From contig NZ_AOIO01000023.1 in NCBI RefSeq assembly GCF_000337555.1, forward strand, positions 14,963 through 78,962: 64,000 nt of DNA. The letters run 5' to 3'. The notes beneath the pieces are model-generated. The model searched no databases, was not told where the DNA came from, and saw only the letters and a list, made by a program, of their open reading frames with translations. Numbering within the stretch: position 1 is the first letter of the stretch; each line of letters opens with the position of its first letter. Positions 1-64,000 of the stretch are shown piece by piece. Source of the stretch: Natrialba asiatica DSM 12278 (lineage in GTDB: Archaea > Halobacteriota > Halobacteria > Halobacteriales > Natrialbaceae). Both the position numbers and the translations under genes were made by a program.

Positions 1-427
1 CACGATTCCGCGCGTCGACCGCGTCCCAGTCGTCCGGATCGCCGGTGCCCTCGAGCGGGATTTCGATCGCGCGCGAGAGGTCGTCGATCCGATCGGTCCT
101 GATGACGCCGGCATCGTCGTCGTGCCACTCCTCGGGATGGCAGACGAGCACCGCATCGGCTTCCTCGCGAACGCGCGCGCTGAAGTCGTGGTCGGCGAGC
201 AGGTCGGCGCGTCGGTTTTCGTAGGCTGCAGCCTCGTTTTCGTCGGGGGTCTTGCGCGCGAGTCGCGTGAGGCGTTCGGCTTCGGCGACGATATCGGCGG
301 GGAGTTCGGCGTCGGGTTTCGCCGTGGCAGAATCGGTGTCGGCTGCGGTGGAATCGGTGACAGCCGTGGCGGTGTCGTCGCTCTGGGATGGCGCCTCGCC
401 GTGTTCGGTTCCGTTCGGATCGCCCAT
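1..427 (-). CDS. Conserved haloarchaeal rnhA-operon protein, 3' part cut by window edge
   Basis: Reading leftwards from the ATG at 425-427, 142 codons are open up to the window edge, so the C-terminus is missing. The first ~40 residues are an acidic, Thr/Ala/Ser-rich low-complexity stretch. A more ordered part follows, with the segment RLTRLARKTPDENEAAAYENR and a later CHPEEWHDDDAGVIR. It lies directly downstream of rnhA on the same strand, about 100 bases away, and the sequence resembles a haloarchaeal family usually annotated simply as an rnhA operon protein (DUF7108 from memory). No catalytic motif is recognisable. The function is unknown; co-transcription with rnhA is an inference from position. 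Confidence 0.7.
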   Translation of the reverse strand, partial: MGDPNGTEHGEAPSQSDDTATAVTDSTAADTDSATAKPDAELPADIVAEAERLTRLARKTPDENEAAAYENRRADLLADHDFSARVREEADAVLVCHPEEWHDDDAGVIRTDRIDDLSRAIEIPLEGTGDPDDWDAVDARNR

Positions 428-525
428 AGTGAGTCGTTCGTGGTGGAGGACTTTCCGCTTGCTGATCTCCCTGCCGTCGATTCGCCGTCGGTCGCTGCAC
501 GCGGTCATCGAGAAACGAAACCGAG

Positions 526-1119
526 TCAGCCCTGATCGAGCGCCTCGTTCGCGAGTTCATCCGCGCGGCTGTTGACCTCGCGGGGGACGTGTTCGAGGGT
601 CCACTCGTCGAACTCGGTCAAGAGTTCGTGGACGGTGACGCGTTTCTCGCGGAGGGTTGGATCGTTCGTGTTGTACTCACCGCGGACCTGTTTGACGATG
701 AGTTCGGAGTCGCCGCGGACGTGAAGTTCGTCGTAGCCGTAGTCGCGCGCGGCCTCGAGAGCGGCGATCAGTGCCTCGTACTCGGCCTGGTTGTTCGTCG
801 CACGACCGATCCGTTTACTGCCCTCGGCGACGATACCATCGCCCGTGACGATCACCCAGCCGATTCCGGCTGGGCCGGGGTTACCGCGTGCGCCGCCGTC
901 GAAGTAGACGTGGGCGCGCCCGCCACCCTCGCGGAGCAGGGCTTCGAGTTCGCGCGGATCGCTGCCCTGGATGACGATTTTGTCGTCGTAGGCCACGGCC
1001 GTTGCGCCGCCACGACTCGCACGCCAGCGTTCGTGATCCGTATTTCCGGATTCGACGGCGACACCGGCGTCTGTGAGGCGGTCACGTGCGGCGTCGACGT
1101 CACACTCGAGAACCGGCAT
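526..1119 (-). CDS. rnhA: Ribonuclease HI, archaeal type
   Basis: Hydrolyses the RNA strand of RNA:DNA hybrids in the cytoplasm (primer and R-loop removal). The RNase H fold occupies roughly residues 68-195 and all four acidic active-site residues can be placed: D74 in YFDGGARGNPG, E113 in NNQAEYEAL, D137 in VRGDSELIVKQ and D187 in SRADELANEAL. The first ~65 residues are an N-terminal extension seen in haloarchaeal RNases H and lacking in the short bacterial enzyme. The full length is 197 residues. The gene is followed on the same strand by the rnhA-operon protein. A second, more diverged RNase H-like gene lies at 60350-60988, so this one is likely the main housekeeping enzyme. Confidence 0.93.
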   Translation of the reverse strand: MPVLECDVDAARDRLTDAGVAVESGNTDHERWRASRGGATAVAYDDKIVIQGSDPRELEALLREGGGRAHVYFDGGARGNPGPAGIGWVIVTGDGIVAEGSKRIGRATNNQAEYEALIAALEAARDYGYDELHVRGDSELIVKQVRGEYNTNDPTLREKRVTVHELLTEFDEWTLEHVPREVNSRADELANEALDQG

Positions 1120-1243
1120 TCGGTCCTGTGATCGGCCAGTTCCGGATAAAGGTTTTCCGGTTTCAAATTACAAACTGCGGTGCTGACGCGCTATATCGGG
1201 CGATATTCCGCGTTTTCCGTCAATAGTCGAAACAGATTACCAA

Positions 1244-1253
1244 AGGTTTATGT
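1244..1253 (+). promoter_or_regulatory. Putative TATA box of tfb
   Basis: The bases GGTTTATGTA lie about 30 bases before the tfb ATG (1282), the spacing expected for a haloarchaeal TATA element serving a transcript with a very short or no leader. A second A/T-rich stretch (CTATAAAAG, about 1268-1276) is too close to the start codon to act as the TATA box for this start. Confidence 0.4.
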
Positions 1254-1281
1254 ACTATCGTGATACTACTATAAAAGTGCG

Positions 1282-2244
1282 ATGACACGGTCCACCCGCC
1301 AGCGGGAGCGAACGCGTGAGACGGACGAGACCGAGGATCAGGAGGGGGTACGTGCCTGCCCCGAGTGTGAATCGGACAATCTCGTAAAGGACTCCGACCG
1401 GGGTGAGCTCATCTGTGAGGACTGTGGGCTCGTCGTGGAAGAGGAGAAAATCGACCCTGGCCCTGAGTGGCGGGCGTTTAACCACCAGGAACGACAGGAG
1501 AAGTCCCGCGTCGGTGCGCCGACGACACAGACGATGCACGACAAGGGACTGACGACGACGATCGACTGGAAGGACAAAGACGCCTACGGGCGCTCTATTT
1601 CGTCCAAAAAGCGCAGTCAGATGCACCGGCTGCGCAAGTGGCAAGAACGGATCCGCACCAAGGACGCTGGCGAACGGAATCTGCAGTTCGCACTCAGCGA
1701 AATCGATCGAATGGCGTCCGCACTGGGTGTCCCGCGGTCGGTCCGCGAAGTCGCCTCGGTCATCTACCGACGCGCACTCAAAGAAGACCTCATCCGCGGC
1801 CGATCGATCGAGGGCGTCGCCACCTCGGCGCTGTATGCCGCCTGTCGAAAGGAAGGGATCCCGCGCAGCCTCGAAGAAATCTCGGAAGTCTCACGCGTCG
1901 AACGAAAGGAAATCGGTCGCACGTATCGCTATATCTCGCAGGAACTCGGCCTCGAGATGCGACCCGTCGACCCGAAAAAATACGTCCCCCGCTTCTGTTC
2001 TGAACTCGAACTCTCCGAAGAAGTCCAGACCAAGGCCAACGAAATCATCGAGAAGACGGCCGAAGAAGGGCTCCTCTCCGGGAAATCACCGACCGGCTAC
2101 GCCGCTGCCGCGATCTACGCTGCGTCACTGCTCTGTAACGAAAAGAAGACCCAACGCGAGGTCGCAGACGTGGCCCAGGTGACCGAAGTCACCATCCGCA
2201 ACCGGTACCAGGAACAGATCGAAGCGATGGGAATCCACGGGTAA
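1282..2244 (+). CDS. tfb: Transcription initiation factor IIB (TFB)
   Basis: General archaeal transcription factor that bridges TBP on the TATA box and RNA polymerase. The 320 residues show the standard order: an N-terminal zinc ribbon with C26, C29, C45 and C48 (CPEC...CEDC), the B-reader/linker region (~55-120) and two cyclin-like repeats (~125-210 and ~220-310), the second ending in [19 protein letters not shown]-contacting helix is seen in TEVTIRNRY. Haloarchaea normally carry several tfb paralogues; nothing in the sequence tells which promoter set this copy serves. It is transcribed away from rnhA and followed by a convergent membrane-protein gene. Confidence 0.96.
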
Positions 2245-2405
2245 CACCGTTCGCTCACCAGTCACTACCACTTTTATCGGGACCGTCCCGCTGACCAGTG
2301 TCCACACGGGACCACCGTCGACCACACTACACTGCGCAGTTTTGCCGTCTCGAACCATTGGCGACCACCGCCTCCAGTGGTCCGCATGGCTCCCACCGTA
2401 GAACC

Positions 2406-2951
2406 TCACTGCCCCCGACGATCGTACACTGCCGTCCGGCGCATCCCGGCGTTCCGGCGGCGTTTGCGGATCACAACCGCGCTATAGCTCCCGATCACGA
2501 CTACCAGGAGTCCGCTGCCAACCATCGCCGCCACGCTGAACTCGTTCGCTGCACTGCGCCCACCATCTGGACCCATTACGAGCGGCGATACGACGAGCCA
2601 GACCCCGACGATTGTACTCAGCGCTGCGACACCGGTACTTCCCAGGTCTCTATCTGCCCGACGAGCGTAATTGTACCCTCCAGCGACTATCAGCGTCCCT
2701 CCGGTGAGAAACGCGTTCCAGCGTTGTCCCGTCGCACCGTCGACAGCGATTGCCTGTCCGATCACGACGGCCCCCAAGAGGACGATACTCGCCGAAAGCC
2801 ACGTTCCCCGCCGTTCCGAGTTCGGTTCGTGTTCGATCACGTCTCGGGCGGCGACGGCATCAGCATCCCGGTCACGCTCGTCGTGTTTTGCAGTCTGCTC
2901 GTGCTCACTGGCATCCCAGGTTGGTCTGGTCATTGGTCGTACCTGGCTCAC
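2406..2951 (-). CDS. SPW-repeat-type membrane protein
   Basis: 181 residues. The first ~50 are charged (Asp/Arg/His-rich, cytoplasmic-looking). About four hydrophobic segments follow: WLSASIVLLGAVVIGQAIAV, the segment after WNAFLTGG, the segment around AALSTIVGVWLVVSPLVMG, and a C-terminal one ending in VIGSYSAVVIRKRRR. The paired hydrophobic arrangement with the VVSPLV motif resembles the SPW repeat family of small membrane proteins, whose role is unknown. A basic tail after the last helix suggests a cytoplasmic C-terminus. It converges with tfb. The start at 2951 gives MSQVRP; an internal start at MTRPTW (residue 7) is equally possible. Confidence 0.6.
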   Translation of the reverse strand: MSQVRPMTRPTWDASEHEQTAKHDERDRDADAVAARDVIEHEPNSERRGTWLSASIVLLGAVVIGQAIAVDGATGQRWNAFLTGGTLIVAGGYNYARRADRDLGSTGVAALSTIVGVWLVVSPLVMGPDGGRSAANEFSVAAMVGSGLLVVVIGSYSAVVIRKRRRNAGMRRTAVYDRRGQ

Positions 2952-3186
2952 TCCGTGGTCGAAAAGAGTCTGCTGCCCACGGCTGCAGGCACCTCGAATA
3001 ATTCGGGAACAATCGGACCCGGTACAGGTAACGAGAAGATAGTGATGGTAGATACGGACGCACTACTCGCTACACTCAAATCGAGCCACTGGTGCGGTGA
3101 GACCCCTGCACACCGGGGACTGGAAACGGCCGTTCCGACGGCAGAGGGGGACCGTGCGTGGCGGTCGCGCTCGCGCGCGTACGTGA

Positions 3187-3196
3187 GTTTTATTAG
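3187..3196 (+). promoter_or_regulatory. Putative TATA box of the gyrB-gyrA operon
   Basis: GTTTTATTAG lies about 40 bases before the gyrB ATG in an otherwise GC-rich stretch, so transcription would begin about 10-20 bases upstream of the start codon. No second clear promoter is seen between gyrB and gyrA. Confidence 0.45.
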
Positions 3197-3227
3197 TGAC
3201 CGGCCGCTATGCGAAAGCAGGTTTTAG

Positions 3228-5168
<1,941 letters not shown>

Positions 5169-5180
5169 GGTGAGACAAAC

Positions 5181-7682
5181 ATGAGTTCAGACGTACCCGA
5201 TCCGACAGACGTAGAGGCTCGTTCGGTCGAAAACATCCGCATCGAAGACGAGATGGAGCAGAGCTACATCGACTACGCGATGTCCGTCATCGCGGGTCGT
5301 GCGCTCCCGCGCGTCGAGGACGGTCTCAAGCCCGTCCACCGGCGCATCTTGTACGCGATGCACGAAATGGGCGTCACCTCGGGTTCTTCCCACCGCAAAT
5401 CTTCCTCGATCGTCGGGGAGACGATGGGTGATTACCACCCTCACGGCGACAGCCCGATCTACGACGCGATGGTCCGGATGTCCCAGGACTTCTCGATGCG
5501 CTACCCGCTGGTCGACGGCCAGGGCAACTTCGGCTCGATGGACGGCGATCCGCCGGCCGCTCAGCGGTACACCGAGGCGCGGATGTCCCCGATTTCCGAG
5601 GAACTACTCGCCGACATCGACAAGGACACGGTCGACTTCTCCGCGAACTACGACGACCGCCTGCAAGAGCCCGAGGTATTGCCCTCGGCGTTCCCGAACC
5701 TGCTGGTCAACGGCTCCTCGGGGATCGCCGTCGGGATGTCGACGAATATTCCGCCGCACAACCTCGGAGAGGTCATCGACGCGACGATCGAGTTGATCGA
5801 CGACCCCGAGGCGACGGTCGAGGACCTGATGGACCACGTGAAGGGGCCGGACTTTCCGACCGGCGCGAACATCGTCGGCCGAGACGCCATTTATTCCGCC
5901 TACAAGACCGGCCGCGGGCGCATCCGCGTCCGGGCCGAGTTCGAAGTCGAGGAGTGGCAGTCGGGCCGCGAACGGATCGTCATCACCGAACTGCCCTACC
6001 AGACCAACAAGGCTCGCCTCGTCGAGCGCATCGCCGAGGACGTAACCGAGGGCGATATCGAGGGGATTTCGGACCTGCGCGACGAGTCCGACCGCGACGG
6101 CGTCCGCATCGTCGTCGAGTGCAATCGCGGCGCGAACGTCGAGGTCGTCAAGAACAAACTCCTCGAGAACCACTTGGAGAAGACCTTCGGCGTTATCAAC
6201 CTCGCGCTGGTCGACGGCCAGCCGCAGGTGCTCTCGCTCAAGGAAACCCTAGAGGAGTACATCGCCCACCGCCGCGAGGTCGTGCGCCGACGCAGCGAGT
6301 ACGACCTCGCCGAAGCCGAGGATCGGGCCCACATCCTCGAAGGGCGACTGAAAGCGGTCGAGAACGCGGAGGATGTCGTCGAACTGATCAGAAACAGCGA
6401 GACGCGTGATGACGCGAAAGCGGCGCTGCAGGAGGTCTACGAGTTCTCCGAGGAACAGGCGACCCACATCGTTCGGATGCAACTCGGCAGCCTCACCTCG
6501 ATAGAAGCCGCCGAGATCAAGGACGAGTACGAAGACGTGCAAGCCGAGATCGAGCGTCTGACGACGATCCTCGAGAGCGAGTCCGAATTACTGGGCGTCA
6601 TCAAAGACGAACTCCGCGAGATCAAAGCCGAGTACGCCGACGATCGGCGCACCTCGATCATCGAGGATCAGGGCACGGTTACCCACGAGGACCTCATCCC
6701 CGAAGAAGAGGTCTTCGTCGTTATGACCGAAGACGACTACGTCAAGCGGATGCCGATCGAGGCCTTCGACCCCCAGGGTCGAGGCGGTAAAGGGATCATC
6801 GGCGCCGATGTCAAAGAGGACGACCGCGTGTCGACCGTCTTCCGCGCGAATACCCACGACTACCTGCTCTGCTTTACGAATCAGGGCAAAGTCTACCAGC
6901 TCAAAACCTACGAAATCCCCGAGATGGGCCGCACCGCACGCGGGAAATCGGCAGTCAATATTCTCGATCTCGATCCGGGCGAAGACATCACGGCGATCGT
7001 CGACACCGACGCCTTCGGCGACGACGAGTTCGTCACGATGGCAACCCGGTACGGCTACGTCAAGCGGACCGCCGGCTCGGAGTTCGACAACATCCGCTCG
7101 ACCGGGATCATCGCAGCCGACCTGCAGGAGGACGACGAACTCGTCGACGTCGAGGTCACCGACGGCAGCCAGGACCTCGTCATCGCCACCGAGGGCGGCA
7201 TGACGATCCGGTTCGACGAGGACGAAGTCCGATCGATGGGGCGCAACGCCCGCGGGGTCAACGGCATTGAACTCGAGGGCGACGACGCCGTTGCCGGCTT
7301 GGTTGCGACCGACGAGGGCGACGAGCAGGATCTGCTGACCGTCACGCAGAACGGCTACGGAAAACGGACGCCGCTATCGGAGTATCGCACCCAATCGCGG
7401 TACGGAAAGGGCCTGATCGACATCAAGACTGGCGACCGAAACGGTCCCGTGACGGCCGCGAAGGCGGTGTCGGCGGACGATCAGCTAGTGATGATGAGCG
7501 AGCGCGGGCAGATCGTCCGCACGCGCGTCGACGAAATTTCGGAGGTCGGCCGCAACACGATGGGCGTGATCGTGATGGACGTCGAGGCCGACGACGCGGT
7601 CGCAAGCGTCGACGTGGTTCCGGCGTCGGTGGGCGAGGCGGCCGACGCAACCGAGGAGACTGAAGCGGACGCACCCAACTGA
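5181..7682 (+). CDS. gyrA: DNA gyrase subunit A
   Basis: DNA cleavage/religation and wrapping subunit of gyrase. The winged-helix/tower region contains the active-site tyrosine Y130 ([10 protein letters not shown]), and the quinolone-pocket helix reads [12 protein letters not shown], with S91 at the position where bacterial GyrA often has Ser/Ala and D95 at the usual acidic position. Residues ~505-815 form the six-bladed C-terminal wrapping domain, which begins with the gyrase-specific GyrA box as QGRGGKG (~533-539); this separates it from ParC/topo IV. The 833 residues end in an acidic, Ala-rich tail. It is translated just after gyrB. Confidence 0.97.
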
Positions 7683-8021
7683 CCCGCACCCGACAGCTCG
7701 CTCGATTCGGTGTTCGGATTGAGGACCGCTGTTTCTGTGCTGAACAGGCCAATACCACGGCCTTCAGGCTGTGGATACGCGCTGTCGTTTAGTGTCACAG
7801 TCTATCACTATTCACAGGGCCGGGGATGCTAACGCGTTCGCGCACGTGGCATCCGCGGACGAAATCAGCGGATGGAAAGCTCACTGAGAGTACGCCGATA
7901 GGACGCGTTCACCGGAGCCAGTGCGGTCGCTTCCGCGCTGAACTCGAGCAACAGTAACAGTCGCGTCGCTGTGCGGAACGAGAAAACGACAGACGAGAGA
8001 ACGAATTCGCTCCGTGACCCC
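7683..8021. other. Intergenic region between gyrA and a convergent regulator gene
   Basis: About 340 bases lie between the convergent ends of gyrA and the Rrf2-like gene. The only structure I see is the hairpin listed at 7755-7774. No open frame has coding character, and both gene ends could use this space for termination. Confidence 0.5.
7755..7774. repeat. Hairpin resembling a solo IS200/IS605-family end, or a terminator
   Basis: The arms CCACGGCC and GGCTGTGG flank the loop TTCA, giving an 8-bp stem with one G-T pair. Haloarchaeal IS200/IS605/IS1341 (TnpB) elements and their non-autonomous derivatives commonly end in such a subterminal hairpin with a TTCA loop. There is no transposase or tnpB gene nearby, so it would be a solo relic. 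It could equally be the gyrA terminator. Confidence 0.35.
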
Positions 8022-8555
8022 TCAGTGTGCGGCTTCTTCGGCAGGAGCGACCATATCCTCGATGCGCAGAATGAGGATGTTGTTCGTGTCATCCTTGCCG
8101 TCGACACGGCCGTCGATGAGGAGCTTCGAGAGCGGCGTCGGGCCGACGGTGACGGCGTCGTCCTCGTGAATACCGCTGATAGCACCTTGCAGGTGGATCT
8201 CCGCGCGACAGAGTTCAGGATGGTGAACGCTCGAGAGGTCGATTTCTTCGACGATGACGTCAGTGATCGGTTCACCCTCGTGTTTGATCGGCACGGAGGC
8301 CGGATCGTCCATCTGCTGGATTTCGAGCGCTTCGAAGGCGGCAGCGGTCGGCTTGTAACCGCCTTTGGGGCCGGGGACACCTTCGACGAGCTGGAGCGCC
8401 TTGAGACTCTGCATCTGGTTGCGGATGGTACCCGGGTTTCGGTCGACCTGTTCGGCGATGTCCTCGCCTTTGATCGCGTCTTCGGATTCTTTGTGGAGAT
8501 TCGTCAGTGCACGCAGGATTTTCTTCTGACTGGGGGTCAGCTCGATTGATGACAT
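8022..8555 (-). CDS. Rrf2-like winged-helix transcriptional regulator
   Basis: 177 residues. The N-terminal ~70 residues form a winged helix: an early helix LTPSQKKILRALTNLH, a recognition helix NPGTIRNQMQSLKALQLV, and a wing with GVPGPKGGYKPT, the GPxGGY-type turn typical of Rrf2 proteins. The remaining ~100 residues (PASVPIKHEGEPIT... to ILILRIEDM) are a small beta-rich domain conserved in haloarchaeal homologues, probably ligand-sensing or dimerising. The Fe-S cysteines of IscR-type Rrf2 proteins are missing; the only Cys is in ELCRAEIH. The target genes cannot be deduced. It sits alone, convergent with gyrA. Confidence 0.72.
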   Translation of the reverse strand: MSSIELTPSQKKILRALTNLHKESEDAIKGEDIAEQVDRNPGTIRNQMQSLKALQLVEGVPGPKGGYKPTAAAFEALEIQQMDDPASVPIKHEGEPITDVIVEEIDLSSVHHPELCRAEIHLQGAISGIHEDDAVTVGPTPLSKLLIDGRVDGKDDTNNILILRIEDMVAPAEEAAH

Positions 8556-8804
8556 AGCGGATTATTCGTAGTTGAATTCCTTAAACCCGGCGGGTACGGT
8601 TGGCCGTTGAATCGATTTTGACGTGCGAAAGCATACCAGTACAGCCTCAAACGAACGAACAGTGGACATGAGAGATCCGCACAACCGCGGCGGCGGATTC
8701 GTGACGGAGAGAACGCGAGCAGAATCGCACAGGCCAATTGCGAGGAACGATCAGGGCACGGGTGCGGGAGGATGTCGAGAACCAACTCGACTGCAGGTGC
8801 GTCG

Positions 8805-9485
8805 TTATGACTCCGCTTGCGGAAGGGGCGTAACGCGGACGTGATGGGCGACACCCTCCGGTAACGAAACGTCGTCGACAGTCTCGCTCGACCGTGCAGT
8901 AACCATTCCGAAGGGAGCGACTTCGAGAATCTCGAGTTCGACGCCGGGTTCGACACCGTGAGTGGCGAGATACGACAGGACTTCCGGGTCGTGGTCGGCT
9001 ACCTCTTCGACGACGACGACATCGCCCTCGGCGAACTCGGTAACCGACTTGTCCGCCGAGCGGTCAGGTGGTTCGAGATCGGCACTCGGAATCGGCGAGC
9101 CGTGCGGATCGACCTTCGGTTCGTCGAGGGCATCTGCAACGCGGGCCTCGAAGTCCTCGCTGATATGGTGTTCGAGACGATCCGCCTCGGCGTGGACTTC
9201 GGACCAATCGTAATCGAGATGTTCGGTGAGGTAGGCTTCAAGCAGGCGGTGGTGACGGACGACTTCAAGAGCGACGGTTTCACCTTCGTCCGTGAGCGTG
9301 ACGCCGCGGTACTTTTCGCGGTCGACCAACCCGCGTTCCTCTAATTTCTCGAGCATGCTGGTAACGGTCGGCGACGTGACCTCGAGCGCATCGGCGATCG
9401 CAGAGGTCTTAATCCGTTCCTCGTGCTCACCCTGGAGCTGATAGATCGCCTTGAGGTAATCCTCCATCACGTCGCTCAGCATCAT
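8805..9485 (-). CDS. DtxR/MntR/SirR-family metal-dependent repressor
   Basis: Metal-sensing repressor of iron or manganese homeostasis. From the ATG at 9485 it has 226 residues: a winged-helix domain (MEDYLKAIYQLQ..., recognition region VTSPTVTSMLEKLEERGLV), a dimerisation domain with metal-ligand-type residues (EVVRHHRLLEAYL and the DRLEHHISEDFE segment), and a C-terminal SH3-like FeoA domain (~150-226, from EFAEGDVVVVEEVADH). A start seven codons further upstream (9506) would place coding sequence inside the palindrome at 9497-9510, so the internal ATG pair at 9482/9485 is preferred. The palindrome just ahead of the gene suggests that it regulates itself. Confidence 0.88.
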   Translation of the reverse strand: MMLSDVMEDYLKAIYQLQGEHEERIKTSAIADALEVTSPTVTSMLEKLEERGLVDREKYRGVTLTDEGETVALEVVRHHRLLEAYLTEHLDYDWSEVHAEADRLEHHISEDFEARVADALDEPKVDPHGSPIPSADLEPPDRSADKSVTEFAEGDVVVVEEVADHDPEVLSYLATHGVEPGVELEILEVAPFGMVTARSSETVDDVSLPEGVAHHVRVTPLPQAES

Positions 9486-9496
9486 CGTACACCGGT

Positions 9497-9510
9497 TTAG
9501 ATCCATCTAA
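9497..9510. promoter_or_regulatory. Palindromic operator in front of the DtxR-type regulator
   Basis: TTAGAT-CC-ATCTAA is a perfect 6+6 inverted repeat with a 2-base centre, 11 bases upstream of the regulator's probable start codon and just downstream of its A/T-rich TATA-like stretch (about 9511-9520). The TTAG...CTAA form matches the general shape of DtxR/SirR/Idr binding sites (TTAGG...CCTAA-like). Location and symmetry argue for autoregulation; binding itself is inferred. Confidence 0.6.
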
Positions 9511-9658
9511 CCCTAAACCTGTCGACGACGATCCCTGTCAAGCCCGATATGACCGACGGCCACAGCTACGGTGCGCCCCATCACCCCACCGTGTCAACGT
9601 GAAACACACTGATACGAGTTCCAACACCTTTGTATCGTAGTGTTTCCGACTGTGACGT

Positions 9659-10828
9659 ATGACTGAAAACGTCGTCGTACTCGGTGCCGGATACGCTGGT
9701 ACCGGTGCGATCAGCAAGCTCCAGTCGGAACTCGGCGGCAACGCACGACTAACCTGGATCGCTGATGTCGACTACCACCTCGTCTTACACGAGGCCCACC
9801 GCGTGATCCGCGACCCGGACGTGCAATCCGACATCACGTTCCCCGTTACCCAGGTTGCCGATCCGTCGACTCGGTTCATTCAGGACGAAGTCGTCGGCCT
9901 GGATACTGACGACCAACTCGTCGAACTCGCGGACAGCGATCCCGTCGAATACGACTACGTCCTCGTCGCACTGGGCAGCCAGACCGCCTACTACGGCATC
10001 CCCGGGCTCGAGGAGCACTCGCTCACGCTGAAAAATCTCGACGACGCTCTGGAAATCCACGACGCCGTCAAAGAGGCAAGCCAGGACGCCACTCGCGGCG
10101 AACCCGCACAGGTCGTCGTCGGCGGTGCCGGACTCTCCGGCATCCAGACCGCCGGCGAAATCGCCGAGTTCCGCGATGCCCACCGCGCGCCGCTCGAAAT
10201 CCACCTCGTCGAAGCGCTCAACGAAATCTTCCCCGGAAACGACCCGGAAATCCAGCAGGCCCTCCGAGACCTTCTCGAAGACGCCGGCGTTCGCATCCAC
10301 ACGGACGACCCGATTACCGAAGCGACTGACGAGGTCATCGAGTTCGATGAAGGCGAGCCACTCGACCACGACGTGCTCATCTGGACCGGCGGTATTACCG
10401 GCCGCGACGCACTCGACGACGCTGCACTCGAAAAGGAACACAACCGCGTCAACGTCGCGGCGAACTTCCAGACCTCCGTCGACAACGTCTTCGCGATCGG
10501 CGACACGGCGCTCATCGACCAAGGCGACCAGCCCGCGCCGCCGACCGCACAGGCCGCCTGGCAGGCCGCCGAGATCGTCGGTGAAAACATCTCCCGGGCG
10601 ATCGAAAACCGCCCGCTCAAAACCTGGGAATACGACGACAAAGGGACCGTTATCTCCGTCGGCGAGAAGGCAGTCGCTCACGAAGTCAAGCCGGCCCTTG
10701 GCATCTCACTGCCCGTCGACACCTTCGGTGGCATCGCCGCAAAGAACCTGAAGAAGATGATCGCTGCCCGCTGGATCGCCGACATCACCTCCTGGAACGA
10801 AGCCCGCAAATCCTGGTCGGCACTGTAG
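9659..10828 (+). CDS. ndh: Type II NADH dehydrogenase / FAD-dependent pyridine nucleotide-disulfide oxidoreductase
   Basis: 389-residue membrane-associated flavoprotein that probably oxidises NADH and reduces the quinone pool without pumping protons, feeding the oxidase encoded at 23.8-27.9 kb. An N-terminal FAD-binding Rossmann motif (VVLGAGYAGTG, ~6-16) and a second dinucleotide fold (VVVGGAGLSGIQTAGE, ~150-165) are present, with the FAD-contacting VFAIGDTALI near residue 277. The C-terminal ~70 residues end in an amphipathic Trp-containing stretch (KNLKKMIAARWIADITSWNEA), typical of the membrane-binding end of NDH-2. No redox-active Cys pair is seen, arguing against a disulfide reductase. 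Sulfide:quinone reductase is less likely for the same reason. Confidence 0.87.
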   Translation: MTENVVVLGAGYAGTGAISKLQSELGGNARLTWIADVDYHLVLHEAHRVIRDPDVQSDITFPVTQVADPSTRFIQDEVVGLDTDDQLVELADSDPVEYDYVLVALGSQTAYYGIPGLEEHSLTLKNLDDALEIHDAVKEASQDATRGEPAQVVVGGAGLSGIQTAGEIAEFRDAHRAPLEIHLVEALNEIFPGNDPEIQQALRDLLEDAGVRIHTDDPITEATDEVIEFDEGEPLDHDVLIWTGGITGRDALDDAALEKEHNRVNVAANFQTSVDNVFAIGDTALIDQGDQPAPPTAQAAWQAAEIVGENISRAIENRPLKTWEYDDKGTVISVGEKAVAHEVKPALGISLPVDTFGGIAAKNLKKMIAARWIADITSWNEARKSWSAL

Positions 10829-10915
10829 TCGACGAACGCTCGCCGCCCGCCACCCGGTACCCAGCACCCAGTAACCAACACACATCGACGCCCGCGCTGA
10901 ACTCGACACGGCCGA

Positions 10916-11060
10916 TTACGCGTTTCTCGACTCCTCGCTCTCTTCGACGTCTCCGGATCCGTTGCCGTTTCCGTTATCTCCGCCCGCAACACCCGTTTGC
11001 CCCCACTCCGTTCGTTTTTGATCCGCCGTGTACGCTGTCCGACTCCGATCCCAACTCTGG
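10916..11060 (-). other. Possible frameshifted C-terminal tail of the acyltransferase
   Basis: In a different frame from the acyltransferase stop codon, the minus strand reads on as an acidic, Gly/Asn-rich tail (GSESDSVHGG... GGDNGNGNGSGDVEESEESRNA, stop at 10916-10918). The join falls in a repetitive GA/GT-rich stretch (about 11055-11090). This composition is typical of haloarchaeal protein tails, so a slippage frameshift may have cut it from the upstream gene. A neutral chance frame is not excluded. Confidence 0.3.
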
Positions 11061-11062
11061 CA

Positions 11063-11593
11063 CTAACTCTCACACTCATTCCTACTCCCACCGCCCATCT
11101 TCCGCGCCGGTACACCCGCGACGGTAGTCCCCGGTTCGACATCCCTCGTCACCAGCGAGTTCGCCGCGACGCTTGCATCCGCACCGATCTCGACGCCCGG
11201 CAATACGATCGCCCCAGCACCGATCATCGCTCGTTCGCCGACGACGATCTCACCCGTCCGGTACTCATCCTGCAAGAACTCGTGACAGAGCAGTGTTGCG
11301 TCGTAGCCGACGATCGCGTGTTTCTCCACCGTGATTAGTTCCGGCCAGAAGACGTCAGGCGTCGCCTCAAGACCCCAGGAAACACCGGGTTCAACGGTGA
11401 CACCGAGTCGGCGCAAGCACCACCGCCGCAGGCGGAGGCTTGGAGAAATGCGAGCAAGCCAGACGAAGAGGTAGTTGAGCGCAACCCGAAGCGGGTGCTT
11501 TGCCCGCGTCCAGTGAGCAAGCGAGTTCCGAACGCCAGGGGTGGGGTGGCGTCGAATGCGATCGTGGCGGGAACGGGAGTCATCGGCTGTCAC
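11063..11593 (-). CDS. Hexapeptide-repeat (left-handed beta-helix) acyltransferase
   Basis: 176 residues. After a basic N-terminal ~45 residues and a hydrophobic stretch (VALNYLFVWLARISPSLRLR) comes a left-handed beta-helix made of hexapeptide turns (ITVEKHAIVGYDATLLCHEF, IVVGERAMIGAGAIVLPGVEIGADASVAANSLVT), closing with the family's VPA(R/K) end in VAGVPARKM. The presumed catalytic His is in LLCHEFL. Such enzymes O- or N-acetylate sugars or antibiotics; the acceptor cannot be told from sequence. It stands alone, facing the convergent NDH-2 gene. The C-terminus appears cut short by a frameshift (see 10916-11060). Confidence 0.8.
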   Translation of the reverse strand: MTADDSRSRHDRIRRHPTPGVRNSLAHWTRAKHPLRVALNYLFVWLARISPSLRLRRWCLRRLGVTVEPGVSWGLEATPDVFWPELITVEKHAIVGYDATLLCHEFLQDEYRTGEIVVGERAMIGAGAIVLPGVEIGADASVAANSLVTRDVEPGTTVAGVPARKMGGGSRNECES

Positions 11594-11666
11594 GTCTGGG
11601 TTGTCGGTCGAGTACTACAAGAAACTGACCGATTCTAACATGGGTCACTCACCGGCAGCTGTCGGG

Positions 11667-12500
11667 TTACGTACCGGTCGAACCGTCAACCACCGTGTCG
11701 GCTGGCGTTCGATCAGTACGGGGGCCGACCAGTTGCCGAAACGCCTCGCTCGAGAGGTCACATCGGTAGGCCGGCTTGAAGAGCATGTTCTGTCCACCCG
11801 CGCGAACGTTCCATTCCGCTTCGATTTCCTCACGAAGATAATACTGCGCTTGTACGTTGTCCGGTTTGACGTAGTAGTCGCTGAGACGGATGGGATAGCG
11901 GTCGAAGAGGCCGCCTGGCTCGCGGCCGGCGACGATCACAACCGGTTTGTCCTGCCGGTAGAGTTCACCGTCTCGTTCCCGTGCGCGTTTCGCGTGTGCG
12001 TTCTCCGGATTGGCCGCGAGAATCGCCTCGCGGTCCGTCTCGCGCATTTCGGGGGTGATAACGGCGACGCTATCGACGGTGAAGTATCCGATCAGGTACC
12101 GGTGTGCCCGGTCTCCCCCTGGTCGACGCAGGCCGGCGTAGAAGCCAACGAGATCGCCCGGTTCGAGCGAGCGAAGACGAGAGACGTAGCCATTGGATCG
12201 ATGTTCACCGTAGGTTAGCGCCTCGAAGTTCGGATCACGGTGCAGCGGCCACTCCGCGAGTGCATCGCCAGAGACCGTGTCGACACCGTTTCGGATCGGT
12301 TGTGGCTCGATCCGAGTCGTCAGGTCTGCGGCGACCCGGTCATCGTAGCGGAGGGTCCACGATCCGAGCGTCGCTGTCTCGCTCGTGTTACGAGTCTTCT
12401 CCGGAATCGGAACGTATTCGAAGCGGTTATCGTCGTACAGCGGCCCGAGTGCACCGAGGTTCGTACTGTCGGCACCGATCCCGGCGAGGACGACTGTCAT
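11667..12500 (-). CDS. Nmad3-like protein (putative nucleotide-modification-associated domain)
   Basis: 277 residues. The N-terminus VVLAGIGADSTNLGALGPLYDDNRFEYVPIPE has the pattern of the Nmad3 family (a glycine-rich opening strand, then F-x-Y-x-P-I-P-E), a domain proposed from comparative genomics to work with modified DNA bases. Later parts carry a GDLVGFYAGLRRPGG...HRYLIGYFTV motif and a LSDYYVKPDNVQAQYYL segment. No phage genes or other modification enzymes sit beside it, so here it is a lone chromosomal gene. The family assignment is from sequence resemblance recalled from memory; the molecular role is unknown. Confidence 0.6.
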   Translation of the reverse strand: MTVVLAGIGADSTNLGALGPLYDDNRFEYVPIPEKTRNTSETATLGSWTLRYDDRVAADLTTRIEPQPIRNGVDTVSGDALAEWPLHRDPNFEALTYGEHRSNGYVSRLRSLEPGDLVGFYAGLRRPGGDRAHRYLIGYFTVDSVAVITPEMRETDREAILAANPENAHAKRARERDGELYRQDKPVVIVAGREPGGLFDRYPIRLSDYYVKPDNVQAQYYLREEIEAEWNVRAGGQNMLFKPAYRCDLSSEAFRQLVGPRTDRTPADTVVDGSTGT

Positions 12501-12590
12501 CAGTTCCTCTCAGTACGAGCAGTGATAGATTAAATCACTCGATCCACACTACCGGCGAACGCTTTTCCTGTAGACGACCGTGCCTCTTCT

Positions 12591-12752
12591 ATGGCGTCCA
12601 GAACACCCATCGAATGTCCACTGTGCCGTGAATCTCCGGTGCAAGAGCAAGAACTCGAGGAGCATCTCGTCTCAGTCCATACGAAACGAAAACTCGCAAA
12701 ATTCGTCGCCTCGGAAACGCGAGCGATGGACGAAGGGGATATTTCCGAGTGA
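12591..12752 (+). CDS. Small C2H2-type zinc-finger protein, 53 residues
   Basis: An ATG at 12591 opens a 53-residue frame ending in TGA at 12750-12752. C9 and C12 (ECPLCRE), H25 (EEHLV) and H30 (SVHTK) form a C-x2-C-x12-H-x4-H zinc finger; the rest is charged and helical. Small single-finger proteins of this type are abundant in haloarchaea and some influence biofilm and swarming, but this one has no clear assignment. It is divergent from the Nmad3-like gene, with starts 90 bases apart. Confidence 0.68.
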   Translation: MASRTPIECPLCRESPVQEQELEEHLVSVHTKRKLAKFVASETRAMDEGDISE

Positions 12753-12804
12753 ACGACCACGCGGAAGCGAGAAAACAGCCACGGTCCCGACGCTGACAGG
12801 CGGG

Positions 12805-13065
12805 TCACTCACGTGGTGTGATCGAAACCGATCCTCCCGCATCGACCGCGACACGATACTCGCAGTATTCGAACGTGAGCCGTCCGGCGGGCCGAGAGTG
12901 GGTCGGTGTCGATCCGAAGAGGCCGGTGATCGCAGCGGGATCGATGGTGTCGTACAGCGGCGGTAACTCGGTCGTATCACACTGTTCTCGTTCAGCGACC
13001 GCCTCGACGATTTTCGTACAGAATTCATCCGTCTCTGAGGGATGTGATTTAGGACGGGGTGCCAT
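12805..13065 (-). CDS. HalOD1 output-domain protein
   Basis: 86 residues, consisting almost wholly of one HalOD1 domain: a helix (CTKIVEAVAERE), the diagnostic TELPPLYDTIDPAAITGLF segment and a C-terminal beta part (GRLTFEYCEYRVAVDAGGSVSITP). HalOD1 is a haloarchaeal module often attached to response regulators; single-domain copies have no known activity. The ATG at 13065 is preferred because a TATA-like CTTATGAC lies about 25-30 bases upstream; an ATG at 13092 would overlap that element. A second stand-alone HalOD1 gene lies at 45596-45976. Confidence 0.75.
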   Translation of the reverse strand: MAPRPKSHPSETDEFCTKIVEAVAEREQCDTTELPPLYDTIDPAAITGLFGSTPTHSRPAGRLTFEYCEYRVAVDAGGSVSITPRE

Positions 13066-13232
13066 GGCTGGATACCAGAACTCGATAGTCATAAGAATGG
13101 TCCCGGCATTCTCGATAACCGGTATTGGCGCCCATATTACTGGGTTTTTCGGAGGGAAAAATCCAGTGCATCTGTTAGAGCGAACTGTCGAACGCAACGC
13201 GAGGGGAGACGGTGACCGTCTCGGACAGCGTC

Positions 13233-13712
13233 TCAGCCCTCGTCCGCGAGCTGCTGTCCAAAGTGATTGAACGGTTGCCGAAACTCCGTCTCGAGAACCT
13301 CCGATCGACTGATATCGAGCCCGCATTCTTGGAGTATCTTTGCAATCCGGGAGATATCGGCTGTACTCGTCCCAACGGCCTCAACGTGGAGGTTTTGGTC
13401 TCCAGCAAGCAGTTTGCGAACAGTCACGACCCCGTGCTGGTCGAGCACTTCCTCGACGAACTCGGTCGTCGGCTGGGTTTCGGACGTACACGTAAACAAA
13501 ATATGAAGCTCGAAGCCTGCCGTTTCGTAATCGATATCCGGGATGTACCCTTCGAGAACCCCCCGTTCTTCGAGTCGATCGATTCGATTTCGAACGGTCC
13601 CCGCAGATACCCCGACTGCCTCAGCGATTTCGGCTGCCGTCGTCTTCCGTGCGTTCTGCTGGAGCATATACAGAATGCCACGGTCAGTCTCATCTAACGC
13701 ATCCTGAGCCAT
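13233..13712 (-). CDS. Lrp/AsnC-family transcriptional regulator
   Basis: From the ATG at 13712, 159 residues starting MAQDALDETDRGILYML. An N-terminal winged helix (~1-60; TTAAEIAEAVGVSAGTVRNRIDRLEERGVLEGYIPDIDYE is the classic Lrp recognition helix and wing) is followed by a ligand-binding/oligomerising RAM-like domain (~65-140; ELHILFTC..., VTVRKLLAGDQNLHVEAVG). The C-terminus bears an extra ~20-residue tail (FRQPFNHFGQQLADEG). The RAM core GDxDxxxxV is altered to GDQNLHVEAV, as in several haloarchaeal Lrp paralogues. Its effector is unknown. Confidence 0.87.
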   Translation of the reverse strand: MAQDALDETDRGILYMLQQNARKTTAAEIAEAVGVSAGTVRNRIDRLEERGVLEGYIPDIDYETAGFELHILFTCTSETQPTTEFVEEVLDQHGVVTVRKLLAGDQNLHVEAVGTSTADISRIAKILQECGLDISRSEVLETEFRQPFNHFGQQLADEG

Positions 13713-13805
13713 GTAGCGTCTACGGACGGAACCTCGAAGGACCTTGTGATAACAGCGACTAGACGAACCGTTCATCAGTTGCGTTTGCAGGAGCTAGAAC
13801 AACGG

Positions 13806-14065
13806 ATGCGAAGACCGGGGATTTCGTGGATGACACGGGCTGATGACCGCATTCTCGAAACCTCTCAGACAGCGGCCTTATCCTCTCATCGCGAGTTCTT
13901 GGGTTACCACCGGCTACTCGCGGCACTCCCTGAGCACGCGGCTCGGAAAATTGCGCGACGCCGAACTCGTCGATCGCGTCGACGAGGGGCCGTATCAGAT
14001 TACTGATCACGGGCGCGTATCTCACAGGAGAACTCGACGCCGAGGATCTAGAAGGACAGCCGTGA
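13806..14065 (+). pseudogene. Frameshifted winged-helix regulator (PhiH1-repressor-like)
   Basis: Three consecutive plus-strand frames together rebuild one haloarchaeal winged-helix protein. Frame A starts at the ATG 13806 (MRRPGISWMTRADDRILE). After a shift near 13865-13880, frame B gives WVTTGYSRHSLSTRLGKLRDAELVDRVDEGPYQITDHGR. A second shift near 14010-14020 leads to frame C, AYLTGELDAEDLEGQP, with TGA at 14063-14065. This order (ADDRILE..., recognition helix, wing, a tail such as GELDAEDLE) is that of the small PhiH1-repressor-like regulators of haloarchaeal viruses and mobile elements. Two independent shifts make a functional product unlikely, barring sequencing errors. Confidence 0.75.
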
Positions 14066-14207
14066 TAGTTTCCATACTTTCCACAGTGGTAATTCCACTC
14101 TCTTTTACGGTAAACTGACCGCTAAGTAGGCCCGCGTACAGTGGGTCGTCTTCATTTCCCGGTGGAATGCTCCGGTGCTGGACGGGGATGGAAGGGGTTC
14201 ATCGCTA

Positions 14208-14567
14208 CTACAGTTTAATCGGCGTTTCGAGTTCGGGATCGACATCAAGGATCTTAGACAGGGTCGGCTGGACCTGATCGAACTGTTCGGTCGGTTCCAC
14301 GAACTGGCGCTCTTGATCGTAGGTGATGAGTCCTGCCGCGGACAGCTTTGGGAGGTGGATGTGATATAGCGAGCGACGAATCTCTACGAGTACATCTTCG
14401 GGCACCTCTGTAATCGGTGTATGATGATTGTACTTGAGGACGGTCTTCGTGAGGTCGTTCAGCGTCAACGACCGCTTTTCGTGAGCAATCATCGCAAGCA
14501 CGATTCGGCGATGCTTGTCTTGACACAGAGAGAGTATCGAGTCATCTGGGAGGGCATTCCCGGTCAT
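14208..14567 (-). CDS. DUF7344-type winged-helix regulator
   Basis: 119 residues from the internal ATG at 14567 (MTGNALPDDSILSLCQDKHRRIVLAM). The arrangement is that of a haloarchaeal family of predicted DNA-binding proteins: an early SLCQDKHRRIVL helix, then LTLNDLTKTVLKYN, and a second half with IRRSLYHIHLPKLSAAGLITYD, a winged-helix turn before the wing. These are often found next to membrane proteins and stress genes. The ATG at 14594 would add nine residues, but the internal start matches the family beginning better. Its targets are unknown. The codon usage is less GC-biased than in the housekeeping genes nearby. Confidence 0.7.
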   Translation of the reverse strand: MTGNALPDDSILSLCQDKHRRIVLAMIAHEKRSLTLNDLTKTVLKYNHHTPITEVPEDVLVEIRRSLYHIHLPKLSAAGLITYDQERQFVEPTEQFDQVQPTLSKILDVDPELETPIKL

Positions 14568-14637
14568 CAATTCAATGCAGCCGGTCGACAACAATCAGGA
14601 TCACTTTTTCGTATACAAATTCCTTTTAAGCAGTCGA

Positions 14638-15294
14638 TCAGGAGTCGACCGTGAAGGCGGAGAGCGTACTCCCGAGGACGTGCTTGATCCCACCCCGGAG
14701 GCGGGAGCCAACGGCTTGCTGTGAGATGCCGAGTTCTTCGCCGAGATCTCCCAACGTGACCTCGCGCGGGGACTCGAAGTAGCCGCGCTCGTAGGCGAGT
14801 ATCAGTGCTTCTTGCTGGGTGTCGGTGAGGGCGGCTTCGGTCGCGGTCTCGACTGGTGTCAGCGCGTGCAGTTCGGTCAGCGTGATCGGGATGTCTAGCT
14901 CTCGACAGCGTCGTTGCAAGGCCGCAATGTCGCTTTGCTCGTCGCCACGAACCTCGAACGTCCACTTCTTGTCCGTTCCAGTGGCCTCGATGAGCGGCAC
15001 TTCCGTCTCCGCCAGTACGGTCAGCACGTCCTCGTAGTCCAGCGCCCACTCGACGCGTAATAGGTATTCGTCCTCGACAGAGTCGACGAGTCGAATGTCG
15101 TTCACACCCGGGTGCGCGGTGAACGCGCTCTCGATGTCGTCGACTTTAGTTCCCCGCACCCACAGGTAAGGAATCACCACGTCCTGCGCGGGGATAATTC
15201 GCTCCAGTTCGACCGTCACGTTCGGTAGTTGTTCGAACACCGTCCCCAGGGGAAACTGGTCGAACGGAACCGTGAACGTCGCCTCGGTAGCCAT
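14638..15294 (-). CDS. HTH-10 (bacterio-opsin activator-like) transcriptional regulator
   Basis: 218 residues from the ATG at 15294 (MATEATFTVPFDQFPLG). The first ~150 residues form the N-terminal sensor-like region of Bat-type regulators (FPLGTVFEQLPNVTVELERIIP..., DDIESAFTAHPGVNDIRLVD, LLRVEWALDYEDVL). The last ~55 are the HTH_10 domain: LTDTQQEALILAYERGYFESPREVTLGDLGEELGISQQAVGSRLRGGIKHVL. Members control bacterio-opsin, DMSO respiration and other haloarchaeal systems; this copy has no PAS/GAF sensor. An upstream ATG (15351) is less likely because the extra residues are unlike the family. Confidence 0.82.
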   Translation of the reverse strand: MATEATFTVPFDQFPLGTVFEQLPNVTVELERIIPAQDVVIPYLWVRGTKVDDIESAFTAHPGVNDIRLVDSVEDEYLLRVEWALDYEDVLTVLAETEVPLIEATGTDKKWTFEVRGDEQSDIAALQRRCRELDIPITLTELHALTPVETATEAALTDTQQEALILAYERGYFESPREVTLGDLGEELGISQQAVGSRLRGGIKHVLGSTLSAFTVDS

Positions 15295-15510
15295 CGTTTG
15301 TACCGTTGGCTTCCAGATGTAAAGGCCTACGACTGATCGGACCGTGCTCACGACGCCGCTGTTCCCGATGCCCGCTCTCCCGGGCCGGAAATTGACACCA
15401 AGTGCACCGCTACCCGAACAGTGAAATTACCGATGAAGTGTTTGAGATCGTTACCTGTTTCCACTGTACTTCCCATTCGTCGACTGCTTACACAGAGGGT
15501 GAGAGAACTT

Positions 15511-15810
15511 CTATGACATCCGCTTGTATTCGGTTATTCCGATGTCGTCGCCGACGTTCGATATCGTGTCTGGAGCCAAAGTGAGCGTGCAGCGGCAGCC
15601 GAGATCGCTACCTGTTGTGCACCCACGAGTCACCGCTTCCTTGGAAACGTCTTCGATAAGCGCAGCCAGTTCGTCGAGATCGCGGAGGAGCCTTTGTCTT
15701 GGTGGTGACTCGCGTAATGCATGATGGCTGGGAGTCGAGAACGGCGGCCCACGGATCGGCATACGCACCACAATCGTCGGTGTGCGCGCGAGTTCGCGTT
15801 CGTCGATCAC
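15511..15810 (-). CDS. Doubtful open frame, possible gene remnant
   Basis: 99 codons with a locally plausible acidic helix (LLRDLDELAALIEDVSKEAV) and an opening TPTIVVRMPIRGPPF that looks protein-like. The remainder (CTTGSDLGCRCTLTLAPDT) is not typical of haloarchaeal proteins and no family is recognisable. It may be the relic of a decayed gene in the 13.8-17.7 kb region. Confidence 0.2.
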   Translation of the reverse strand: MIDERELARTPTIVVRMPIRGPPFSTPSHHALRESPPRQRLLRDLDELAALIEDVSKEAVTRGCTTGSDLGCRCTLTLAPDTISNVGDDIGITEYKRMS

Positions 15811-15999
15811 CGGCTAGTCTCAGTCCAGAGATGCAGTCAGAGTAGATCAACAAAATTCTTGCCTTCGACACTATCAAATGTGAGAATGCAAGACGGCGTC
15901 GGTTCAAGAGGGAACTGTAACTGCTCTGCAGTGGCTTGATTATCAAATTTGAAACCCATGGAGTTCCTGATGTGACCCGAAAGCGTACACTATCGATTA

Positions 16000-16010
16000 G
16001 TTATATATAC
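16000..16010 (+). promoter_or_regulatory. Putative TATA box upstream of the pilin gene
   Basis: GTTATATATAC is the best TATA-like sequence in this region. It lies ~155 bases before the pilin ATG, so if it serves that gene the transcript carries a ~125-base leader, unusual for haloarchaea but known for some pilin genes. Confidence 0.35.
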
Positions 16011-16163
16011 CGGTACTCTACTGGTTGCTATCAGCACCAGAAGGCGACGAGAAGACGACGATCGAGGATACGATCTCCAACCCCCTCGAACGTCACCGAA
16101 TGTCTACCCAGGTATCCGGAATAAGTCTTCTCACCGTTGGTGGGTGCGTAAACGAAGCAAACA

Positions 16164-16718
16164 ATGGACCTTACAAAATACCGAGCCAAGCTGATTGGCA
16201 ACGAAGAAGAGCGTGCAGTATCGCCCGTTATTGGAGTTATTCTGATGGTTGCAATTACCGTCATTCTTGCAGCCGTGATCGCAGCATTCGTGCTCGATAT
16301 GGGTGACAGTATAGGGAATTCAGCGCCGAATACGGCGGTCCAAACGTCAGTGAATTCTGACTGGGATGCCGGCAGTAATGATGCTGAGGCGTTCTACATC
16401 CAGCATTCCTCGGGAGACAGTGTTGAGGCAGGCGATCTGAAAGTCGTCCTTCGCGATGACGATGGAGGCGAAATCACCACCATTGAAGAAGGAGATACCG
16501 TCAGTGGAAGCGCTAATGCTGCGTTTTCGGTATCTGATGGTACTTTAGACGGTGGTTCAACCATGACGGTCTCGTTCAATGGGGAGGTCGATGGCACTGC
16601 CAGCGGTGGGTACGTCGATTATTCGGGTGGCCACGGCGGTGAGGTCACTATTCAGTTAATTCACGTCCCATCTGACACGACTATCACGGACAGCAGCCAC
16701 GAACTCCCGTCAGCGTAA
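16164..16718 (+). CDS. Archaeal type IV pilin
   Basis: 184 residues with a class III signal peptide: a charged leader ([18 protein letters not shown]) followed directly by [29 protein letters not shown], the archaeal pilin N-terminal domain (Pilin_N, formerly DUF1628). The prepilin peptidase PibD would cut before VSPVIG, leaving the hydrophobic helix as the filament core. The ~130-residue head is acidic and beta-rich ([12 protein letters not shown]..., [14 protein letters not shown]) and would face the medium. No pilus ATPase or platform gene is near, so assembly relies on machinery elsewhere. Adhesion is the usual role of such pilins. Codon usage is less GC-rich than in the core genes. Confidence 0.85.
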
Positions 16719-16731
16719 CGCTACCCGATTT

Positions 16732-17353
16732 TCAATTTTTAGCGGAGTAGATCTGCCAAGTGGCGACTGTCGGATAGGGTGCAGCCCGAAAAGTCTCGAT
16801 ATGGACGGGTGCTGTGACAAAGGAGCGGCGGCCCGGTCCGGTTTGAGACCGTATCATCCCATACCAGCGATTTACCGCGACCAAATTAAACCTACTCGTC
16901 CGTTTCGTCTCTGCCTGCTTGTGATCGAACGACGGATCAAAGACGACCGTATCGAACGACTGCGGCTCAAAGTAGTCAGCGATCTCCGCGCCGTCAAAAT
17001 GAGTACCGACGTCTCGGTCGGGATTCCAGTCATTACGAACTATCTCGCCGTCGTATTTGAGTTTCGTTCGACCGGTACACGCGTTCAGAATCCGTCTCTC
17101 GAGTCGCTTCTCGACGAACTCTCGTGCCGGAGTGTATTCGAACGTCCATCGCGAGAGCATCCGGGCCGATCCGTCCGGGTCGCGATCACCGTTCGAAACG
17201 AGTGCCGCTGCTCGCGTTAGCCGTCGGTACGGATCTCTCGCTCTTCGGGGGCGCGGCGAACATCAGCATCGGTTGCTTGATTGGCCGGATGGCGATGGGC
17301 GTCCGACTCTCGATGTCGTACAGTCGACTCGCCGGGACGAACCCCTCAGACAT
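16732..17353 (-). pseudogene. Broken DNA (adenine) methyltransferase of mobile-element type
   Basis: The minus strand carries two frames that join into one protein. The first, from the ATG at 17353 (MSEGFVPASRLYDIESRTPIAIRPIKQPMLMFAAPPKSER), stops at 17186. The second, to 16732, continues with RWTFEYTPAREFVEKRLERRILNACTGRTKLKYDGEIVRNDWNPDRDVGTHFD and FDTVVFDPSF. The order fits a small haloarchaeal virus/plasmid methyltransferase: an SAM-binding motif NACTGRT, then an acidic residue after IVRND, then a catalytic DPPF-like motif. Damage is visible as a frameshift near 17160-17190, the catalytic motif reading DPSF rather than DPPF/Y, and loss of normal homology after DHKQAET. Confidence 0.65.
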
Positions 17354-17570
17354 TGGCTTCACCTCCGTGCCGACCGGGTGACGTCTCCGGATCCGGAATC
17401 ACGACGTCGACTCCCGCAGCGGACCCGCGGGTCAGTCGCCGATAGTTGTCGCACTCGGGGCAGCGGTGAACGCGGTTGCTACCATCGCCGTAGACCCGAG
17501 AAAAACACTCCGTAACGTGCTCTCCGCAGTGTCACACGTCGACTCACTGCCCGTCGACGGTCATGGAGCG
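17346..17570 (-). pseudogene. Remnant of a DUF7563-like CxxC zinc-finger protein
   Basis: Overlapping the start of the methyltransferase remnant (its TGA lies inside the next ATG codon region), a frame reads HCGEHVTECFSRVYGDGSNRVHRCPECDNYRRLTRGSAAG and ends GGEANV. The two CxxC-type knuckles and the RVHxCP(E)C motif resemble small DUF7563 proteins of haloarchaeal viruses. Upstream, stop codons interrupt the frame (TGA at about 17532-17534 and 17544-17546). The sequence TGTGACAC looks like TGT-GAC-CAC with one C lost, so the start has been destroyed. Confidence 0.45.
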
Positions 17571-17696
17571 ACCGTCACGCCGACCACCTCCGGACGGTCT
17601 GTCCGCTAACTGGTAATATATCGAACCCGAGAACTGGATTTTCGCCAGCCTCGGGGGTACGAGCGGCTAAGAGTTGAACGATTAGAAAATTTCGAG

Positions 17697-17767
17697 TGGG
17701 ACCGCCGAGAATTGAACTCGGGTCCTACGGACCCCATCCGCAGAGGATACCACTACCCCACGGTCCC
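17697..17767 (-). tRNA. tRNA-Pro (anticodon GGG)
   Basis: 71 nt without intron. The acceptor arm GGGACCG pairs with CGGTCCC followed by discriminator A at 17697. The anticodon stem TGCGG/CCGTA encloses the loop ATGGGGT, with anticodon GGG, and the T arm is CCGAG-TTCAATT-CTCGG. The D arm is of the short GGGTAGTGGTATCC type. CCA is not encoded. The 3' end faces the decayed methyltransferase/CxxC genes, a usual position for an integrated element. Confidence 0.93.
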
Positions 17768-17954
17768 GCACGTGATAGGACGAGTGTCTGCCGTTTAAGA
17801 GTGTCGTTTTAACCCGATACCACAACTCGCCACTGCACACCGAGTGGGAGACACCGTCGAGACAAGGACGGACAGTACATTGCAGCCGTCGATTGAGGAG
17901 CGACTGCCAGTTACGACGATCGTCCGTGCGACTACCAGACCACCCCTCCATCGA

Positions 17955-18881
17955 TCAGACGAGTACTCGTTCTAGATCGACGACAACGCCCGATGTAGCC
18001 TCGGGGTCACCGACGAGTTCACCGAGACAGACGGCCGCACCGTTCGGCGTGTAGCAAGCAACGAGCGGTCGATCGGTCGACGGATCGTCGGGGGATACGT
18101 CGCTATCGAGGACGCCCGGCGCGTAGACCGGCGCACCGTTTGCGACCTCGCGGGCGGCGCTGTCTGCGATGGTAAGTCGTGGAATCCCCTCGAGAATTCG
18201 CTCCGCAGGGTCGACGACGGCCCGAAGCGGTTCGGGGTCGGCGTCCTCTATCCAGAACGCGAGCGCGTCGAGGAACTCGGTGGCCGTGTACAGGTCCGTG
18301 TCGTCGAACGGCGTCGTCGCAGTGCGGCGCAGATGGCCCATGTGCCCGCCGGTTCCGAGCGCGAGTCCGAGGTCGTGACAGAGTTTGCGGACGTACGTCC
18401 CACTTTCACAGCGAATCCGCAGGAGAAGTTGGCGACCGTCCCGTTCGAGCACATCGAGGTCGTAAATCTCGCGAACGCGAAGTCGGCGCGAGACGGCACT
18501 CTTTCGGGGAGGCTTCTGGTAAATCGGCCCTTCGAACGCAGCGAGAACCGATTTCGCGTCAGTCGGTATCGTCCCGTGGCACTCGAGGACGGCGACGTAT
18601 TCTTTCTCGCCCTCGAGAAAGACCTGCGCGAGGCGGGTCGCCTCCCCCAGCATCGTCGGGAGACAGCCCGTCACCTTAGGATCGAGCGTGCCGGCGTGAG
18701 CAGCCTGATCGATAGTTTCGCCGGTATCGCGTTCGGCAAGCGTCTCGGCGACGGCGTCGCGCAACCAGCCGCTGACCTGATGCGAGGACGGTCCCGGCGG
18801 CTTATCGAGGTTGACGACACCGAAGGTGAGCAGTTCTGCCGGCGAGCGATCGGCGGGTGGACCGCGAAGGCGTCGTGTCAT
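17955..18881 (-). CDS. truB: tRNA/rRNA pseudouridine synthase, Cbf5/TruB family
   Basis: Catalytic subunit of archaeal H/ACA ribonucleoproteins (Cbf5), also able to form pseudouridine 55 in tRNA. Of its 308 residues, the TruB catalytic domain covers ~15-210, with nucleophile D67 in AHAGTLDPKVTGCLP and KPPGPSSHQV at the start, and with the conserved RCESGTYVRKLCHDLG. A PUA domain (~225-305: RLTIADSAAREVANGAPVYAPGVL...) binds the RNA ACA end. It lies 2 bases after cmk on the same strand; the order adk, DUF106, cmk, cbf5 is conserved in haloarchaea. Confidence 0.95.
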   Translation of the reverse strand: MTRRLRGPPADRSPAELLTFGVVNLDKPPGPSSHQVSGWLRDAVAETLAERDTGETIDQAAHAGTLDPKVTGCLPTMLGEATRLAQVFLEGEKEYVAVLECHGTIPTDAKSVLAAFEGPIYQKPPRKSAVSRRLRVREIYDLDVLERDGRQLLLRIRCESGTYVRKLCHDLGLALGTGGHMGHLRRTATTPFDDTDLYTATEFLDALAFWIEDADPEPLRAVVDPAERILEGIPRLTIADSAAREVANGAPVYAPGVLDSDVSPDDPSTDRPLVACYTPNGAAVCLGELVGDPEATSGVVVDLERVLV

Positions 18882-18883
18882 CC

Positions 18884-19459
18884 CTAGAACTCGTCGTCGA
18901 GAGCGATCTGTGCCTGTCCCTCATCAGCCGTAGCATCGTACTCCTCGACAGCAGTCACGAGCATATCGAGCACGGAATCAGGGTCCCAACGCGCCGTATT
19001 GACCGAGAGGTCATAGATCGTCAAGTCCCGGATATCGATGCCGTAATATTCCTCGTACCGTTGTGCTTCGCTCGCCTCACGCGCCTGGGTCTCCTCCGTC
19101 GCCCGCTCGGGCGCTTTTTCCTCGCGCTCTGCAATCCGCTGTCCTCGAACGCGCGGGGGCGCATCGAGCCAGAACCGAAAGTCCGCCTGTTCGGCCGCAA
19201 GCCACCCCGCGAGCCGAGATTCGAGCACGAGATCGTCCTCATCTACCGCGATTTCCCGAAGTCGTCGGTCGAGATCGCGATCGATCTGGTCGTTCTCCTC
19301 GGCGAGTTTGTTGAACTCGAGAGGGGTGTACCCGCGTTCGTCCGCGAGTTGGCGGAAGATGTCGCCGCCGCTGACGTGTTCCAAGTCGAACGCGTCGGCG
19401 AGTAACGCTGCAGTTGTGCTCTTTCCGCTTCCTGGCGGACCAGAGACGGTGAGTAACAT
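18884..19459 (-). CDS. cmk: Cytidylate kinase, archaeal type
   Basis: Phosphorylates CMP/dCMP (and possibly UMP) with ATP in pyrimidine nucleotide supply. 191 residues. The P-loop GPPGSGKST is at residues 7-15, the substrate segment [16 protein letters not shown] follows at ~29-44, and the adenine lid contains [36 protein letters not shown], which is the archaeal CMP-kinase signature. It sits directly ahead of cbf5 (2-base gap) and downstream of the DUF106 gene. The tail beyond ~175 is acidic. Confidence 0.93.
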
Positions 19460-19538
19460 ATCCGATCTGCGGTGTGGTAGGTAAAATGGGTTTTGAATCG
19501 CGAGAACGATGGCGACAGTCGGTGAGTGGTCGGACCGT

Positions 19539-20492
19539 TCAGGTTCCCGATGGCGTCATATCGATGTTCAGCGACTTGCGAAGAAGTTGCTGGAAGCCGA
19601 CCGAGCACAGGAAGTACCAGACGATCCAGGCCTGCATCGGACCGGCGATAGACTCGGTCCACTGGACTTCTCCGGCGATCGGCATAACGACGGTCGCCTC
19701 GGTTCCGGTAAGCCCGACACCGTTGATCTTCCAGTGCATCCAGAGGAACAGCGGAATGGTCAACAGCATAATCCAGACCATCGGTCGGATCTGCTCTTTG
19801 AACATGCCCATGTTCTCCGCCATCGCTTCCATCTGCTCCTCGCGAACGTCTTCGAGTTCATCTTCGAGCCGTTCGATTTCGGCCTCGCTTGCACCGCGTT
19901 CTTCGGCTTCTTCCTTGCGTTCGCGAACGTCCTGTTGTTTGTCCTGCATCGCCTGCATTCGCTGTTGGTACTTGCTCATGATCTCGGGGTTCATCAGGTT
20001 CGCTTGCAACAGCGTCGAGTACAGGCCGGTTATCAGGGCAATAGAGAGGATGACGGCATAGAACGGTAACGCAGCATCGAGCGGGCCGAGCGCATTGTTA
20101 AGTGTACTGCCGACGACCTGCTTAATTGGGTCGAGCCAGTAGCCGAACATCAAAAGCAACGAGGCGGCTCCGGCTATTTTGTCCCATTGAGACCACTTGG
20201 ATGCCTCGGCGTCGATATCGACGTCTGTACTGACCCCGCTACTGGAACCATCACCGTCAAGTGCCTCATCGTAGGCGTCCCGGTCAGCGATCTCGAAGCC
20301 GTCGTCGCCATCGACCAGTATTCCTTTCTCGATCAGTCGTCCCCACTGTCCGCTCGTCAGCTCGTCGCTAACGTCGCCCCACTGGACCTCGCCGCCGTTT
20401 TCATCGGCTTCCTCGCGGATAGACTCGAGTGCCTCATTCATCGAGGAATCCTCGTGGACGAGGGAATTGATCTTCTCGACTGTCCGTGTCAT
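19539..20492 (-). CDS. DUF106/EMC3-like membrane insertase
   Basis: 317 residues of the archaeal DUF106 family, related to YidC/Oxa1/EMC3/TMCO1 insertases that place proteins with short translocated parts in the membrane, acting with the ribosome and SecY. Residues 1-~105 form a soluble, acidic haloarchaeal extension. Then come a first TM (~112-135), a second around [23 protein letters not shown] (~140-165), a long charged coiled coil ([27 protein letters not shown]... through about 225) and one or two further TMs from [17 protein letters not shown] to the C-terminus. It normally lies between adk and cmk; here adk is separated from it by an inserted gene on the other strand. Confidence 0.85.
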
Positions 20493-20703
20493 CTGGGTAT
20501 ACTAGGGCTAGGGCAGGTTCGGTATACAAGTGTTTATCTTCGGAAGCCAGCTACTCGCGTCGGTGGAAAACAACAGGAGTCGTCTCTATTCCAATATCCT
20601 CCTCCTTCGGACTTGTTATAATGAATTCAATGGGGGATATAAACTGAATTGAAGTATTTGATCAATCGATTGTATTATACTCACGTTCACGAGTTGAGTC
20701 CCC

Positions 20704-22215
20704 ATGAGCGTTCGACGAAGGGAGCGATCGGTGGGAGAAGCAAGCCGGGCACAATCGTCCCTGCTTGGAATCGTCCTCCTGATCGGGATGGTGGCGGCCG
20801 GTAGTATCGGTGTCTTGTTTGTCGCCGGCCAGGGAATCGGGCAGACGGAACAACAGTCCGAACAGGAACGAGTCGAGCAGGCGTTCGTCGAGTTGAGCCA
20901 AGAGATTTCGACGGCGACGACGAACAACGACGTTACTCACGGCTCCAATCTGGATGCCGGTGAACACGGAGCTATCGCCCATCACGACTCCGCAACGTAC
21001 GAAATCTGGGCGGAAAACAATAGCGGGACGACCACCCCGATTGCGAACGGAACGATCGGAACCATCGAATACGACGCCGATGACGGAACGCAAATCGCCT
21101 ACGAGGGCGGTGCTGTATTCCGTGAAACCGGCACGCAAACACGGGTACTGTCGACTCCACCGATCAACTACGACCATCGGACGCATACGCTCTCGTTTCC
21201 GGTCGTCGAACTAACCGAGAACAAGACGATCGACTCGGGCGATATCGCGATTGAACAGGCCAGTGCGCATGCTAATTCGATGAATTACATCAAAGACGAC
21301 CACGTATTCATCGAAATCGAGAGCGAATACTGTCTGGGATGGGAACAACACTTTACGAGCGAAGCAGGCGATACGGCGCTACAACAGGGCTGTTATGACG
21401 CTGCAAACGACGACGGAACGCTGAAGATCCGGCTTGGTTACGAAGACATCGATAACGCGTTCTCCAGAGGTGTCGCTCTCAGCGACGAATCCAACTACGA
21501 TTCCCACCAATCCGGCGGCGAATTCGATGATATCGGGAGCGAGCAGTTCAAACCGTTAGATGGCATCATCTCCGAGATGAAAGCCGATTTCAAAGAAAAC
21601 GAGTCACACATTGATACCGGCGACTGGTCCGAGATCACCGCTGGAAAGTACTTCGCTGCATCCGGATCGTTAGATGGTGCCGACGAACTCACCTTCTCGC
21701 TCGAAGACGGGAATGCGGTACTCGTAGTCGACGACGATATTTCCGGCTACGATATCACAGTCGACGCGTGTGGCCCCGATGGGGAGAATCAGGCAAAGAT
21801 CTACGCGACCGGCGATATAGACGTCGGTAACAACGAGTTCACCCAGACGTGTGGCGATGACGAATCGAATCTCCAACTCTACGGCACTTCGGAGACGGGA
21901 GTCGATTTCGGTAACGGCTACGTCGAAGGGCTGTTGTATGTCGCCAGCGACAAAACGCCCGGTGAGGACGGGTTCGGTGGCTGGCAAGTGAACTCGAACA
22001 ACGACGAGGAGTACCAGATCCACATGCAGGGGAGCCCGGAGTTCGACGGCTCGATTATTGCACACTCCATTTCCGAGCGAAGCAACTTCGATAACGTCAA
22101 CGAGCAGCCGATGAATAGTTCGGAAATCGAGGTGATCCCGCCCGGATACGAGCCGGCACCACAGCTCACCTACCTCAATATCGCCGAGTACGAAATCGAC
22201 GTCGAGAACAACTAA
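20704..22215 (+). CDS. Large pilin-like surface protein (DUF7289 type)
   Basis: 503 residues beginning with a basic leader and a class III-like signal helix: SRAQSSLLGIVLLIGMVAAGSIGVLFVAG, the RAQS(S/E)xLGxxLLxG pattern of haloarchaeal DUF7289 pilin-like proteins processed by PibD. The rest is acidic, beta-rich and exported. Residues ~330-460 (ADELTFSLEDGNAVLVVDDDISGYDI..., DVGNNEFTQTCGDDESNLQLYG) form a right-handed-helix-like stretch similar to DUF7305 regions. Three cysteines there could form disulfides outside the cell. It stands on the plus strand between adk and DUF106, which are adjacent in relatives, so it looks inserted. An adhesin or minor pilin role is inference. Confidence 0.72.
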   Translation: MSVRRRERSVGEASRAQSSLLGIVLLIGMVAAGSIGVLFVAGQGIGQTEQQSEQERVEQAFVELSQEISTATTNNDVTHGSNLDAGEHGAIAHHDSATYEIWAENNSGTTTPIANGTIGTIEYDADDGTQIAYEGGAVFRETGTQTRVLSTPPINYDHRTHTLSFPVVELTENKTIDSGDIAIEQASAHANSMNYIKDDHVFIEIESEYCLGWEQHFTSEAGDTALQQGCYDAANDDGTLKIRLGYEDIDNAFSRGVALSDESNYDSHQSGGEFDDIGSEQFKPLDGIISEMKADFKENESHIDTGDWSEITAGKYFAASGSLDGADELTFSLEDGNAVLVVDDDISGYDITVDACGPDGENQAKIYATGDIDVGNNEFTQTCGDDESNLQLYGTSETGVDFGNGYVEGLLYVASDKTPGEDGFGGWQVNSNNDEEYQIHMQGSPEFDGSIIAHSISERSNFDNVNEQPMNSSEIEVIPPGYEPAPQLTYLNIAEYEIDVENN

Positions 22216-22220
22216 CGACG

Positions 22221-22856
22221 TTAGGCCGCGTCCGAAATCGTCTCCTCGACGGACTCCCAAACCGCATCCGGTGCCTGATTCCCATCGATCCGCTCGAGCG
22301 TTCCCTTCTCGTCGTAGTACTCGACGACCGGTTCCGTATTCTCTTCGTATACCCGGAGTCGCTCGCGAACGGTCTCTTCCGTGTCGTCTTCTCGCTGCTC
22401 GAGTCGCGCTTCGACGTCCGCATCCTCCGGGGGATTGTACTCGACGTGGTAGATATCGCCCGTTTCCGGGTCCAGACGGCGACCAGTGAGTCGGTGTACG
22501 AGTTCTTCCTCGTCGACATCGAGATAGAGAACGACATCGAGATCGGTCATGTCCTCGAGCTCTTCGGCCTGGTCCAGATTGCGCGGGTAGCCGTCGAGAA
22601 CGAAGCCGTCCGCCTGTGAGAGCGCCTCGTCGACGATCGCGTTAACGACTTTATCGGGAACGAGTTCACCCTGATCCATGTACTCGCCAGGGGTGTCGTA
22701 CTCGGTGTCCATATCGGAGAGATCCATCCCCTTGTTGGCCCGAAGTGCATCGCCGGTGGTGATGTGATCGACGTCGAACTCGTCGACGATATTTGCACTT
22801 TGTGTCCCTTTGCCCGCCCCGGGTGCCCCGAGAATCAAAATTCGTGGCTGTACCAT
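22221..22856 (-). CDS. adk: Adenylate kinase
   Basis: ATP + AMP to 2 ADP. The 211 residues from the ATG at 22856 ([20 protein letters not shown]) contain the P-loop at residues 10-18, the AMP-binding region ([23 protein letters not shown]) and the lid ([47 protein letters not shown]) without zinc cysteines. This is the bacterial-type enzyme common in haloarchaea. Upstream frames to 22940 extend through non-conserved sequence and are rejected. The gene ends 5 bases from the stop of the convergent pilin-like gene. In other haloarchaea adk follows secY; here secY is 8 kb away, at the end of the ribosomal operon. Confidence 0.94.
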
Positions 22857-22876
22857 ATTCCCTCGTTCAGCGCCGG

Positions 22877-22893
22877 CGCATAAAGGCTTAAAG
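22877..22893. promoter_or_regulatory. Shared divergent promoter region of adk and the following hypothetical gene
   Basis: The starts of adk (22856, minus) and the plus-strand gene (22916) are only 59 bases apart. Two overlapping TATA-like elements fit leaderless transcripts in each direction: CTTAAAG (about 22886-22892) for the plus gene, 25 bases before its ATG, and CTTTATG on the minus strand (about 22878-22885) for adk. Confidence 0.45.
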
Positions 22894-22915
22894 AAACGGG
22901 CACATCTATCCCGGT

Positions 22916-23398
22916 ATGACTCGATTCGATGCGACCACACCGAAAGCGCGCCAGGAACTCTACGGCGATGCGATTACGGCACACCGAACTCGTGGCAGCG
23001 GGTTCGTGACGTTCGAAGTCGATCCGGACGCATTCGAGTCGGCGTCCGACGCTGAATCCGAGTCCCACTCCGATCGCGACACCGAATCGGAGCACGACCC
23101 TGACGCGTCCACTGGCCCCGACCTCGACCCTGATCTTGGCATCCCGTGGCTCCAGTTCGGTGACGGCACGATCAACATCGACTGCACCGACGACGAACTC
23201 GACCGGCTCAAAGGACTCCTCGACGAATTTCCCGTATTCAAGATCGACGATCTCACACGATCCGAAGACGCGGCAGGCATCAACGTCCGGGTGAGTGCAA
23301 AGGCGGATCCAAACCGAATCGCGCAGTTTATCGATGCCGTCTTTCAGACCGTTTATCACCTTCCGTCGGACGGTCGCGTCTGGGTGGTCGATCTCTAA
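22916..23398 (+). CDS. Conserved haloarchaeal hypothetical protein
   Basis: 160 residues, no family recognised. An N-terminal part ([30 protein letters not shown]) is followed by a Ser/Asp/Glu/His low-complexity linker (~40-75) and a structured C-terminal half ([37 protein letters not shown]...[39 protein letters not shown]). The alternation of strands and helices in the second half, with a single Cys, suggests a small alpha/beta domain. It is divergently transcribed from adk from a very short intergenic region. No signal or membrane segment is present, so it is probably cytoplasmic. Confidence 0.72.
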
Positions 23399-23819
23399 TA
23401 GTGACCCCTCGAGATCGATTGCAGCCCCACTCGCACCGGTGTTCGACTCTCATCTCCACTTCAACCGCGCGCGAGCATAAATCGCAGCCACAACAGCGCA
23501 AACCCGTCGGATCCCTGTCTATACCGCACTCGCCATACCGAACCTGTTCGCATCATGCACTCGCGTGCGCGTGAGAGTTCGTCTTTGCAACCGAACTCGC
23601 GGCGAATTAGCGACAGAAAGAAAAGGACTGACTCCAACAAGACTCCAGAGGACCATGTCGGCGGGCCGGTTGGGACGGTCACGGGCGGCCGGATCGACTC
23701 CGGTCATTGGCCGAAACGGAGAGCCCGTTCACGACGGAAGAATGCGCATCCCGGCCCGTTTCCAAATAGATAAGTGGTCCCGGAAACCACGGTCCGACAT
23801 ATAGACGGCTTCAACAGAG
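23399..23819. other. Intergenic region upstream of coxB
   Basis: About 420 bases without a convincing gene. Two short overlapping minus-strand frames exist (around 23461-23707) but neither has family resemblance or a proper start. A weak inverted repeat (GTGGT...ACCAC, about 23774-23790) lies ~30-45 bases before the coxB start, next to an A/T-rich CAAATAGATAAG that may be the coxB TATA region. Confidence 0.4.
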
Positions 23820-24911
23820 GTGAATACGATCTTCAACGCATACACGACCCCGATGCAGACGCAGACCCGAGTCGATATCTTCGATGAGATCTTCCTCGTG
23901 TTCCTCGGTCTCGGGACACTCGTCGGCGTCGTCGTTATCTCTTACACCTTGTACAACGCGTACAAGTATCGTGATGACGGCGAGACGAAGGCCGACGAGG
24001 ATCTGCCAACGCTTGGGGAACTCCCGACAGGCGGACAGGGCGGTAAGAAGTTATTCCTCTCGTTCGGACTGAGCGCGATCATCGTTATTTCGCTGGTCGT
24101 CTGGTCGTACGGCATGCTGCTCGTCGTCGAAGACGGCCCGGACACCCCCGGCGAGGACGCGCTCGAGATCGATGTCGAAGGATACGCGTTCGGTTGGGAC
24201 TTTAACTACGAGAACGGTATCGAGACTGGCTCCATCAATGAAGGACTCGTCATCCCTGCCGATACGCCCATCTGGATAGAGACAACATCACAGGACGTCT
24301 GGCACACGTTCGGCATCTCAGATTTACGCGTCAAAGCCGACGCGATCCCCGGCGAAACCGACGAAACCTGGTTCCAGGCGGACGAAGGCGGGAACTACAC
24401 GGTCGAGTGCTTCGAACTGTGTGGCTTCGGTCACTCCGGGATGAACTCCGACGTTACCGTGCTCTCGGAAGACGAGTTCGAACAGTGGGTCGACGAGCAG
24501 CTCACGATGACGATCACGGTCGAGGACGAAAACGAATCGCGCGTGACCGACGGCTACGAAGTCGAACTCGTCCACGAGGAGAACGACCAGTACGAGCAGG
24601 ATCTGACCTACACGTACTCGGCTGATGAGTTCGAGAACGGATCGATCACCATCAACGAAATCGAACAGGGTGGCCAGTACAACCTGACGATCACGCCGAC
24701 TGACGATCAGTACGAACCGATCGAGGAAAGCGTCGATTTCACCGGACCAGTCGACGAGACCTATACGTTCGAAACGGCGGGTTCCGGTGAGGAAGGTGAC
24801 GGAAGTAATGACGACGGAACGGACGACGCTGATGGCGGGAACGGTGGCGAAGACGGTGCCGGAAACGAAACCGACCAACAGCAAGACGGTACAGGGGGTG
24901 ACGGCGAATGA
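23820..24911 (+). CDS. coxB: Cytochrome c oxidase subunit II
   Basis: Electron-entry subunit of the haem-copper oxidase. 363 residues from a GTG start at 23820; an ATG at 23853 (MQTQTRVDIF) is an alternative. Two TMs anchor it (~23-45 and ~78-103). The extracellular cupredoxin domain (~115-225) holds the CuA site: H162, C197, E199, C201, H205 and M208 (CFELCGFGHSGM). Beyond residue ~230 comes a ~90-residue beta domain (TMTITVEDENESRVTDGYEVELVHEEN...), probably Ig/carboxypeptidase-regulatory-like, and a Gly/Asp-rich tail; these are not part of the core enzyme. Its stop overlaps the coxAC start by 4 bases, so translation is coupled. Confidence 0.95.
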   Translation: MNTIFNAYTTPMQTQTRVDIFDEIFLVFLGLGTLVGVVVISYTLYNAYKYRDDGETKADEDLPTLGELPTGGQGGKKLFLSFGLSAIIVISLVVWSYGMLLVVEDGPDTPGEDALEIDVEGYAFGWDFNYENGIETGSINEGLVIPADTPIWIETTSQDVWHTFGISDLRVKADAIPGETDETWFQADEGGNYTVECFELCGFGHSGMNSDVTVLSEDEFEQWVDEQLTMTITVEDENESRVTDGYEVELVHEENDQYEQDLTYTYSADEFENGSITINEIEQGGQYNLTITPTDDQYEPIEESVDFTGPVDETYTFETAGSGEEGDGSNDDGTDDADGGNGGEDGAGNETDQQQDGTGGDGE

Positions 24912-27388
24912 GTGATCTACCGCCGATGACGTCCGTCAAGCGCTGGCTCGTCACGACGAATCACAAGGACGTTGGGATTCTCTACATCACGACAGCGCTG
25001 TTTTTCCTCCTGCTGGGCGGTGCGATGGCGCTGTTGTTCCGCGTGCAGCTCTGGGAGCCGGGTGGACTCGGTATCCTCGAACCGGTCCAGTTCAACCAGG
25101 CAGTCTCGACGCACGGGCTGTTGATGGTCTTCTGGTTCCTCTCGCCGATCGCATCCGGGTTTGCGAACTACCTGGTACCGCTCCAGATCGGTGCGAAGGA
25201 TCTCGCGTTCCCGCGACTGAACGCCCTGAGTTACTGGTTTTACCTGTTCTCGGGGATTCTGTTCGTCCTCTCGTTCTTCCAGGGACAGACGTACGCCGGC
25301 GGGTGGACGTTGTACGCGCCGCTGAACGTACCGATGTACACGCCTGCAATGGACGCGACGGCAGGCAATAACGCAGCGATACTCGCGCTGACGTTGTTCG
25401 TCATGTCGATCACGATCGGGTCGGTGAACTTCCTGACGACGATTCACCGCTCACGGGCCGAAGGGCTTGGCCTCTGGAACATGCCGATATTCACCTGGTC
25501 GTGGCTCCTGACGGTCTGGATGATGCTGTTTGCGTTCGCAGCGTTGCTTGCAGCACTGTTGTTGCTCTCGATTGACCGGTTGTTCCTGACCCAGTACTTC
25601 ATGACGGATCAGGGATCGAGCCTATTATGGGCGCACCTGTTCTGGTTCTTCGGCCATCCGGAGGTGTATATCGTCTTCTTCCCGGCGTTAGGGATCATGT
25701 TCGAGACGTTCCAGACCTTTACTGGACGGCGCCTCGTCGGCCGCAAATGGGTCATCATCGCGATGGTTCTCGTGGCAGTCCAGTCGTTCCTCGTCTGGAT
25801 GCACCACATGTTCCTGACGACGATCAACCTGGAGATCAAGACGCTGTACATGGCCACGACGATCGGGATTTCGCTCCCGTTCGACCTGATGGTCTTCTCG
25901 TTGATCTACACGATGGTCAAGGGGCGGGTTCGGTTTACGACACCGTTCCTCTTTAGCCTCGGCGCGCTCGTGTTGTTCATCCTCGGTGGCATTACGGGGG
26001 TCTTCCTTGGGGCCGTCGTGCTCGACTACGAGTTCCGTGGCACCTACTGGGTCGTCGCTCACTTCCACTACGTGATGGTCTCTGGGGTGACGGCGCTGGT
26101 CGCCGGCCTCTACTACTGGTGGCCGAAGATAACTGGAAAGATGTACTCGGAGGCACTCGGGAAGTTAAACTTCGCAGTCTACTTCATCGGGTTCAACATG
26201 CTGTACTTCCCGATGTTCCTCGCCTGGGAAACGCCACGGCGTGTCTTCCACTACGGCGAGAGTGCTCAGATCTACCACCAGATCGCGACTGTCGGGGCGT
26301 TCGTCCTCGGGCTCTCGTTCCTGATTATGTTCTTCACGTTCGCGAAGAGTTGGATTTCCGGGCCCAAGGCTCCCGATAATCCGTGGGAGTACTCCCGGAC
26401 GGCCGAGTGGGCAATCCCCTCGCCGCCACCGCTCGAGAACTGGGACGGGCGGCCGAGTTACGCTAGCGGTCGACTCGAGTTCGTTGACGACTCGCCGGCT
26501 GCAACCGACGGCGGTGTTGCACACGGACAGGGCACCACAACTGAAGCGAGCGTCGAACACGAAGCCGAACACGCAGACCACGCCAGTATCTGGCCGTTCG
26601 GAATCGGCGTCGGAACGTTCGTGTTCTTCCTTGGACTGTCCGGGCTGACACCGTTCGTCGCTAACTTCGCCGAGGGAACGGCCGAACCGCCGGAAGGACT
26701 GGATGGCTTTGCGACCCAGCCGGATATCATGTATCCAGTGCTGATCGCCCTCGGGATGGCGATTATGGCCGTTACGCTGTTCCAGTTCGGTCGTGAGAAG
26801 TTCGATGCACCCGTGATGAACATCGCCGAACGCTGGCCGTTCGGCGGGATCGGAAACACCAAGTTCGGCATCTGGGTGTTCCTCGCGTCCGACGTCATCG
26901 TCTTCGGTGCCGCGATCGGCGCCTACATCTTTATGCGCCTACACATGGGCTGGATGGACTGGGAGTTCGACCCGATCACGATGGCCGGGTTGGTCAATAC
27001 GTACATCCTGCTCACCTCGAGTTTTACCGTCATCATCGCACTGGTGATGGCCGAGCGAAAGAACAAGAGTGGACTCCTCGGTGCGATGGGTGCGACGGTG
27101 TTACTCGCACTGGCGTTCATGGGCGTCAAGGCCTTCGAGTACACCCAGAAGATGGGCGACGGCCACTACTGGTGGTACAGCATCGAGTACTCGATCTACT
27201 ACGTGACGACCGGCCTCCACGCCTTACACGTGATCCTCGGCGTACTCGTCGCGCTGTTTATGATCTACCGGATCATCAGCATCGATGCGTACCTCGAGGA
27301 CCATCGACCGGTGGAGTTCTTCGGACTCTACTGGCACTTCGTGGACATCGTGTGGGTGCTCCTGTTCCCACTGTTCTACCTGATGTAG
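24908..27388 (+). CDS. coxAC: Cytochrome c oxidase subunit I+III fusion
   Basis: 826 residues fusing the catalytic haem-copper subunit I (~1-560) to subunit III (~600-826). Haem and CuB ligands are visible: STHGLLMVFW (low-spin haem His), HLFWFFGHPEVYI (CuB His plus the cross-linked Tyr), WMHHMF (the two CuB His), and VAHFHYVMVSG (high-spin and low-spin haem His). About 12 TMs plus the subunit III helices with FASDVIVFGA-like and HALHVILGVL motifs. The linker (~525-560) is hydrophilic and His/Glu-rich (EASVEHEAEHADHA). It reduces O2 to water while pumping protons, and starts in an ATGA overlap with coxB. Confidence 0.96.
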   Translation: MSDLPPMTSVKRWLVTTNHKDVGILYITTALFFLLLGGAMALLFRVQLWEPGGLGILEPVQFNQAVSTHGLLMVFWFLSPIASGFANYLVPLQIGAKDLAFPRLNALSYWFYLFSGILFVLSFFQGQTYAGGWTLYAPLNVPMYTPAMDATAGNNAAILALTLFVMSITIGSVNFLTTIHRSRAEGLGLWNMPIFTWSWLLTVWMMLFAFAALLAALLLLSIDRLFLTQYFMTDQGSSLLWAHLFWFFGHPEVYIVFFPALGIMFETFQTFTGRRLVGRKWVIIAMVLVAVQSFLVWMHHMFLTTINLEIKTLYMATTIGISLPFDLMVFSLIYTMVKGRVRFTTPFLFSLGALVLFILGGITGVFLGAVVLDYEFRGTYWVVAHFHYVMVSGVTALVAGLYYWWPKITGKMYSEALGKLNFAVYFIGFNMLYFPMFLAWETPRRVFHYGESAQIYHQIATVGAFVLGLSFLIMFFTFAKSWISGPKAPDNPWEYSRTAEWAIPSPPPLENWDGRPSYASGRLEFVDDSPAATDGGVAHGQGTTTEASVEHEAEHADHASIWPFGIGVGTFVFFLGLSGLTPFVANFAEGTAEPPEGLDGFATQPDIMYPVLIALGMAIMAVTLFQFGREKFDAPVMNIAERWPFGGIGNTKFGIWVFLASDVIVFGAAIGAYIFMRLHMGWMDWEFDPITMAGLVNTYILLTSSFTVIIALVMAERKNKSGLLGAMGATVLLALAFMGVKAFEYTQKMGDGHYWWYSIEYSIYYVTTGLHALHVILGVLVALFMIYRIISIDAYLEDHRPVEFFGLYWHFVDIVWVLLFPLFYLM

Positions 27389-27394
27389 ACCACT

Positions 27395-27413
27395 CAAGCG
27401 GTCACACCGCTTG
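27395..27413 (+). terminator. Perfect hairpin just after coxAC
   Basis: CAAGCGGT-CAC-ACCGCTTG is a perfect 8-bp stem with a 3-base loop starting seven bases after the coxAC stop codon. There is no long T run, but its position fits an operon end, and coxD downstream has its own promoter. Confidence 0.5.
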
Positions 27414-27599
27414 ATCCCGGTCTGCATGCGATGCGAAACTGATTCCTTTCCGCCTGTTTTGAGCCGCTGTGGCACCGTCTTCGTCCGAACCGTTGCGTGG
27501 CCCAGTTACGAACTCGACGCCCGATTTTGTCTCCACGGGAACGGAACCGATTCGGCGGATAAAACCACGGTACGAGGAGTGGCAGTACGTATGAGGAAG

Positions 27600-27606
27600 G
27601 TATAAG
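27600..27606 (+). promoter_or_regulatory. TATA box of the small oxidase-subunit gene
   Basis: GTATAAG is centred about 28 bases before the ATG at 27632, placing the transcript start at the start codon (leaderless). Confidence 0.5.
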
Positions 27607-27631
27607 TATCCGTCACCCACATTCCACACTA

Positions 27632-27892
27632 ATGGCCAACCTTCGAACGTACACCCTGATCTACATCCTCCTGGTGGCACTGGCGACGGGGAAATTCGTC
27701 TTCTTCGAGTTCAACTTCGCGTACGCAACGGCCATCGGCGGGACGATCCTTTTGGCAATCACAAAGATCCTGCTGATCGCCGGCTACTATCAGCACCTGA
27801 TCGAGGAGCCACGAGCGATCAGTTACATGATGGCAACGGCTGTATTCATGGTCTTCCTGCTCGTCATCGCCGCTGGATACTCGATCCAGTGA
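27632..27892 (+). CDS. Small cytochrome oxidase subunit IV-like membrane protein
   Basis: 86 residues, almost all in three hydrophobic helices (YTLIYILLVALATGKFVFFEF, ATAIGGTILLAITKILLIAGYY, SYMMATAVFMVFLLVIAAGY). The spacing and the K-x-x-x-x-x-Y-x-Q-H-L pattern after helix two fit the prokaryotic COX4-type small subunit that accompanies haem-copper oxidases and stabilises subunit I/III. It is located 240 bases after the coxAC fusion on the same strand, but with its own TATA element after a terminator-like hairpin. Confidence 0.78.
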   Translation: MANLRTYTLIYILLVALATGKFVFFEFNFAYATAIGGTILLAITKILLIAGYYQHLIEEPRAISYMMATAVFMVFLLVIAAGYSIQ

Positions 27893-27933
27893 GCCAACGG
27901 TCGCGGGAGAGTCGACTCGCATCTAATTGTTGA

Positions 27934-27942
27934 ACTTTATAC
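27934..27942 (+). promoter_or_regulatory. TATA box of the 655-residue membrane-anchored protein gene
   Basis: ACTTTATAC lies about 24-32 bases upstream of the ATG at 27966, the spacing for a leaderless transcript, so this gene can be expressed independently of the oxidase genes. Confidence 0.45.
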
Positions 27943-27965
27943 GCATCTAGCCAGTAGCATCTGAC

Positions 27966-29933
27966 ATGGATCGCTGGCCATGGTCAGACACCGAAACAAC
28001 GCAGGCCAGTAACGCGATTGCAGCCCTCCTCATTATCGGGTTCACCTGTCTCGCTGTGTTCAGTCTCGGGCTGACATATATGTACAGTTCAACGCCGCAG
28101 GACTCGCTTCTCTCCGAGAACGGTCCACAGCTACCGGACGACATACCAACCTACGACACGCCTGCCGAGGCCGGTGCTAGACACGGCCCGGCGGATGACG
28201 TCTATCTCACAACCGACGGTGGGGCCATCCTCGTCTACGAGAACTCGCTCAACGACACGCAGAGCCCGGTTCGACGGAGCGTTACTGCGGCGACTGCGCT
28301 TACTGAGCTCACCACCGAACTCGCTGGACAGGACCGCGAAACAGAGGGCACGGAGATCCCAGTGACACCGGCACAGCTCGCTGACGGTGAACAGGTTCTC
28401 GACCAGCCAACTCCCGGATCGACGCTCGACCTCGACGTGTCCGGCGAGTTCAGTCAGGACACAAACGAGTTCGAGGCCGCACTCTCGGCGACAGGGCCGA
28501 CAGAGCATATGGAAGAGCGCCTTTCGGGATCAACGAACGGTGAGATCCGTCTCACGCCGGATGCGATTACAACGACCGGGACGGCCACGAGTACGTCCTC
28601 GACGACAGGGACACCGCGATATCTGTCAGTTTCTGTCGCCGAGAGCGAGAGTACCGACGGAGAGTACAGGATGCACATCGAGCGCCGTACCCGGATCGAT
28701 TCGAGTGCTGTCTCCCGCTGGCAGACACGTGCAAACGCCAGTGAGACCCTCGAGACGGAGTTCGCCTCGATTGCGGCCAGGTTCGGCGGCGAGAGCAGCG
28801 TCGAACTCGAACAGTACGCACTGGTGGCGGAGGAAACGGCATCGAATACGACGACCGACTCGAATCAAACAGCCGCTTCGACGACTGCACAGTCGGACTA
28901 CGAACTCGACCTCGAGTTTACAGTAACCTACACGGGGCTCAACGAGGGGATCGAACGCGCGCTATCGACGACACTAACGGGAAGTGACGGGGCCGCGACG
29001 GAGGGAATACAGCGATCCACCCCGGAAAACGAGCGTGTCCTTACGACGGCGCTCGCTGAACTCGAGATCGAGACCGCCGAGTTCACTCAAGAGACGACGC
29101 CGATACAGACGGACCAGGGGACGGGACAGACGACTCGAACTGACTGGAACGTGGAACTGGCAAACTACGAGCGGGCACTTCGTGCGATTATCGAACCGGA
29201 ACGCCTCGAGAGGGAGTCCTCGAACGCGAACGGGACCGACACCGAGACGAACCTCCAAGCGAGACTCGATGCGCAGCGGGAGGCGGACCTCCAAACGGTG
29301 CTCGAATGGAACGCGGAGGGAGAGACGACACGGAATCAAGCACACGACACAAGCACGCGGGGACAGTCCAACCGGCGCTACGACGTTACTGCGACTATAA
29401 CCGGCGCGACCGAGAATTGGTCCGACTACGTTGACGAACGCACTGCGCGCGGACTCGATTCGCGAGCGGATACCGCCTTTGATCTCGAAATCACAGCCGA
29501 TCGAAGCGCCATCGATCTTGAAGGAGAGTTCGAACTGCCACGGGCTACTGTTGCTAATCGGACTGCGGACTACCTGGCCAAGTCGGTCCAGTTCGACCCG
29601 CTCGGTGGTTCGGACGGGGCTGCATTCGTTTCCGCTCTCGACGAGTGGAATCTCGATCTTACGCGGACGAACGTTGAACTCGACGGGGAGACGATACGCG
29701 TTCACGGGGGCGCAACGTTCGAAAATCTCGGTGCACTGCTCGATCAGCTGATACCGACGAATAAGCAGGACGACGGTGTCGGAAAAACGTACGTCGCTGT
29801 CGATGATCTTGGAGATGCAGCCCCGGAGAACGCCGACGCTCTCGATACCGAGGCGCTTGTGGACCTTCCTATCGTCGACGAACAAACGGACGTGTACGAG
29901 GTCGGGTCGTGGGACGAGGCGAACGGAGAGTAA
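27966..29933 (+). CDS. Large membrane-anchored exported protein of unknown function
   Basis: 655 residues. One N-terminal signal anchor (~17-40: AIAALLIIGFTCLAVFSLGLTYMYSS) is followed by a ~610-residue acidic, Thr/Ser/Asn-rich extracellular part without cysteines. It has at least two similar-looking blocks of the type IVRLTPDAITTTG/IERRTRIDSSAVSRWQTRANAS and repeated 'ARLDAQREADLQTVLEWN'-like helices alternating with beta segments such as YELDLEFTVTYTGLNEGIERAL and RYDVTATITGATENWSDYV. I recognise no family. It lies 73 bases downstream of the small oxidase subunit on the same strand but has its own promoter, so a link to respiration is not established. Confidence 0.75.
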   Translation: MDRWPWSDTETTQASNAIAALLIIGFTCLAVFSLGLTYMYSSTPQDSLLSENGPQLPDDIPTYDTPAEAGARHGPADDVYLTTDGGAILVYENSLNDTQSPVRRSVTAATALTELTTELAGQDRETEGTEIPVTPAQLADGEQVLDQPTPGSTLDLDVSGEFSQDTNEFEAALSATGPTEHMEERLSGSTNGEIRLTPDAITTTGTATSTSSTTGTPRYLSVSVAESESTDGEYRMHIERRTRIDSSAVSRWQTRANASETLETEFASIAARFGGESSVELEQYALVAEETASNTTTDSNQTAASTTAQSDYELDLEFTVTYTGLNEGIERALSTTLTGSDGAATEGIQRSTPENERVLTTALAELEIETAEFTQETTPIQTDQGTGQTTRTDWNVELANYERALRAIIEPERLERESSNANGTDTETNLQARLDAQREADLQTVLEWNAEGETTRNQAHDTSTRGQSNRRYDVTATITGATENWSDYVDERTARGLDSRADTAFDLEITADRSAIDLEGEFELPRATVANRTADYLAKSVQFDPLGGSDGAAFVSALDEWNLDLTRTNVELDGETIRVHGGATFENLGALLDQLIPTNKQDDGVGKTYVAVDDLGDAAPENADALDTEALVDLPIVDEQTDVYEVGSWDEANGE

Positions 29934-30276
29934 AGCGAAAACAGGCGGTAGAGACTACCGGGTTCGGTTTCTCTTAGGTACCGCGGGATGACGAACGGTC
30001 CCCGCACGCGACTAATAGAGGTGCACGCAGGTCGCGTTTGTCGCTGGGGGAGGACAAACAACTCAGGATACTGTTCTCGACAGCCAGTGGATAGAGTTCA
30101 CAACCGAGATCTCACTCTCGACGACCATCGAAGGGACGACTCTAGTAGCTACTGCAAGTTACTGTATGCCCGATCGCACGACGGTTATGCAAGCGGTGTG
30201 TAAATCGTTGCAGTTGTTACTACAGGCACGGTTACGAACCTGCGAGAAAGAAAAACCCGAAGACCGGTGACAGCTG
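29934..30276. other. Convergent intergenic region, no gene seen
   Basis: About 340 bases between the 655-residue protein gene and the end of secY. Apart from the probable ribosomal-operon terminator (30241-30262), I see no coding frame, repeat or RNA gene. Confidence 0.5.
30241..30262 (-). terminator. T-rich terminator after secY
   Basis: On the minus strand the sequence just after the secY stop runs GGGTTTTTCTTTCTCGCAGG, a T-rich tract of the kind that ends haloarchaeal transcripts. It would end the S10/spc/secY operon about 15-35 bases downstream of secY. Confidence 0.5.
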
Positions 30277-31743
30277 CTATTCCTTGCCGAACATCTGGCG
30301 CATCATCGGGTGCATCTCCATCATCTGCTCTTCGGCGATCTCTTCGTAGAGCTTGTAGGTGATGGAGACAGCCAGCAGTAGACCGGTTCCACTGATGGAA
30401 CCGATGGTGCCGAGCATGTTCGCCCAGACGGCGAGCAAGCCGACGAGTGCACCACCGATGATGGTCACTTGCGGAATGTACCGTTCCATGACCTTCTCGA
30501 TGACGCCGACGTTCTGGCGGAAGCCGGGGATCTGCATCCCCGAGTTCTGGATCTGCTTGGCTGTGGATTCCGGGCCCATGTCGGTGGTCTCGACCCAGAA
30601 GACGGCGAAGATCGCACCGCCGGCGATCATGAATGCCAGGTCGATGGAGACGCGGATCATCACCATCCACGCCGCCTGGGAGACTTCGCCGGTCCACCAC
30701 ATCCAGTCGTTTGGTGAGTAGATCGGCGCGACGTAGTAGAAGAACCCGCTCACGGGTTGTCCATTAGCGTTGTAGGTCCCGAGGAACGCGGGCATGTTGG
30801 CTCCCAGCTGCGAGGACATGATCTGTCCGATGAACTGGACGTTCGCCTGCAGCGCCCGGACAAGGATCATCGGCAGGACGCTCGCGTAGATGAGCTTCAC
30901 CGGGAAGCGACCGCGAGCGCCTTTGACGCGGGCGTGGCTGAGTGGGATTTCCACGCGAACCGATTCCGCGTAGACGACGATCGCGAAGATCAGGACCGTC
31001 GTTAGCAGTGCGATAATGTGCCCCTCCTGAAACAGGATGGTGTACAGTCCATCGCCAGCGAAGACCGAGCCGACGGCCACCTGTCCAGTGATGATCTGAT
31101 ACCAGTCGTAGAAGAACCCACCCGCAGTTGGCTGGATGAGCCCAGTAACGAGTCGCTGGCTCACACCGGCGATGATGAACAGCCCGATCCCGCTCCCGAC
31201 GCCCCACTTGCTGACGACCTCGTCCATGTAGAGGATGAGGATACCGCCGGCGAAGATTTGGGCGAACATCAGAAGCTGGACCTGCATATGGTCGAGGGTG
31301 AGTCCCCCGAACTGCAGTGACGACTGAGCTGGCAGGAAGCCGCTGGCGAACACTATCGGCAGCCCGGTCAGCACCACCATAACGACGACCAAGAGCTTCT
31401 GCAGGCCCTGATAGAGGACCTGGTCGCGCGGGTCGTCGGTGTCGAGACCGAGTAGGTTCGCACCGCCAAGCAGTTGCAAGACGATGCTCGCGGTGACGAT
31501 CGGTCCAATACCGACTTGCAACAACGATCCCTGTGAGCCGGCGAGGATCGCGCGGAACTCACCGAAGAGGTCGGTTGCGCCACCGGACTGCACCCCGAGC
31601 AGCGAGATGTTCGTCAGGAAGAAGTACAACATCAGGATGCCAGCCGTCCACGCAAGCTTGCGTTTAAAGGGAACGTGTCCCTCCGGACGGCGGACTGCGG
31701 GCATCCGCGTTAAGACCGGTTCAGCGGCTTCCTTCCATCCCAT
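30277..31743 (-). CDS. secY: Preprotein translocase subunit SecY
   Basis: Central pore protein of the Sec translocon; 488 residues with ten TMs. The plug region (LGVQSGGATDLFGEFRAILAGSQGSLLQVGIGP) is recognisable, as are the SVRVEIPLSHARVKGARGRFPVKLIYASVLPMIL segment of the TM6-TM7 cytoplasmic loop (ribosome/SRP-receptor contact) and the C-terminal KLYEEIAEEQMMEMHPMMRQMFGKE tail. It is the last gene of the ribosomal operon, 3 bases after uL15, so its synthesis tracks ribosome production. Long extracellular loops are rich in Gln, Gly and Asn, as in haloarchaeal SecY. Confidence 0.97.
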   Translation of the reverse strand: MGWKEAAEPVLTRMPAVRRPEGHVPFKRKLAWTAGILMLYFFLTNISLLGVQSGGATDLFGEFRAILAGSQGSLLQVGIGPIVTASIVLQLLGGANLLGLDTDDPRDQVLYQGLQKLLVVVMVVLTGLPIVFASGFLPAQSSLQFGGLTLDHMQVQLLMFAQIFAGGILILYMDEVVSKWGVGSGIGLFIIAGVSQRLVTGLIQPTAGGFFYDWYQIITGQVAVGSVFAGDGLYTILFQEGHIIALLTTVLIFAIVVYAESVRVEIPLSHARVKGARGRFPVKLIYASVLPMILVRALQANVQFIGQIMSSQLGANMPAFLGTYNANGQPVSGFFYYVAPIYSPNDWMWWTGEVSQAAWMVMIRVSIDLAFMIAGGAIFAVFWVETTDMGPESTAKQIQNSGMQIPGFRQNVGVIEKVMERYIPQVTIIGGALVGLLAVWANMLGTIGSISGTGLLLAVSITYKLYEEIAEEQMMEMHPMMRQMFGKE

Positions 31744-31746
31744 ATG

Positions 31747-32253
31747 TTACTCCTCGTCCTGTTCTTCGGCTTCCTGATCGGACGCAGTTTCGTCAGCTTC
31801 CGCCCGCTCTTGTCCTCGCTCCGAGACGATCGCCTCACCGCCGGCCGCCTCGAGCTTCTCGCGAGCTGCTTCCGAGAACGCATCTGCAGTAACTTCGAGT
31901 GTGTTGCGTACCTGTCCCGATCCGAGGACCTTGACGACATCGACCTCGTGGCCGTCCTCGACGATATCGCGAGCGTCGAGTTCGTAGCCGTCGTCGGTCT
32001 CCGCGGCAAGATCGTCGGCGACGTACAGGATCGCGTCCTCGTCTAACTTCTGAACGTCGATCTCGGCGACATCCTCGCGGATGTCCTGCGGTCGTTTGAA
32101 GCCGTGTTTCCCCTTCGGTTCGTAGTTGTGGAACTCGTGTTTGCTTCGCCCGGCGCGGCCGCGTCCACCACGATGTCCGGCCCCACGTCGGTTTTTGTGG
32201 GAGCCGCCGCTGTGGGTTCGCGATCCACGCTGGCGTCGTTTTTTGCTCGTCAT
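31747..32253 (-). CDS. rpl15: Large ribosomal subunit protein uL15
   Basis: 168 residues. The Gly/Arg/His-rich N-terminus (KKRRQRGSRTHSGGSHKNRRGAGHRGGRGRAGRSKHEFHNY) that threads into 23S rRNA is followed by the globular part ending with a haloarchaeal acidic tail (RAEADETASDQEAEEQDEE). It lies between uL30 and secY with 2-3 base gaps. Confidence 0.95.
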   Translation of the reverse strand: MTSKKRRQRGSRTHSGGSHKNRRGAGHRGGRGRAGRSKHEFHNYEPKGKHGFKRPQDIREDVAEIDVQKLDEDAILYVADDLAAETDDGYELDARDIVEDGHEVDVVKVLGSGQVRNTLEVTADAFSEAAREKLEAAGGEAIVSERGQERAEADETASDQEAEEQDEE

Positions 32254-32255
32254 TG

Positions 32256-32726
32256 TTATCGCATCGATTCTAACAGGACGTTAATGTCCTCGGTTGTATG
32301 CTTTCCGAGTTGGCCGCCCTCCGCGGTTGGCTTTTTGATCCCATTGTGACCGCCACGTGGCGGGTGCAGTCGCAGCGTCGGCGACAGCCCCTCCTCGCGA
32401 AGCGTCGTTTCCTCGTCGAGTAGCGCCTCGGCGAGTTCAGCGAAGTCGCTGAACTCGGTGTTCTCGCTGAGCCACTCCTCGTCGACATCGGACTGTCGGC
32501 CCTCGAGCGGTTCTGCCCGCTTTGCGAGCACCGTTTCGAGCACGTCGGCGTCGGGTTCCCCGTGTGCGACGTAGTCGTTGACCTTCGTGATCATGCCACG
32601 GTAGGTGTCGGTTTCGGGGATGAGTGCGCAGTGGTTGACGCCGTGGATGTTGAGCATCTCCAGGGTGTCCTGGACGGTCTGCTGGCGATTCACTTCGCCA
32701 CGGACCTGAACGACTGCCTTCATCAC
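32256..32726 (-). CDS. rpl30: Large ribosomal subunit protein uL30
   Basis: 156 residues, the long archaeal/eukaryotic form (bacterial uL30 is ~60). It begins [36 protein letters not shown] and ends with [24 protein letters not shown]. Its start overlaps the uS5 stop by four bases (ATGA). Confidence 0.95.
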
Positions 32727-33382
32727 TCGGTCACCTCGGCTTCGTCACGGGTAGTCTCGCGTACCTGCGAGTGTCGCGACTGCGAGGCGTTCTCGAGCGC
32801 GTTGAACGTCGCTTTCGCGAGGTTGACGGTCGTTCGCGTGTTGCCGTGGCTCTTGGTCCAGGCGTTTTCGATGCCGGCCAGTTCGAGGACGGCACGGACC
32901 GTGTCACTCGCGGCTAGTCCGAGCCCTTCGGGGGCCGGGATGACTTCGACCTCGACGGAGCCGGCTTTGCCGGTCGTCTGGCGGGTCAGCGAGTGTGGAC
33001 GGTCCGAGCGGTCCTCCCACGAACCGGAGCCGCGCGGGACCGAGATGATGTTCAGTTTCGCGATACCGATTGCCTTCTGGATAGCGGACCCGACCTGGTC
33101 GTCTCGGCCTTCCGCATAGCCGATGTAGCCGTCGCGGTTGCCGACGGCGACGACGCAGCGGAACTTCACGCGTCGCCCGGAGTCGGTCATGCGCTGGACC
33201 ATGTTGATGTCGAGCACTTCGTCGTCCAGTCCGGGGAGGAGCTGGTCGACGAGTTCGGGTTCCTTGAGCGGGAGTCCCGAGCTGAGGGCGGCTTCCATCG
33301 TATCGATGTCGCCCTCCTGGACCTTCCGGCCGAGACGGGTAACGGGTTCCCATCCGTTGTCGTTGTAGTTGTTTCCACTCAT
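32723..33382 (-). CDS. rps5: Small ribosomal subunit protein uS5
   Basis: 219 residues. Double-stranded-RNA-binding-like N-terminal part ([45 protein letters not shown]) and the typical C-terminal half with [22 protein letters not shown]. It helps set mRNA entry and decoding fidelity. It overlaps uL18 (start) and uL30 (end) by four bases each. Confidence 0.96.
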
Positions 33383-33927
33383 TCGAGAATCGCCTCTCGT
33401 ACCTCGTCGAAGTGTTCTGGGAGCTCGGTTGCGTCGAAGTCACCGCTGTACAGCGGTTCGTCTAACTGTTCGGCGTACTCGGCGATGTGTTCGCCGCGAG
33501 TACGCGACCAGTCTGCGAGCACGCTGTCGTTGTGCGGGATTTCGAGGCCGGCGTCGATTGCGCCCTCCTGCACTGCGAACACCTTGTTTCCGGGCGTTGC
33601 CGTGTTGAGACCGATGTCGAGGACTGCTTCCTCGATGTCGGCTTCGACTGCCCGTTTGCCGGCCAGCAGGCCGGTCAGGTAGGCTGCAGAGATGTTACTC
33701 GTGGGCGCATCCCAGCCGTACTCCTCGAGATCGCTCGAGTGTGCGCTTGCGAGCGTCTCGTCCCCCTGAGGTCCGGGAACGATCAGCTGCGCCGTAGTGT
33801 GCTTGTTACTCTTGCGAGCAACGAGGCGGGGCTTGCCCGATTTCAGCAGGCGCAACCTCTGATGGTAATCCGTCCGGACCTCACGGCGACGCCGCATTGG
33901 CACTTTATATCGTGGTCCTGTCGCCAT
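33379..33927 (-). CDS. rpl18: Large ribosomal subunit protein uL18
   Basis: 182 residues. It binds 5S rRNA together with uL5, through the basic [25 protein letters not shown] start and the [31 protein letters not shown] core. The C-terminal extension (to VREAILE) is characteristic of archaeal uL18. It shares one base with the eL19 stop. Confidence 0.96.
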
Positions 33928-34376
33928 TATTGGTCACCGTAGTTCTCGTCGATGTAGTTCAACAGGTACCGGACGCTACGGAACTCGCCACCGCCAGCCT
34001 TCTTGTAGAGCTCGCGGTACTGCGTGGGCGTCAGTTCGCCCTTGTCGCGGAGTTCACGCAGCTTCCGTCGCTGTGCGCGAATCTGGTTTTGCCACTCTTC
34101 TTTCTCGTTCTGGCGTGCGCCTTTCTTGCCGCGGCGCTTGCCCGGGCCCTTCTGGTGGCCGTAGGCACGCTTTTCGTTCCGTTCGCGTGCACGGCCGCGG
34201 GAGTTCCCTTTGGCGTCGTCAGCCTGAATACGGCCGTCCTCGACGAGTTCACGGATTTCGTCGCGGGTGATGGCCTCGGCGATGTCGGCCTGGGCTTCGG
34301 GGTCGAGCCAGACACGATTCTTGCCCACGTCTAAGACGTCGGCAGCGAGTCGTTTCTGTGCGGAAAGATCAGTCAT
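33927..34376 (-). CDS. rpl19e: Large ribosomal subunit protein eL19
   Basis: 149 residues, archaeal/eukaryotic-only protein. [50 protein letters not shown] is the canonical N-terminal domain. A long basic central helix ([29 protein letters not shown]) and [12 protein letters not shown]-like part follow. The start overlaps the eL32 stop by eight bases. Confidence 0.96.
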
Positions 34377-35076
34377 TGGGTTCCACCTCGACCTCTTCGT
34401 AGGTTGGGTTCAGGACGCGAACGCCCTCGTCTTCGGCGACCTCCTCGATGCGTTCGCGCTTGCGTGCGCCAACGGCGGAGGCAATACGGACCGCTTCCGT
34501 GTCGCCGTCGACACCCTCGAGGTCGTCGACGTTCTCGACGTAGACCTCTTCGAAACCGCTCGGGTGTTTTCCGCGAACGTCGGTGGGCGTGCGGTAGCCG
34601 GCTTCGACTTTCGGGCCCTTGCCCTTGATGCCCTTGCGTTGCTTCGAGAGCTGACCGCGCGGGCGTCGCCAGGATTCCGGCGTTCGCTTTTTCATGTGGT
34701 AGTCCTGCCGGTTGAACTGCGGCTTTCCTTCGCTCTTGCGGCGGTTGAGAAGGCGCTGTTCCTCGTCGGAAAGGTCCGGCGTCTTCTCGGTCAGGCCGCG
34801 GGCCTGCAGTTCGGTCTCGACGTCTTCGGCAGGTTCTTCTTCAGCACCTTCGTCTTCGATCTCGGCTTCGGTCTCCTCGGAGACCTCGAGATCGCCGACG
34901 TCGGCCTTGATACGCGCTGCGAGCGCGTTGCCGACGCCGTCGGCTTCGGCCAGGTCGTCCTGGTCGGCTTCCTTGACGTCCGCGATGGACTCGAAGCCGG
35001 CCTCGCGAAGGGCGTCTGCCTTGCTCGCACCGACGCCACTGATGTCTTCGAGTTCCTGTAGTTCTTCGTCTGCCAT
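34369..35076 (-). CDS. rpl32e: Large ribosomal subunit protein eL32 with N-terminal helix-hairpin-helix extension
   Basis: 235 residues, about 100 longer than eukaryotic eL32. Residues ~1-60 are a helix-hairpin-helix-type domain ([48 protein letters not shown]) followed by an acidic linker (~62-90). The eL32 body ([35 protein letters not shown]...) occupies the rest. The extension is typical of haloarchaeal eL32; its purpose on the ribosome is not settled. Confidence 0.95.
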
Positions 35077-35079
35077 CTA

Positions 35080-35619
35080 TCAGGCACCTCCGGTTTCGGT
35101 GGCGGGTTTTTCGGTGATGTAGACCCCGTCCTGGAAGACGCGGGTGTCCTTGCCGCTGACCTTCGTCAGCTGCTCGATGTCCGCCGCCGTCTGGCCGACA
35201 TTTTCCTTGTCGGGACCAGTGAGGACGATTCGTTCCTCATCGACGGAGACGGTGGTCTCACCGTGGATAGTCGTACGTCGCGCTGCCTTCTCGCCGAGGA
35301 AGTTCTCGATGACGACCTCCTCGCCCTCCGCGCGGACCTGCATCGGGAAGTGAGAGTAGAAGACTTCCATCTTGTACTCCCAGCCCTCGGTCACGCCGTG
35401 GAAAGCGTTCGAAACGTGGCTCTTGAAGGTGCCGACGGTCGCGTTCGTCTTTGCGTCCTCGGCCTCGCTCTCGATGACCACGGTGTCATCCTCCACGTCG
35501 ACGGTCACGTCGGGGTACCAGAGACGCCGGGAAACGGTGCCTTCCGGTCCATCGACGGTCACATCGAGGTGGTCGATCTCGACGGTTACGTTGTCAGGGA
35601 TGTCCAGTTCGACTCGCAT
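35080..35619 (-). CDS. rpl6: Large ribosomal subunit protein uL6
   Basis: 179 residues with the two related uL6 domains: VELDIPDNVTVEIDHLDVTVDGPEGTVSR (first) and VRAEGEEVVIENFLGEKAARR...VDEERIVLTGPDKENVGQTAADIEQLTKV (second, near the factor-binding site). It ends ETGGA. Three bases separate it from eL32. Confidence 0.96.
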   Translation of the reverse strand: MRVELDIPDNVTVEIDHLDVTVDGPEGTVSRRLWYPDVTVDVEDDTVVIESEAEDAKTNATVGTFKSHVSNAFHGVTEGWEYKMEVFYSHFPMQVRAEGEEVVIENFLGEKAARRTTIHGETTVSVDEERIVLTGPDKENVGQTAADIEQLTKVSGKDTRVFQDGVYITEKPATETGGA

Positions 35620-35621
35620 GG

Positions 35622-36014
35622 TTAGTAGACGTATGCGATCACCTGGCCACCGATTCCCTTCTCACGAGCCTCGTAATGGCTCATGATGCCGTCACTCGTC
35701 GTGACGACCAGCGCACCGAAGTCTCGAGCCGGGAGGAATCGCTTCTCCCACTTCTCGAAGTCCTCGGAACCGACGCTGTAGCGGGGCTTGACGGGGCCAC
35801 ACTCGTTGATCGCTCCTTTCAGTTCGACCTCGAACTGACCGGCCTTGCCGTCGTCGACGAACTCGAAGCCGTCGATGTACCCGCGGTCGTAGAAGACCTC
35901 GAGCACGCTGCCGATCTCGTTCGAGGCGGGTGTTACCTCGTGGGTGAGATGCCCCACGCTCTCGGCGTTATCGAGTCCCGAGAGCGCGTTGCTGAGTGGA
36001 TCGTTTCCAGTCAT
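35622..36014 (-). CDS. rps8: Small ribosomal subunit protein uS8
   Basis: 130 residues from the ATG at 36014 ([19 protein letters not shown]); frames upstream of this start are not conserved. The central-domain 16S rRNA binding part ends in the conserved [31 protein letters not shown]. It follows uS14 by one base. Confidence 0.95.
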
Positions 36015-36015
36015 A

Positions 36016-36228
36016 TTATCGATACTTCTTGAATCCCATGTCGCGGGCGATCTCACGGAAGCACTGCCGACAGAGGTTGATGTCGTACTTGCCGACTAAC
36101 CCCTGCTTGCGGCCACAGCGCTGGCACTCTTCGATCTGGCCAGTGCGCTTTGCCGCGTGCTCGCCTGTGCGCTCGCTTGCGACGTCTTCGTCCGGTTCTG
36201 GTTCCGGTTCCTGTTCGCTTTCACTCAT
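36016..36228 (-). CDS. rps14: Small ribosomal subunit protein uS14, zinc-binding form
   Basis: 70 residues: a haloarchaeal acidic N-terminal extension of about 25 residues ([19 protein letters not shown]), then the zinc ribbon with four Cys ([23 protein letters not shown]) and the end GFKKYR. Its start overlaps the uL5 stop by eight bases. Confidence 0.94.
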
Positions 36229-36766
36229 CGTCTTCCTCCTCCGCGGAGACGGTTACGTCGAAGTTCGCCTCGAGGTACGCGATGGCGTCCTCGGGGGTGA
36301 GCCGGTGATTCGACGGGATCGGCCGCGTCGCCTTATCCCGCTTGGCCACGCGGTAGCCCGGACGGACCAGGTTGACGGTCACGTCCAGCCCGTAGATACC
36401 GACGTTCGGGTCGTACTCCTGGCTCGGGAACTCGGTGTGCTCCTCGACCCCGAAGCTGAAGTTGCCCGTATCGTCGAACTGCGTCGCCGACAGATCCGCA
36501 AGCGGCAGGGACTTCTCGAGGAACTCGTAGGCGTCGTCGCCACGAAGGGTGACCTTCGTACCGATCGGATCGCCCTGTCGAATCCCGAAGTCGGGTTCGG
36601 TCCGCTTTGCCTGCGTCCGGACACTTTCCTGTTCGGTGACTTCCTCGATGATGTCTTCCGCTCGACCGAGTTCGCGACCACCCTGTCCGACGCCCATGTG
36701 GACGACGACCTTCTCGACGGTGGGTTCGCGCATCTCGTGGAATTCGCCGGTCTCAGCGTCGCTCAT
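36221..36766 (-). CDS. rpl5: Large ribosomal subunit protein uL5
   Basis: 181 residues. It binds 5S rRNA with uL18 and contacts tRNA in the P site. The core [26 protein letters not shown]...[31 protein letters not shown] is clear, ending in an acidic EEEDDE tail. The start overlaps the eS4 stop by four bases. Confidence 0.96.
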
Positions 36767-37458
36767 TCGCCATCACCCGTAAAGTTCTCGTCGATGACGA
36801 CGACGTACTCCTCGACGGTCTCGAACGCACCGTCGTCCGTCGAGACGGTAACGGTGTTCGAGCCGCTTCCGGGCGTGACGTCGATCGATTCGATCTCGCC
36901 GATCTTGCCACCGTGGTTGCCACGGATAGCCGTCACGAGCGCGCCCTCCTCGTACGGGAAGTGGGCCACGATCGACTTGTCCTCGTTGTCGACGACGACC
37001 GAATCCTTCGCACTGAACTCGTCGTCGACGAGGACGTTCGTCCCGTCGTGCAGCGTCAGCTGGGTGTCGCCACCCGGAACCTGCCGTTTGCCGTCGATTT
37101 TGCCGAGGCGGCTATCTGCCGATTCCTCGTCGATCTCGGTAAGGGCGAGGCGGCCACCCTCGTCCGGGAAGACGCGGTAGAACTCGCCACGACCGGGGAA
37201 CGCGAGAATGTCGAAGATCCCGATCGGTCGCTGCTCGTCGTTGATCGGTTCGCCGTTGACGATGATCGAGTCCTCCGACAGGGCGTACCGCGCTTCCTTC
37301 GCCGAGTCCACGTAGCCGAGCACGTCCCGCAGGAGTACGACGAGGGGAACGCCCTCCTCGCCATGCGGACCCGCGTCAGCCTTGACCGTGAAGACCTCGG
37401 TCTTGCGCTCGACCGGCCAGGACTTCGGTACTGACAGTCGCTTCTGGTGTTTCGTCAT
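36763..37458 (-). CDS. rps4e: Small ribosomal subunit protein eS4
   Basis: 231 residues. It opens [45 protein letters not shown], followed by an S4-like RNA-binding part and a KOW motif near the C-terminus ([28 protein letters not shown]). An archaeal/eukaryotic-specific protein. It overlaps uL24 and uL5 by four bases each. Confidence 0.95.
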
Positions 37459-37823
37459 TCACTATCACCTTCTGTATCGCCTTCGAGGCGTGCCTCACGA
37501 CGCTCGTCCTCCAGATCGAGTTCAGTGATACGAACGTTCGAGGGGTCAAGCGGGCGTGGAACTTCCTCGCCGTCTGCCGTCTCGACCGTCACGTCCTCGA
37601 CGTGGATGACGCCGTCTTCGAGGATCGCACGGATGACTTCGCCTTCGTCGCCGGCGTAGTCACCGCGCATGACCTCGACGGTGTCACCCGCGTTGACGCG
37701 GGTGCGACGGGTGTCGTACTCCTCGCGGAGGTCCTCGGAGAGCGTCGCGTGAAGCTGCTTCTGTCGCTTGTGCAGCGGTGCACGCTCGGTCTGCGTTCGC
37801 TGTTTGTGTGGTTGCTTGCTCAT
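37455..37823 (-). CDS. rpl24: Large ribosomal subunit protein uL24
   Basis: 122 residues. Basic N-terminus ([34 protein letters not shown]) and a KOW RNA-binding motif ([21 protein letters not shown]), ending with a haloarchaeal acidic tail. An early assembly protein of the large subunit, between uL14 and eS4. Confidence 0.95.
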
Positions 37824-37827
37824 GGTT

Positions 37828-38226
37828 CTATACGATCATCGTCGCGGTGGACGCGATTGCTCCGAAGCGTTCTGCGACCTCGCGGGCGATCGGTCCCTTG
37901 ATCTCCGTCCCGCGGGGCTCTTCGTTCTCGTCGATGATGACCGCCGCATTGTCCTCGAACTTCAGCCGCGTGCCGTCCGGTCGGCGGATCGACTTCCGCT
38001 GGCGGACGATGACGGCCTCGAGAACCTGGCGGCGCATCTCGGGGGTCCCCTTCGTGACGGAGACGGTTACCTTGTCACCGAGACCCGCCTTCGGCTGGCG
38101 GTTCTTGGTGCCGTGGTAGCCCGAGACGCTAATGATCTTGAGTTCACGTGCGCCAGAGTTGTCGGCGCACGTGATCAGCGAGCCCTTCTTCAGGCCTTGC
38201 GTGACGTCGGCTTTGAGCGCCTCCAT
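37828..38226 (-). CDS. rpl14: Large ribosomal subunit protein uL14
   Basis: 132 residues from the ATG at 38226; the preceding ATG codon at 38229 falls before the uS17 stop codon and is less likely. The five-stranded barrel is recognisable in [63 protein letters not shown]. It shares one base with the stop of uS17. Confidence 0.95.
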
Positions 38227-38675
38227 CACTGCTCACCCTCGGTTGCCTCGGGTTCTGCGTCCTGCGTGACATCGCTACTCGAGAGTTCCCGATCAGGCTC
38301 TGCCTGGCGGGTCAACTCGGCGATGTCTGCCGCAGTCGCTTCCTCAGTTACTTCGACGACCACGTGCGATTTGGTCTTCGACAGTGGTCGGGTCTCTGCG
38401 ATCTTGACCGTGTCACCGACCGAGAGCGGCTCGAGCACGCCCGGCACGTGTGCCGGAATGCGCGAGCGACGTTTCATAGAGCGGTCGTATTTCGGAACCG
38501 CTACGTCGTACTCTCGTTCGACGACTACGGTCTTGTCCATGTCCGTCGAGACGACGGTCCCCTCGAGGATCTGTCCTCGAACGGAGAGTTCGCCGTAGAA
38601 CGGACACTTCTCGTAGTCGTATTCCTCCGGGTTTTCTGGTTCCGGAGGGGTTTCAACGTCTAGTCCTATTGCCAT
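38226..38675 (-). CDS. rps17: Small ribosomal subunit protein uS17
   Basis: 149 residues. The OB-fold core is [79 protein letters not shown], preceded by a haloarchaeal [11 protein letters not shown] segment and followed by a ~40-residue acidic tail. Its start overlaps the end of rnp1 by ten bases. Confidence 0.95.
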
Positions 38676-39070
38676 GGTGAGTCACCATTCGTTTCCGTGC
38701 GTCGGGCGGGTCGTGAGAGCAGTCGCGATCCATCGACCGTAACGTAGGCCACATCCTCGCCAGCGCCGTCTGGTGTTTCCGATTGCTCGACTCCACCAGG
38801 TTGAGTGTCGGCCAGTTTGGACGCGGTCCCCGACCCCTTCGCGGCGTCGGCGGCGTCATCTGTGATCGTGAACTCGAACACCGAGCCCGATTTTGGCACC
38901 ATGACGACCCGAGATTCCCCGTCGTCTCGAACCTCGATCGAGAGCGTATTGGTCGTCTCGATGACGACGCGGCCCTCGAGGCCGACCCGTGTAGCGTCGT
39001 CACTCTCGACGATGCGGACGGGAAGTCCGTTGAGTTCGTGTCGTGGGAGTGTCTCGGGTGTCAGTGCCAT
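38666..39070 (-). CDS. rnp1: Ribonuclease P protein component 1 (Rnp1/Pop4/Rpp29)
   Basis: Protein subunit of archaeal RNase P, which trims tRNA 5' leaders. 134 residues from the ATG at 39070 (MALTPETLPRHELNGLPVRIVESDD). The Sm-like barrel is seen in GLEGRVVIETTNTLSIEVRDDGESRVVMVPKSGSVFEFTI. The C-terminus is more variable (KGSGTASKLADTQPGGVEQ...). Its place between uL29 and uS17 is conserved in archaea and links RNase P supply to ribosome synthesis. Confidence 0.9.
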   Translation of the reverse strand: MALTPETLPRHELNGLPVRIVESDDATRVGLEGRVVIETTNTLSIEVRDDGESRVVMVPKSGSVFEFTITDDAADAAKGSGTASKLADTQPGGVEQSETPDGAGEDVAYVTVDGSRLLSRPARRTETNGDSPWQ

Positions 39071-39135
39071 TGTCATCTATTATTCGTCGTCGAGATCGCC
39101 TTCCTCACGAGCTGCGCTCGTTCGGATACTCGATC

Positions 39136-39342
39136 TCATTCGAGATCGCCCTCCTCGCGCTGGATCGTCTTGATCCGCGCAATCGTGCGACTGAGTTCAC
39201 CGATGCGCCCCGGATTCTCCGGGGCACCACCGGCGGCGAGAACGGACTTCTGGTTCAGCAGTTCCGTCTCGAGTTCATCGAGTTCTTCCGCGCGTTCGGC
39301 GGGCGTCATGTCGCGGATCTCTTTGACGTGGAGGATTGCCAT
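39136..39342 (-). CDS. rpl29: Large ribosomal subunit protein uL29
   Basis: 68 residues, two-helix protein at the exit tunnel: [60 protein letters not shown]. It shares one base with the uS3 stop. The 65 bases between it and rnp1 repeat part of the coding strand (CGAGATCGCC occurs twice). Confidence 0.95.
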
Positions 39343-40322
39343 CAGGCGTCACCTCCTTCGTCTTCGTCTTCATCCGCGTCGGTTTCCATCTCCTCGACGA
39401 GTTCTTCGGCTTCGGCCTCGACGTCTTCTTCGAGTTCATCGAGGTCGTCCTCGGTGTCGTCGGTGTCAGTGTCATCGTCGGCGTCAGCGTCCGTCTCAGA
39501 CTCGTCTTCAGCTTCGACTTCCGCTTCGATAACTTCCTCGACGACCTCTTCGTCGAGTTCGGCGTCGTCGTCGGCTGCGGTTTCGAGCGTCTCGTCGGCT
39601 CCCGCTTCGACGCCGGAGTCAGCGGCCTCGGCATCCTCGGGCTCTTCGGGTTCGCCTTCGAGAAGTTCTTCGACGCCTTCGGCCTCGTTGGCCTCGACGG
39701 CCTCGGGGACGAGTTCTTCCGGATCGACATCCTCGTGGATCTCGAAGTCGTCGGGGAGTTCGGCGTTCGGCGGGATGATCTTGACCGTGACGCCGATCGT
39801 CCCGAGCTTCATGACGGCGACACCCTGGCCTTCGTCGACGATTTCGGCGGCGGGTTCGCCGTTGTGCTTGATGTAGCCACGGTTGAACTTCTCCACGCGC
39901 GAGCGTGCACCCGTGACCTTCCCGGAGAGGACGATCTCGGCACCGAGTGCGCCGGCTTCCATGATCCGGTCGATCGTCGTGTGACCGGCCTTGCGGAAGT
40001 ACCACCCGCGCTCTAGGGCGTTTGCGAGGCGATCCGCGACGATGCGTGCGTTCAGGTCGGGTTCGTCGACCTCCTGCACGTCGATCTGCGGGTCCTCGAG
40101 GTCGAAGCGCTCTTCGAGCGCCGTCGTGACCTTCCGGATGTTCTCGCCGCCCTTGCCGATGACCATCCCGGGCTTTTCGGCCTTGAGGACGATTTGGGTT
40201 CCCATCGGCGTCTTGGCGACGTCCATGCCACCGTAGCCCGCGCGGCCGAGTTCTTCCTGGAAGAACTCGTCGATCTGGGACCGCTGCAGGCCGTTTTCGA
40301 TGAACTGTTGCTCGTCAGCCAT
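39342..40322 (-). CDS. rps3: Small ribosomal subunit protein uS3 with long acidic tail
   Basis: 326 residues. A KH domain with [22 protein letters not shown] and a conserved [57 protein letters not shown] body occupy ~1-190. Residues ~200-326 are an extremely Asp/Glu-rich tail ([27 protein letters not shown]), longer than in other archaea. uS3 lines the mRNA entry channel; the tail likely helps solubility at high salt. Confidence 0.95.
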
Positions 40323-40816
40323 TAGTTGTTACCCTCCGAGTCCTCGGTTCCTGTCTCCTCGTCGACTTCTTCGACGACGATCTCGACATCGACCTGCGGC
40401 GTATTCCACGACGAGGCACGCCCCATCGCGCGGGGCTTGCGACCGACCGATTCGCCGACCTTGTGGGCGGCGACGTGGACGATCTCCATCGACTCGCCGT
40501 CGAAACCCTGATGGTCCGCGTTCGCCGTGACGTTCTCGAGCAGGTCGAGGAACTCCCCGGAAACCTTCTCGGGGTACTTGCCGGCGTCCCAGCCGTCGAC
40601 GTCGGAGCGGTGACCCGCACCGGCGTTGTGGGACTTAAACGGAACCGACTGTTCTTCGTCGATTACGTCCTGGAGATACGCCTGGGCATCCGCGACGGTT
40701 CGGCCCTTGATCTCGCGAGCGACCTCCTTGCTGTGCTTGTGGCTCATGTGACGCTCCCGAAGCATCGCTTTCGCGGTGGACTCGGGATCCGCGTCGACTG
40801 AGTAGTTGATTCCCAT
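40322..40816 (-). CDS. rpl22: Large ribosomal subunit protein uL22
   Basis: 164 residues: MGINYSVDADPESTAKAMLRERHMSHKHSKEVAREIKGRTVADAQAYLQDVIDEEQSVPFKSHN at the start, then the tunnel-lining hairpin part (HVAAHKVGESVGRKPRAMGRASSWNTPQVDVEIVVEE). It shares one base with the uS3 start. Confidence 0.95.
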   Translation of the reverse strand: MGINYSVDADPESTAKAMLRERHMSHKHSKEVAREIKGRTVADAQAYLQDVIDEEQSVPFKSHNAGAGHRSDVDGWDAGKYPEKVSGEFLDLLENVTANADHQGFDGESMEIVHVAAHKVGESVGRKPRAMGRASSWNTPQVDVEIVVEEVDEETGTEDSEGNN

Positions 40817-40823
40817 GCGTGGA

Positions 40824-41249
40824 TCACTTCAGTGGGACGAACTTCGACGAGCGAGTCGCACCGATCCCCGCCTGTCCGTGCTCGACGGACGTTCGGGTCA
40901 GTTGGAACTCGCCGAGATAGTGTCCGATCATCTCGGGCTCGACGCGAACGCGCTCGAAGGACTGTCCGTTGTAGACCTCGAAGGTCAGCCCGACGAACTC
41001 CGGCAGCACCGGCATGTCGCGCAGGTGCGTTCGGATCGGCGCGTTCGCCGTCTCCTGCTCGTCTTTCTCGCGGGCTTCCTCGAGGAGCTTCTGTTTCTCG
41101 ACGGAGAGTCCGCGTTTGATACTTCGCCGCTTCCGTGCGGGCAGCAGTTCGGCAACCTCGTCGAGCTCCAGATCCTGCAGCTCCTCGAGCGTGTGGCCAC
41201 GGTAGGTGAACTCCTCACCCTCACGGCCGGTTCGGTACTCCTGACTCAT
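40824..41249 (-). CDS. rps19: Small ribosomal subunit protein uS19
   Basis: 141 residues, archaeal long form. It contains [80 protein letters not shown] and ends with the conserved [18 protein letters not shown]. It overlaps uL2 by four bases. Confidence 0.96.
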
Positions 41250-41968
41250 TTGTTTCCACCTCGACCAGTGCGGCGCGAGGAAATGTCACCGACCTTCCGT
41301 CCCGGCGGGGCATCCCGCGAGACGGACTTCGGTTTGCCGGGGTGCTGGCGACCGCCACCACCGAACGGGTGGTCGACGGCGTTCATCGCCACACCGCGGA
41401 CGCGAGGCCACTTCGTGCCCCGCGCTTTCATCTTGTGGTACTTGTTCCCTGCCTTGACCATCGGCTTTTCCGTGCGACCGCCACCGGCGACGACGCCGAT
41501 GGTGGCGCGACACTGCGGATCGAGGCGCTTGACCTCGCCGCTTGGGAGTTGGACGACCGCCGCGTTGCGGTCGTGGGTGATCAGGTCTGCGTTAGTCCCC
41601 GAGGCGCGAGCGAACTTGCCGCCGTCGCCCTGGTTCGCCTCGACGTTACAGACCGGCACGCCCTCCGGAATCTCCGCGAGCGGGAGCGTGTTCCCGGGCT
41701 TAATTTCGGCCGAGACACCGACCTGCAACTCCTCGCCGACCCCGATACCCTCGGGAGCAAGGACGAGCCGCTGGTCGCCGTCTTCGAACTCGACGGCAGC
41801 GACGGGTGCCGATCGGGCCGGGTCGTGTTCGATGTCCACGACCGTCCCGCGGATCACGTCGTCGTCTTCTTCCTTCTTGTGCTCGAGCTTTGCCTTGTAC
41901 CGGTGTGACGGGGCGCGGAACGTGGGCGTCCCGCGTCCACGTCGCTGTCCAAGAATTCGTCGTCCCAT
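41246..41968 (-). CDS. rpl2: Large ribosomal subunit protein uL2
   Basis: 240 residues. A structural protein near the peptidyl-transferase centre; the conserved [42 protein letters not shown] holds the functionally important His. The N-terminus is [32 protein letters not shown]. Confidence 0.97.
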
Positions 41969-41970
41969 CC

Positions 41971-42225
41971 TCAGAACACCCCGATTCGCGAGGCAACTTC
42001 CTGTGCGTCGTTGTCCTCGGACAGTTTGACGGTTGCTTTCTTCTTGCCCTTCATCGTTACCTGCGTGTTGATGTCAGTGACCGAGACCTCGAAGCGCTCT
42101 TCGACCTCGTCGCGAATCTCGGGCTTGGCAGCGTCCGGGTTGACGACGAACTGGAGCTTGTTCTCGAAGTCCATGTCGTTCATCGCCTTCTCCGTCACGA
42201 GCGGGTGCTCGATAACCGAACTCAT
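41971..42225 (-). CDS. rpl23: Large ribosomal subunit protein uL23
   Basis: 84 residues from the ATG at 42225 (MSSVIEHPLVTEKAMNDMDFENKLQFVV); the frame upstream of this overlaps uL4 and is not conserved. Docking site at the tunnel exit for SRP and insertases. It overlaps the uL4 stop by four bases. Confidence 0.95.
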   Translation of the reverse strand: MSSVIEHPLVTEKAMNDMDFENKLQFVVNPDAAKPEIRDEVEERFEVSVTDINTQVTMKGKKKATVKLSEDNDAQEVASRIGVF

Positions 42226-42974
42226 CGGTCCGCCACCTCCTCGAGTGCGCTTTCGGTCCAAACGGTCAGTCGACCCGGCTGTGCACCGGGTGCGAGATCT
42301 TCCGCGTTGACCTCCGCAGCCGTCGCGACATCGGCGCCAGCGAGGTTTCGAGCCGCTCGCGACGGCCCCGTCTCGCTCGACGTAACGAAGAGGATCGACG
42401 TCGGCGTCTTGTACTTGCGCCCACGGGTCTTCCCGCGACCCGATCGGACGTTTCGACCCTCGTCCGCACGCTGGATGTCCTCGGCGAGGCCCGCTGCCTC
42501 GAGGAACTCGACGACCTCCTTCGTCTTCTGGAGGTCTTCGAACTCGTCGGCGACGACGACCGGAATCTCGGCGTCATCATCGAACGCGTGCCCGCGCTCG
42601 GCGACGAGTTCAGCGTCGGTCGTCGCAGCGATGGCGCTGCGGACGGCCAGTTTCTTTGCTTTCGTGTTGATCGATTCGGACTGGTCCTTCTCGGCTTTCG
42701 GCGGGTGGGCCTTGCGTCCCTTGACAGTCTGGGGAACGCGGCGACCGCGTCCGTCCTGTTTGGGAACGTGGGCCATCCCGCGGCCGCTACCGAACGATTC
42801 GGCCGGCGTCCGCATGCCGGCGAACTCGTCGGCACCGTAGTCCTGTTTGCGGTTTGCCTGGGCGACGTTGACGGCGCGGGCGATCAGGTCCGGGCGGTAC
42901 TGCGTCTCGAAGACCGCCGGAAGGTCGACCGATCCCGCGTCGGAGCCGTCCAGGTTGCGTACTGTTGCGTCCAT
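42222..42974 (-). CDS. rpl4: Large ribosomal subunit protein uL4
   Basis: 250 residues. MDATVRNLDGSDAGSVDLPAVFETQYRPDLIARAVNVAQANRKQDYG is the globular start; the tunnel loop includes RTPAESFGSGRGMAHVPKQDGRGRRVPQTVKGRKAHPPK. The C-terminal part has LTVWTESALEEVADR. Three bases after uL3. Confidence 0.96.
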   Translation of the reverse strand: MDATVRNLDGSDAGSVDLPAVFETQYRPDLIARAVNVAQANRKQDYGADEFAGMRTPAESFGSGRGMAHVPKQDGRGRRVPQTVKGRKAHPPKAEKDQSESINTKAKKLAVRSAIAATTDAELVAERGHAFDDDAEIPVVVADEFEDLQKTKEVVEFLEAAGLAEDIQRADEGRNVRSGRGKTRGRKYKTPTSILFVTSSETGPSRAARNLAGADVATAAEVNAEDLAPGAQPGRLTVWTESALEEVADR

Positions 42975-42977
42975 GTG

Positions 42978-44000
42978 TTATCCCTGGTTAGATGCGGTGG
43001 AGACGTAGCGTACCTCCGGATCGAGGCGCGGCTGGTCTCCGGGTCGGATCGCCGGGCGGAAGCGCACGAGGCGCTTTTCCGGCCCGGGGAGCGAGCCCTT
43101 GATCAGCACGTGCGGTCCGTCGACTTCACCGTAGTTGATGAAGCCGCCGTCGACCGTCGCGTCTGCGCCGTCGCCGATATCGACGAGGCGCTTGTTCAGT
43201 TCCGTCCGCTGGTGGTAGCCGGTCTGTCCCTGCTGTGGGACCGTCGACCGGACGCGGGACGGATTCCAGGGACCGAGGTTCCCGATGCGGCGGCGCCAGC
43301 CCTGCCGGGCGTGCTTGCCCTTGCGTTTCTGGACGCCCCATCGCTTGACGGGACCCTGTGTCCCCTTTCCTTTCGTGACGCCGCTTGCGTCGACGTACTC
43401 GCCGGCGCGGAACATGTCGTTCATGACGTGTTCGCCGCCGCCGTCCTCGAGCAGTTCGAGGGCGTAGTCGACGCGGTCCTCGACGGAGCTGCCGCCGACG
43501 CGCGTCTCCATCACGTCCGGTTTCTTCTTCGGCATCGAGGGAATGTCCCCCGGAACCGTGTGCGTGATGACGCGAACGTCGTCGACGCGTCCTTCCTCGA
43601 GGAAGCCACGGAGTTCATCCGCGGAAGCGTCAGTGTCATAGTCGTCACCGGGAAGGTCCAGCACGCGATCGAGTTCGGGAACGAACTCGTCGGTCCAGAC
43701 CTCGGTGAGCGGCTTCTTTCCGTACGGCGTGTCTTCGTACGCACGCAGGGCGACGGCGCGCATTGGCGGCGTCTCCACGATCGTAACGGGAACGGTCTCT
43801 TCCATTCCCTCGGTCGGCGAGTTCGCTTTGTCGTCGACCATTACGACGTGGGTCATGCCGGCCTTGTAGCCCGCGAAGCCCTGGAGCGTTGGCTGTCCGT
43901 CGTCGTCCGGCCACGAGTTAAAGCGTGGGACCTCGCTGGTCGCCCGCTTTCGTGGGCCGAACCCGAGTGAGCCTTTGCGTGGTGCGTTTGATTGTGGCAT
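42978..44000 (-). CDS. rpl3: Large ribosomal subunit protein uL3
   Basis: 340 residues from the ATG at 44000 (MPQSNAPRKGSLGFGPRKRATSEVPRFNSWP), the archaeal/eukaryotic beginning; the further ATG at 44066 lies inside the methyltransferase gene. The core W-finger region is GVTKGKGTQGPVKRWGVQKRKGKHARQGWRRRIGNLGPWNPSRVRSTVPQQGQTGYHQRTELNKR. First ribosomal gene of the operon. Confidence 0.96.
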   Translation of the reverse strand: MPQSNAPRKGSLGFGPRKRATSEVPRFNSWPDDDGQPTLQGFAGYKAGMTHVVMVDDKANSPTEGMEETVPVTIVETPPMRAVALRAYEDTPYGKKPLTEVWTDEFVPELDRVLDLPGDDYDTDASADELRGFLEEGRVDDVRVITHTVPGDIPSMPKKKPDVMETRVGGSSVEDRVDYALELLEDGGGEHVMNDMFRAGEYVDASGVTKGKGTQGPVKRWGVQKRKGKHARQGWRRRIGNLGPWNPSRVRSTVPQQGQTGYHQRTELNKRLVDIGDGADATVDGGFINYGEVDGPHVLIKGSLPGPEKRLVRFRPAIRPGDQPRLDPEVRYVSTASNQG

Positions 44001-44004
44001 TCTA

Positions 44005-44907
44005 TCACTCTCTGAGTGAGAGGGGAGCGAGAGTCGCGAACAGAGCCTCCTCCGTTCGAACGACATCGCTTCCCTGGTACGGAACCGTGTTCAGCCAGAG
44101 GTCGAACCCTCGTCCTGGATCGACATCGCCAGATGTGGGTTCGACTCCGTCAGTGTCGTCGTCCGGCCGCGGTGGCCAGGACGACAGTGTGTCGACGGCG
44201 TCCTCGGATTCGAACTCGAGGATGTCCGGCAGCCCTCTCTCGGGCGCGCCGAAGGCGACGGTCATCCCGTCGCGGTCGACGTGTCCGGCCAGCGTGTCGA
44301 GCCGCCCGACGGTAAGTTCGGTACCGTATCGGGAGGCGGCGATTCGAACGCCGGCGTCCTCACGGCTGAGTGCTGCCTGTAGGTCCGTCCGCTCGACGGA
44401 GAGCCCCGGAAGGGGTTCGTCGACGAGCTTTGCCCGGACCGGTCGTCGCGAAGAGATCCTGATAGTCACGCGCTCGCCCTCGTCGAGCGCCATTTTCGGC
44501 GGCACGTTGAGGGAGATCGGGTGTTGCAAGCCGCAATTGACCCGCACGCGTTGATCAGGTCCGACCTCGGTCACGATCCCTTGTCTTAACGACCCCGAAC
44601 CGGTAGATTCGGAGCCGGTCTGTGACACGGCGCGGAGCGGCGGCAAGACGCCCGCATACTCCAGTTCGTTGCGCATCCCCCAGACCTCGTTGCGGAGGTA
44701 TGGCGGTGTTGCGGCGTATCGCAAGACGGTGCTTACGAACCCGCCGTCGAATCGCCCCGTTTCGCCATCCCGGTCGGGATAGACGATGAGGCGGTCAGCA
44801 CGGAAGACCGTCGCCGCGCGGGCGACGTATCCGAGTTTGCGAGTAGCCTCGCGTTTGTCCTCGGCCTCCCGAGTGAGCGACGACGGCACGAGTACGCTGA
44901 CGGTCAT
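44005..44907 (-). CDS. Putative SPOUT-superfamily RNA methyltransferase
   Basis: 300 residues. It opens MTVSVLVPSSLTREAEDKREATRKLGYVARAATVFRADRLIVYPD and contains an OB-like insert (~95-165: GIVTEVGPDQRVRVNCGLQHPISLNVPP...), then a knot-forming C-terminal half with TVAFGAPERGLPDIL and FDLWLNTVPYQGSDVVRTEEALFATLAPL, typical of alpha/beta-knot methyltransferases of the archaeal group found just upstream of uL3 (putative rRNA uridine N3 methyltransferase). The trefoil-knot SAM site would include the GAPERG loop and NTVPYQGS. First gene of the long ribosomal operon, four bases before uL3. Confidence 0.8.
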   Translation of the reverse strand: MTVSVLVPSSLTREAEDKREATRKLGYVARAATVFRADRLIVYPDRDGETGRFDGGFVSTVLRYAATPPYLRNEVWGMRNELEYAGVLPPLRAVSQTGSESTGSGSLRQGIVTEVGPDQRVRVNCGLQHPISLNVPPKMALDEGERVTIRISSRRPVRAKLVDEPLPGLSVERTDLQAALSREDAGVRIAASRYGTELTVGRLDTLAGHVDRDGMTVAFGAPERGLPDILEFESEDAVDTLSSWPPRPDDDTDGVEPTSGDVDPGRGFDLWLNTVPYQGSDVVRTEEALFATLAPLSLRE

Positions 44908-44957
44908 GCCGTGACGCTTCGGCGCCGCGTCACTAGACTGTAGCGATGTGTTGCGGA

Positions 44958-44972
44958 CAAGGTCTTAAAAGA
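44958..44972 (-). promoter_or_regulatory. Putative promoter of the S10/spc operon
   Basis: On the minus strand the sequence TATTCTTTTAAGACC lies ~50-65 bases upstream of the methyltransferase start and is the only clear TATA-like stretch before the 14-kb operon. Confidence 0.4.
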
Positions 44973-45208
44973 ATAGCGGATTCGATCCCGGCTGTGAACG
45001 CCTCACACCCAGTAATTCGTGCCGAACGGGCACACAGTCGTTGGGAGTGATTCGTTCGTCTGCCAGCGGCCGAACGGAGCAAGTATCGCTGCGTCAAATG
45101 CGGTGTACAAGAGCGTGGACACAGATTCCGACATGGGCAGACATAGCGAAGACAAAACGATTCGCAACCCTTATACATCCCTCCGACAGTAGGTGTAAGT
45201 GCAGCAGG
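44973..45208. other. Intergenic region before tRNA-Gly
   Basis: Between the ribosomal operon promoter and tRNA-Gly I see only the zinc-knuckle remnant at 45051-45146, and a TATA-like CCTTATACATC (about 45169-45179) ~30 bases before the tRNA, its likely promoter. Confidence 0.45.
45051..45146 (+). pseudogene. Remnant of a small CxxC zinc-finger protein
   Basis: A short plus-strand frame between TGA (45048-45050) and TAG (45144-45146) reads ...LPAAERSKYRCVKCGVQERGHRFRHGQT. The KYRCxxCG knuckle is protein-like, but there is no start codon in frame and only one of the two zinc knuckles remains. It is probably the end of a decayed small haloarchaeal zinc-finger gene. Confidence 0.3.
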
Positions 45209-45279
45209 GCGCTGGTAGTGTAGTGGTATCACGTGACCTTGCCATGGTCACAACCTGGGTTCAAATCCCAGCCAGCGCA
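45209..45279 (+). tRNA. tRNA-Gly (anticodon GCC)
   Basis: 71 nt. The acceptor GCGCTGG pairs with CCAGCGC plus discriminator A at 45279. The anticodon arm GTGACC-TTGCCAT-GGTCAC carries GCC. The T arm is CTGGG-TTCAAAT-CCCAG. No intron and no encoded CCA. A T run (TTTTG) follows immediately as a terminator. Confidence 0.95.
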
Positions 45280-45595
45280 CTTTTGTCGCGAACAAATTCG
45301 TGAGTGACGGAAATCGTATCCGTCCTTCGGTGGCGACCACTGTTGATAAGCACCACGTAATGCGCACTCACCGTCCGTACCTGTGGTGTAGAGCGTGAGT
45401 ACCGCCGTAATTCCCGGCTCGTCGCTTGTCGGTTCAAGGAGAGTTAACTGATTAGTGCGGGGTCGGTTCGCCGAGTTCACGGACGGTGGACTGGTTAGTG
45501 CGGGAGTCCATCACAAGCGACAACGGATATCACGACCGAGTGAGTTTTATGCTGGAACGGGATATGGAGGTGTAGACGACCGCATCACGTCTCCT
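45280..45595. other. Intergenic region between tRNA-Gly and the HalOD1 gene
   Basis: About 315 bases with no convincing gene. A short imperfect direct repeat, ATTAGTGCGGGG (about 45451) and GTTAGTGCGGGA (about 45494), occurs in it. The GAGTTTTATGC at about 45542-45552 is a possible TATA box for the HalOD1 gene. Confidence 0.4.
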
Positions 45596-45976
45596 ATGCA
45601 AACGGACTGTTCACCCGCAGATGACGCGGCTGACCGCCAGTACGACCAACCGAACGACCGCTACGTTTTCCACCACGATACCGAGAGCAGTGCGCTGGTG
45701 ACGACGACGATCGTCCACGCGCTGGCATCGGTCACGGACATCGACGTTTCCCAGGGCGAGTTCTCCCTGTACGATAGCGTCGATCCGGACGCCCTCAATC
45801 GACTGTTCCGATCGACCGCAGACGGTTCCGAACGCAGCGGTGGCCACGTCGCCTTCACGGCAGTAGAACACACGGTCTACGTGTACGCGAACGGGGACGT
45901 GGTCATCCATCCACCTACAGAGACGGACCCCGGCGTGGAACAGCCGCGTCCACACCCGAACTCCCAGCAACGGTAA
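45596..45976 (+). CDS. HalOD1 output-domain protein
   Basis: 126 residues from the ATG at 45596 (MQTDCSPADDAADRQYD); an upstream frame back to 45455 runs through non-coding-looking sequence. The HalOD1 core is at ~27-105: SSALVTTTIVHALASVTDIDVSQGEFSLYDSVDPDALNRLFRS, then HVAFTAVEHTVYVYANGDVVI. The tail is Pro/Gln-rich. Like the copy at 12805-13065 it carries no receiver domain. Its function is unknown. Confidence 0.75.
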   Translation: MQTDCSPADDAADRQYDQPNDRYVFHHDTESSALVTTTIVHALASVTDIDVSQGEFSLYDSVDPDALNRLFRSTADGSERSGGHVAFTAVEHTVYVYANGDVVIHPPTETDPGVEQPRPHPNSQQR

Positions 45977-46140
45977 CACGCACGAACGGGCCGATTCGAC
46001 AACGAACAGGAAACAGAAGCCGGCACCGGAATCGACGGATACCCCGGTAGACACAACGGGATCGCCGACGCGGATTTCCGGTAACTCGACAGCACCTCGA
46101 AGGGGACGGATTTACCACCGCTGGCGTCCTCGTGACCTGT

Positions 46141-46452
46141 ATGACGGTACTCGCACTCCTGAGTGTCGCACCCGTGATCGAAGACAGCATGGCCGGCGAG
46201 GTCGCGGCGGCCGTCGACGAACTCGAACACTACGACGTCGAGTACGAGACGAACGCGATGGGCACCGTGATCGAGGCCGAAAGCACGGACGAACTATTCG
46301 CGGCCGCACAGGCCGCCCACGACGCGGTCGACGGCGATCGAGTCAGTACGGTTCTCAAAATAGATGACAAGCGCACGCGCGAGACGAGCGCAACGACGAA
46401 AGTCGAGTCAGTTGCCGATGAACTCGGCCGAGAGCCCACGAGCCAGCGCTGA
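46141..46452 (+). CDS. MTH1187/YkoF-type thiamine-binding protein
   Basis: 103 residues from the ATG at 46141 (MTVLALLSVAPVIEDSMAGEVAAAVDELEHYDVEYETNAMGTVIEAESTDELFAAAQAAHDAV), the ferredoxin-like fold of the MTH1187 family. The motif YETNAMGTVIE is diagnostic. Members bind thiamine or related hydroxymethylpyrimidine compounds. The C-terminal ~30 residues are charged. It precedes the CopZ-like gene by 70 bases on the same strand. Confidence 0.82.
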   Translation: MTVLALLSVAPVIEDSMAGEVAAAVDELEHYDVEYETNAMGTVIEAESTDELFAAAQAAHDAVDGDRVSTVLKIDDKRTRETSATTKVESVADELGREPTSQR

Positions 46453-46523
46453 CCGCCGCTGGCCGACGCGTCGCCGACCGCTTCGGGCGGAACACTCAAC
46501 CGCTCGACGCCACTACACCGATT

Positions 46524-46739
46524 ATGGCGCAGACCCAGACCACACTCGAGGTGACTGGCATGTCCTGTAACGGCTGTGAAGCGACCGTCATCGAGGCCGT
46601 CGAGGCGCTCGACGGCGTCGCCTCCGCGACGGCAAATCACGAAGCCGACGAAGTCCGCGTCGAATACGACGGGACAACCGTCGACGAGTCGACGCTCGCC
46701 GAGACGATCGAAAACGCCGGCTACGAGCCGGCGGCCTAA
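46524..46739 (+). CDS. Heavy-metal-associated (CopZ-like) metallochaperone
   Basis: 71 residues, one HMA domain: the metal-binding loop GMSCNGCE (Cys15 and Cys18) lies between strand 1 (TTLEVT) and helix 1 (ATVIEAVEALDGVASATAN), ending with ETIENAGYEPAA. A copper chaperone of this type passes Cu(I) to a P-type ATPase; none is nearby, so the partner is elsewhere in the genome. No signal peptide, hence cytoplasmic. Confidence 0.9.
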   Translation: MAQTQTTLEVTGMSCNGCEATVIEAVEALDGVASATANHEADEVRVEYDGTTVDESTLAETIENAGYEPAA

Positions 46740-46759
46740 CCGCTATCAGCGACCCGCGC

Positions 46760-46774
46760 CGAACGCTACGTTCG
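46760..46774. promoter_or_regulatory. Inverted repeat between copZ-like gene and mch
   Basis: CGAACG-CTA-CGTTCG is a perfect 6-bp palindrome, 21 bases after the CopZ-like stop codon. It may be a terminator hairpin or an operator. A longer palindrome follows at 46787-46803. Confidence 0.4.
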
Positions 46775-46786
46775 ATGTCCTCGACC

Positions 46787-46803
46787 CCTGTGTCAGACAC
46801 AGG
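46787..46803. promoter_or_regulatory. Perfect 17-base palindrome upstream of mch
   Basis: CCTGTGTC-A-GACACAGG is an 8+1+8 palindrome, 51-67 bases before the mch ATG and just upstream of a TATA-like TGTTTTAC (about 46823-46830). The location fits a regulator site for mch; hairpin termination of the upstream gene is the alternative. Confidence 0.45.
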
Positions 46804-46853
46804 TCAGACTGAATCTGGCAAACTGTTTTACGGCGGAGCCTGAAGCGTAGCCT

Positions 46854-47786
46854 ATGGAAAGTCTCAATCGCATGGCGATCGAGCTCGTCGACGAGGCCCT
46901 CGATTACGCCGAGGAGTTGAACGTCGGCGGCTACGACCTCGAAAACGAGGCGACCGTCCTCGACTTCGGCGTCGAGTTCGACGGCGGCATCGAAGCGGGA
47001 CTGTTGCTAACCGAGATCCAAACCGCCGGGCTCGCGACGCCGAGCTACGAACTCGGCGACCTCGACGGCGCGGCGCTTCCCTACGTCGAACTTTCGACCG
47101 ACCAGCCCGCACTCTCCCTGCTTTGTTCCCAGAAAGCCGGCTGGGAACTCGTCACCGAGGACTTCGAGGGACTCGGAAGCGGTCCCGCCAGGGCGCTCGT
47201 CGCCGAGGAAGAAGAGTTCAGGCGCGTCGGGTACACGGACGCGTTCGATCTGACGGCGCTCGCCGTCGAGACGGAGGCCATCCCGACCGAAAGCGCGGCC
47301 GCACAGGTCGCCGACCTCGCGGAGGTCGAGACGAGCAGCGTCTTCCTGCTGGCCTACCGAACGGCGAGTCTCGCCGGAAGTATCACGAACGCCGCGCGGG
47401 CGGCGGAACTGGCGACGTTCCGCCTCGCCGAACTGGGCTACGACCTGCGCGATATCGTCTCGGCGACGGGCCGGGCACCGGTCGCGCCGGTCGCCGCAGA
47501 CGAACAGACGGCGATTGCGCGCACGAACGATGCGATCGCCTACGGCGGCACGGCTCACCTCACGGTTCGCGAGGATGCGGACGTCTTCGATTCGGTGCCA
47601 TCAGTGGCCGCCGAGGACCACGGCCGCCCGTTCGGCGACATCTTCGACGAACTCGACTGGGACTTCGAGGAGGTTCCGTCGGATCTGTTCGCGCCAGCGT
47701 CGGTCACGATCGACGTTCTCGGCGGACCGACGTACGTCCACGGCGAGACGGACGAGGAGCTAGTCGCACAGTCGTTCGACCTGTAA
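46854..47786 (+). CDS. mch: Methenyltetrahydromethanopterin cyclohydrolase
   Basis: 310 residues. Interconverts methenyl- and formyl-tetrahydropterin/folate one-carbon units. MESLNRMAIELVDEALDYAEELNVGGYDLENEATVLDFGVEFDGGIEAGLLLTEIQTAGLATPSYE is the standard Mch opening. Further matches: LLCSQKAGWELV, GSGPARAL, YRTASLAGSI, RAPVAPVAADEQTAIARTNDAIAYGG. In non-methanogenic haloarchaea the enzyme is thought to act in a folate/pterin C1 pathway for purine and glycine metabolism. A palindrome and TATA box precede it. Confidence 0.92.
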   Translation: MESLNRMAIELVDEALDYAEELNVGGYDLENEATVLDFGVEFDGGIEAGLLLTEIQTAGLATPSYELGDLDGAALPYVELSTDQPALSLLCSQKAGWELVTEDFEGLGSGPARALVAEEEEFRRVGYTDAFDLTALAVETEAIPTESAAAQVADLAEVETSSVFLLAYRTASLAGSITNAARAAELATFRLAELGYDLRDIVSATGRAPVAPVAADEQTAIARTNDAIAYGGTAHLTVREDADVFDSVPSVAAEDHGRPFGDIFDELDWDFEEVPSDLFAPASVTIDVLGGPTYVHGETDEELVAQSFDL

Positions 47787-47825
47787 CGACACCCGTAACT
47801 GCACCCCCAAATCGCCACACAGCAC

Positions 47826-48362
47826 GTGACACTCACCTTCAAACCGGTCCCGGAGCCACCCGCCGATCGTGACGCCCTCACCGCCGTTCGGAACGCGGTT
47901 CCGGCGACGAAGGCCGCCGCCGCGGAGACCGCCGACTGCTGCGTGCGAGTTCTCGAGCGAACCGGGAGGGACGCGGACGGAACCGAACTGATCCGGGACC
48001 GCGACGACGCCGCAACCTGGCTGACCTTCCTCCGCGCGCTCGAACTCGCGACCGACGGCGAGGATGGCTATCGGCGGACGGATCGTGAACTCGAGCGGGA
48101 AGCGGTACAGGCTGCATTTCGCAACCGAGTTGACGGCGTGCAGTCGATATTCGAGGCGCTGGACGCCGCCGCAGAACCGCTTTCCGCCGCGACCGTCGCC
48201 GATCGGGTGCGGTCCCAGTCCCGGTCTCAGTCGTCGTCCCGCCGGCGAGTGCAACCGGACCGAGTCGAGCGGCTACTCGAGTGGGCCGTCCTGCTCGGAC
48301 TCGCCGAACGCCGGGATCGGGCGGACGAGATCGAGTATCGAGCGATCGCCACGCCCTCGTAG
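47826..48362 (+). CDS. Haloarchaeal hypothetical protein with predicted winged-helix C-terminus
   Basis: 178 residues from a GTG start (MTLTFKPVPEPPADRDALTAVRNAVPATKAAAAETADCCVRVLERTG). The N-terminal helical part contains an adjacent Cys pair (DCCVRV). The C-terminal half reads GVQSIFEALDAAAEPLSAATVADRVRSQSRSQSSSRRRVQPDRVERLLEWAVLLGLAERRDRADEIEYRA, a winged-helix-like pattern with a Ser/Arg-rich loop. It starts 39 bases after mch, probably in the same transcript. No closer family identified. Confidence 0.65.
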   Translation: MTLTFKPVPEPPADRDALTAVRNAVPATKAAAAETADCCVRVLERTGRDADGTELIRDRDDAATWLTFLRALELATDGEDGYRRTDRELEREAVQAAFRNRVDGVQSIFEALDAAAEPLSAATVADRVRSQSRSQSSSRRRVQPDRVERLLEWAVLLGLAERRDRADEIEYRAIATPS

Positions 48363-48377
48363 CCCGTAGCCGAAACG

Positions 48378-48386
48378 GTCGTTTTA
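48378..48386 (+). promoter_or_regulatory. TATA box of the HAD hydrolase gene
   Basis: GTCGTTTTATC is centred ~30 bases before the GTG start at 48413, compatible with a leaderless transcript. Confidence 0.45.
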
Positions 48387-48412
48387 TCGGCTCGTACGCC
48401 CATTCTGCAGCC

Positions 48413-49093
48413 GTGACTGAGACGATCGAGACCGTCTGTTTCGACCTCGACGACACCCTGTGTACCTACAGCCGTGGCGGCGACGAGGTCCTCGCGGCCG
48501 CGTTCGACCGCGCCGGCGTCTCGCAGTGCTGGGATATCGACGCGTACTACGACCGCTACCGCGACTACCTCGGGGACAGCACGGACGTGCGGGACCTCCG
48601 ACGGCGGTGTTTTGGCGACCTGACCGTCGCCGCGGGCGAAGACCGCGCGATTGGCGAGGCGGTCGCGGACGCCTTCGCGGAGGTTCGAGAGCAGGAGAGC
48701 GTCGAGCCCCTCCCGGGGGCACGGCGGGTCGTCGACCAACTCGGCGAGGAGTTCCGACTCGGACTCATCACGAACGGCCCGCCGGGAATGCAACGGACGA
48801 AACTCGAGGCGATCGGCCTCGCGGACCGATTCGAGACGGTCGTCTGTGCCGGCTACGACGCGCCGGCGAAGCCCTCGGCCGAGCCTTTCGACCTCGCGTT
48901 AGATCGACTCGAGTCGACGCCGGACCGGGCGGTCTACGTCGGGAACTCGCTGGCGTCGGACGTCGCGGGTGCCAGCGCGGCCGGCCTCCGGTCGGTGTGG
49001 ATTCCCGCGACGGATTCGATCCCCGAGCAACCGACTCCCGCGCCCGAGCACACGCTCGGATCGCTCGAGGAACTGGTGACGCCGCCCTGGTGA
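48413..49093 (+). CDS. HAD-superfamily hydrolase
   Basis: 226 residues from the GTG at 48413. The four HAD motifs are visible: I, CFDLDDTLC with nucleophile D11 and general acid D13; II, LGLITNGPPG; III, the Lys in CAGYDAPAKPSAEPF; IV, YVGNSLASDVAGASAAGL. The cap (~25-95) is alpha-helical (C1 type). Probably a phosphatase of small phosphometabolites (phosphoglycolate/haloacid dehalogenase-like); the substrate is unknown. It starts 51 bases after the preceding gene. Confidence 0.87.
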   Translation: MTETIETVCFDLDDTLCTYSRGGDEVLAAAFDRAGVSQCWDIDAYYDRYRDYLGDSTDVRDLRRRCFGDLTVAAGEDRAIGEAVADAFAEVREQESVEPLPGARRVVDQLGEEFRLGLITNGPPGMQRTKLEAIGLADRFETVVCAGYDAPAKPSAEPFDLALDRLESTPDRAVYVGNSLASDVAGASAAGLRSVWIPATDSIPEQPTPAPEHTLGSLEELVTPPW

Positions 49094-49178
49094 CGGTGAG
49101 CACGTGCCGGTGCGGCTGTGAGCGTTCACAGACCGATACCGGCCGCTTTTACCGTGCGACGGTCGTCCGTGCGAGGCG

Positions 49179-49628
49179 ATGACCGACCACGCGATCAACT
49201 TTCAGTCGATCGTCGAGGAGATTCGACGAACCGGTGGCTCGCGCGGCGCTGGCGACGACAGGCCCGCTACTGGCACGGCCGGCGACGCCGACGCACCGCT
49301 CGTCACGGTCGACGGCGACGACGTGATCGCCGTCTGCCAGCAACTCTTCGGTGCGCTCGCCGAGCGAACCGAGCCGACGACTTGCGAGTTCTACCTGCAT
49401 CCGAACAATCGGCGTGCGCTCGAGCGACGATTGCTCGCGGACGACCTCGCGGTCGAATCGATGCCGTTTCTCGAGCGGCAGCTCTGGACGGACGTGTCGA
49501 TGCCCGACGACGTGATTCTGTTCATGCACCCGGATGCGGTTACCCTCGGCGGAACGGTGACCGGCGAGCACCCGGTGGGGCTGGGGACGGTCGAGATCAC
49601 GAACTCGTCCGGTGGTAGTGATCGATGA
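49179..49628 (+). CDS. Haloarchaeal hypothetical protein
   Basis: 149 residues, no family recognised. After a helical start (DHAINFQSIVEEIRRTGG) and a Gly/Asp-rich low-complexity part comes a compact domain: PLVTVDGDDVIAVCQQLFGALAERTEPTTCEFYLHPNNRRALERRLLADDLAVESMPFLERQLWTDVSMPDDVILFMHPDAVTLGGTVTGEHPVGLGTVEI. One conserved-looking strand pattern with DDVILFMHPDA is notable. Its end overlaps the convergent membrane-protein gene by ~32 bases. Confidence 0.65.
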   Translation: MTDHAINFQSIVEEIRRTGGSRGAGDDRPATGTAGDADAPLVTVDGDDVIAVCQQLFGALAERTEPTTCEFYLHPNNRRALERRLLADDLAVESMPFLERQLWTDVSMPDDVILFMHPDAVTLGGTVTGEHPVGLGTVEITNSSGGSDR

Positions 49629-49821
49629 GCACCGTGCCAGCGCGGACGAGCGTGTAGAGTCCCGAGGTGAGCACCGTCATCGGAACGACCAGGTCTTGAA
49701 ATCCTCGCGCGAGCGAAACGAGTTCGATCATCGGCCCGGATCGGAGTCCGAGAAGACCGAACGGCAGCACGAGGAGTTGCAAGACGATCGTGATAACCGC
49801 GGCGAGAGCGATCCAGAACAA
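49597..49821 (-). CDS. Small haloarchaeal membrane protein, unusual start
   Basis: 74 residues with two TMs (FWIALAAVITIVLQLLVLPFGLLGL and ~40-60, FQDLVVPMTVLTSGLYTLVRAGTVLI). It ends DHYHRTSS. The only initiator in frame is TTG at 49819-49821, inside what looks like the first helix: upstream the same frame continues protein-like (IREALVFAGILL) up to a TGA codon at about 49861-49863. So either the gene begins with TTG or its proper N-terminus has been lost by a nonsense change. No function is assigned. Confidence 0.55.
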   Translation of the reverse strand: MFWIALAAVITIVLQLLVLPFGLLGLRSGPMIELVSLARGFQDLVVPMTVLTSGLYTLVRAGTVLIDHYHRTSS

Positions 49822-49978
49822 CAGGATGCCGGCGAAGACGAGCGCTTCGCGGATCGCCCATCAGAGGCGGCCGGACGGGGAGCGCGGAAACATTGACCGA
49901 ATAACTAGTTGACCTCGATAAAAATGTGCCGGAGTGTCATGTCGACGTATCGACGGGTGGTTCAGGGAGGTCGACGAC

Positions 49979-51586
49979 TCACTCAGCGTTCGTGGGGTGA
50001 ACGGCCGTCACCGTGCCGACGCCCTTACTGCGGCCCTCGCGGAAGACGAACTTCTGGCCCTCCTCGACGAGGTACGGACGGAACTTGAACCGGACGGTGG
50101 TCTCGCCCGTATCGCCCGGGAGGAGGCGACCTTCGTCCGGATGAAACGCCGCCGCCTCGCCGATCGTCTCGAGGTGAACCACCGGCTCGTAGCCGTCGCC
50201 GATCCGGGTCGGATGGTTGAGCACCATCACCTCGGCCTCGAACTCGCGAATCGGTTCCGGATCGGCGTCCTGCGGGAGCAGGACCATGCCGCGTTCGATT
50301 GCACTCTCCTTGATCCCCTTCAGCGCGATACCGACGATCCGGCCGGCCTGGGCCGTATCGACCCGATGGTAGTGCATCTCGATCGAGCGAACCTCGACCT
50401 CCCGAAATCGTCCGTCGGGCATCGGCCCGATGAGGAGTTCGTCGCCGGCCTCGACCTCGCCGGATTTGACGGTTCCCGAGGCGACCGCGCCGACGCCGGT
50501 CACCGAGTAGCTGCGGTCGACGTACATCCTGAACTCGCCGGTATCCTGGGACGTCTTCGGGAGTCTGTCGAAGAGTTCATCGAGCGTCTCGAGTCCGTCC
50601 ATCGTGATGGCGCTGGTTTCGACGATGGGGACGACGCGCTCGCTGATTTCGTCGATTGCAGTGTCGATACCGTGGCGGGAAACGCGAAGCGGCGACTTTT
50701 CGACCTCTCGGAGGAGGCGTTCGACCTCGCGTTCGACCTCCTCGACGCGGTCGTCGTCGACGGCGTCGGTCTTCGTGATCGCGACGATAGTCGGCAGATC
50801 GGTCGCGAGGAGGACGCCGAGATGTTCGCGGGTCGTTCGCGTGGGGCCGTCGTCGGCGGCGACGACGAGCAGGCCGTAGTCGAGTTTCTGCCCGACGAGC
50901 CCGCGGATCGTCGTGCGGAGCCACGGTTCGTGGCCGACGGTGTCGACGAAGGAAACCAGCCGATCGGCCTCCTCGACGACCTGGGCGCGGTCCGCCTTGC
51001 GATTCGGGTTACGAACGCGGACTGGCCCGTCCTCATCGAAGCCGTAGACGGCGTAGGAGAGATCCGCCGAAAGGCCGCGTTCGACCTCGTGGGGTTGGAC
51101 GTCGAGGTACGACCGAGTCGCGCCGTCGCCGTCGTCCGGGTTGCCGGTCACGAGCGATCCGACGAGCGTGCTCTTGCCGTGATCGACGTGACCCGCCGTG
51201 CCGACGACGACGTGTTCGTCGTCCGTCTCGAGGACACTTCCCTCGTTGATCGTCGCGACGCCGACGAGTCCCTGGTTGATCCCCCAGGTCTGTACGTCGT
51301 CGATGTGCGCGTCAGCTTCCTCGGCCAGCAGCGAGAGCACGTCCATCGTCTCCGAGAACGTATCGGGATCGACACCGGCAAGTCCGCCATCGTCCGTCAC
51401 ACCGACGACGTACGTCGCCTCGCCGTCGCCAGAAAGGAGTCGGTGACGTAGTTGGGCCGCCAGACTCTCGCGTCGTCCACTCTCGAGATGAACATCGCGT
51501 GAAAGCCGTTCCTTGAACTCGACGTTGCCACCCTCCTGTTCGCCACGGTCCAGGGCTCGCTCGAGAAGAGCCCGGTCACGGCTCAT
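49979..51586 (-). CDS. GTPBP1/2-type translational GTPase
   Basis: 535 residues from the ATG at 51586 (MSRDRALLERALDRGEQEGGNVEFKERLSRDVHL). The N-terminal ~115 residues are the GTPBP1-type domain (VEFKERL...ATYVVGVTDDGGLAGVDPDTFSETMDVLSLLAEEADAHI). The GTPase core has G1 VGTAGHVDHGKSTLVGSL, G3 VDTVGHEPWLRT and G4 AITKTDAVD. Beta-barrel domains II and III follow (LPKTSQDTGEFRMYVDRSYSVTGVGAVASGTVKSGEVEAGDELLIGP...). Eukaryal relatives GTPBP1/2 resemble eEF1A and relieve stalled ribosomes; an equivalent function here is inference. Transcribed opposite its flanks. Confidence 0.85.
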   Translation of the reverse strand: MSRDRALLERALDRGEQEGGNVEFKERLSRDVHLESGRRESLAAQLRHRLLSGDGEATYVVGVTDDGGLAGVDPDTFSETMDVLSLLAEEADAHIDDVQTWGINQGLVGVATINEGSVLETDDEHVVVGTAGHVDHGKSTLVGSLVTGNPDDGDGATRSYLDVQPHEVERGLSADLSYAVYGFDEDGPVRVRNPNRKADRAQVVEEADRLVSFVDTVGHEPWLRTTIRGLVGQKLDYGLLVVAADDGPTRTTREHLGVLLATDLPTIVAITKTDAVDDDRVEEVEREVERLLREVEKSPLRVSRHGIDTAIDEISERVVPIVETSAITMDGLETLDELFDRLPKTSQDTGEFRMYVDRSYSVTGVGAVASGTVKSGEVEAGDELLIGPMPDGRFREVEVRSIEMHYHRVDTAQAGRIVGIALKGIKESAIERGMVLLPQDADPEPIREFEAEVMVLNHPTRIGDGYEPVVHLETIGEAAAFHPDEGRLLPGDTGETTVRFKFRPYLVEEGQKFVFREGRSKGVGTVTAVHPTNAE

Positions 51587-51703
51587 AGCAACTGATAGCG
51601 GGCCACACGGCAAAAACCTTCCCGTCTATAGTTATCAATTAGCACAGACCCGAGGGGAAGATACTGGGGCCGGTTTCAAGAGTCTCGAGCCCCTGTATGA
51701 AGT

Positions 51704-51889
51704 ATGAGCGTCAGTGGCCTCTGTCAAATTTGTGAGTCTCGGCCGGCCCAGGAACGTTGTGACAACTGTGGCACGCTCGCCTGTGAGCAACACTACGACA
51801 GCGAAAAAGGGCTCTGTGCCGACTGTGCAGCCCAGGTCGAACCGGGGAGCGATCCGAACTCGGACGACGTCGACATACACCGGTTCTGA
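51704..51889 (+). CDS. Small zinc-binding protein, 61 residues
   Basis: MSVSGLCQICESRPAQERCDNCGTLACEQHYDSEKGLCADCAAQV contains seven Cys and one His arranged as C7xxC10, C19xxC22, C27xxH30, C38xxC41, the cross-brace layout of B-box/HIT-like double zinc fingers. The tail is acidic. Probably a protein- or nucleic-acid-interaction module; no function can be named. It is divergent from the GTPase gene, 117 bases apart. Confidence 0.78.
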   Translation: MSVSGLCQICESRPAQERCDNCGTLACEQHYDSEKGLCADCAAQVEPGSDPNSDDVDIHRF

Positions 51890-51926
51890 TCGCTAGCTTC
51901 CCAGCCTCGCATCTATCGTCCAACAA

Positions 51927-52190
51927 ATGACCGCCATTCGTGACGAACTCGCGATCGCCGTCGGCGTCGGCGACCGATTTTGCGTCGAGGTAGCACAACT
52001 CGAGGGGATGCTCGTCGCCGCGCACCCGCGCGAGAGAAGTCCGTTGGACATCGCCGTCATCGAGGGTATCGACCAACTTGAGGCGGTGCCCGCTACCCCG
52101 GTCGAAGTCGAAATCGAGTCTCGAGTTGTCGAGGACTACGTCGTCGGGCGGCTCGTCGCAACCGACTGTTCGACGATCGACCCGCCGTAA
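51927..52190 (+). CDS. Small haloarchaeal hypothetical protein
   Basis: 87 residues: MTAIRDELAIAVGVGDRFCVEVAQLEGMLVAAHPRERSPLDIAVIEGIDQLEAVPATPVEVEIESRVVEDYVVGRLVATDCSTIDPP. A small alpha/beta protein with no transmembrane segment, in haloarchaeal codon style. It follows the zinc-binding protein by 37 bases on the same strand, so the two may be co-transcribed. No family recognised. Confidence 0.6.
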   Translation: MTAIRDELAIAVGVGDRFCVEVAQLEGMLVAAHPRERSPLDIAVIEGIDQLEAVPATPVEVEIESRVVEDYVVGRLVATDCSTIDPP

Positions 52191-52403
52191 GCCTCCGAGC
52201 AGATCGACAGTTACCGGGTGCGTCCGTACGTTCAGGTTTAGATCGAGTTATTGCAGTCGGCGAGGATTTTGAGGGAAACTGCTTTTCGACGCGCGAAGTT
52301 GCTCGGTTAGGCACTCATTACGAAAACCGCTAGTAACTACTCTACCAGAGTTCCTGTCGATATCGCCGATAGTTTTATAATCGTGTATGTGTCCTGTGGT
52401 GTC
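52191..52403. promoter_or_regulatory. Promoter region of the Tat-exported protein gene
   Basis: The intergenic stretch is A/T-rich in its last 60 bases, and GTTTTATAATC (about 52369-52379) lies ~30 bases before the ATG at 52404, fitting a leaderless transcript. Nothing else is seen in it. Confidence 0.45.
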
Positions 52404-53375
52404 ATGCCACACAATGGCAAGCGAAGTAGTAACCAAATCGGCCGGCGTAAAGTGCTGAAACTCGCAAGTGTAACCTCGCTCGGCGGACTGGGCGCGACGG
52501 CATCTGCCGCAGCTTCACAGTATGAACCGCAGGTCATTCGAATCAGGGGTAGGTACGAGAGTCCGATTACGTCCAGCGAAGCACGAGAGGGGCTCGAAAG
52601 ATTGGTTGAGAAGAGTCCAAGCGCCCACTCGAAGGCCCTTGATACACAGGGTACCTCGGAGTTTCGAGAAGGTTTCGAAACCGTCGAATACGTTGCTCGG
52701 ATAGGTTCCAATGGTCGTGTCAGCCAGTACTATGGCGGCTCGTCGGAAGCCACGGAGGCGTCTGCCCACGCCAAGGGAAAAAAGAAAAAAGACGAATTCC
52801 AAACGTCTGAAGTGACGACCTCCTCACCCCCCGTCGAATCCGGGCCGGAATGGGACTTTATCGACGACTGGCAGGCAAACGAGACGGCGCACTGGGGGGA
52901 ACTGAACCACAATATTGAATGGTATTACGTTCTCGAGGATAGCGAAGTCCGTAATGCGTTCCGAAGCCTTATCGCGAGTAGCGATGATACGATTAACCCA
53001 TACAGCCGTTGGATAGATACAACCCACGACTGGGGAGAAAGCGAACTCGGGAGTGAATCGATCCACAATGCTGGTCCGACCACTACGCACGATGAAGGCT
53101 ACACCGTTTCGATAGGATATCCTGCAGGAGGCTCTCTCAGTTGGAACGCTGGGGGATCCGGCGACGTGGAACAAACACTTGACAACAGTGACCCAAGTAT
53201 CGATTGGCATTACGGTATCCCGAGGAATGGAACGTCGTGGTTCTATCCCGGCAGTCACGTCGTCGCGGATCAAGGATCGTACGGAGACAAGGTAATAACC
53301 GATCGAGCAGAAGCGATTTGGGGGAGCGTCTATACTCTTCGGCACAATTGGCACATGTCTAACTATTATTGGTAA
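52404..53375 (+). CDS. Tat-exported protein of unknown function
   Basis: 323 residues from the ATG at 52404 (MPHNGKRSSNQIGRRKVLKLASVTSLGG...ATASAAAS): a twin-arginine signal RRKVLKLAS with an Ala-rich cleavage region around ATASAAA. The mature part is Ser/Trp/Gly-rich: HHTQGTSEFREGF..., a hinge DEFQTSEVTTSSPPVESGPEWDFIDDWQANETAHWGELNHNIEWYYVLEDSEV, then repeated W/H pairs (RWIDTTHDWGESELGSESIHN, GGSLSWNAGGSG, YGDKVITDRAEAIWGSVYTLRHNWHMSNYYW). Many Trp/His suggest a secreted enzyme or metal-binding fold, but no family matches. Folded and exported by Tat, as usual for haloarchaeal secreted proteins. Confidence 0.72.
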   Translation: MPHNGKRSSNQIGRRKVLKLASVTSLGGLGATASAAASQYEPQVIRIRGRYESPITSSEAREGLERLVEKSPSAHSKALDTQGTSEFREGFETVEYVARIGSNGRVSQYYGGSSEATEASAHAKGKKKKDEFQTSEVTTSSPPVESGPEWDFIDDWQANETAHWGELNHNIEWYYVLEDSEVRNAFRSLIASSDDTINPYSRWIDTTHDWGESELGSESIHNAGPTTTHDEGYTVSIGYPAGGSLSWNAGGSGDVEQTLDNSDPSIDWHYGIPRNGTSWFYPGSHVVADQGSYGDKVITDRAEAIWGSVYTLRHNWHMSNYYW

Positions 53376-53697
53376 TTACATAATTATGGGAACGGAGGAA
53401 TTGAACGGGTTTCAACGGTTCTTCGACTGCCGACTCGGAACCAGTACTGTTACCCGCAGGTTCAGGAAAGGATACTGCTGATCGGCCGGATACGGCACGA
53501 TACTCCACCCAATCCGGAGAACCTGGCGCTCTTAGATATTGAACGGCCTCCCGGGAGTGTGGCTGAATCGATTGCTGGGTTGAGGGTGAGATTTAGTGAA
53601 CAAACCGCTACACATGCGTCTCCCCCGAACGCTGGTTTTGCGACCTCCCTCAGAACTGAAGTTGACCGACGAGTTCTTCGACGTCGAGCGGTGGCTG
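53376..53697. other. Intergenic region, no gene seen
   Basis: About 320 bases at the convergent end of the Tat protein and the next minus-strand gene. No coding frame with family resemblance, no tRNA and no clear repeat is visible. Confidence 0.45.
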
Positions 53698-54219
53698 TTA
53701 GTCGCCGGATCGCTCTTTGACTTCGATCGTTTCGTCGTAACCATCACTGACCTGCTCGATTCCAGAAGCGGCAGTGAGTTTCCAGTCGCCGGCTACCGTC
53801 GCATCAAATTGGCCGAGGGTGAAAAATCTCGCTTCTCCCGGCGGGATTTCCTCCTCGCCGGCAACACTGGTGGAGGCCGTTTGCACGGACGCCTCCTCGT
53901 TCGGTGGTGCGAGTTCGACGCTCACGTCGCCAGTAGCCGGCTCGCCACCGGGGTTGCCAAGATGAACGCCGATTTCAAATTCGTCACCCACGGTAATGCC
54001 ATTCGGGTCCTGTGGCTGATTCCGCAGGAGGATGAACGCACCGGGTTCGGCTTCGTTCACCTCGAACTCGGGTTCCGTATTACTGGAATCCGCTCCGGTG
54101 TTGGATCCAACGTCCATACTTCCGACAGAGTCCGTTATAGTGCTAGCCCCACGAGTCATCCACCCTGCGATAGCGGTGGACCCAACCGTGAGACCAGTAA
54201 GGAGGGCACGACGGCGCAC
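53698..54219 (-). CDS. Exported protein with twin-arginine-type signal
   Basis: 173 residues beginning MRRRALLTGLTVGSTAIAGWMTRGAS, a short Tat-like or Sec signal (RRRALL... then Gly/Ala/Thr). The mature protein is acidic and beta-rich, with a DUF4352-like/CARDB-like region: EPGAFILLRNQPQDPNGITVGDEFEIGVHLGNPGGEPATGDVSVELAPPNEEAS... and EEIPPGEARFFTLGQFDATVAGDWKLTA, an immunoglobulin-fold pattern. No lipobox Cys follows the signal, so it is probably secreted rather than lipid-anchored. The target is unknown. Confidence 0.72.
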   Translation of the reverse strand: MRRRALLTGLTVGSTAIAGWMTRGASTITDSVGSMDVGSNTGADSSNTEPEFEVNEAEPGAFILLRNQPQDPNGITVGDEFEIGVHLGNPGGEPATGDVSVELAPPNEEASVQTASTSVAGEEEIPPGEARFFTLGQFDATVAGDWKLTAASGIEQVSDGYDETIEVKERSGD

Positions 54220-54502
54220 ATTCCCAATAAAACGTATCTGTACATAAAAGTTGTCACCCGGTCAATCTGCCGTTGTATCCTCGCTCTGTACTGACCGATG
54301 AGAAGATTCGTTTCGTCGAAAACAGCAGACGCCGACCCGATCGTACCGACTGCAATCACACCCCGATCGCACGGCCGTCGTGGCGCGGCCTGCATCGCAA
54401 CGACGCGATCGGCTTCACTGCGATCCGCGAGAGGATGCCGGGAAGAGACCGCTCGCGCGAGGTTTCAGACTGGCCGCGGTCTCGAACCGGAGATCGTTCG
54501 TT

Positions 54503-55303
54503 TCAGTTCCGATACCGGTTGAGTCGCCGCTGCAGTCGTTTTGCCGCCTGGCCGCTCGCGTTAGCGAACTCCTCGCCGTTGTCTTCTCCCGCGAAGATGA
54601 TCCCGCGAGACGAGTTCACCAGGCCGACGCCGTCGGCCAGGCCGAACTCGACGGCGGCTTCGGCGTCGCCACCTTGTGCGCCGATACCGGGGACGAGAAA
54701 CGGCAGATCCGGGACCTGCTCCCGGAGGGCTTCGAGTTCTTCGGGTTTGGTCGCGCCGACGACGAGGCCGACGTTGTCGTTTTCGTTCCAGAGGTCGGCG
54801 AGGGCGGCGACGCGTTCGTAGACGGGTTCGCCGGAGTCGAGTTCGAGATCCTGGATGTCCGCGCCGCCGGGGTTCGAGGTGCGACAGAGGACGAAGACGC
54901 CGGCTTCCTCGTTCGAGAGGAACGGCTGGAGGGAGTCCCGACCCATGTAGGGGTTGACGGTGATCGCGTCGGCGCGTTCGAGCAGTTGGGCGTACTGCCG
55001 GGTCGTGTTACCGATGTCCGCTCGCTTGGCGTCGAGCAGGACCGGCACGTCCTTGCCGTGGGCGTAGGCGATCGTTTCCTCGAGTGCGCGCCAGCCGTCG
55101 GGGTCCTCGTAGAAGGCGGCGTTCGGTTTGTAGGCGGCGGCGTGCTCGTGGGTTGCGTCGATGATTCGGCGGTTGAACGCCCACCGAGGGAGGTCATACT
55201 CCCGGAGGTGCTCGGGGATGCGAGACGGGTTGGGATCAAGGCCGACGCTCACGACGCTGTCGACCGTCCGGATGCGGTCGTGCAGTCGATCGAAGAAGTT
55301 CAT
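54503..55303 (-). CDS. pyrF: Orotidine 5'-phosphate decarboxylase
   Basis: 266 residues. Last step of de novo UMP synthesis. The TIM-barrel enzyme carries its catalytic DxKxxD motif in LLDAKRADIGNTTRQYA (D91, K93, D96); SVGLDPNPSRIPE near the N-terminus and GLVVGATKPEELEALRE, LPFLVPGIGAQGG and SSRGIIFAGE near the C-terminus belong to the phosphate-binding part. It is the longer archaeal/actinobacterial group (type 2). It lies alone on the minus strand. Confidence 0.96.
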   Translation of the reverse strand: MNFFDRLHDRIRTVDSVVSVGLDPNPSRIPEHLREYDLPRWAFNRRIIDATHEHAAAYKPNAAFYEDPDGWRALEETIAYAHGKDVPVLLDAKRADIGNTTRQYAQLLERADAITVNPYMGRDSLQPFLSNEEAGVFVLCRTSNPGGADIQDLELDSGEPVYERVAALADLWNENDNVGLVVGATKPEELEALREQVPDLPFLVPGIGAQGGDAEAAVEFGLADGVGLVNSSRGIIFAGEDNGEEFANASGQAAKRLQRRLNRYRN

Positions 55304-55573
55304 GCACGCGAGTGACCGCCGGACAGTCGAAAAGGTTCCTATACGGCTGGACAGCAGTCAGTGAGCAGTTGGGGCGAATCGTCGGCCGTCGTCCGGACGG
55401 AGTCGATAGCAAAACGACAGGTCGGCAATAAATCGGCCCGGTAGTCTCCTGTGTCCCCGCAGGACACGGACGAGGAGTGGCGTGTCCGGACTCAGTGTAC
55501 AGAACGGTACCAGATACCAATACCAAACATATTAGATGGTATTTACTTCGGGGTAATGGCGTATAGGCAATGT

Positions 55574-55924
55574 ATGGATATCCGAGGGAAAGTGAAGCCG
55601 CTATTGCAGTTCGGACGCGTTCGTAACCAGATCCAGTCGACGCTGTGGGGGACGACCCAGGCAAACGGGGGAGCGACAGAATCCGGCCAGCCGACCGTTC
55701 ACGGTCCGAAACCGACCGACGGTCGCGGCCAAGAGAACGGCCCCGACTACGGCGGTGGCCGTGAACCCGAAGCGGCAACGAACTCGACGGCGGAACAGCC
55801 GGACACTTCCGGCAATCTCTTCCAGTGTTCGACCTGCAGCGCGGTCTACATCGACGACGAAAAGGAAACCTGTCCGTCGTGCAACACCGAGGTCGAACAG
55901 GTTCGATCGACGTTTTCGCGATAG
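55574..55924 (+). CDS. Haloarchaeal zinc-ribbon protein
   Basis: 116 residues from the ATG at 55574 (MDIRGKVKPLLQFGRVRNQIQSTLWG); an ATG at 55556 is possible. After a Gly/Pro/Glu/Asn-rich disordered middle (~30-80) comes a zinc ribbon with two CxxC knuckles (FQCSTCSAVYIDDEKETCPSCNTEVEQV). Upstream, a hairpin GTGTCC-ccgca-GGACAC (55451-55467) and a TATA-like TATTTAC (about 55541-55547) lie before the gene. Function unknown. Confidence 0.62.
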   Translation: MDIRGKVKPLLQFGRVRNQIQSTLWGTTQANGGATESGQPTVHGPKPTDGRGQENGPDYGGGREPEAATNSTAEQPDTSGNLFQCSTCSAVYIDDEKETCPSCNTEVEQVRSTFSR

Positions 55925-55964
55925 GTATCGGTAGTAGCTAGGCACGATCGGTTCGGAAATCGGT

Positions 55965-56435
55965 TCAGTTGTTACTATCGGACTCGAGCACCTCGACGAG
56001 GTTTCCCTCCGGATCGCGCAAAAACATGATCGTCGTTCCGCTTTCCGTCGTTCTCGGCCCGCTCAACGTCGTCACGTCCGCCGGCAACGCCTCGTCGAAC
56101 GCCTCGAGATCTCCAACTTCGAGGCCGACGTGCGTTGCACCCGGCTGATTGAGTCCCGCGGCCGGCACCTCGCGAACCGCCGGTTCGAACTCGACGAGTT
56201 CGACGCGACAATTCCGGTTCCGGTTCCGGGCGCCCTCACCCTCACCCTCGAGATGGACGAACGTTCCGTTCGCGCCGTCGACATCGATCGCGTCGGCGAG
56301 TTCGGGACCGGCAACGGTGAACTCGGCGGCGACCGAGAGGCCGAGTACATCGCGGTAGAACGGGAGGACGGTATCGAGGTCGCTGACGGTAATCCCAACG
56401 TGGTGGGTGCCCGTGTCGGGGTGGATCGGTGGCAT
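55965..56435 (-). CDS. VOC-family (glyoxalase/bleomycin-resistance-type) protein
   Basis: 156 residues from the ATG at 56435 (MPPIHPDTGTHHVGITVSDLDTVLPFYRDVLGLSV). Two beta-alpha-beta-beta-beta modules with metal-ligand positions: H in THHVGITV, E in VHLEGEG, H in ATHVGLEVGD and E in GNLVEVLES. This four-residue set is that of glyoxalase I, but the family also contains dioxygenases and epimerases. It is divergent from the methylglyoxal synthase gene, with starts ~275 bases apart; this makes a methylglyoxal-detoxifying role attractive but unproven. Confidence 0.78.
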   Translation of the reverse strand: MPPIHPDTGTHHVGITVSDLDTVLPFYRDVLGLSVAAEFTVAGPELADAIDVDGANGTFVHLEGEGEGARNRNRNCRVELVEFEPAVREVPAAGLNQPGATHVGLEVGDLEAFDEALPADVTTLSGPRTTESGTTIMFLRDPEGNLVEVLESDSNN

Positions 56436-56710
56436 AGCGAACGTCCGGAAGCCCGGCCGAAAAAACGTTCGGCTCTGGGTTGGTTCGGTTCTCTCGACTC
56501 CCTCGATTGCCCCACTTATCTCAGACGATCTACCGTACCGAGTTCCCGGCGCACCCGCAGGACGGGGCGCAGGTGCGCCGACACTGACTGACGTCCGTCC
56601 GTCTCGATTAGTTCGATCGGCGAGTTCATCTCGGCAGCTGGTGCTGGCATCGTCCGAACCGAAGCAAACAGCGGGGATACTATTACAGTCGCCGCACTCG
56701 ACAAACCGAT

Positions 56711-57085
56711 ATGAGTCGCCTCGCACTGATCGCCCACGACGAGGAGAAACCGGCCTTGATCGAGTTCGCCGAACGCTACGAGGATGCTCTTGCGACCTGC
56801 GACCTCGTCGCGACCGGAACGACCGGGAAGCGCCTCCAGGCGGAAACTGAACTCGAGGTCGAACGCAAGGAGTCGGGCCCGTACGGCGGTGATCTGATGA
56901 TCGGCGCGGAGGTCGCAGCGGGGATTATCGACGGCGTCATCTTCCTGCGCGATCCGCTTCGCGCCCAGCCCCACGAGCCGGATATCTCGGCGCTGTTACG
57001 GATCTGTGACGTTCACGACACGGCTCTGGCGACGAACCTCGCGTCTGCGACGTTTCTCATCGAGGGGCTTGCAGAGGCCGGCTGA
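56711..57085 (+). CDS. mgsA: Methylglyoxal synthase
   Basis: 124 residues, the small archaeal/bacterial form. Converts dihydroxyacetone phosphate to methylglyoxal and phosphate, relieving triose-phosphate overload. The phosphate-binding TGTTGKR (35-41), the catalytic aspartate region YGGDLMIG (D61) and FLRDPLRAQPHEPDI (D91) are intact. It lies between the VOC protein (divergent) and the K+/H+ antiporter pair. Confidence 0.92.
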   Translation: MSRLALIAHDEEKPALIEFAERYEDALATCDLVATGTTGKRLQAETELEVERKESGPYGGDLMIGAEVAAGIIDGVIFLRDPLRAQPHEPDISALLRICDVHDTALATNLASATFLIEGLAEAG

Positions 57086-57239
57086 CCGCGTGCAATATCT
57101 CGCTGAAGAGGTATCAACATGACCGATATTCGACTGCCCGCTCGTCCTCCCACCCAGCATCACAGCAGTTCACCAATCGGAGATGACACCACCCCAATGC
57201 ACCACTGTCCCACCCGCCATCGACTCGTCCGTGGTGTGT

Positions 57240-57254
57240 CACGAATTTTAATAT
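57240..57254 (+). promoter_or_regulatory. TATA box of the antiporter operon
   Basis: GAATTTTAATATCAC is centred about 28 bases before the ATG at 57276, fitting a leaderless transcript starting with the KhtT-type gene. Confidence 0.5.
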
Positions 57255-57275
57255 CACGGCCCGCCTGGTTCGTGT

Positions 57276-57776
57276 ATGACCATCTACGAGAGCGACCTCC
57301 CGGGGGTTGGAAAGAAGTTCGAGGTCGAACTCGAAAACGACGAACGCCTCGTTATCGTCACCCACAATACGGGCAAGCGGGAGGTGTATCGAAAACCGGA
57401 TCCGGACGCCGACAGCGAGAAACTGTTCGAGGCGTCGGATCGGCTCGCGCGGAAGATCGGCACGATCCTCGAAGGGGCGTACTTCCAGCCGGTCCAGACG
57501 GAACGCGTGGAGACCATCCTGTCCGACGATACGTTTCTCGAATGGTACAGCGTGAGCGAGGGCGCTGAACTCGCTGGACAGAGTATCACCGATGCACGGA
57601 TCAGAGAACGAACCGGCGTCTCAATCGTCGCGGTCCAGCGTGCGGGCGAGGTAATCGCGCCCCCAGGCCCCGAGACGGTGATCAAAGCCGATGACACGCT
57701 CGTCGTCGTCGGGGACCGAGAGGACTGTCGCGAGTTCGAAACGTTGCTCGAATCCCGGACTGGAGACGGGGATTGA
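57276..57776 (+). CDS. K+/H+ antiporter regulatory subunit, KhtT/RCK_C type
   Basis: 166 residues. An N-terminal ~85-residue domain (MTIYESDLPGVGKKFEVELENDERLVIVTHNTGKREVYRK) is followed by an RCK_C (TrkA_C) domain (SVSEGAELAGQSITDARIRERTGVSIVAVQRAGEVIAPPGPETVIKADDTLVVVGDREDCREFETLLES). This is the layout of KhtT, which gates the KhtU exchanger. No RCK_N NAD-binding Rossmann domain is present. The KhtU-type gene follows 35 bases later on the same strand. Confidence 0.85.
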   Translation: MTIYESDLPGVGKKFEVELENDERLVIVTHNTGKREVYRKPDPDADSEKLFEASDRLARKIGTILEGAYFQPVQTERVETILSDDTFLEWYSVSEGAELAGQSITDARIRERTGVSIVAVQRAGEVIAPPGPETVIKADDTLVVVGDREDCREFETLLESRTGDGD

Positions 57777-57811
57777 GTCTCCGGTGGCGGGGGTTTCCGA
57801 GGTGAACTCGA

Positions 57812-59113
57812 GTGGCGGCTGAATCGACCGCACTGATCGATTTGGGAGTCCTGTTCGGAGCGGCTGGAGTCGCCGGACTCGTCGCCCAGCGGATCAACCA
57901 GTCGGTGATTCCGTGGTATATCCTCATCGGGATACTGCTGGGTCCGCACGTCCTCGGTGAACTCCCGAGCGCACTCGACGTGGCGTGGACGGTCCGTGGC
58001 GTCGATCTGGTCGCGTCGCTCAGCGACGGTGCACTCGCCGACACGGACTTCGTTCACGTCGGTGCCGAGGTCGGTATCGTCCTGTTGTTGTTCTTTCTCG
58101 GTCTCGAGTTCAATCTCGGCCGCCTGATCCAGGCGAGAGATCGGATCGGAAAGGCGGGGACTGTCGATTTCGCCGTCAACTTCGGTGCGGGACTGGGTCT
58201 CGGCTGGATGCTTTTCGACGGGATACTGCCCGCGTTTCTCACGGCGGGGATCGTCTACATTTCCTCGAGTGCGATCATTACGAAGTCGATCATCGATCTG
58301 GGCTGGATCGCAAACGACGAATCGGAGCCGTTGCTCGGGACGCTGGTCTACGAGGATCTCGTTATCGCGGTCTACCTGGCGATCGCGTCGGCGCTCGTCG
58401 GCGGTGGCAGCGATGTCGGGGAGGCGCTCGGCCAGATCGGCATTGCGGTCGGGTTTCTCCTGGTCTTGTTGCTTGCCGTCTCGTTCGGGACCGACTGGGC
58501 CCAGCGCAGTCTCGAAACGGACTCTCACGAGTTCTTCGTCTTACGTGCGCTCGGCATCACGATATTCGTATCCGGCGTGGCACTGGTGCTCGGCGTGAGC
58601 GAGGCGGTCGCCGCCTTCTTCGTCGGAATGGCGTTCTCCTCGACGGATCACGTCCACGATCTCGAGAACTTGCTCGAACCGCTCCGAGATACCTTCGCGG
58701 CGGTGTTTTTCGTCTGGATCGGGATTCGGACGGACCCGATGCTGTTTGCCGATGGGTTCGTCCTCGCGGCGATCGCTGCGGGCGTCGTGCTGACGGCCCC
58801 GACGAAACTCGTCAGCGGTTATCTCGGGGGGCGTCTCTACGATCTCGATGTTCAGCGGTCGGTCCGAGTCGGGCTCGGAATGACGACCCGCGGCGAGTTC
58901 TCGCTGATCATCGCGAGTCTCGCCATCAGCGGTGCCGGGACCAGCCTCGCCGCGGCGACTGCCGACACGATCTACGCCTTCGCCATCGGGTACGTGCTCG
59001 TCATGAGCGTGCTCGGGACGACGCTCATGCAACACTCCGACCGAATCGAGGCGATCGTCGTGCCGCGGCTCGAAGATGCCGTCGACGGGACACCGCAACC
59101 GGGCGACGATTGA
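57812..59113 (+). CDS. Kef/KhtU-type monovalent cation:proton antiporter (CPA2)
   Basis: 433 residues from a GTG start (MAAESTALIDLGVLFGAAGVAGLVAQRINQSVIPWYILIGILLGPHVLG). About 12 TMs, with the CPA2 motif EFNLGRL in a helix and STTSAIVVKI-like 'SSSAIITKSIIDL' plus VVFGLSEAVAAFFVGMAFSS later in the chain. Lacks the TrkA_N tail of KefB/C, in line with a separate KhtT-type regulator. Together with the preceding gene it likely exchanges K+ for H+ across the membrane. Confidence 0.9.
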   Translation: MAAESTALIDLGVLFGAAGVAGLVAQRINQSVIPWYILIGILLGPHVLGELPSALDVAWTVRGVDLVASLSDGALADTDFVHVGAEVGIVLLLFFLGLEFNLGRLIQARDRIGKAGTVDFAVNFGAGLGLGWMLFDGILPAFLTAGIVYISSSAIITKSIIDLGWIANDESEPLLGTLVYEDLVIAVYLAIASALVGGGSDVGEALGQIGIAVGFLLVLLLAVSFGTDWAQRSLETDSHEFFVLRALGITIFVSGVALVLGVSEAVAAFFVGMAFSSTDHVHDLENLLEPLRDTFAAVFFVWIGIRTDPMLFADGFVLAAIAAGVVLTAPTKLVSGYLGGRLYDLDVQRSVRVGLGMTTRGEFSLIIASLAISGAGTSLAAATADTIYAFAIGYVLVMSVLGTTLMQHSDRIEAIVVPRLEDAVDGTPQPGDD

Positions 59114-59133
59114 TCAGCACCAGCGTCCGACCG

Positions 59134-59589
59134 CTACGTGCTCGCTCCGTCCGCTCCGTTCGCTCCTTCCGCGCGCACGACCGCCTGCACGACGTCCGTC
59201 GCGCGCTTGACTTCGGCACCGCTCTCGACGAACACCAGCGTTCGCGGCGGCTGGGTCGCCTTCGGTCGAACGCGAAGGCCCTCGTTCGCAGCGACCTCGG
59301 CCGCAACGTCCTGTCCCGCAGTGAACTCGAGGCGGGAACGGTCAGGGTGGACGAACACCTGTGCAAGTCGCTCACCGTCGGGGTTGTCAGTGGCGACATC
59401 GTCGCCATCGTCTGCACTGTCGTCCGTGATCGTCACGTCGTATGCGCGAACACCGTCGACCGTCGGGTTGACATCTCGATCGGCATTCGTGACGGCGAGA
59501 GCCGCGAGTTCACCGTCCTCGCGGCCGTCGAGTTCAGAGGAGAGCAGTTGTGCGATGCGCGTGCCGTCGGTGGTCCGGTCTTCGACCAT
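59134..59589 (-). CDS. Conserved haloarchaeal hypothetical protein
   Basis: 151 residues from the ATG at 59589 (MVEDRTTDGTRIAQLLSSELDGREDGELAALAVTNADRDVNPTVDGVRAYDVTITDDSADDGDD). Further on: RLAQVFVHPDRSRLEFTAGQDVAAEVAANEGLRVRPKATQPPRTLVFVESGAEVKRATDVVQAVVRAEG. Small alpha/beta, cytoplasmic-looking, acidic. An upstream extension (to 59712) would place a Pro/Lys-rich repeat in front of it that belongs to the neighbouring gene's low-complexity tract. It lies just downstream of DUF2240 on the same strand. Confidence 0.65.
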   Translation of the reverse strand: MVEDRTTDGTRIAQLLSSELDGREDGELAALAVTNADRDVNPTVDGVRAYDVTITDDSADDGDDVATDNPDGERLAQVFVHPDRSRLEFTAGQDVAAEVAANEGLRVRPKATQPPRTLVFVESGAEVKRATDVVQAVVRAEGANGADGAST

Positions 59590-59611
59590 GCTGATGGTGG
59601 GATAGCGAGAG

Positions 59612-60160
59612 TTAACGCTCTTCGGCTTCGGCTTCGGCTTCGGATTTGGCTTTGGTTTTGGCTTCGGCTCCTGATTTGCGTTCTGGCTCCGGTTTCGAAT
59701 CGACGTCGCCACCGTCGCTGACGAGTTCAGCGCGGGCGGTGGGAACGAGGTCGCTGACGTCGACGCCCTCGCGGCGGGCGTAGACGACGGCAGCGGTTTC
59801 GATGGTGACGGCGAGGTCGCTCTGGAGGGCGTTGATCGCGCCGACGGCCTCGTGTTTCGCCATGCCGTCGGCGACGAGGGTGTCGAGGACGCGTTCGAAC
59901 GCGGACCGTTCGGTGAGAATGTCGTCGTTCGGCACGAAGTCTTCGGGGATCGTTACCGACGACGGGTCGAAAGTGGCGACGAGTTCAGTGCCGTCGGGTT
60001 CGAGGAGGCCGTCCTGGGTGGCGACGTCGATCAGGCGTTTCGACTGATCGGGGGAGAACCAGTCGCGGTCGAGCGAGAGGGCGACGACGAACTCGCTTTC
60101 CTCGAGTCGGTCCGTGCCGTGTTGGACGAACGGGGCGGCGGCGGCAACGCGAAGGCTCAT
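59612..60160 (-). CDS. DUF2240-family protein
   Basis: 182 residues. MSLRVAAAAPFVQHGTDRLEESEFVVALSLDRDWFSPDQSKRLIDVATQDGLLEPDGTELVATFDPSSVTIPEDFVPNDD is the conserved haloarchaeal/archaeal DUF2240 start. The middle contains a helix-turn-helix-like DTLVADGMAKHEAVGAINALQSDLAVTIETAAVVYARREGVDVSDL. The C-terminus after ~155 is a repeat tail (EAKTKAKSEAEAEAEER) encoded by hexanucleotide repeats. The role is unknown; a DNA- or RNA-associated function has been suggested only from such folds. Confidence 0.78.
   Translation of the reverse strand: MSLRVAAAAPFVQHGTDRLEESEFVVALSLDRDWFSPDQSKRLIDVATQDGLLEPDGTELVATFDPSSVTIPEDFVPNDDILTERSAFERVLDTLVADGMAKHEAVGAINALQSDLAVTIETAAVVYARREGVDVSDLVPTARAELVSDGGDVDSKPEPERKSGAEAKTKAKSEAEAEAEER
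59621..59668. repeat. Degenerate hexanucleotide tandem repeat inside the DUF2240 C-terminus
   Basis: Eight consecutive copies of a TTCGGC-type unit (TTCGGC x3, then TTCGGA, TTTGGC, TTTGGT, TTTGGC, TTCGGC). It encodes the alternating Ala/Glu/Lys tail. Six-base units preserve the frame, so copy-number change would alter tail length only. Confidence 0.7.
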
Positions 60161-60349
60161 CGGGGACGACTCTCTGGGGCGGTGAAATAATGATGGCGAT
60201 TCCCGGTGCGAAACTGGCGGTGTGCCGAGTTCGAGTGCAGGTCGGCTCCGAGTCAGATTCGAGTCGTAATTTCGATCGGACTCGGGTTCGGGACCGGTTC
60301 GTGACTCGGATTCGGGCTCGGAGCGGGGTTCGAAGATCGAGACGGTGGG

Positions 60350-60988
60350 TCAGTCGGACGCCTGCTTGTTGCGATCGGCCCGCGATGGCGGCGGGAACTC
60401 TGTCGGGGCCGGATCTGACGACTGGGGCGGCTCCGGCAGGACACAGCGCGCCGGTTCGTGGGAGAGGTGTTGGTACCTGTCGGGAGCGTTCGCCAGCGGA
60501 TGGGCCGGGTTCTGGTCGCTGTCGATTCGCGCAGCGCGGACGGCGCCGAAGCCGGTGAGCCGAGCCTGGATGCCGCGCCAGTGATAGCGCGTTGCGGCCG
60601 GGATCGAGATCGGCCGTGGCGGCTTGCCGTCGGGGTGGCTCGTCGCCAGAATAGTGTTGTTGACGTTGCTCGCGAGGGCGTCGTGGTCGATGAGGACGCC
60701 GACGGAGGCATCACGCGGTGCTCGGGCGGCGAGAACATCGAGGCCGAGGTGGAGTGCACGATACTCGGCAACGTTGTTGTCCGGCGGCGTATCCGTCGTC
60801 GCGATGCGTGCGACGCGGGTGCCGTCGCGCGTTTCGATGACAGCGCCCAGCCCGCCACCGGACTCTCGGAACGATCCGTCGGTCGCGACGTAGAAGTCAC
60901 GATGGTGGGTCCGAGGAGGGTGGGCGATATGGGGTGTGGGCGACTCGTCGAACAGGTCCCGCAGTGCGGACCGGCCGTGAGCGGCCAT
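60350..60988 (-). CDS. RNase H-like protein with substituted fourth catalytic residue
   Basis: 212 residues. RNase H-fold signatures are present: D37 in FYVATDGSF, E75 in NNVAEYRALHLGL, and D101 (with D103) in VLIDHDALASNVNN. The fourth site, normally in N-x-x-A-D-x-L-A, here reads DQNPAHPLAN, so His replaces Asp. Some RNases H tolerate His there with reduced or altered activity. The N-terminal 30 and C-terminal ~45 residues are non-conserved (Pro/Ser-rich, ending NKQASD). It is divergent from the ABC transporter genes and separate from the main rnhA at 526-1119. Confidence 0.7.
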   Translation of the reverse strand: MAAHGRSALRDLFDESPTPHIAHPPRTHHRDFYVATDGSFRESGGGLGAVIETRDGTRVARIATTDTPPDNNVAEYRALHLGLDVLAARAPRDASVGVLIDHDALASNVNNTILATSHPDGKPPRPISIPAATRYHWRGIQARLTGFGAVRAARIDSDQNPAHPLANAPDRYQHLSHEPARCVLPEPPQSSDPAPTEFPPPSRADRNKQASD

Positions 60989-61162
60989 ATCTGTGATACG
61001 GACTGAAGGGAACTTAAGCTTATGGCGTGACTCAGTAGCTGGTTCTACCGGCGGAAAAGACAGACCTTCGTTTCAACCGAAAAGAGTCGCCGGCAGTGGA
61101 CGCTTGTTCATCAGTTCACGTGCGGGAAAGACAGTCACCCATGTGATATGTGGCCTGTCACC

Positions 61163-61174
61163 AACATATATAAA
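61163..61174 (+). promoter_or_regulatory. TATA box of the ABC importer operon
   Basis: ATATATAAATAA is a strong TATA element. A leaderless start 25-35 bases later would give the ATG at 61199; with the preferred ATG at 61223 the leader is ~25-30 bases. Confidence 0.5.
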
Positions 61175-61222
61175 TAACAGTCCTGCTATGTGCAGGGTAT
61201 GCAGGGTGCTGACAATACGAGT

Positions 61223-62776
61223 ATGGATCGCCGAACGCTACTGAAAGTGACCGGTGTCGCCGGGTCGACGGTAGGTCTCAGCGCGGTTGCTGGCTGTCTC
61301 GGAGGTGGCGGGGACGGAGAGACCGACGAGATCACGATCACGCTCTCGGAGTTCCCGGATACGGTCGATCCGATTGACCACATCACCGGCGACTACTTCG
61401 ACGTTTTCGATCACATCTACGAGCCGCTGTTTAATGTCCAGCCTGGCGAGGCCCCAGAAGGTCGCGTCGTTGAGGACTGGAGCCACGGTGACGGCTCCGT
61501 CGAGATGTCGCTCCGTGATGACGTGCAGTTCCACGACGGGCAGGACCTAACCGCGGAAGACGTGGCGTTTACGCTCCAGCGACAGATCGACGCCGAGTTC
61601 GGTCCGGCCTCCTCGCAGGTCGCGGGACTCGGTTCCATCGAAGGAGCGGAGGCGGTCGACGAGACGACGGTCGAGTTCCAGTACAGCGGTGCGGCGGCGC
61701 TCGCCGAGTACGAGTTCGGCAACTACGCCCGCGCGATGAACGCGGAGTGGACCCGCGAGCAGGGCGGCGAGGAGGATGCGATTGCGGGGAGTTCGGCCGA
61801 TATCTTCAACGGAACCGGGCCCTACGAGGTCGTCGATTTCACGCCCGATACCAAGATCGTTCTCGAGCGGTTCGACGATTACTGGGGCGACGAAGCCCCG
61901 TTCGAACGCGTGACGTTTAACTCCGATACGGAGTCAAACGGCCGTGCCACCGCGGTCGAGACGGGGTCGAGCGATATGTCGATAAACGTTCTCCCGCAGG
62001 ATACACAGACGATAAACGACAACGACGGCACCGAAGTCCGGCGCGTGACTAGCTTCCGAAACATCTTCTGCGTGATGAAAAACGAGTCGGAACCCTTCGA
62101 CAGCCAGGAGTTCCGGCAGGCGATGAACTACGCGGTTGACAATCAGGCGATCATCGACGGCTCGCTCAGTTCGTTCGGGAGTCCAATGAGCCAGCCGTCA
62201 CCGCCGGGTGTCAACGGGCACAACCCGGACCTAGAGCACTACTCGCAGGATATCGAACAGGCCGAACAGCTCGTCGAGGAGAGCGGTTACGCGGGCGTCG
62301 AAATCGAACTGACCGCCCCGCAGGGCCGGTACCTCAACGACGCCGCCGTCGCCGAGCGGGTAGCCGACCAGATAGACCAGCTCGAGAACGTCAGTTGCGA
62401 ACCGAACATCGTCGACTTCGGTGTCGTCTCGGACGCGAACTCGGCGGGAATGGATAACTACGAGATACCGTTCTTCCTGATCGGGTGGGGCGTCATTACG
62501 GGTGACACCGACTACGCCGTCTCCGGGTTCTTCCAGGAGGGTGGCGGCGTCCAGACGTTCCGAGACGAGGAGCTGGATTCGGCGATAACCGAGAGCCAAG
62601 GCATCGATGATCCGGACGAGCGCGAACAGGCACTCCAGGACATCAACGAGATGGCCCGCGAGAAAGCGCCGTGGATTTTCCTCCACCAACAAGAGAGCAT
62701 CTACGGCATTCGCGATGACATCGAGTGGGAGCCGCGCGAAGACGAGAATATCTGGGTATGGGAGATGAATCCGTAG
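61223..62776 (+). CDS. ABC transporter substrate-binding lipoprotein, dipeptide/oligopeptide (SBP_bac_5) type
   Basis: 517 residues from the ATG at 61223 (MDRRTLLKVTGVAGSTVGLSAVAGCLGGGGDGE): a twin-arginine signal with lipobox AVAGC, so lipid-anchored outside the cell. The body is a class C binding protein: VDPIDHITGDYFDVFDHIYEPLF near the start, LRDDVQFHDGQDLTAEDVAFTLQRQ, then QDTQTINDNDGTEVRRVTS-like segments and the C-terminal ISP-like region ending EDENIWVWEMNP. The ligand (di-/oligopeptide, nickel, or another solute) is not determined. First gene of the importer operon; an upstream ATG at 61199 is an alternative start. Confidence 0.88.
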   Translation: MDRRTLLKVTGVAGSTVGLSAVAGCLGGGGDGETDEITITLSEFPDTVDPIDHITGDYFDVFDHIYEPLFNVQPGEAPEGRVVEDWSHGDGSVEMSLRDDVQFHDGQDLTAEDVAFTLQRQIDAEFGPASSQVAGLGSIEGAEAVDETTVEFQYSGAAALAEYEFGNYARAMNAEWTREQGGEEDAIAGSSADIFNGTGPYEVVDFTPDTKIVLERFDDYWGDEAPFERVTFNSDTESNGRATAVETGSSDMSINVLPQDTQTINDNDGTEVRRVTSFRNIFCVMKNESEPFDSQEFRQAMNYAVDNQAIIDGSLSSFGSPMSQPSPPGVNGHNPDLEHYSQDIEQAEQLVEESGYAGVEIELTAPQGRYLNDAAVAERVADQIDQLENVSCEPNIVDFGVVSDANSAGMDNYEIPFFLIGWGVITGDTDYAVSGFFQEGGGVQTFRDEELDSAITESQGIDDPDEREQALQDINEMAREKAPWIFLHQQESIYGIRDDIEWEPREDENIWVWEMNP

Positions 62777-62863
62777 TCCACCGGAACGGTTCTGAAGGAC
62801 ACGAATCAGCAGTCGAATGCATACGCGCACACTGAGCGGACGAAATTTCGCATACGAGGGTAC

Positions 62864-63880
62864 ATGTCTATTGGAAAGTTTCTGGTAAAACGGCTCCTGC
62901 AGGGGGTACTCGTCATCTGGGGAGTGATCACGATTATGTTCGCGCTACGGGCAGTTTCGCCGGGTGATCCGGCGAATCTGATCGTCGGCCCGGCGGCCGA
63001 TCCCGAGATCCGCGATCAGGTCAGAGAACAGTACGGATTAAACGAACCGATCTACGTCCAGTATGTAGACTACGTGCAGGGAATGGTCACCGGCGACTTC
63101 GGCTACTCGTTTCAGTCGAGTCGGGAGGTGACGACCATGGTTCTGGAGCGAGTTCCGGCGACCCTCGAGTTGGCGATTGCGGCGACGATCATTGCGGTCG
63201 TGATCGCAGTGCCACTCGGCGTAATCAGCGCCTCGAGGCGGAACGAGCCCGCTGATTACGGTGCAACGTTGTTCTCGTTGCTCGGCATCTCGACGCCGAA
63301 CTTCTGGCTCGGATTGATGCTCATCCTGCTGTTTGCCGTTTTCCTGCAGGATCCGATGGAAACCTACCTTGGGTTTTCCTTCCCACAGGGACGACGGACA
63401 GTCGGCTTCGGTGAAGCGGTGATAACGCTTGTGACGACCGGCTACGCAGGCGATTTACTCACCTGGGTGCGCCACATTACGCTGCCTGCGATCACGCTCG
63501 GTACCTACTTCACGGCGATGATCACTCGGTTGACGCGAAGCGGTATGATCGACGAGTTCGGCAAACCCTACGTGACCGCGACCGAAGCGAAGGGGATTCC
63601 GTACGTGTTGATCCGATACAAACACGTCCTGCGGAACACGATGATCCCGATCATCACCGTCCTCGGGCTCCAACTGGGGACGCTGATCGGCGGGGCGGTA
63701 ATCACGGAGACCGTCTTCAATTGGCCCGGACTCGGTGATCGGTTGATTCAGGCGCTCAACGCGCGCGACTGGCCGCTCATGCAGGGCATTATCGTCTTCA
63801 TCGCGCTCGGATTCGTGCTGATCAACATCGCGGTCGACGCGCTCTATGCGACGCTCGATCCACGGGTGACCAACGAATGA
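62864..63880 (+). CDS. dppB: ABC transporter permease, DppB type
   Basis: 338 residues with ~6 TMs. KFLVKRLLQGVLVIWGVITIMFALRAVSPGDPANLIVGPAADPEIRDQVREQYGLNEPIYVQYVDYVQGMVTGDFGYSFQSSREVTTMVLERVPATLELAIAATI contains the OppB/DppB family signature; the cytoplasmic EAA-like loop (EFGKPYVTATEAKGIPYVLIRYKHVLRN) contacts the ATPase subunits. It imports the ligand of the preceding binding protein. The gene symbol reflects the subfamily, not a proven substrate. Its stop overlaps the next permease start by four bases (ATGA). Confidence 0.9.
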   Translation: MSIGKFLVKRLLQGVLVIWGVITIMFALRAVSPGDPANLIVGPAADPEIRDQVREQYGLNEPIYVQYVDYVQGMVTGDFGYSFQSSREVTTMVLERVPATLELAIAATIIAVVIAVPLGVISASRRNEPADYGATLFSLLGISTPNFWLGLMLILLFAVFLQDPMETYLGFSFPQGRRTVGFGEAVITLVTTGYAGDLLTWVRHITLPAITLGTYFTAMITRLTRSGMIDEFGKPYVTATEAKGIPYVLIRYKHVLRNTMIPIITVLGLQLGTLIGGAVITETVFNWPGLGDRLIQALNARDWPLMQGIIVFIALGFVLINIAVDALYATLDPRVTNE

Positions 63881-64000
63881 TTCCGGATAGACTCGAATCG
63901 AATCTACGGCAGGGCTTTCGCGAGAGCTTACTCCCGAAACTGGGGCTCGTTCTCCTGGCAAGCATCCTCATTATGGCGATCTTTGCGCCGGTGCTCGCGA
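63877..64000 (+). CDS. dppC: ABC transporter permease, DppC type (start only)
   Basis: 41 codons visible before the window edge: MIPDRLESNLRQGFRESLLPKLGLVLLASILIMAIFAPVLA, a short cytoplasmic start and the beginning of TM1. Overlap with dppB by ATGA indicates coupled translation of the two permease subunits. ATPase genes should lie beyond the window. Confidence 0.8.
   Translation, partial: MIPDRLESNLRQGFRESLLPKLGLVLLASILIMAIFAPVLA

Follow-up and report, generated by a model that had tools for sequence, protein, structure and literature searches.

A pilin-like gene lies between EMC3 and adk in Natrialba asiatica

The window, as we call the whole stretch of 64,000 nucleotides analysed here, comes from the genome of Natrialba asiatica DSM 12278 (4.40 Mb in 49 contigs); among named relatives, Natrialba taiwanensis and N. 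aegyptia are the closest, with 94% identity in the protein described below. Its list of open reading frames includes one of 503 amino acids on the plus strand (20704..22215), situated between two minus-strand genes, namely, that for the EMC3/DUF106 membrane protein on the left (19539..20492) and adk, encoding adenylate kinase, on the right (22221..22853). The frame is convergent with adk, from whose end at 22221 its stop codon is separated by 5 bp, and a gap of 211 bp lies between it and the EMC3 start codon at 20492. On the far side of EMC3 are two more minus-strand genes, cmk for cytidylate kinase (18884..19459) and cbf5 for pseudouridine synthase (17955..18881); a tRNA-Pro(GGG) gene (17696-17767, minus strand) is found directly past the end of cbf5. 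Pfam assigns the neighbouring proteins to the ADK, EMC3_TMCO1 (PF01956), cytidylate kinase and TruB/Cbf5 families, EMC3_TMCO1 being presumably the DUF106 of a first-pass annotation of this DNA. That annotation had described a large DUF7289-type gene five bases from adk, among core genes that had not been flipped, and for the window the open reading frame, its Pfam matches, the 5 bp gap and the gene orientations agree with this description.

The same annotation had noted an A/T-rich gap with promoter signals, which our data corroborate. The G+C content of the gap is 0.436, versus 0.553 in the pilin-like gene, 0.568 in EMC3 and 0.588 in adk, and two conserved promoter-like blocks can be seen in it, one ahead of EMC3 (20520..20543, minus strand) and an A/T-rich one ahead of the pilin-like gene (20650..20679, plus strand), which is largely conserved in four Natrialba loci. 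The core of the EMC3 block is exact in 62 of 63 loci of the family, some of which are one genome fetched twice, with two mismatches in the remaining one, and it has at least three mismatches in all eight loci from other families. Since this core is kept across the family, including the three genomes in which the site is empty, the gene need not have separated EMC3 from its promoter, and disruption of an operon by the gene was rejected.

The encoded protein has a predicted pilin-like anatomy

The 503-residue protein belongs to two Pfam families, both with a gathering cut-off of 27: DUF7289 (PF23960; 87.4 bits, residues 15-227), which covers the better conserved N-terminal part (20746..21384, plus strand), and DUF7305 (PF23981; 77.5 bits, residues 273-460). 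Among 38 aligned homologues DUF7289 is present in all and DUF7305 in 37. Neither Pfam entry states a function, and our literature search, confined largely to papers outside subscription journals, found no paper naming either family, nothing on gene order, and nothing relevant on pilins with an ice-binding beta-helix.

Prepilins of class III are recognized by a signal motif placed directly ahead of a hydrophobic stretch. A motif of this appearance, judged by eye from the sequence and alignments, is RAQS at residues 15-18 (20746..20757, plus strand), which is followed by SLLGIVLLIGMVAA; R15 is invariant in 24 sequences and kept in at least 90% of the 38 homologues. A model of the whole protein, built with 38 sequences (mean pLDDT 78.4, pTM 0.66), predicts a long N-terminal helix resembling pilin alpha1 at residues 19-73 (20758..20922, plus strand; pLDDT below 50 in residues 1-22 and 33-44), and then beta domains. 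Thus, the pilin-type plan of a long N-terminal alpha helix and a beta-sheet head is found at the level of the predicted model. The window protein has no match to Pilin_N (PF07790) with an E-value of 1 or less, and for this reason we class the protein as pilin-like only. Two of the 38 homologues match Pilin_N, at best with E 0.069, as do two longer relatives at the site, with E 0.0007 (below cut-off) and 7.3e-6 (over cut-off). Likeness to pilins in the structure search is weak (FimA, 3sok, Z 2.5), and the search with the whole-protein model gave no convincing fold for residues 79-247. With these qualifications, the Pfam matches and the predicted model favour the pilin-like surface protein of the first-pass annotation.

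The C-terminal variable domain, residues 248-474 (21445..22125, plus strand), is predicted to be a beta-solenoid of the ice-binding type. In the whole-protein model this part matches 19 chains of ice-binding or antifreeze proteins, among which several are variants of the same protein, with Z 11.5-13.4 over 163-171 residues, the next match being pectate lyase at 5.6. When the domain is modelled alone (pLDDT 66.8), ice-binding proteins again come first (Z 10.2 to 8.1), followed by tapirin (7.3) and bactofilin (6.7); this lead is small, so that we are surer of a solenoid than of which kind it is. Foldseek found no match below E 0.17 for the predicted models, and the one solved relative by sequence is a DUF3992 protein at E 0.26. 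The domain, from a hypersaline host, thus resembles Type 1 ice-binding proteins (DUF3494, PF11999) in predicted fold, but the window protein has no Pfam Ice_binding match and its profile does not align significantly with those of true ice-binding domains (hhalign E 0.11-0.12); membership of the ice-binding family was therefore rejected. A Pfam 'Putative Ice-binding-like adhesive domain' is matched by one of the 38 homologues (E 0.0044). A predicted fold in common with ice-binding proteins does not in itself show function.

Compared with archaeal type IV pilins such as Haloferax PilA and Sulfolobus UpsA, the protein has in common a prepilin-like signal and an N-terminal helix followed by a beta head, but this head is much larger and includes the ice-binding-like solenoid, Pilin_N is unmatched, and the gene is linked to adk instead of to a pilus operon. 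Machinery that could process and assemble such a subunit is encoded elsewhere in the genome, namely, one prepilin peptidase match on contig C40 and four matches to T2SSE ATPases, one of which clusters with a small DUF7289 protein and a neighbour that is PilC-like (named by eye). The window gene itself lies outside any pilus-assembly cluster. Another contig of this genome, C11, encodes an 877-aa DUF7289-DUF7305-VWA protein (L073:6169-8802), an architecture that occupies the adk site in some relatives.

The absence of assembly genes nearby and the large size of the subunit would also be expected of a pseudopilin anchored in the membrane, or a protein of the cell envelope, that never becomes part of a pilus and whose role is structural, not adhesive. 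This possibility is a serious one, even if we find it doubtful, given the signal-like motif, the predicted long N-terminal helix, the secretion ATPases and prepilin peptidase of the genome, and the fact that it is the distal domain that varies most, as described in the next section.

Close relatives can carry different versions of the gene

The gene and its flanks were compared in pairs hand-picked as close relatives, 13 of them aligned at the DNA level and 16 compared by identity, the pairs being overlapping and not independent. First, between the Natrinema hispanicum strains DSM 18328 and CDM_6 the pilin-like gene has 42% of its residues identical, versus 97% for adk, 99% for EMC3, 97% for cmk, 98% for cbf5 and 99% for coxB, with ORF22916 at 93%; in the DNA, the alignment breaks off 466 bp inside the gene and picks up again directly past its stop codon. 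Second, three of the 13 DNA alignments are continuous through the gene and ten are broken. In these ten, homology is back at 0 to +25 bp relative to the stop codon of adk; on the other side, seven break off upstream of EMC3, at 44-56 bp from its start, and three 466-790 bp inside the gene; patches of 65-70% identity occur within or before the first 670 bp of the gene in six of the seven pairs that break upstream of EMC3. Third, between Natrialba sp. SSL1 and N. hulunbeirensis the adk-side gene is 95% and the EMC3-side gene 33% identical, within flanking DNA at 91-92%. In the window's own clade, by comparison, the gene is 94% identical versus 98% for the flanks, and its allele looks vertically inherited.

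Divergence is unevenly distributed, both among pairs and along the gene. Among the 15 pairs with a flank identity of 95% or more, the identity of the gene reaches 80% or more in ten, lies between 50 and 80% in none, and falls below 50% in five, which correspond to about two events. Over 528 pairs, mean identity is 59% for residues 15-60, 49% for residues 61-240, 35% for residues 241-460, the most divergent part, and 45% for residues 461-503. Between N. hispanicum DSM 18328 (L102) and N. limicola (L087), dS takes the values 0.29, 1.82 and 0.19 along the gene, which at the sequence level is the signature of a mosaic. These comparisons indicate that the version of the gene, above all of its presumably outward-facing half, varies even among strains of one species. 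The first-pass annotation had seen here a site of strain-specific variation, and so it appears, with the precision that what varies is which homologue is carried and not its presence or absence.

Tandem paralogues and differential loss can account for part of the pattern

Trees were constructed for the window, G071 and 32 of the 43 named loci that a search with the gene alignment had returned (31 when L117 is dropped); broken open reading frames (L097, L104, L108) and loci with unreachable flanks or a weaker or distant homologue (L103, L106, L113, L114, L115, L116, L118, L119) were left out. The flank tree recovers Natrialba, Natrinema and the group of N. hispanicum plus N. limicola with support of 99-100, and the gene data reject the same groups (p 1.7e-36, 5.9e-6 and 0.0013, respectively), in tests that used quick trees and groups chosen after an initial tree had been viewed.

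Two types of tandem paralogue, adk-side and EMC3-side, are present, and in five loci (L080, L090, L093, L094, L039) two DUF7289-DUF7305 genes stand side by side. In an N-terminal tree (FastTree, without support values), EMC3-side genes tend to group with the genes that stand alone in the window clade, in CDM_6 and in the N. gari group. Since both types exist, differential loss can account for part of the conflict between gene and flank trees, which to that extent reflects hidden paralogy. Both the side-by-side genes and this grouping would also suit an explanation by loss only, in which an old tandem array left each species with a different ancestral paralogue and no exchange took place between lineages. 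We consider this unlikely as the whole account, if still worth weighing, because the mosaic dS inside a single gene (L102 and L087), as well as the N. hulunbeirensis case, in which the EMC3-side gene was changed and the adk-side gene kept, need either recombination or more paralogues.

Plain rapid divergence of a gene under weak constraint is less satisfactory. The gene is the most divergent one at the locus in the discordant pairs, and Natrinema gelatinilyticum and Haloterrigena sp. H1 (L097, L108) have it in split or truncated form, which, together with its absence from the site in one genus, marks it as dispensable. However, dN/dS over residues 1-460 is 0.03-0.26 in seven unswapped close pairs, well below 1, and the gene is better conserved than the neighbouring ORF22916 in seven of the 16 close pairs, so that the gene is under purifying selection and not simply fast-evolving. 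Identity is moreover bimodal where flanks are at least 95% identical, and homology ends and restarts sharply, so that we hold simple fast divergence to be improbable.

The site is old in the family

To place the locus in its phylogenetic context, we used the gene, EMC3 and adk as queries against 195 genomes of the order, and 120 of these genomes were counted in a census of the EMC3-adk gap, that is, those in which EMC3 and adk could be paired by eye among the matches listed; G041 was omitted, its matches being on two contigs, and in G135 and G190, with two EMC3 matches each, the one on the adk contig was taken. All 30 genomes of the window's family, Natrialbaceae, could be placed. DUF7289 genes are at the adk locus in 27 of these, representing 12 of the 13 sampled genera, and in the window's genus the gene is beside adk in all seven sampled genomes. 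In 20 of the 30, EMC3 and adk enclose a gene of the 503-aa type; such a gene adjoins adk, with EMC3 relocated, in G128; and it is about 5-6 kb from adk, past longer DUF7289 genes and again with EMC3 relocated, in G087, G134 and G169. A longer DUF7289 protein is the sole occupant in G094, G100 and G184, and the site is empty (88-166 bp) in the remaining three, all of one genus. In the four genomes with relocation (G128, G087, G134 and G169; loci L048, L049, L050 and L051), EMC3 is 135-249 kb from adk and the DUF7289 genes are on the adk side; cmk and cbf5 have moved together with EMC3 in G128.

Among the 90 counted genomes of other families, the gap is at most 400 bp in 56, 401-1000 bp in 12, 1-20 kb in 20 and over 20 kb in one, and in one EMC3 and adk are oppositely oriented. 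Eight outgroup loci contained no homologue at the site (E up to 1e-4); the gap is closed in two of them, and other large open reading frames are visible in it in G102 and G078. The earlier picture of relatives with DUF106 immediately next to adk fits most genomes counted in other families, but only three of 30 in the window's own. The spread of the gene across the genera of the family indicates that occupancy of the site is old and its position beside adk probably ancestral in Natrialbaceae.

The named loci, picked by carrying the query gene, are a biased set that provides no measure of presence. In 35 of the 43 the gene is between EMC3 and adk (L117, a duplicate of L101, included); in three adk is present and EMC3 not countable, owing to a contig end in L104 and L106 and to limited reach in L113; L105 has EMC3 next to the gene, with adk beyond reach; and in four, two from Natronomonas, one from Halobacterium and one from Natrarchaeobius, neither flank is in the fetched stretch. 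L104, from N. hispanicum, duplicates L102 at the end of a contig (99.8%) and is not a second copy. The Natronorubrum bangense chromosome (NZ_CP031305.1, L101) and plasmid (NZ_CP031306.1, L117) have in common an identical 17.5-kb stretch with adk, the pilin-like gene, EMC3, cmk and cbf5, which is either a real duplication onto the plasmid or an assembly effect; L117 was left out of the pair counts.

Relatives carry one to five homologous genes at the EMC3-adk site. An extreme case is the 14-kb interval of G174 (L040, 3740-17365), with five homologues of the query and two further minus-strand open reading frames (801 and 325 aa) beside adk. Of 16 longer site proteins tested with Pfam, six add a VWA domain and four have a bactofilin match over cut-off. 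Bacterial PilY1, a VWA-bearing pilus-tip protein, together with minor pilins, offers a comparison, since some sister proteins at the site unite a pilin-like N-terminus of the DUF7289 type with DUF7305 and VWA on a single polypeptide; the window protein, unlike PilY1, has no VWA.

Given the census, the accessory insertion proposed in the first-pass annotation is contradicted by the same-place genes of the 12 genera, the very outcome that the annotation had named as its refutation. A search for the direct repeats or att-like sequence that it had suggested at the gene edges returned, for region 20300-22500, ten repeat families of 12-28 nt, mostly imperfect, none of which frames the gene, and nothing convincing of either kind. 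No second gene, integrase-sized or other, is present between the window's EMC3 and adk, and none of 50,697 phage records matched the pilin-like gene. Plasmid matches come from eight records, all haloarchaeal, seven being homologues at 21-30% identity and the best, at 34%, being the N. bangense plasmid with its duplicate of the whole chromosomal cluster. Framing repeats, an integrase and sporadic presence in relatives, which would denote an integrated element, are thus not observed, and a mobile element or att site at the locus was rejected. Recent insertion by such an element, in spite of the sites closed in other families and in one genus of this one, is very improbable.

A probable fixed site of turnover for surface proteins

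From the sequence comparisons, the locus gives the impression of a long-established, fixed position at which surface proteins change, and not of a recent insertion. The reading that we favour, as the probable one, is that of a large type IV pilin-like subunit which presents a variable adhesive or recognition domain and is encoded at a fixed site of turnover. The prepilin-type signal and long hydrophobic helix would anchor or polymerise the subunit, presumably by means of the separately encoded prepilin peptidase and PilB/PilC-type machinery, and the C-terminal, ice-binding-protein-like beta-solenoid would face outward, where it may contact surfaces, partner cells or viruses. The site, bounded by the EMC3 promoter block on one side and the stop codon of adk on the other, would have become fixed at an early stage of the family, and the one to several DUF7289 genes that occupy it would since have been turned over by tandem duplication, differential loss and homologous replacement in some mixture. 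The turnover itself can be read in the sequences; which mixture produced it, and for what selective reason, we can only infer. In this way the displayed domain would change and the anchor and the housekeeping flanks would stay.

There are partial precedents for such a system. The nearest tested one is Sulfolobus UpsA, a variable region of which sets species-specific aggregation and partner specificity (PMC7064770). The nearest genomic one is the VARTIG modules of Thermococcales, in which, like here, a large secreted protein has a variable C-terminal domain, attributed there to recombination among strains and species; VARTIG modules differ in Ig domains, gene content and restriction to Thermococcales, and the searches described there found no closely similar module in other archaea (PMC8416519). 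Pfam detects no Ig-family domain with an E-value of 1 or less in the window protein. The Haloferax S-layer glycoprotein is encoded by a haloarchaeal surface gene recombining within lineages, but it is of a different protein class and not a pilin (PMC5867893).

By analogy with UpsA, it is tempting to speculate that the EMC3-adk junction is a 'barcode' locus throughout Natrialbaceae, where the exchanged solenoid sets mating or aggregation partners or virus receptor type, though we would regard this as a long shot. A bolder variant still, by analogy with ice-binding proteins and ice, is that the flat face of the solenoid attaches to a crystal or another lattice-like surface, for example halite or the S-layer of a neighbour.

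If the favoured reading is right, haloarchaea would have a defined and easily found chromosomal site at which a surface-recognition protein is turned over beside fixed housekeeping flanks, two unnamed Pfam families, DUF7289 and DUF7305, would gain a role, and the basis of partner and virus specificity in haloarchaea would become testable by the swap of one gene.
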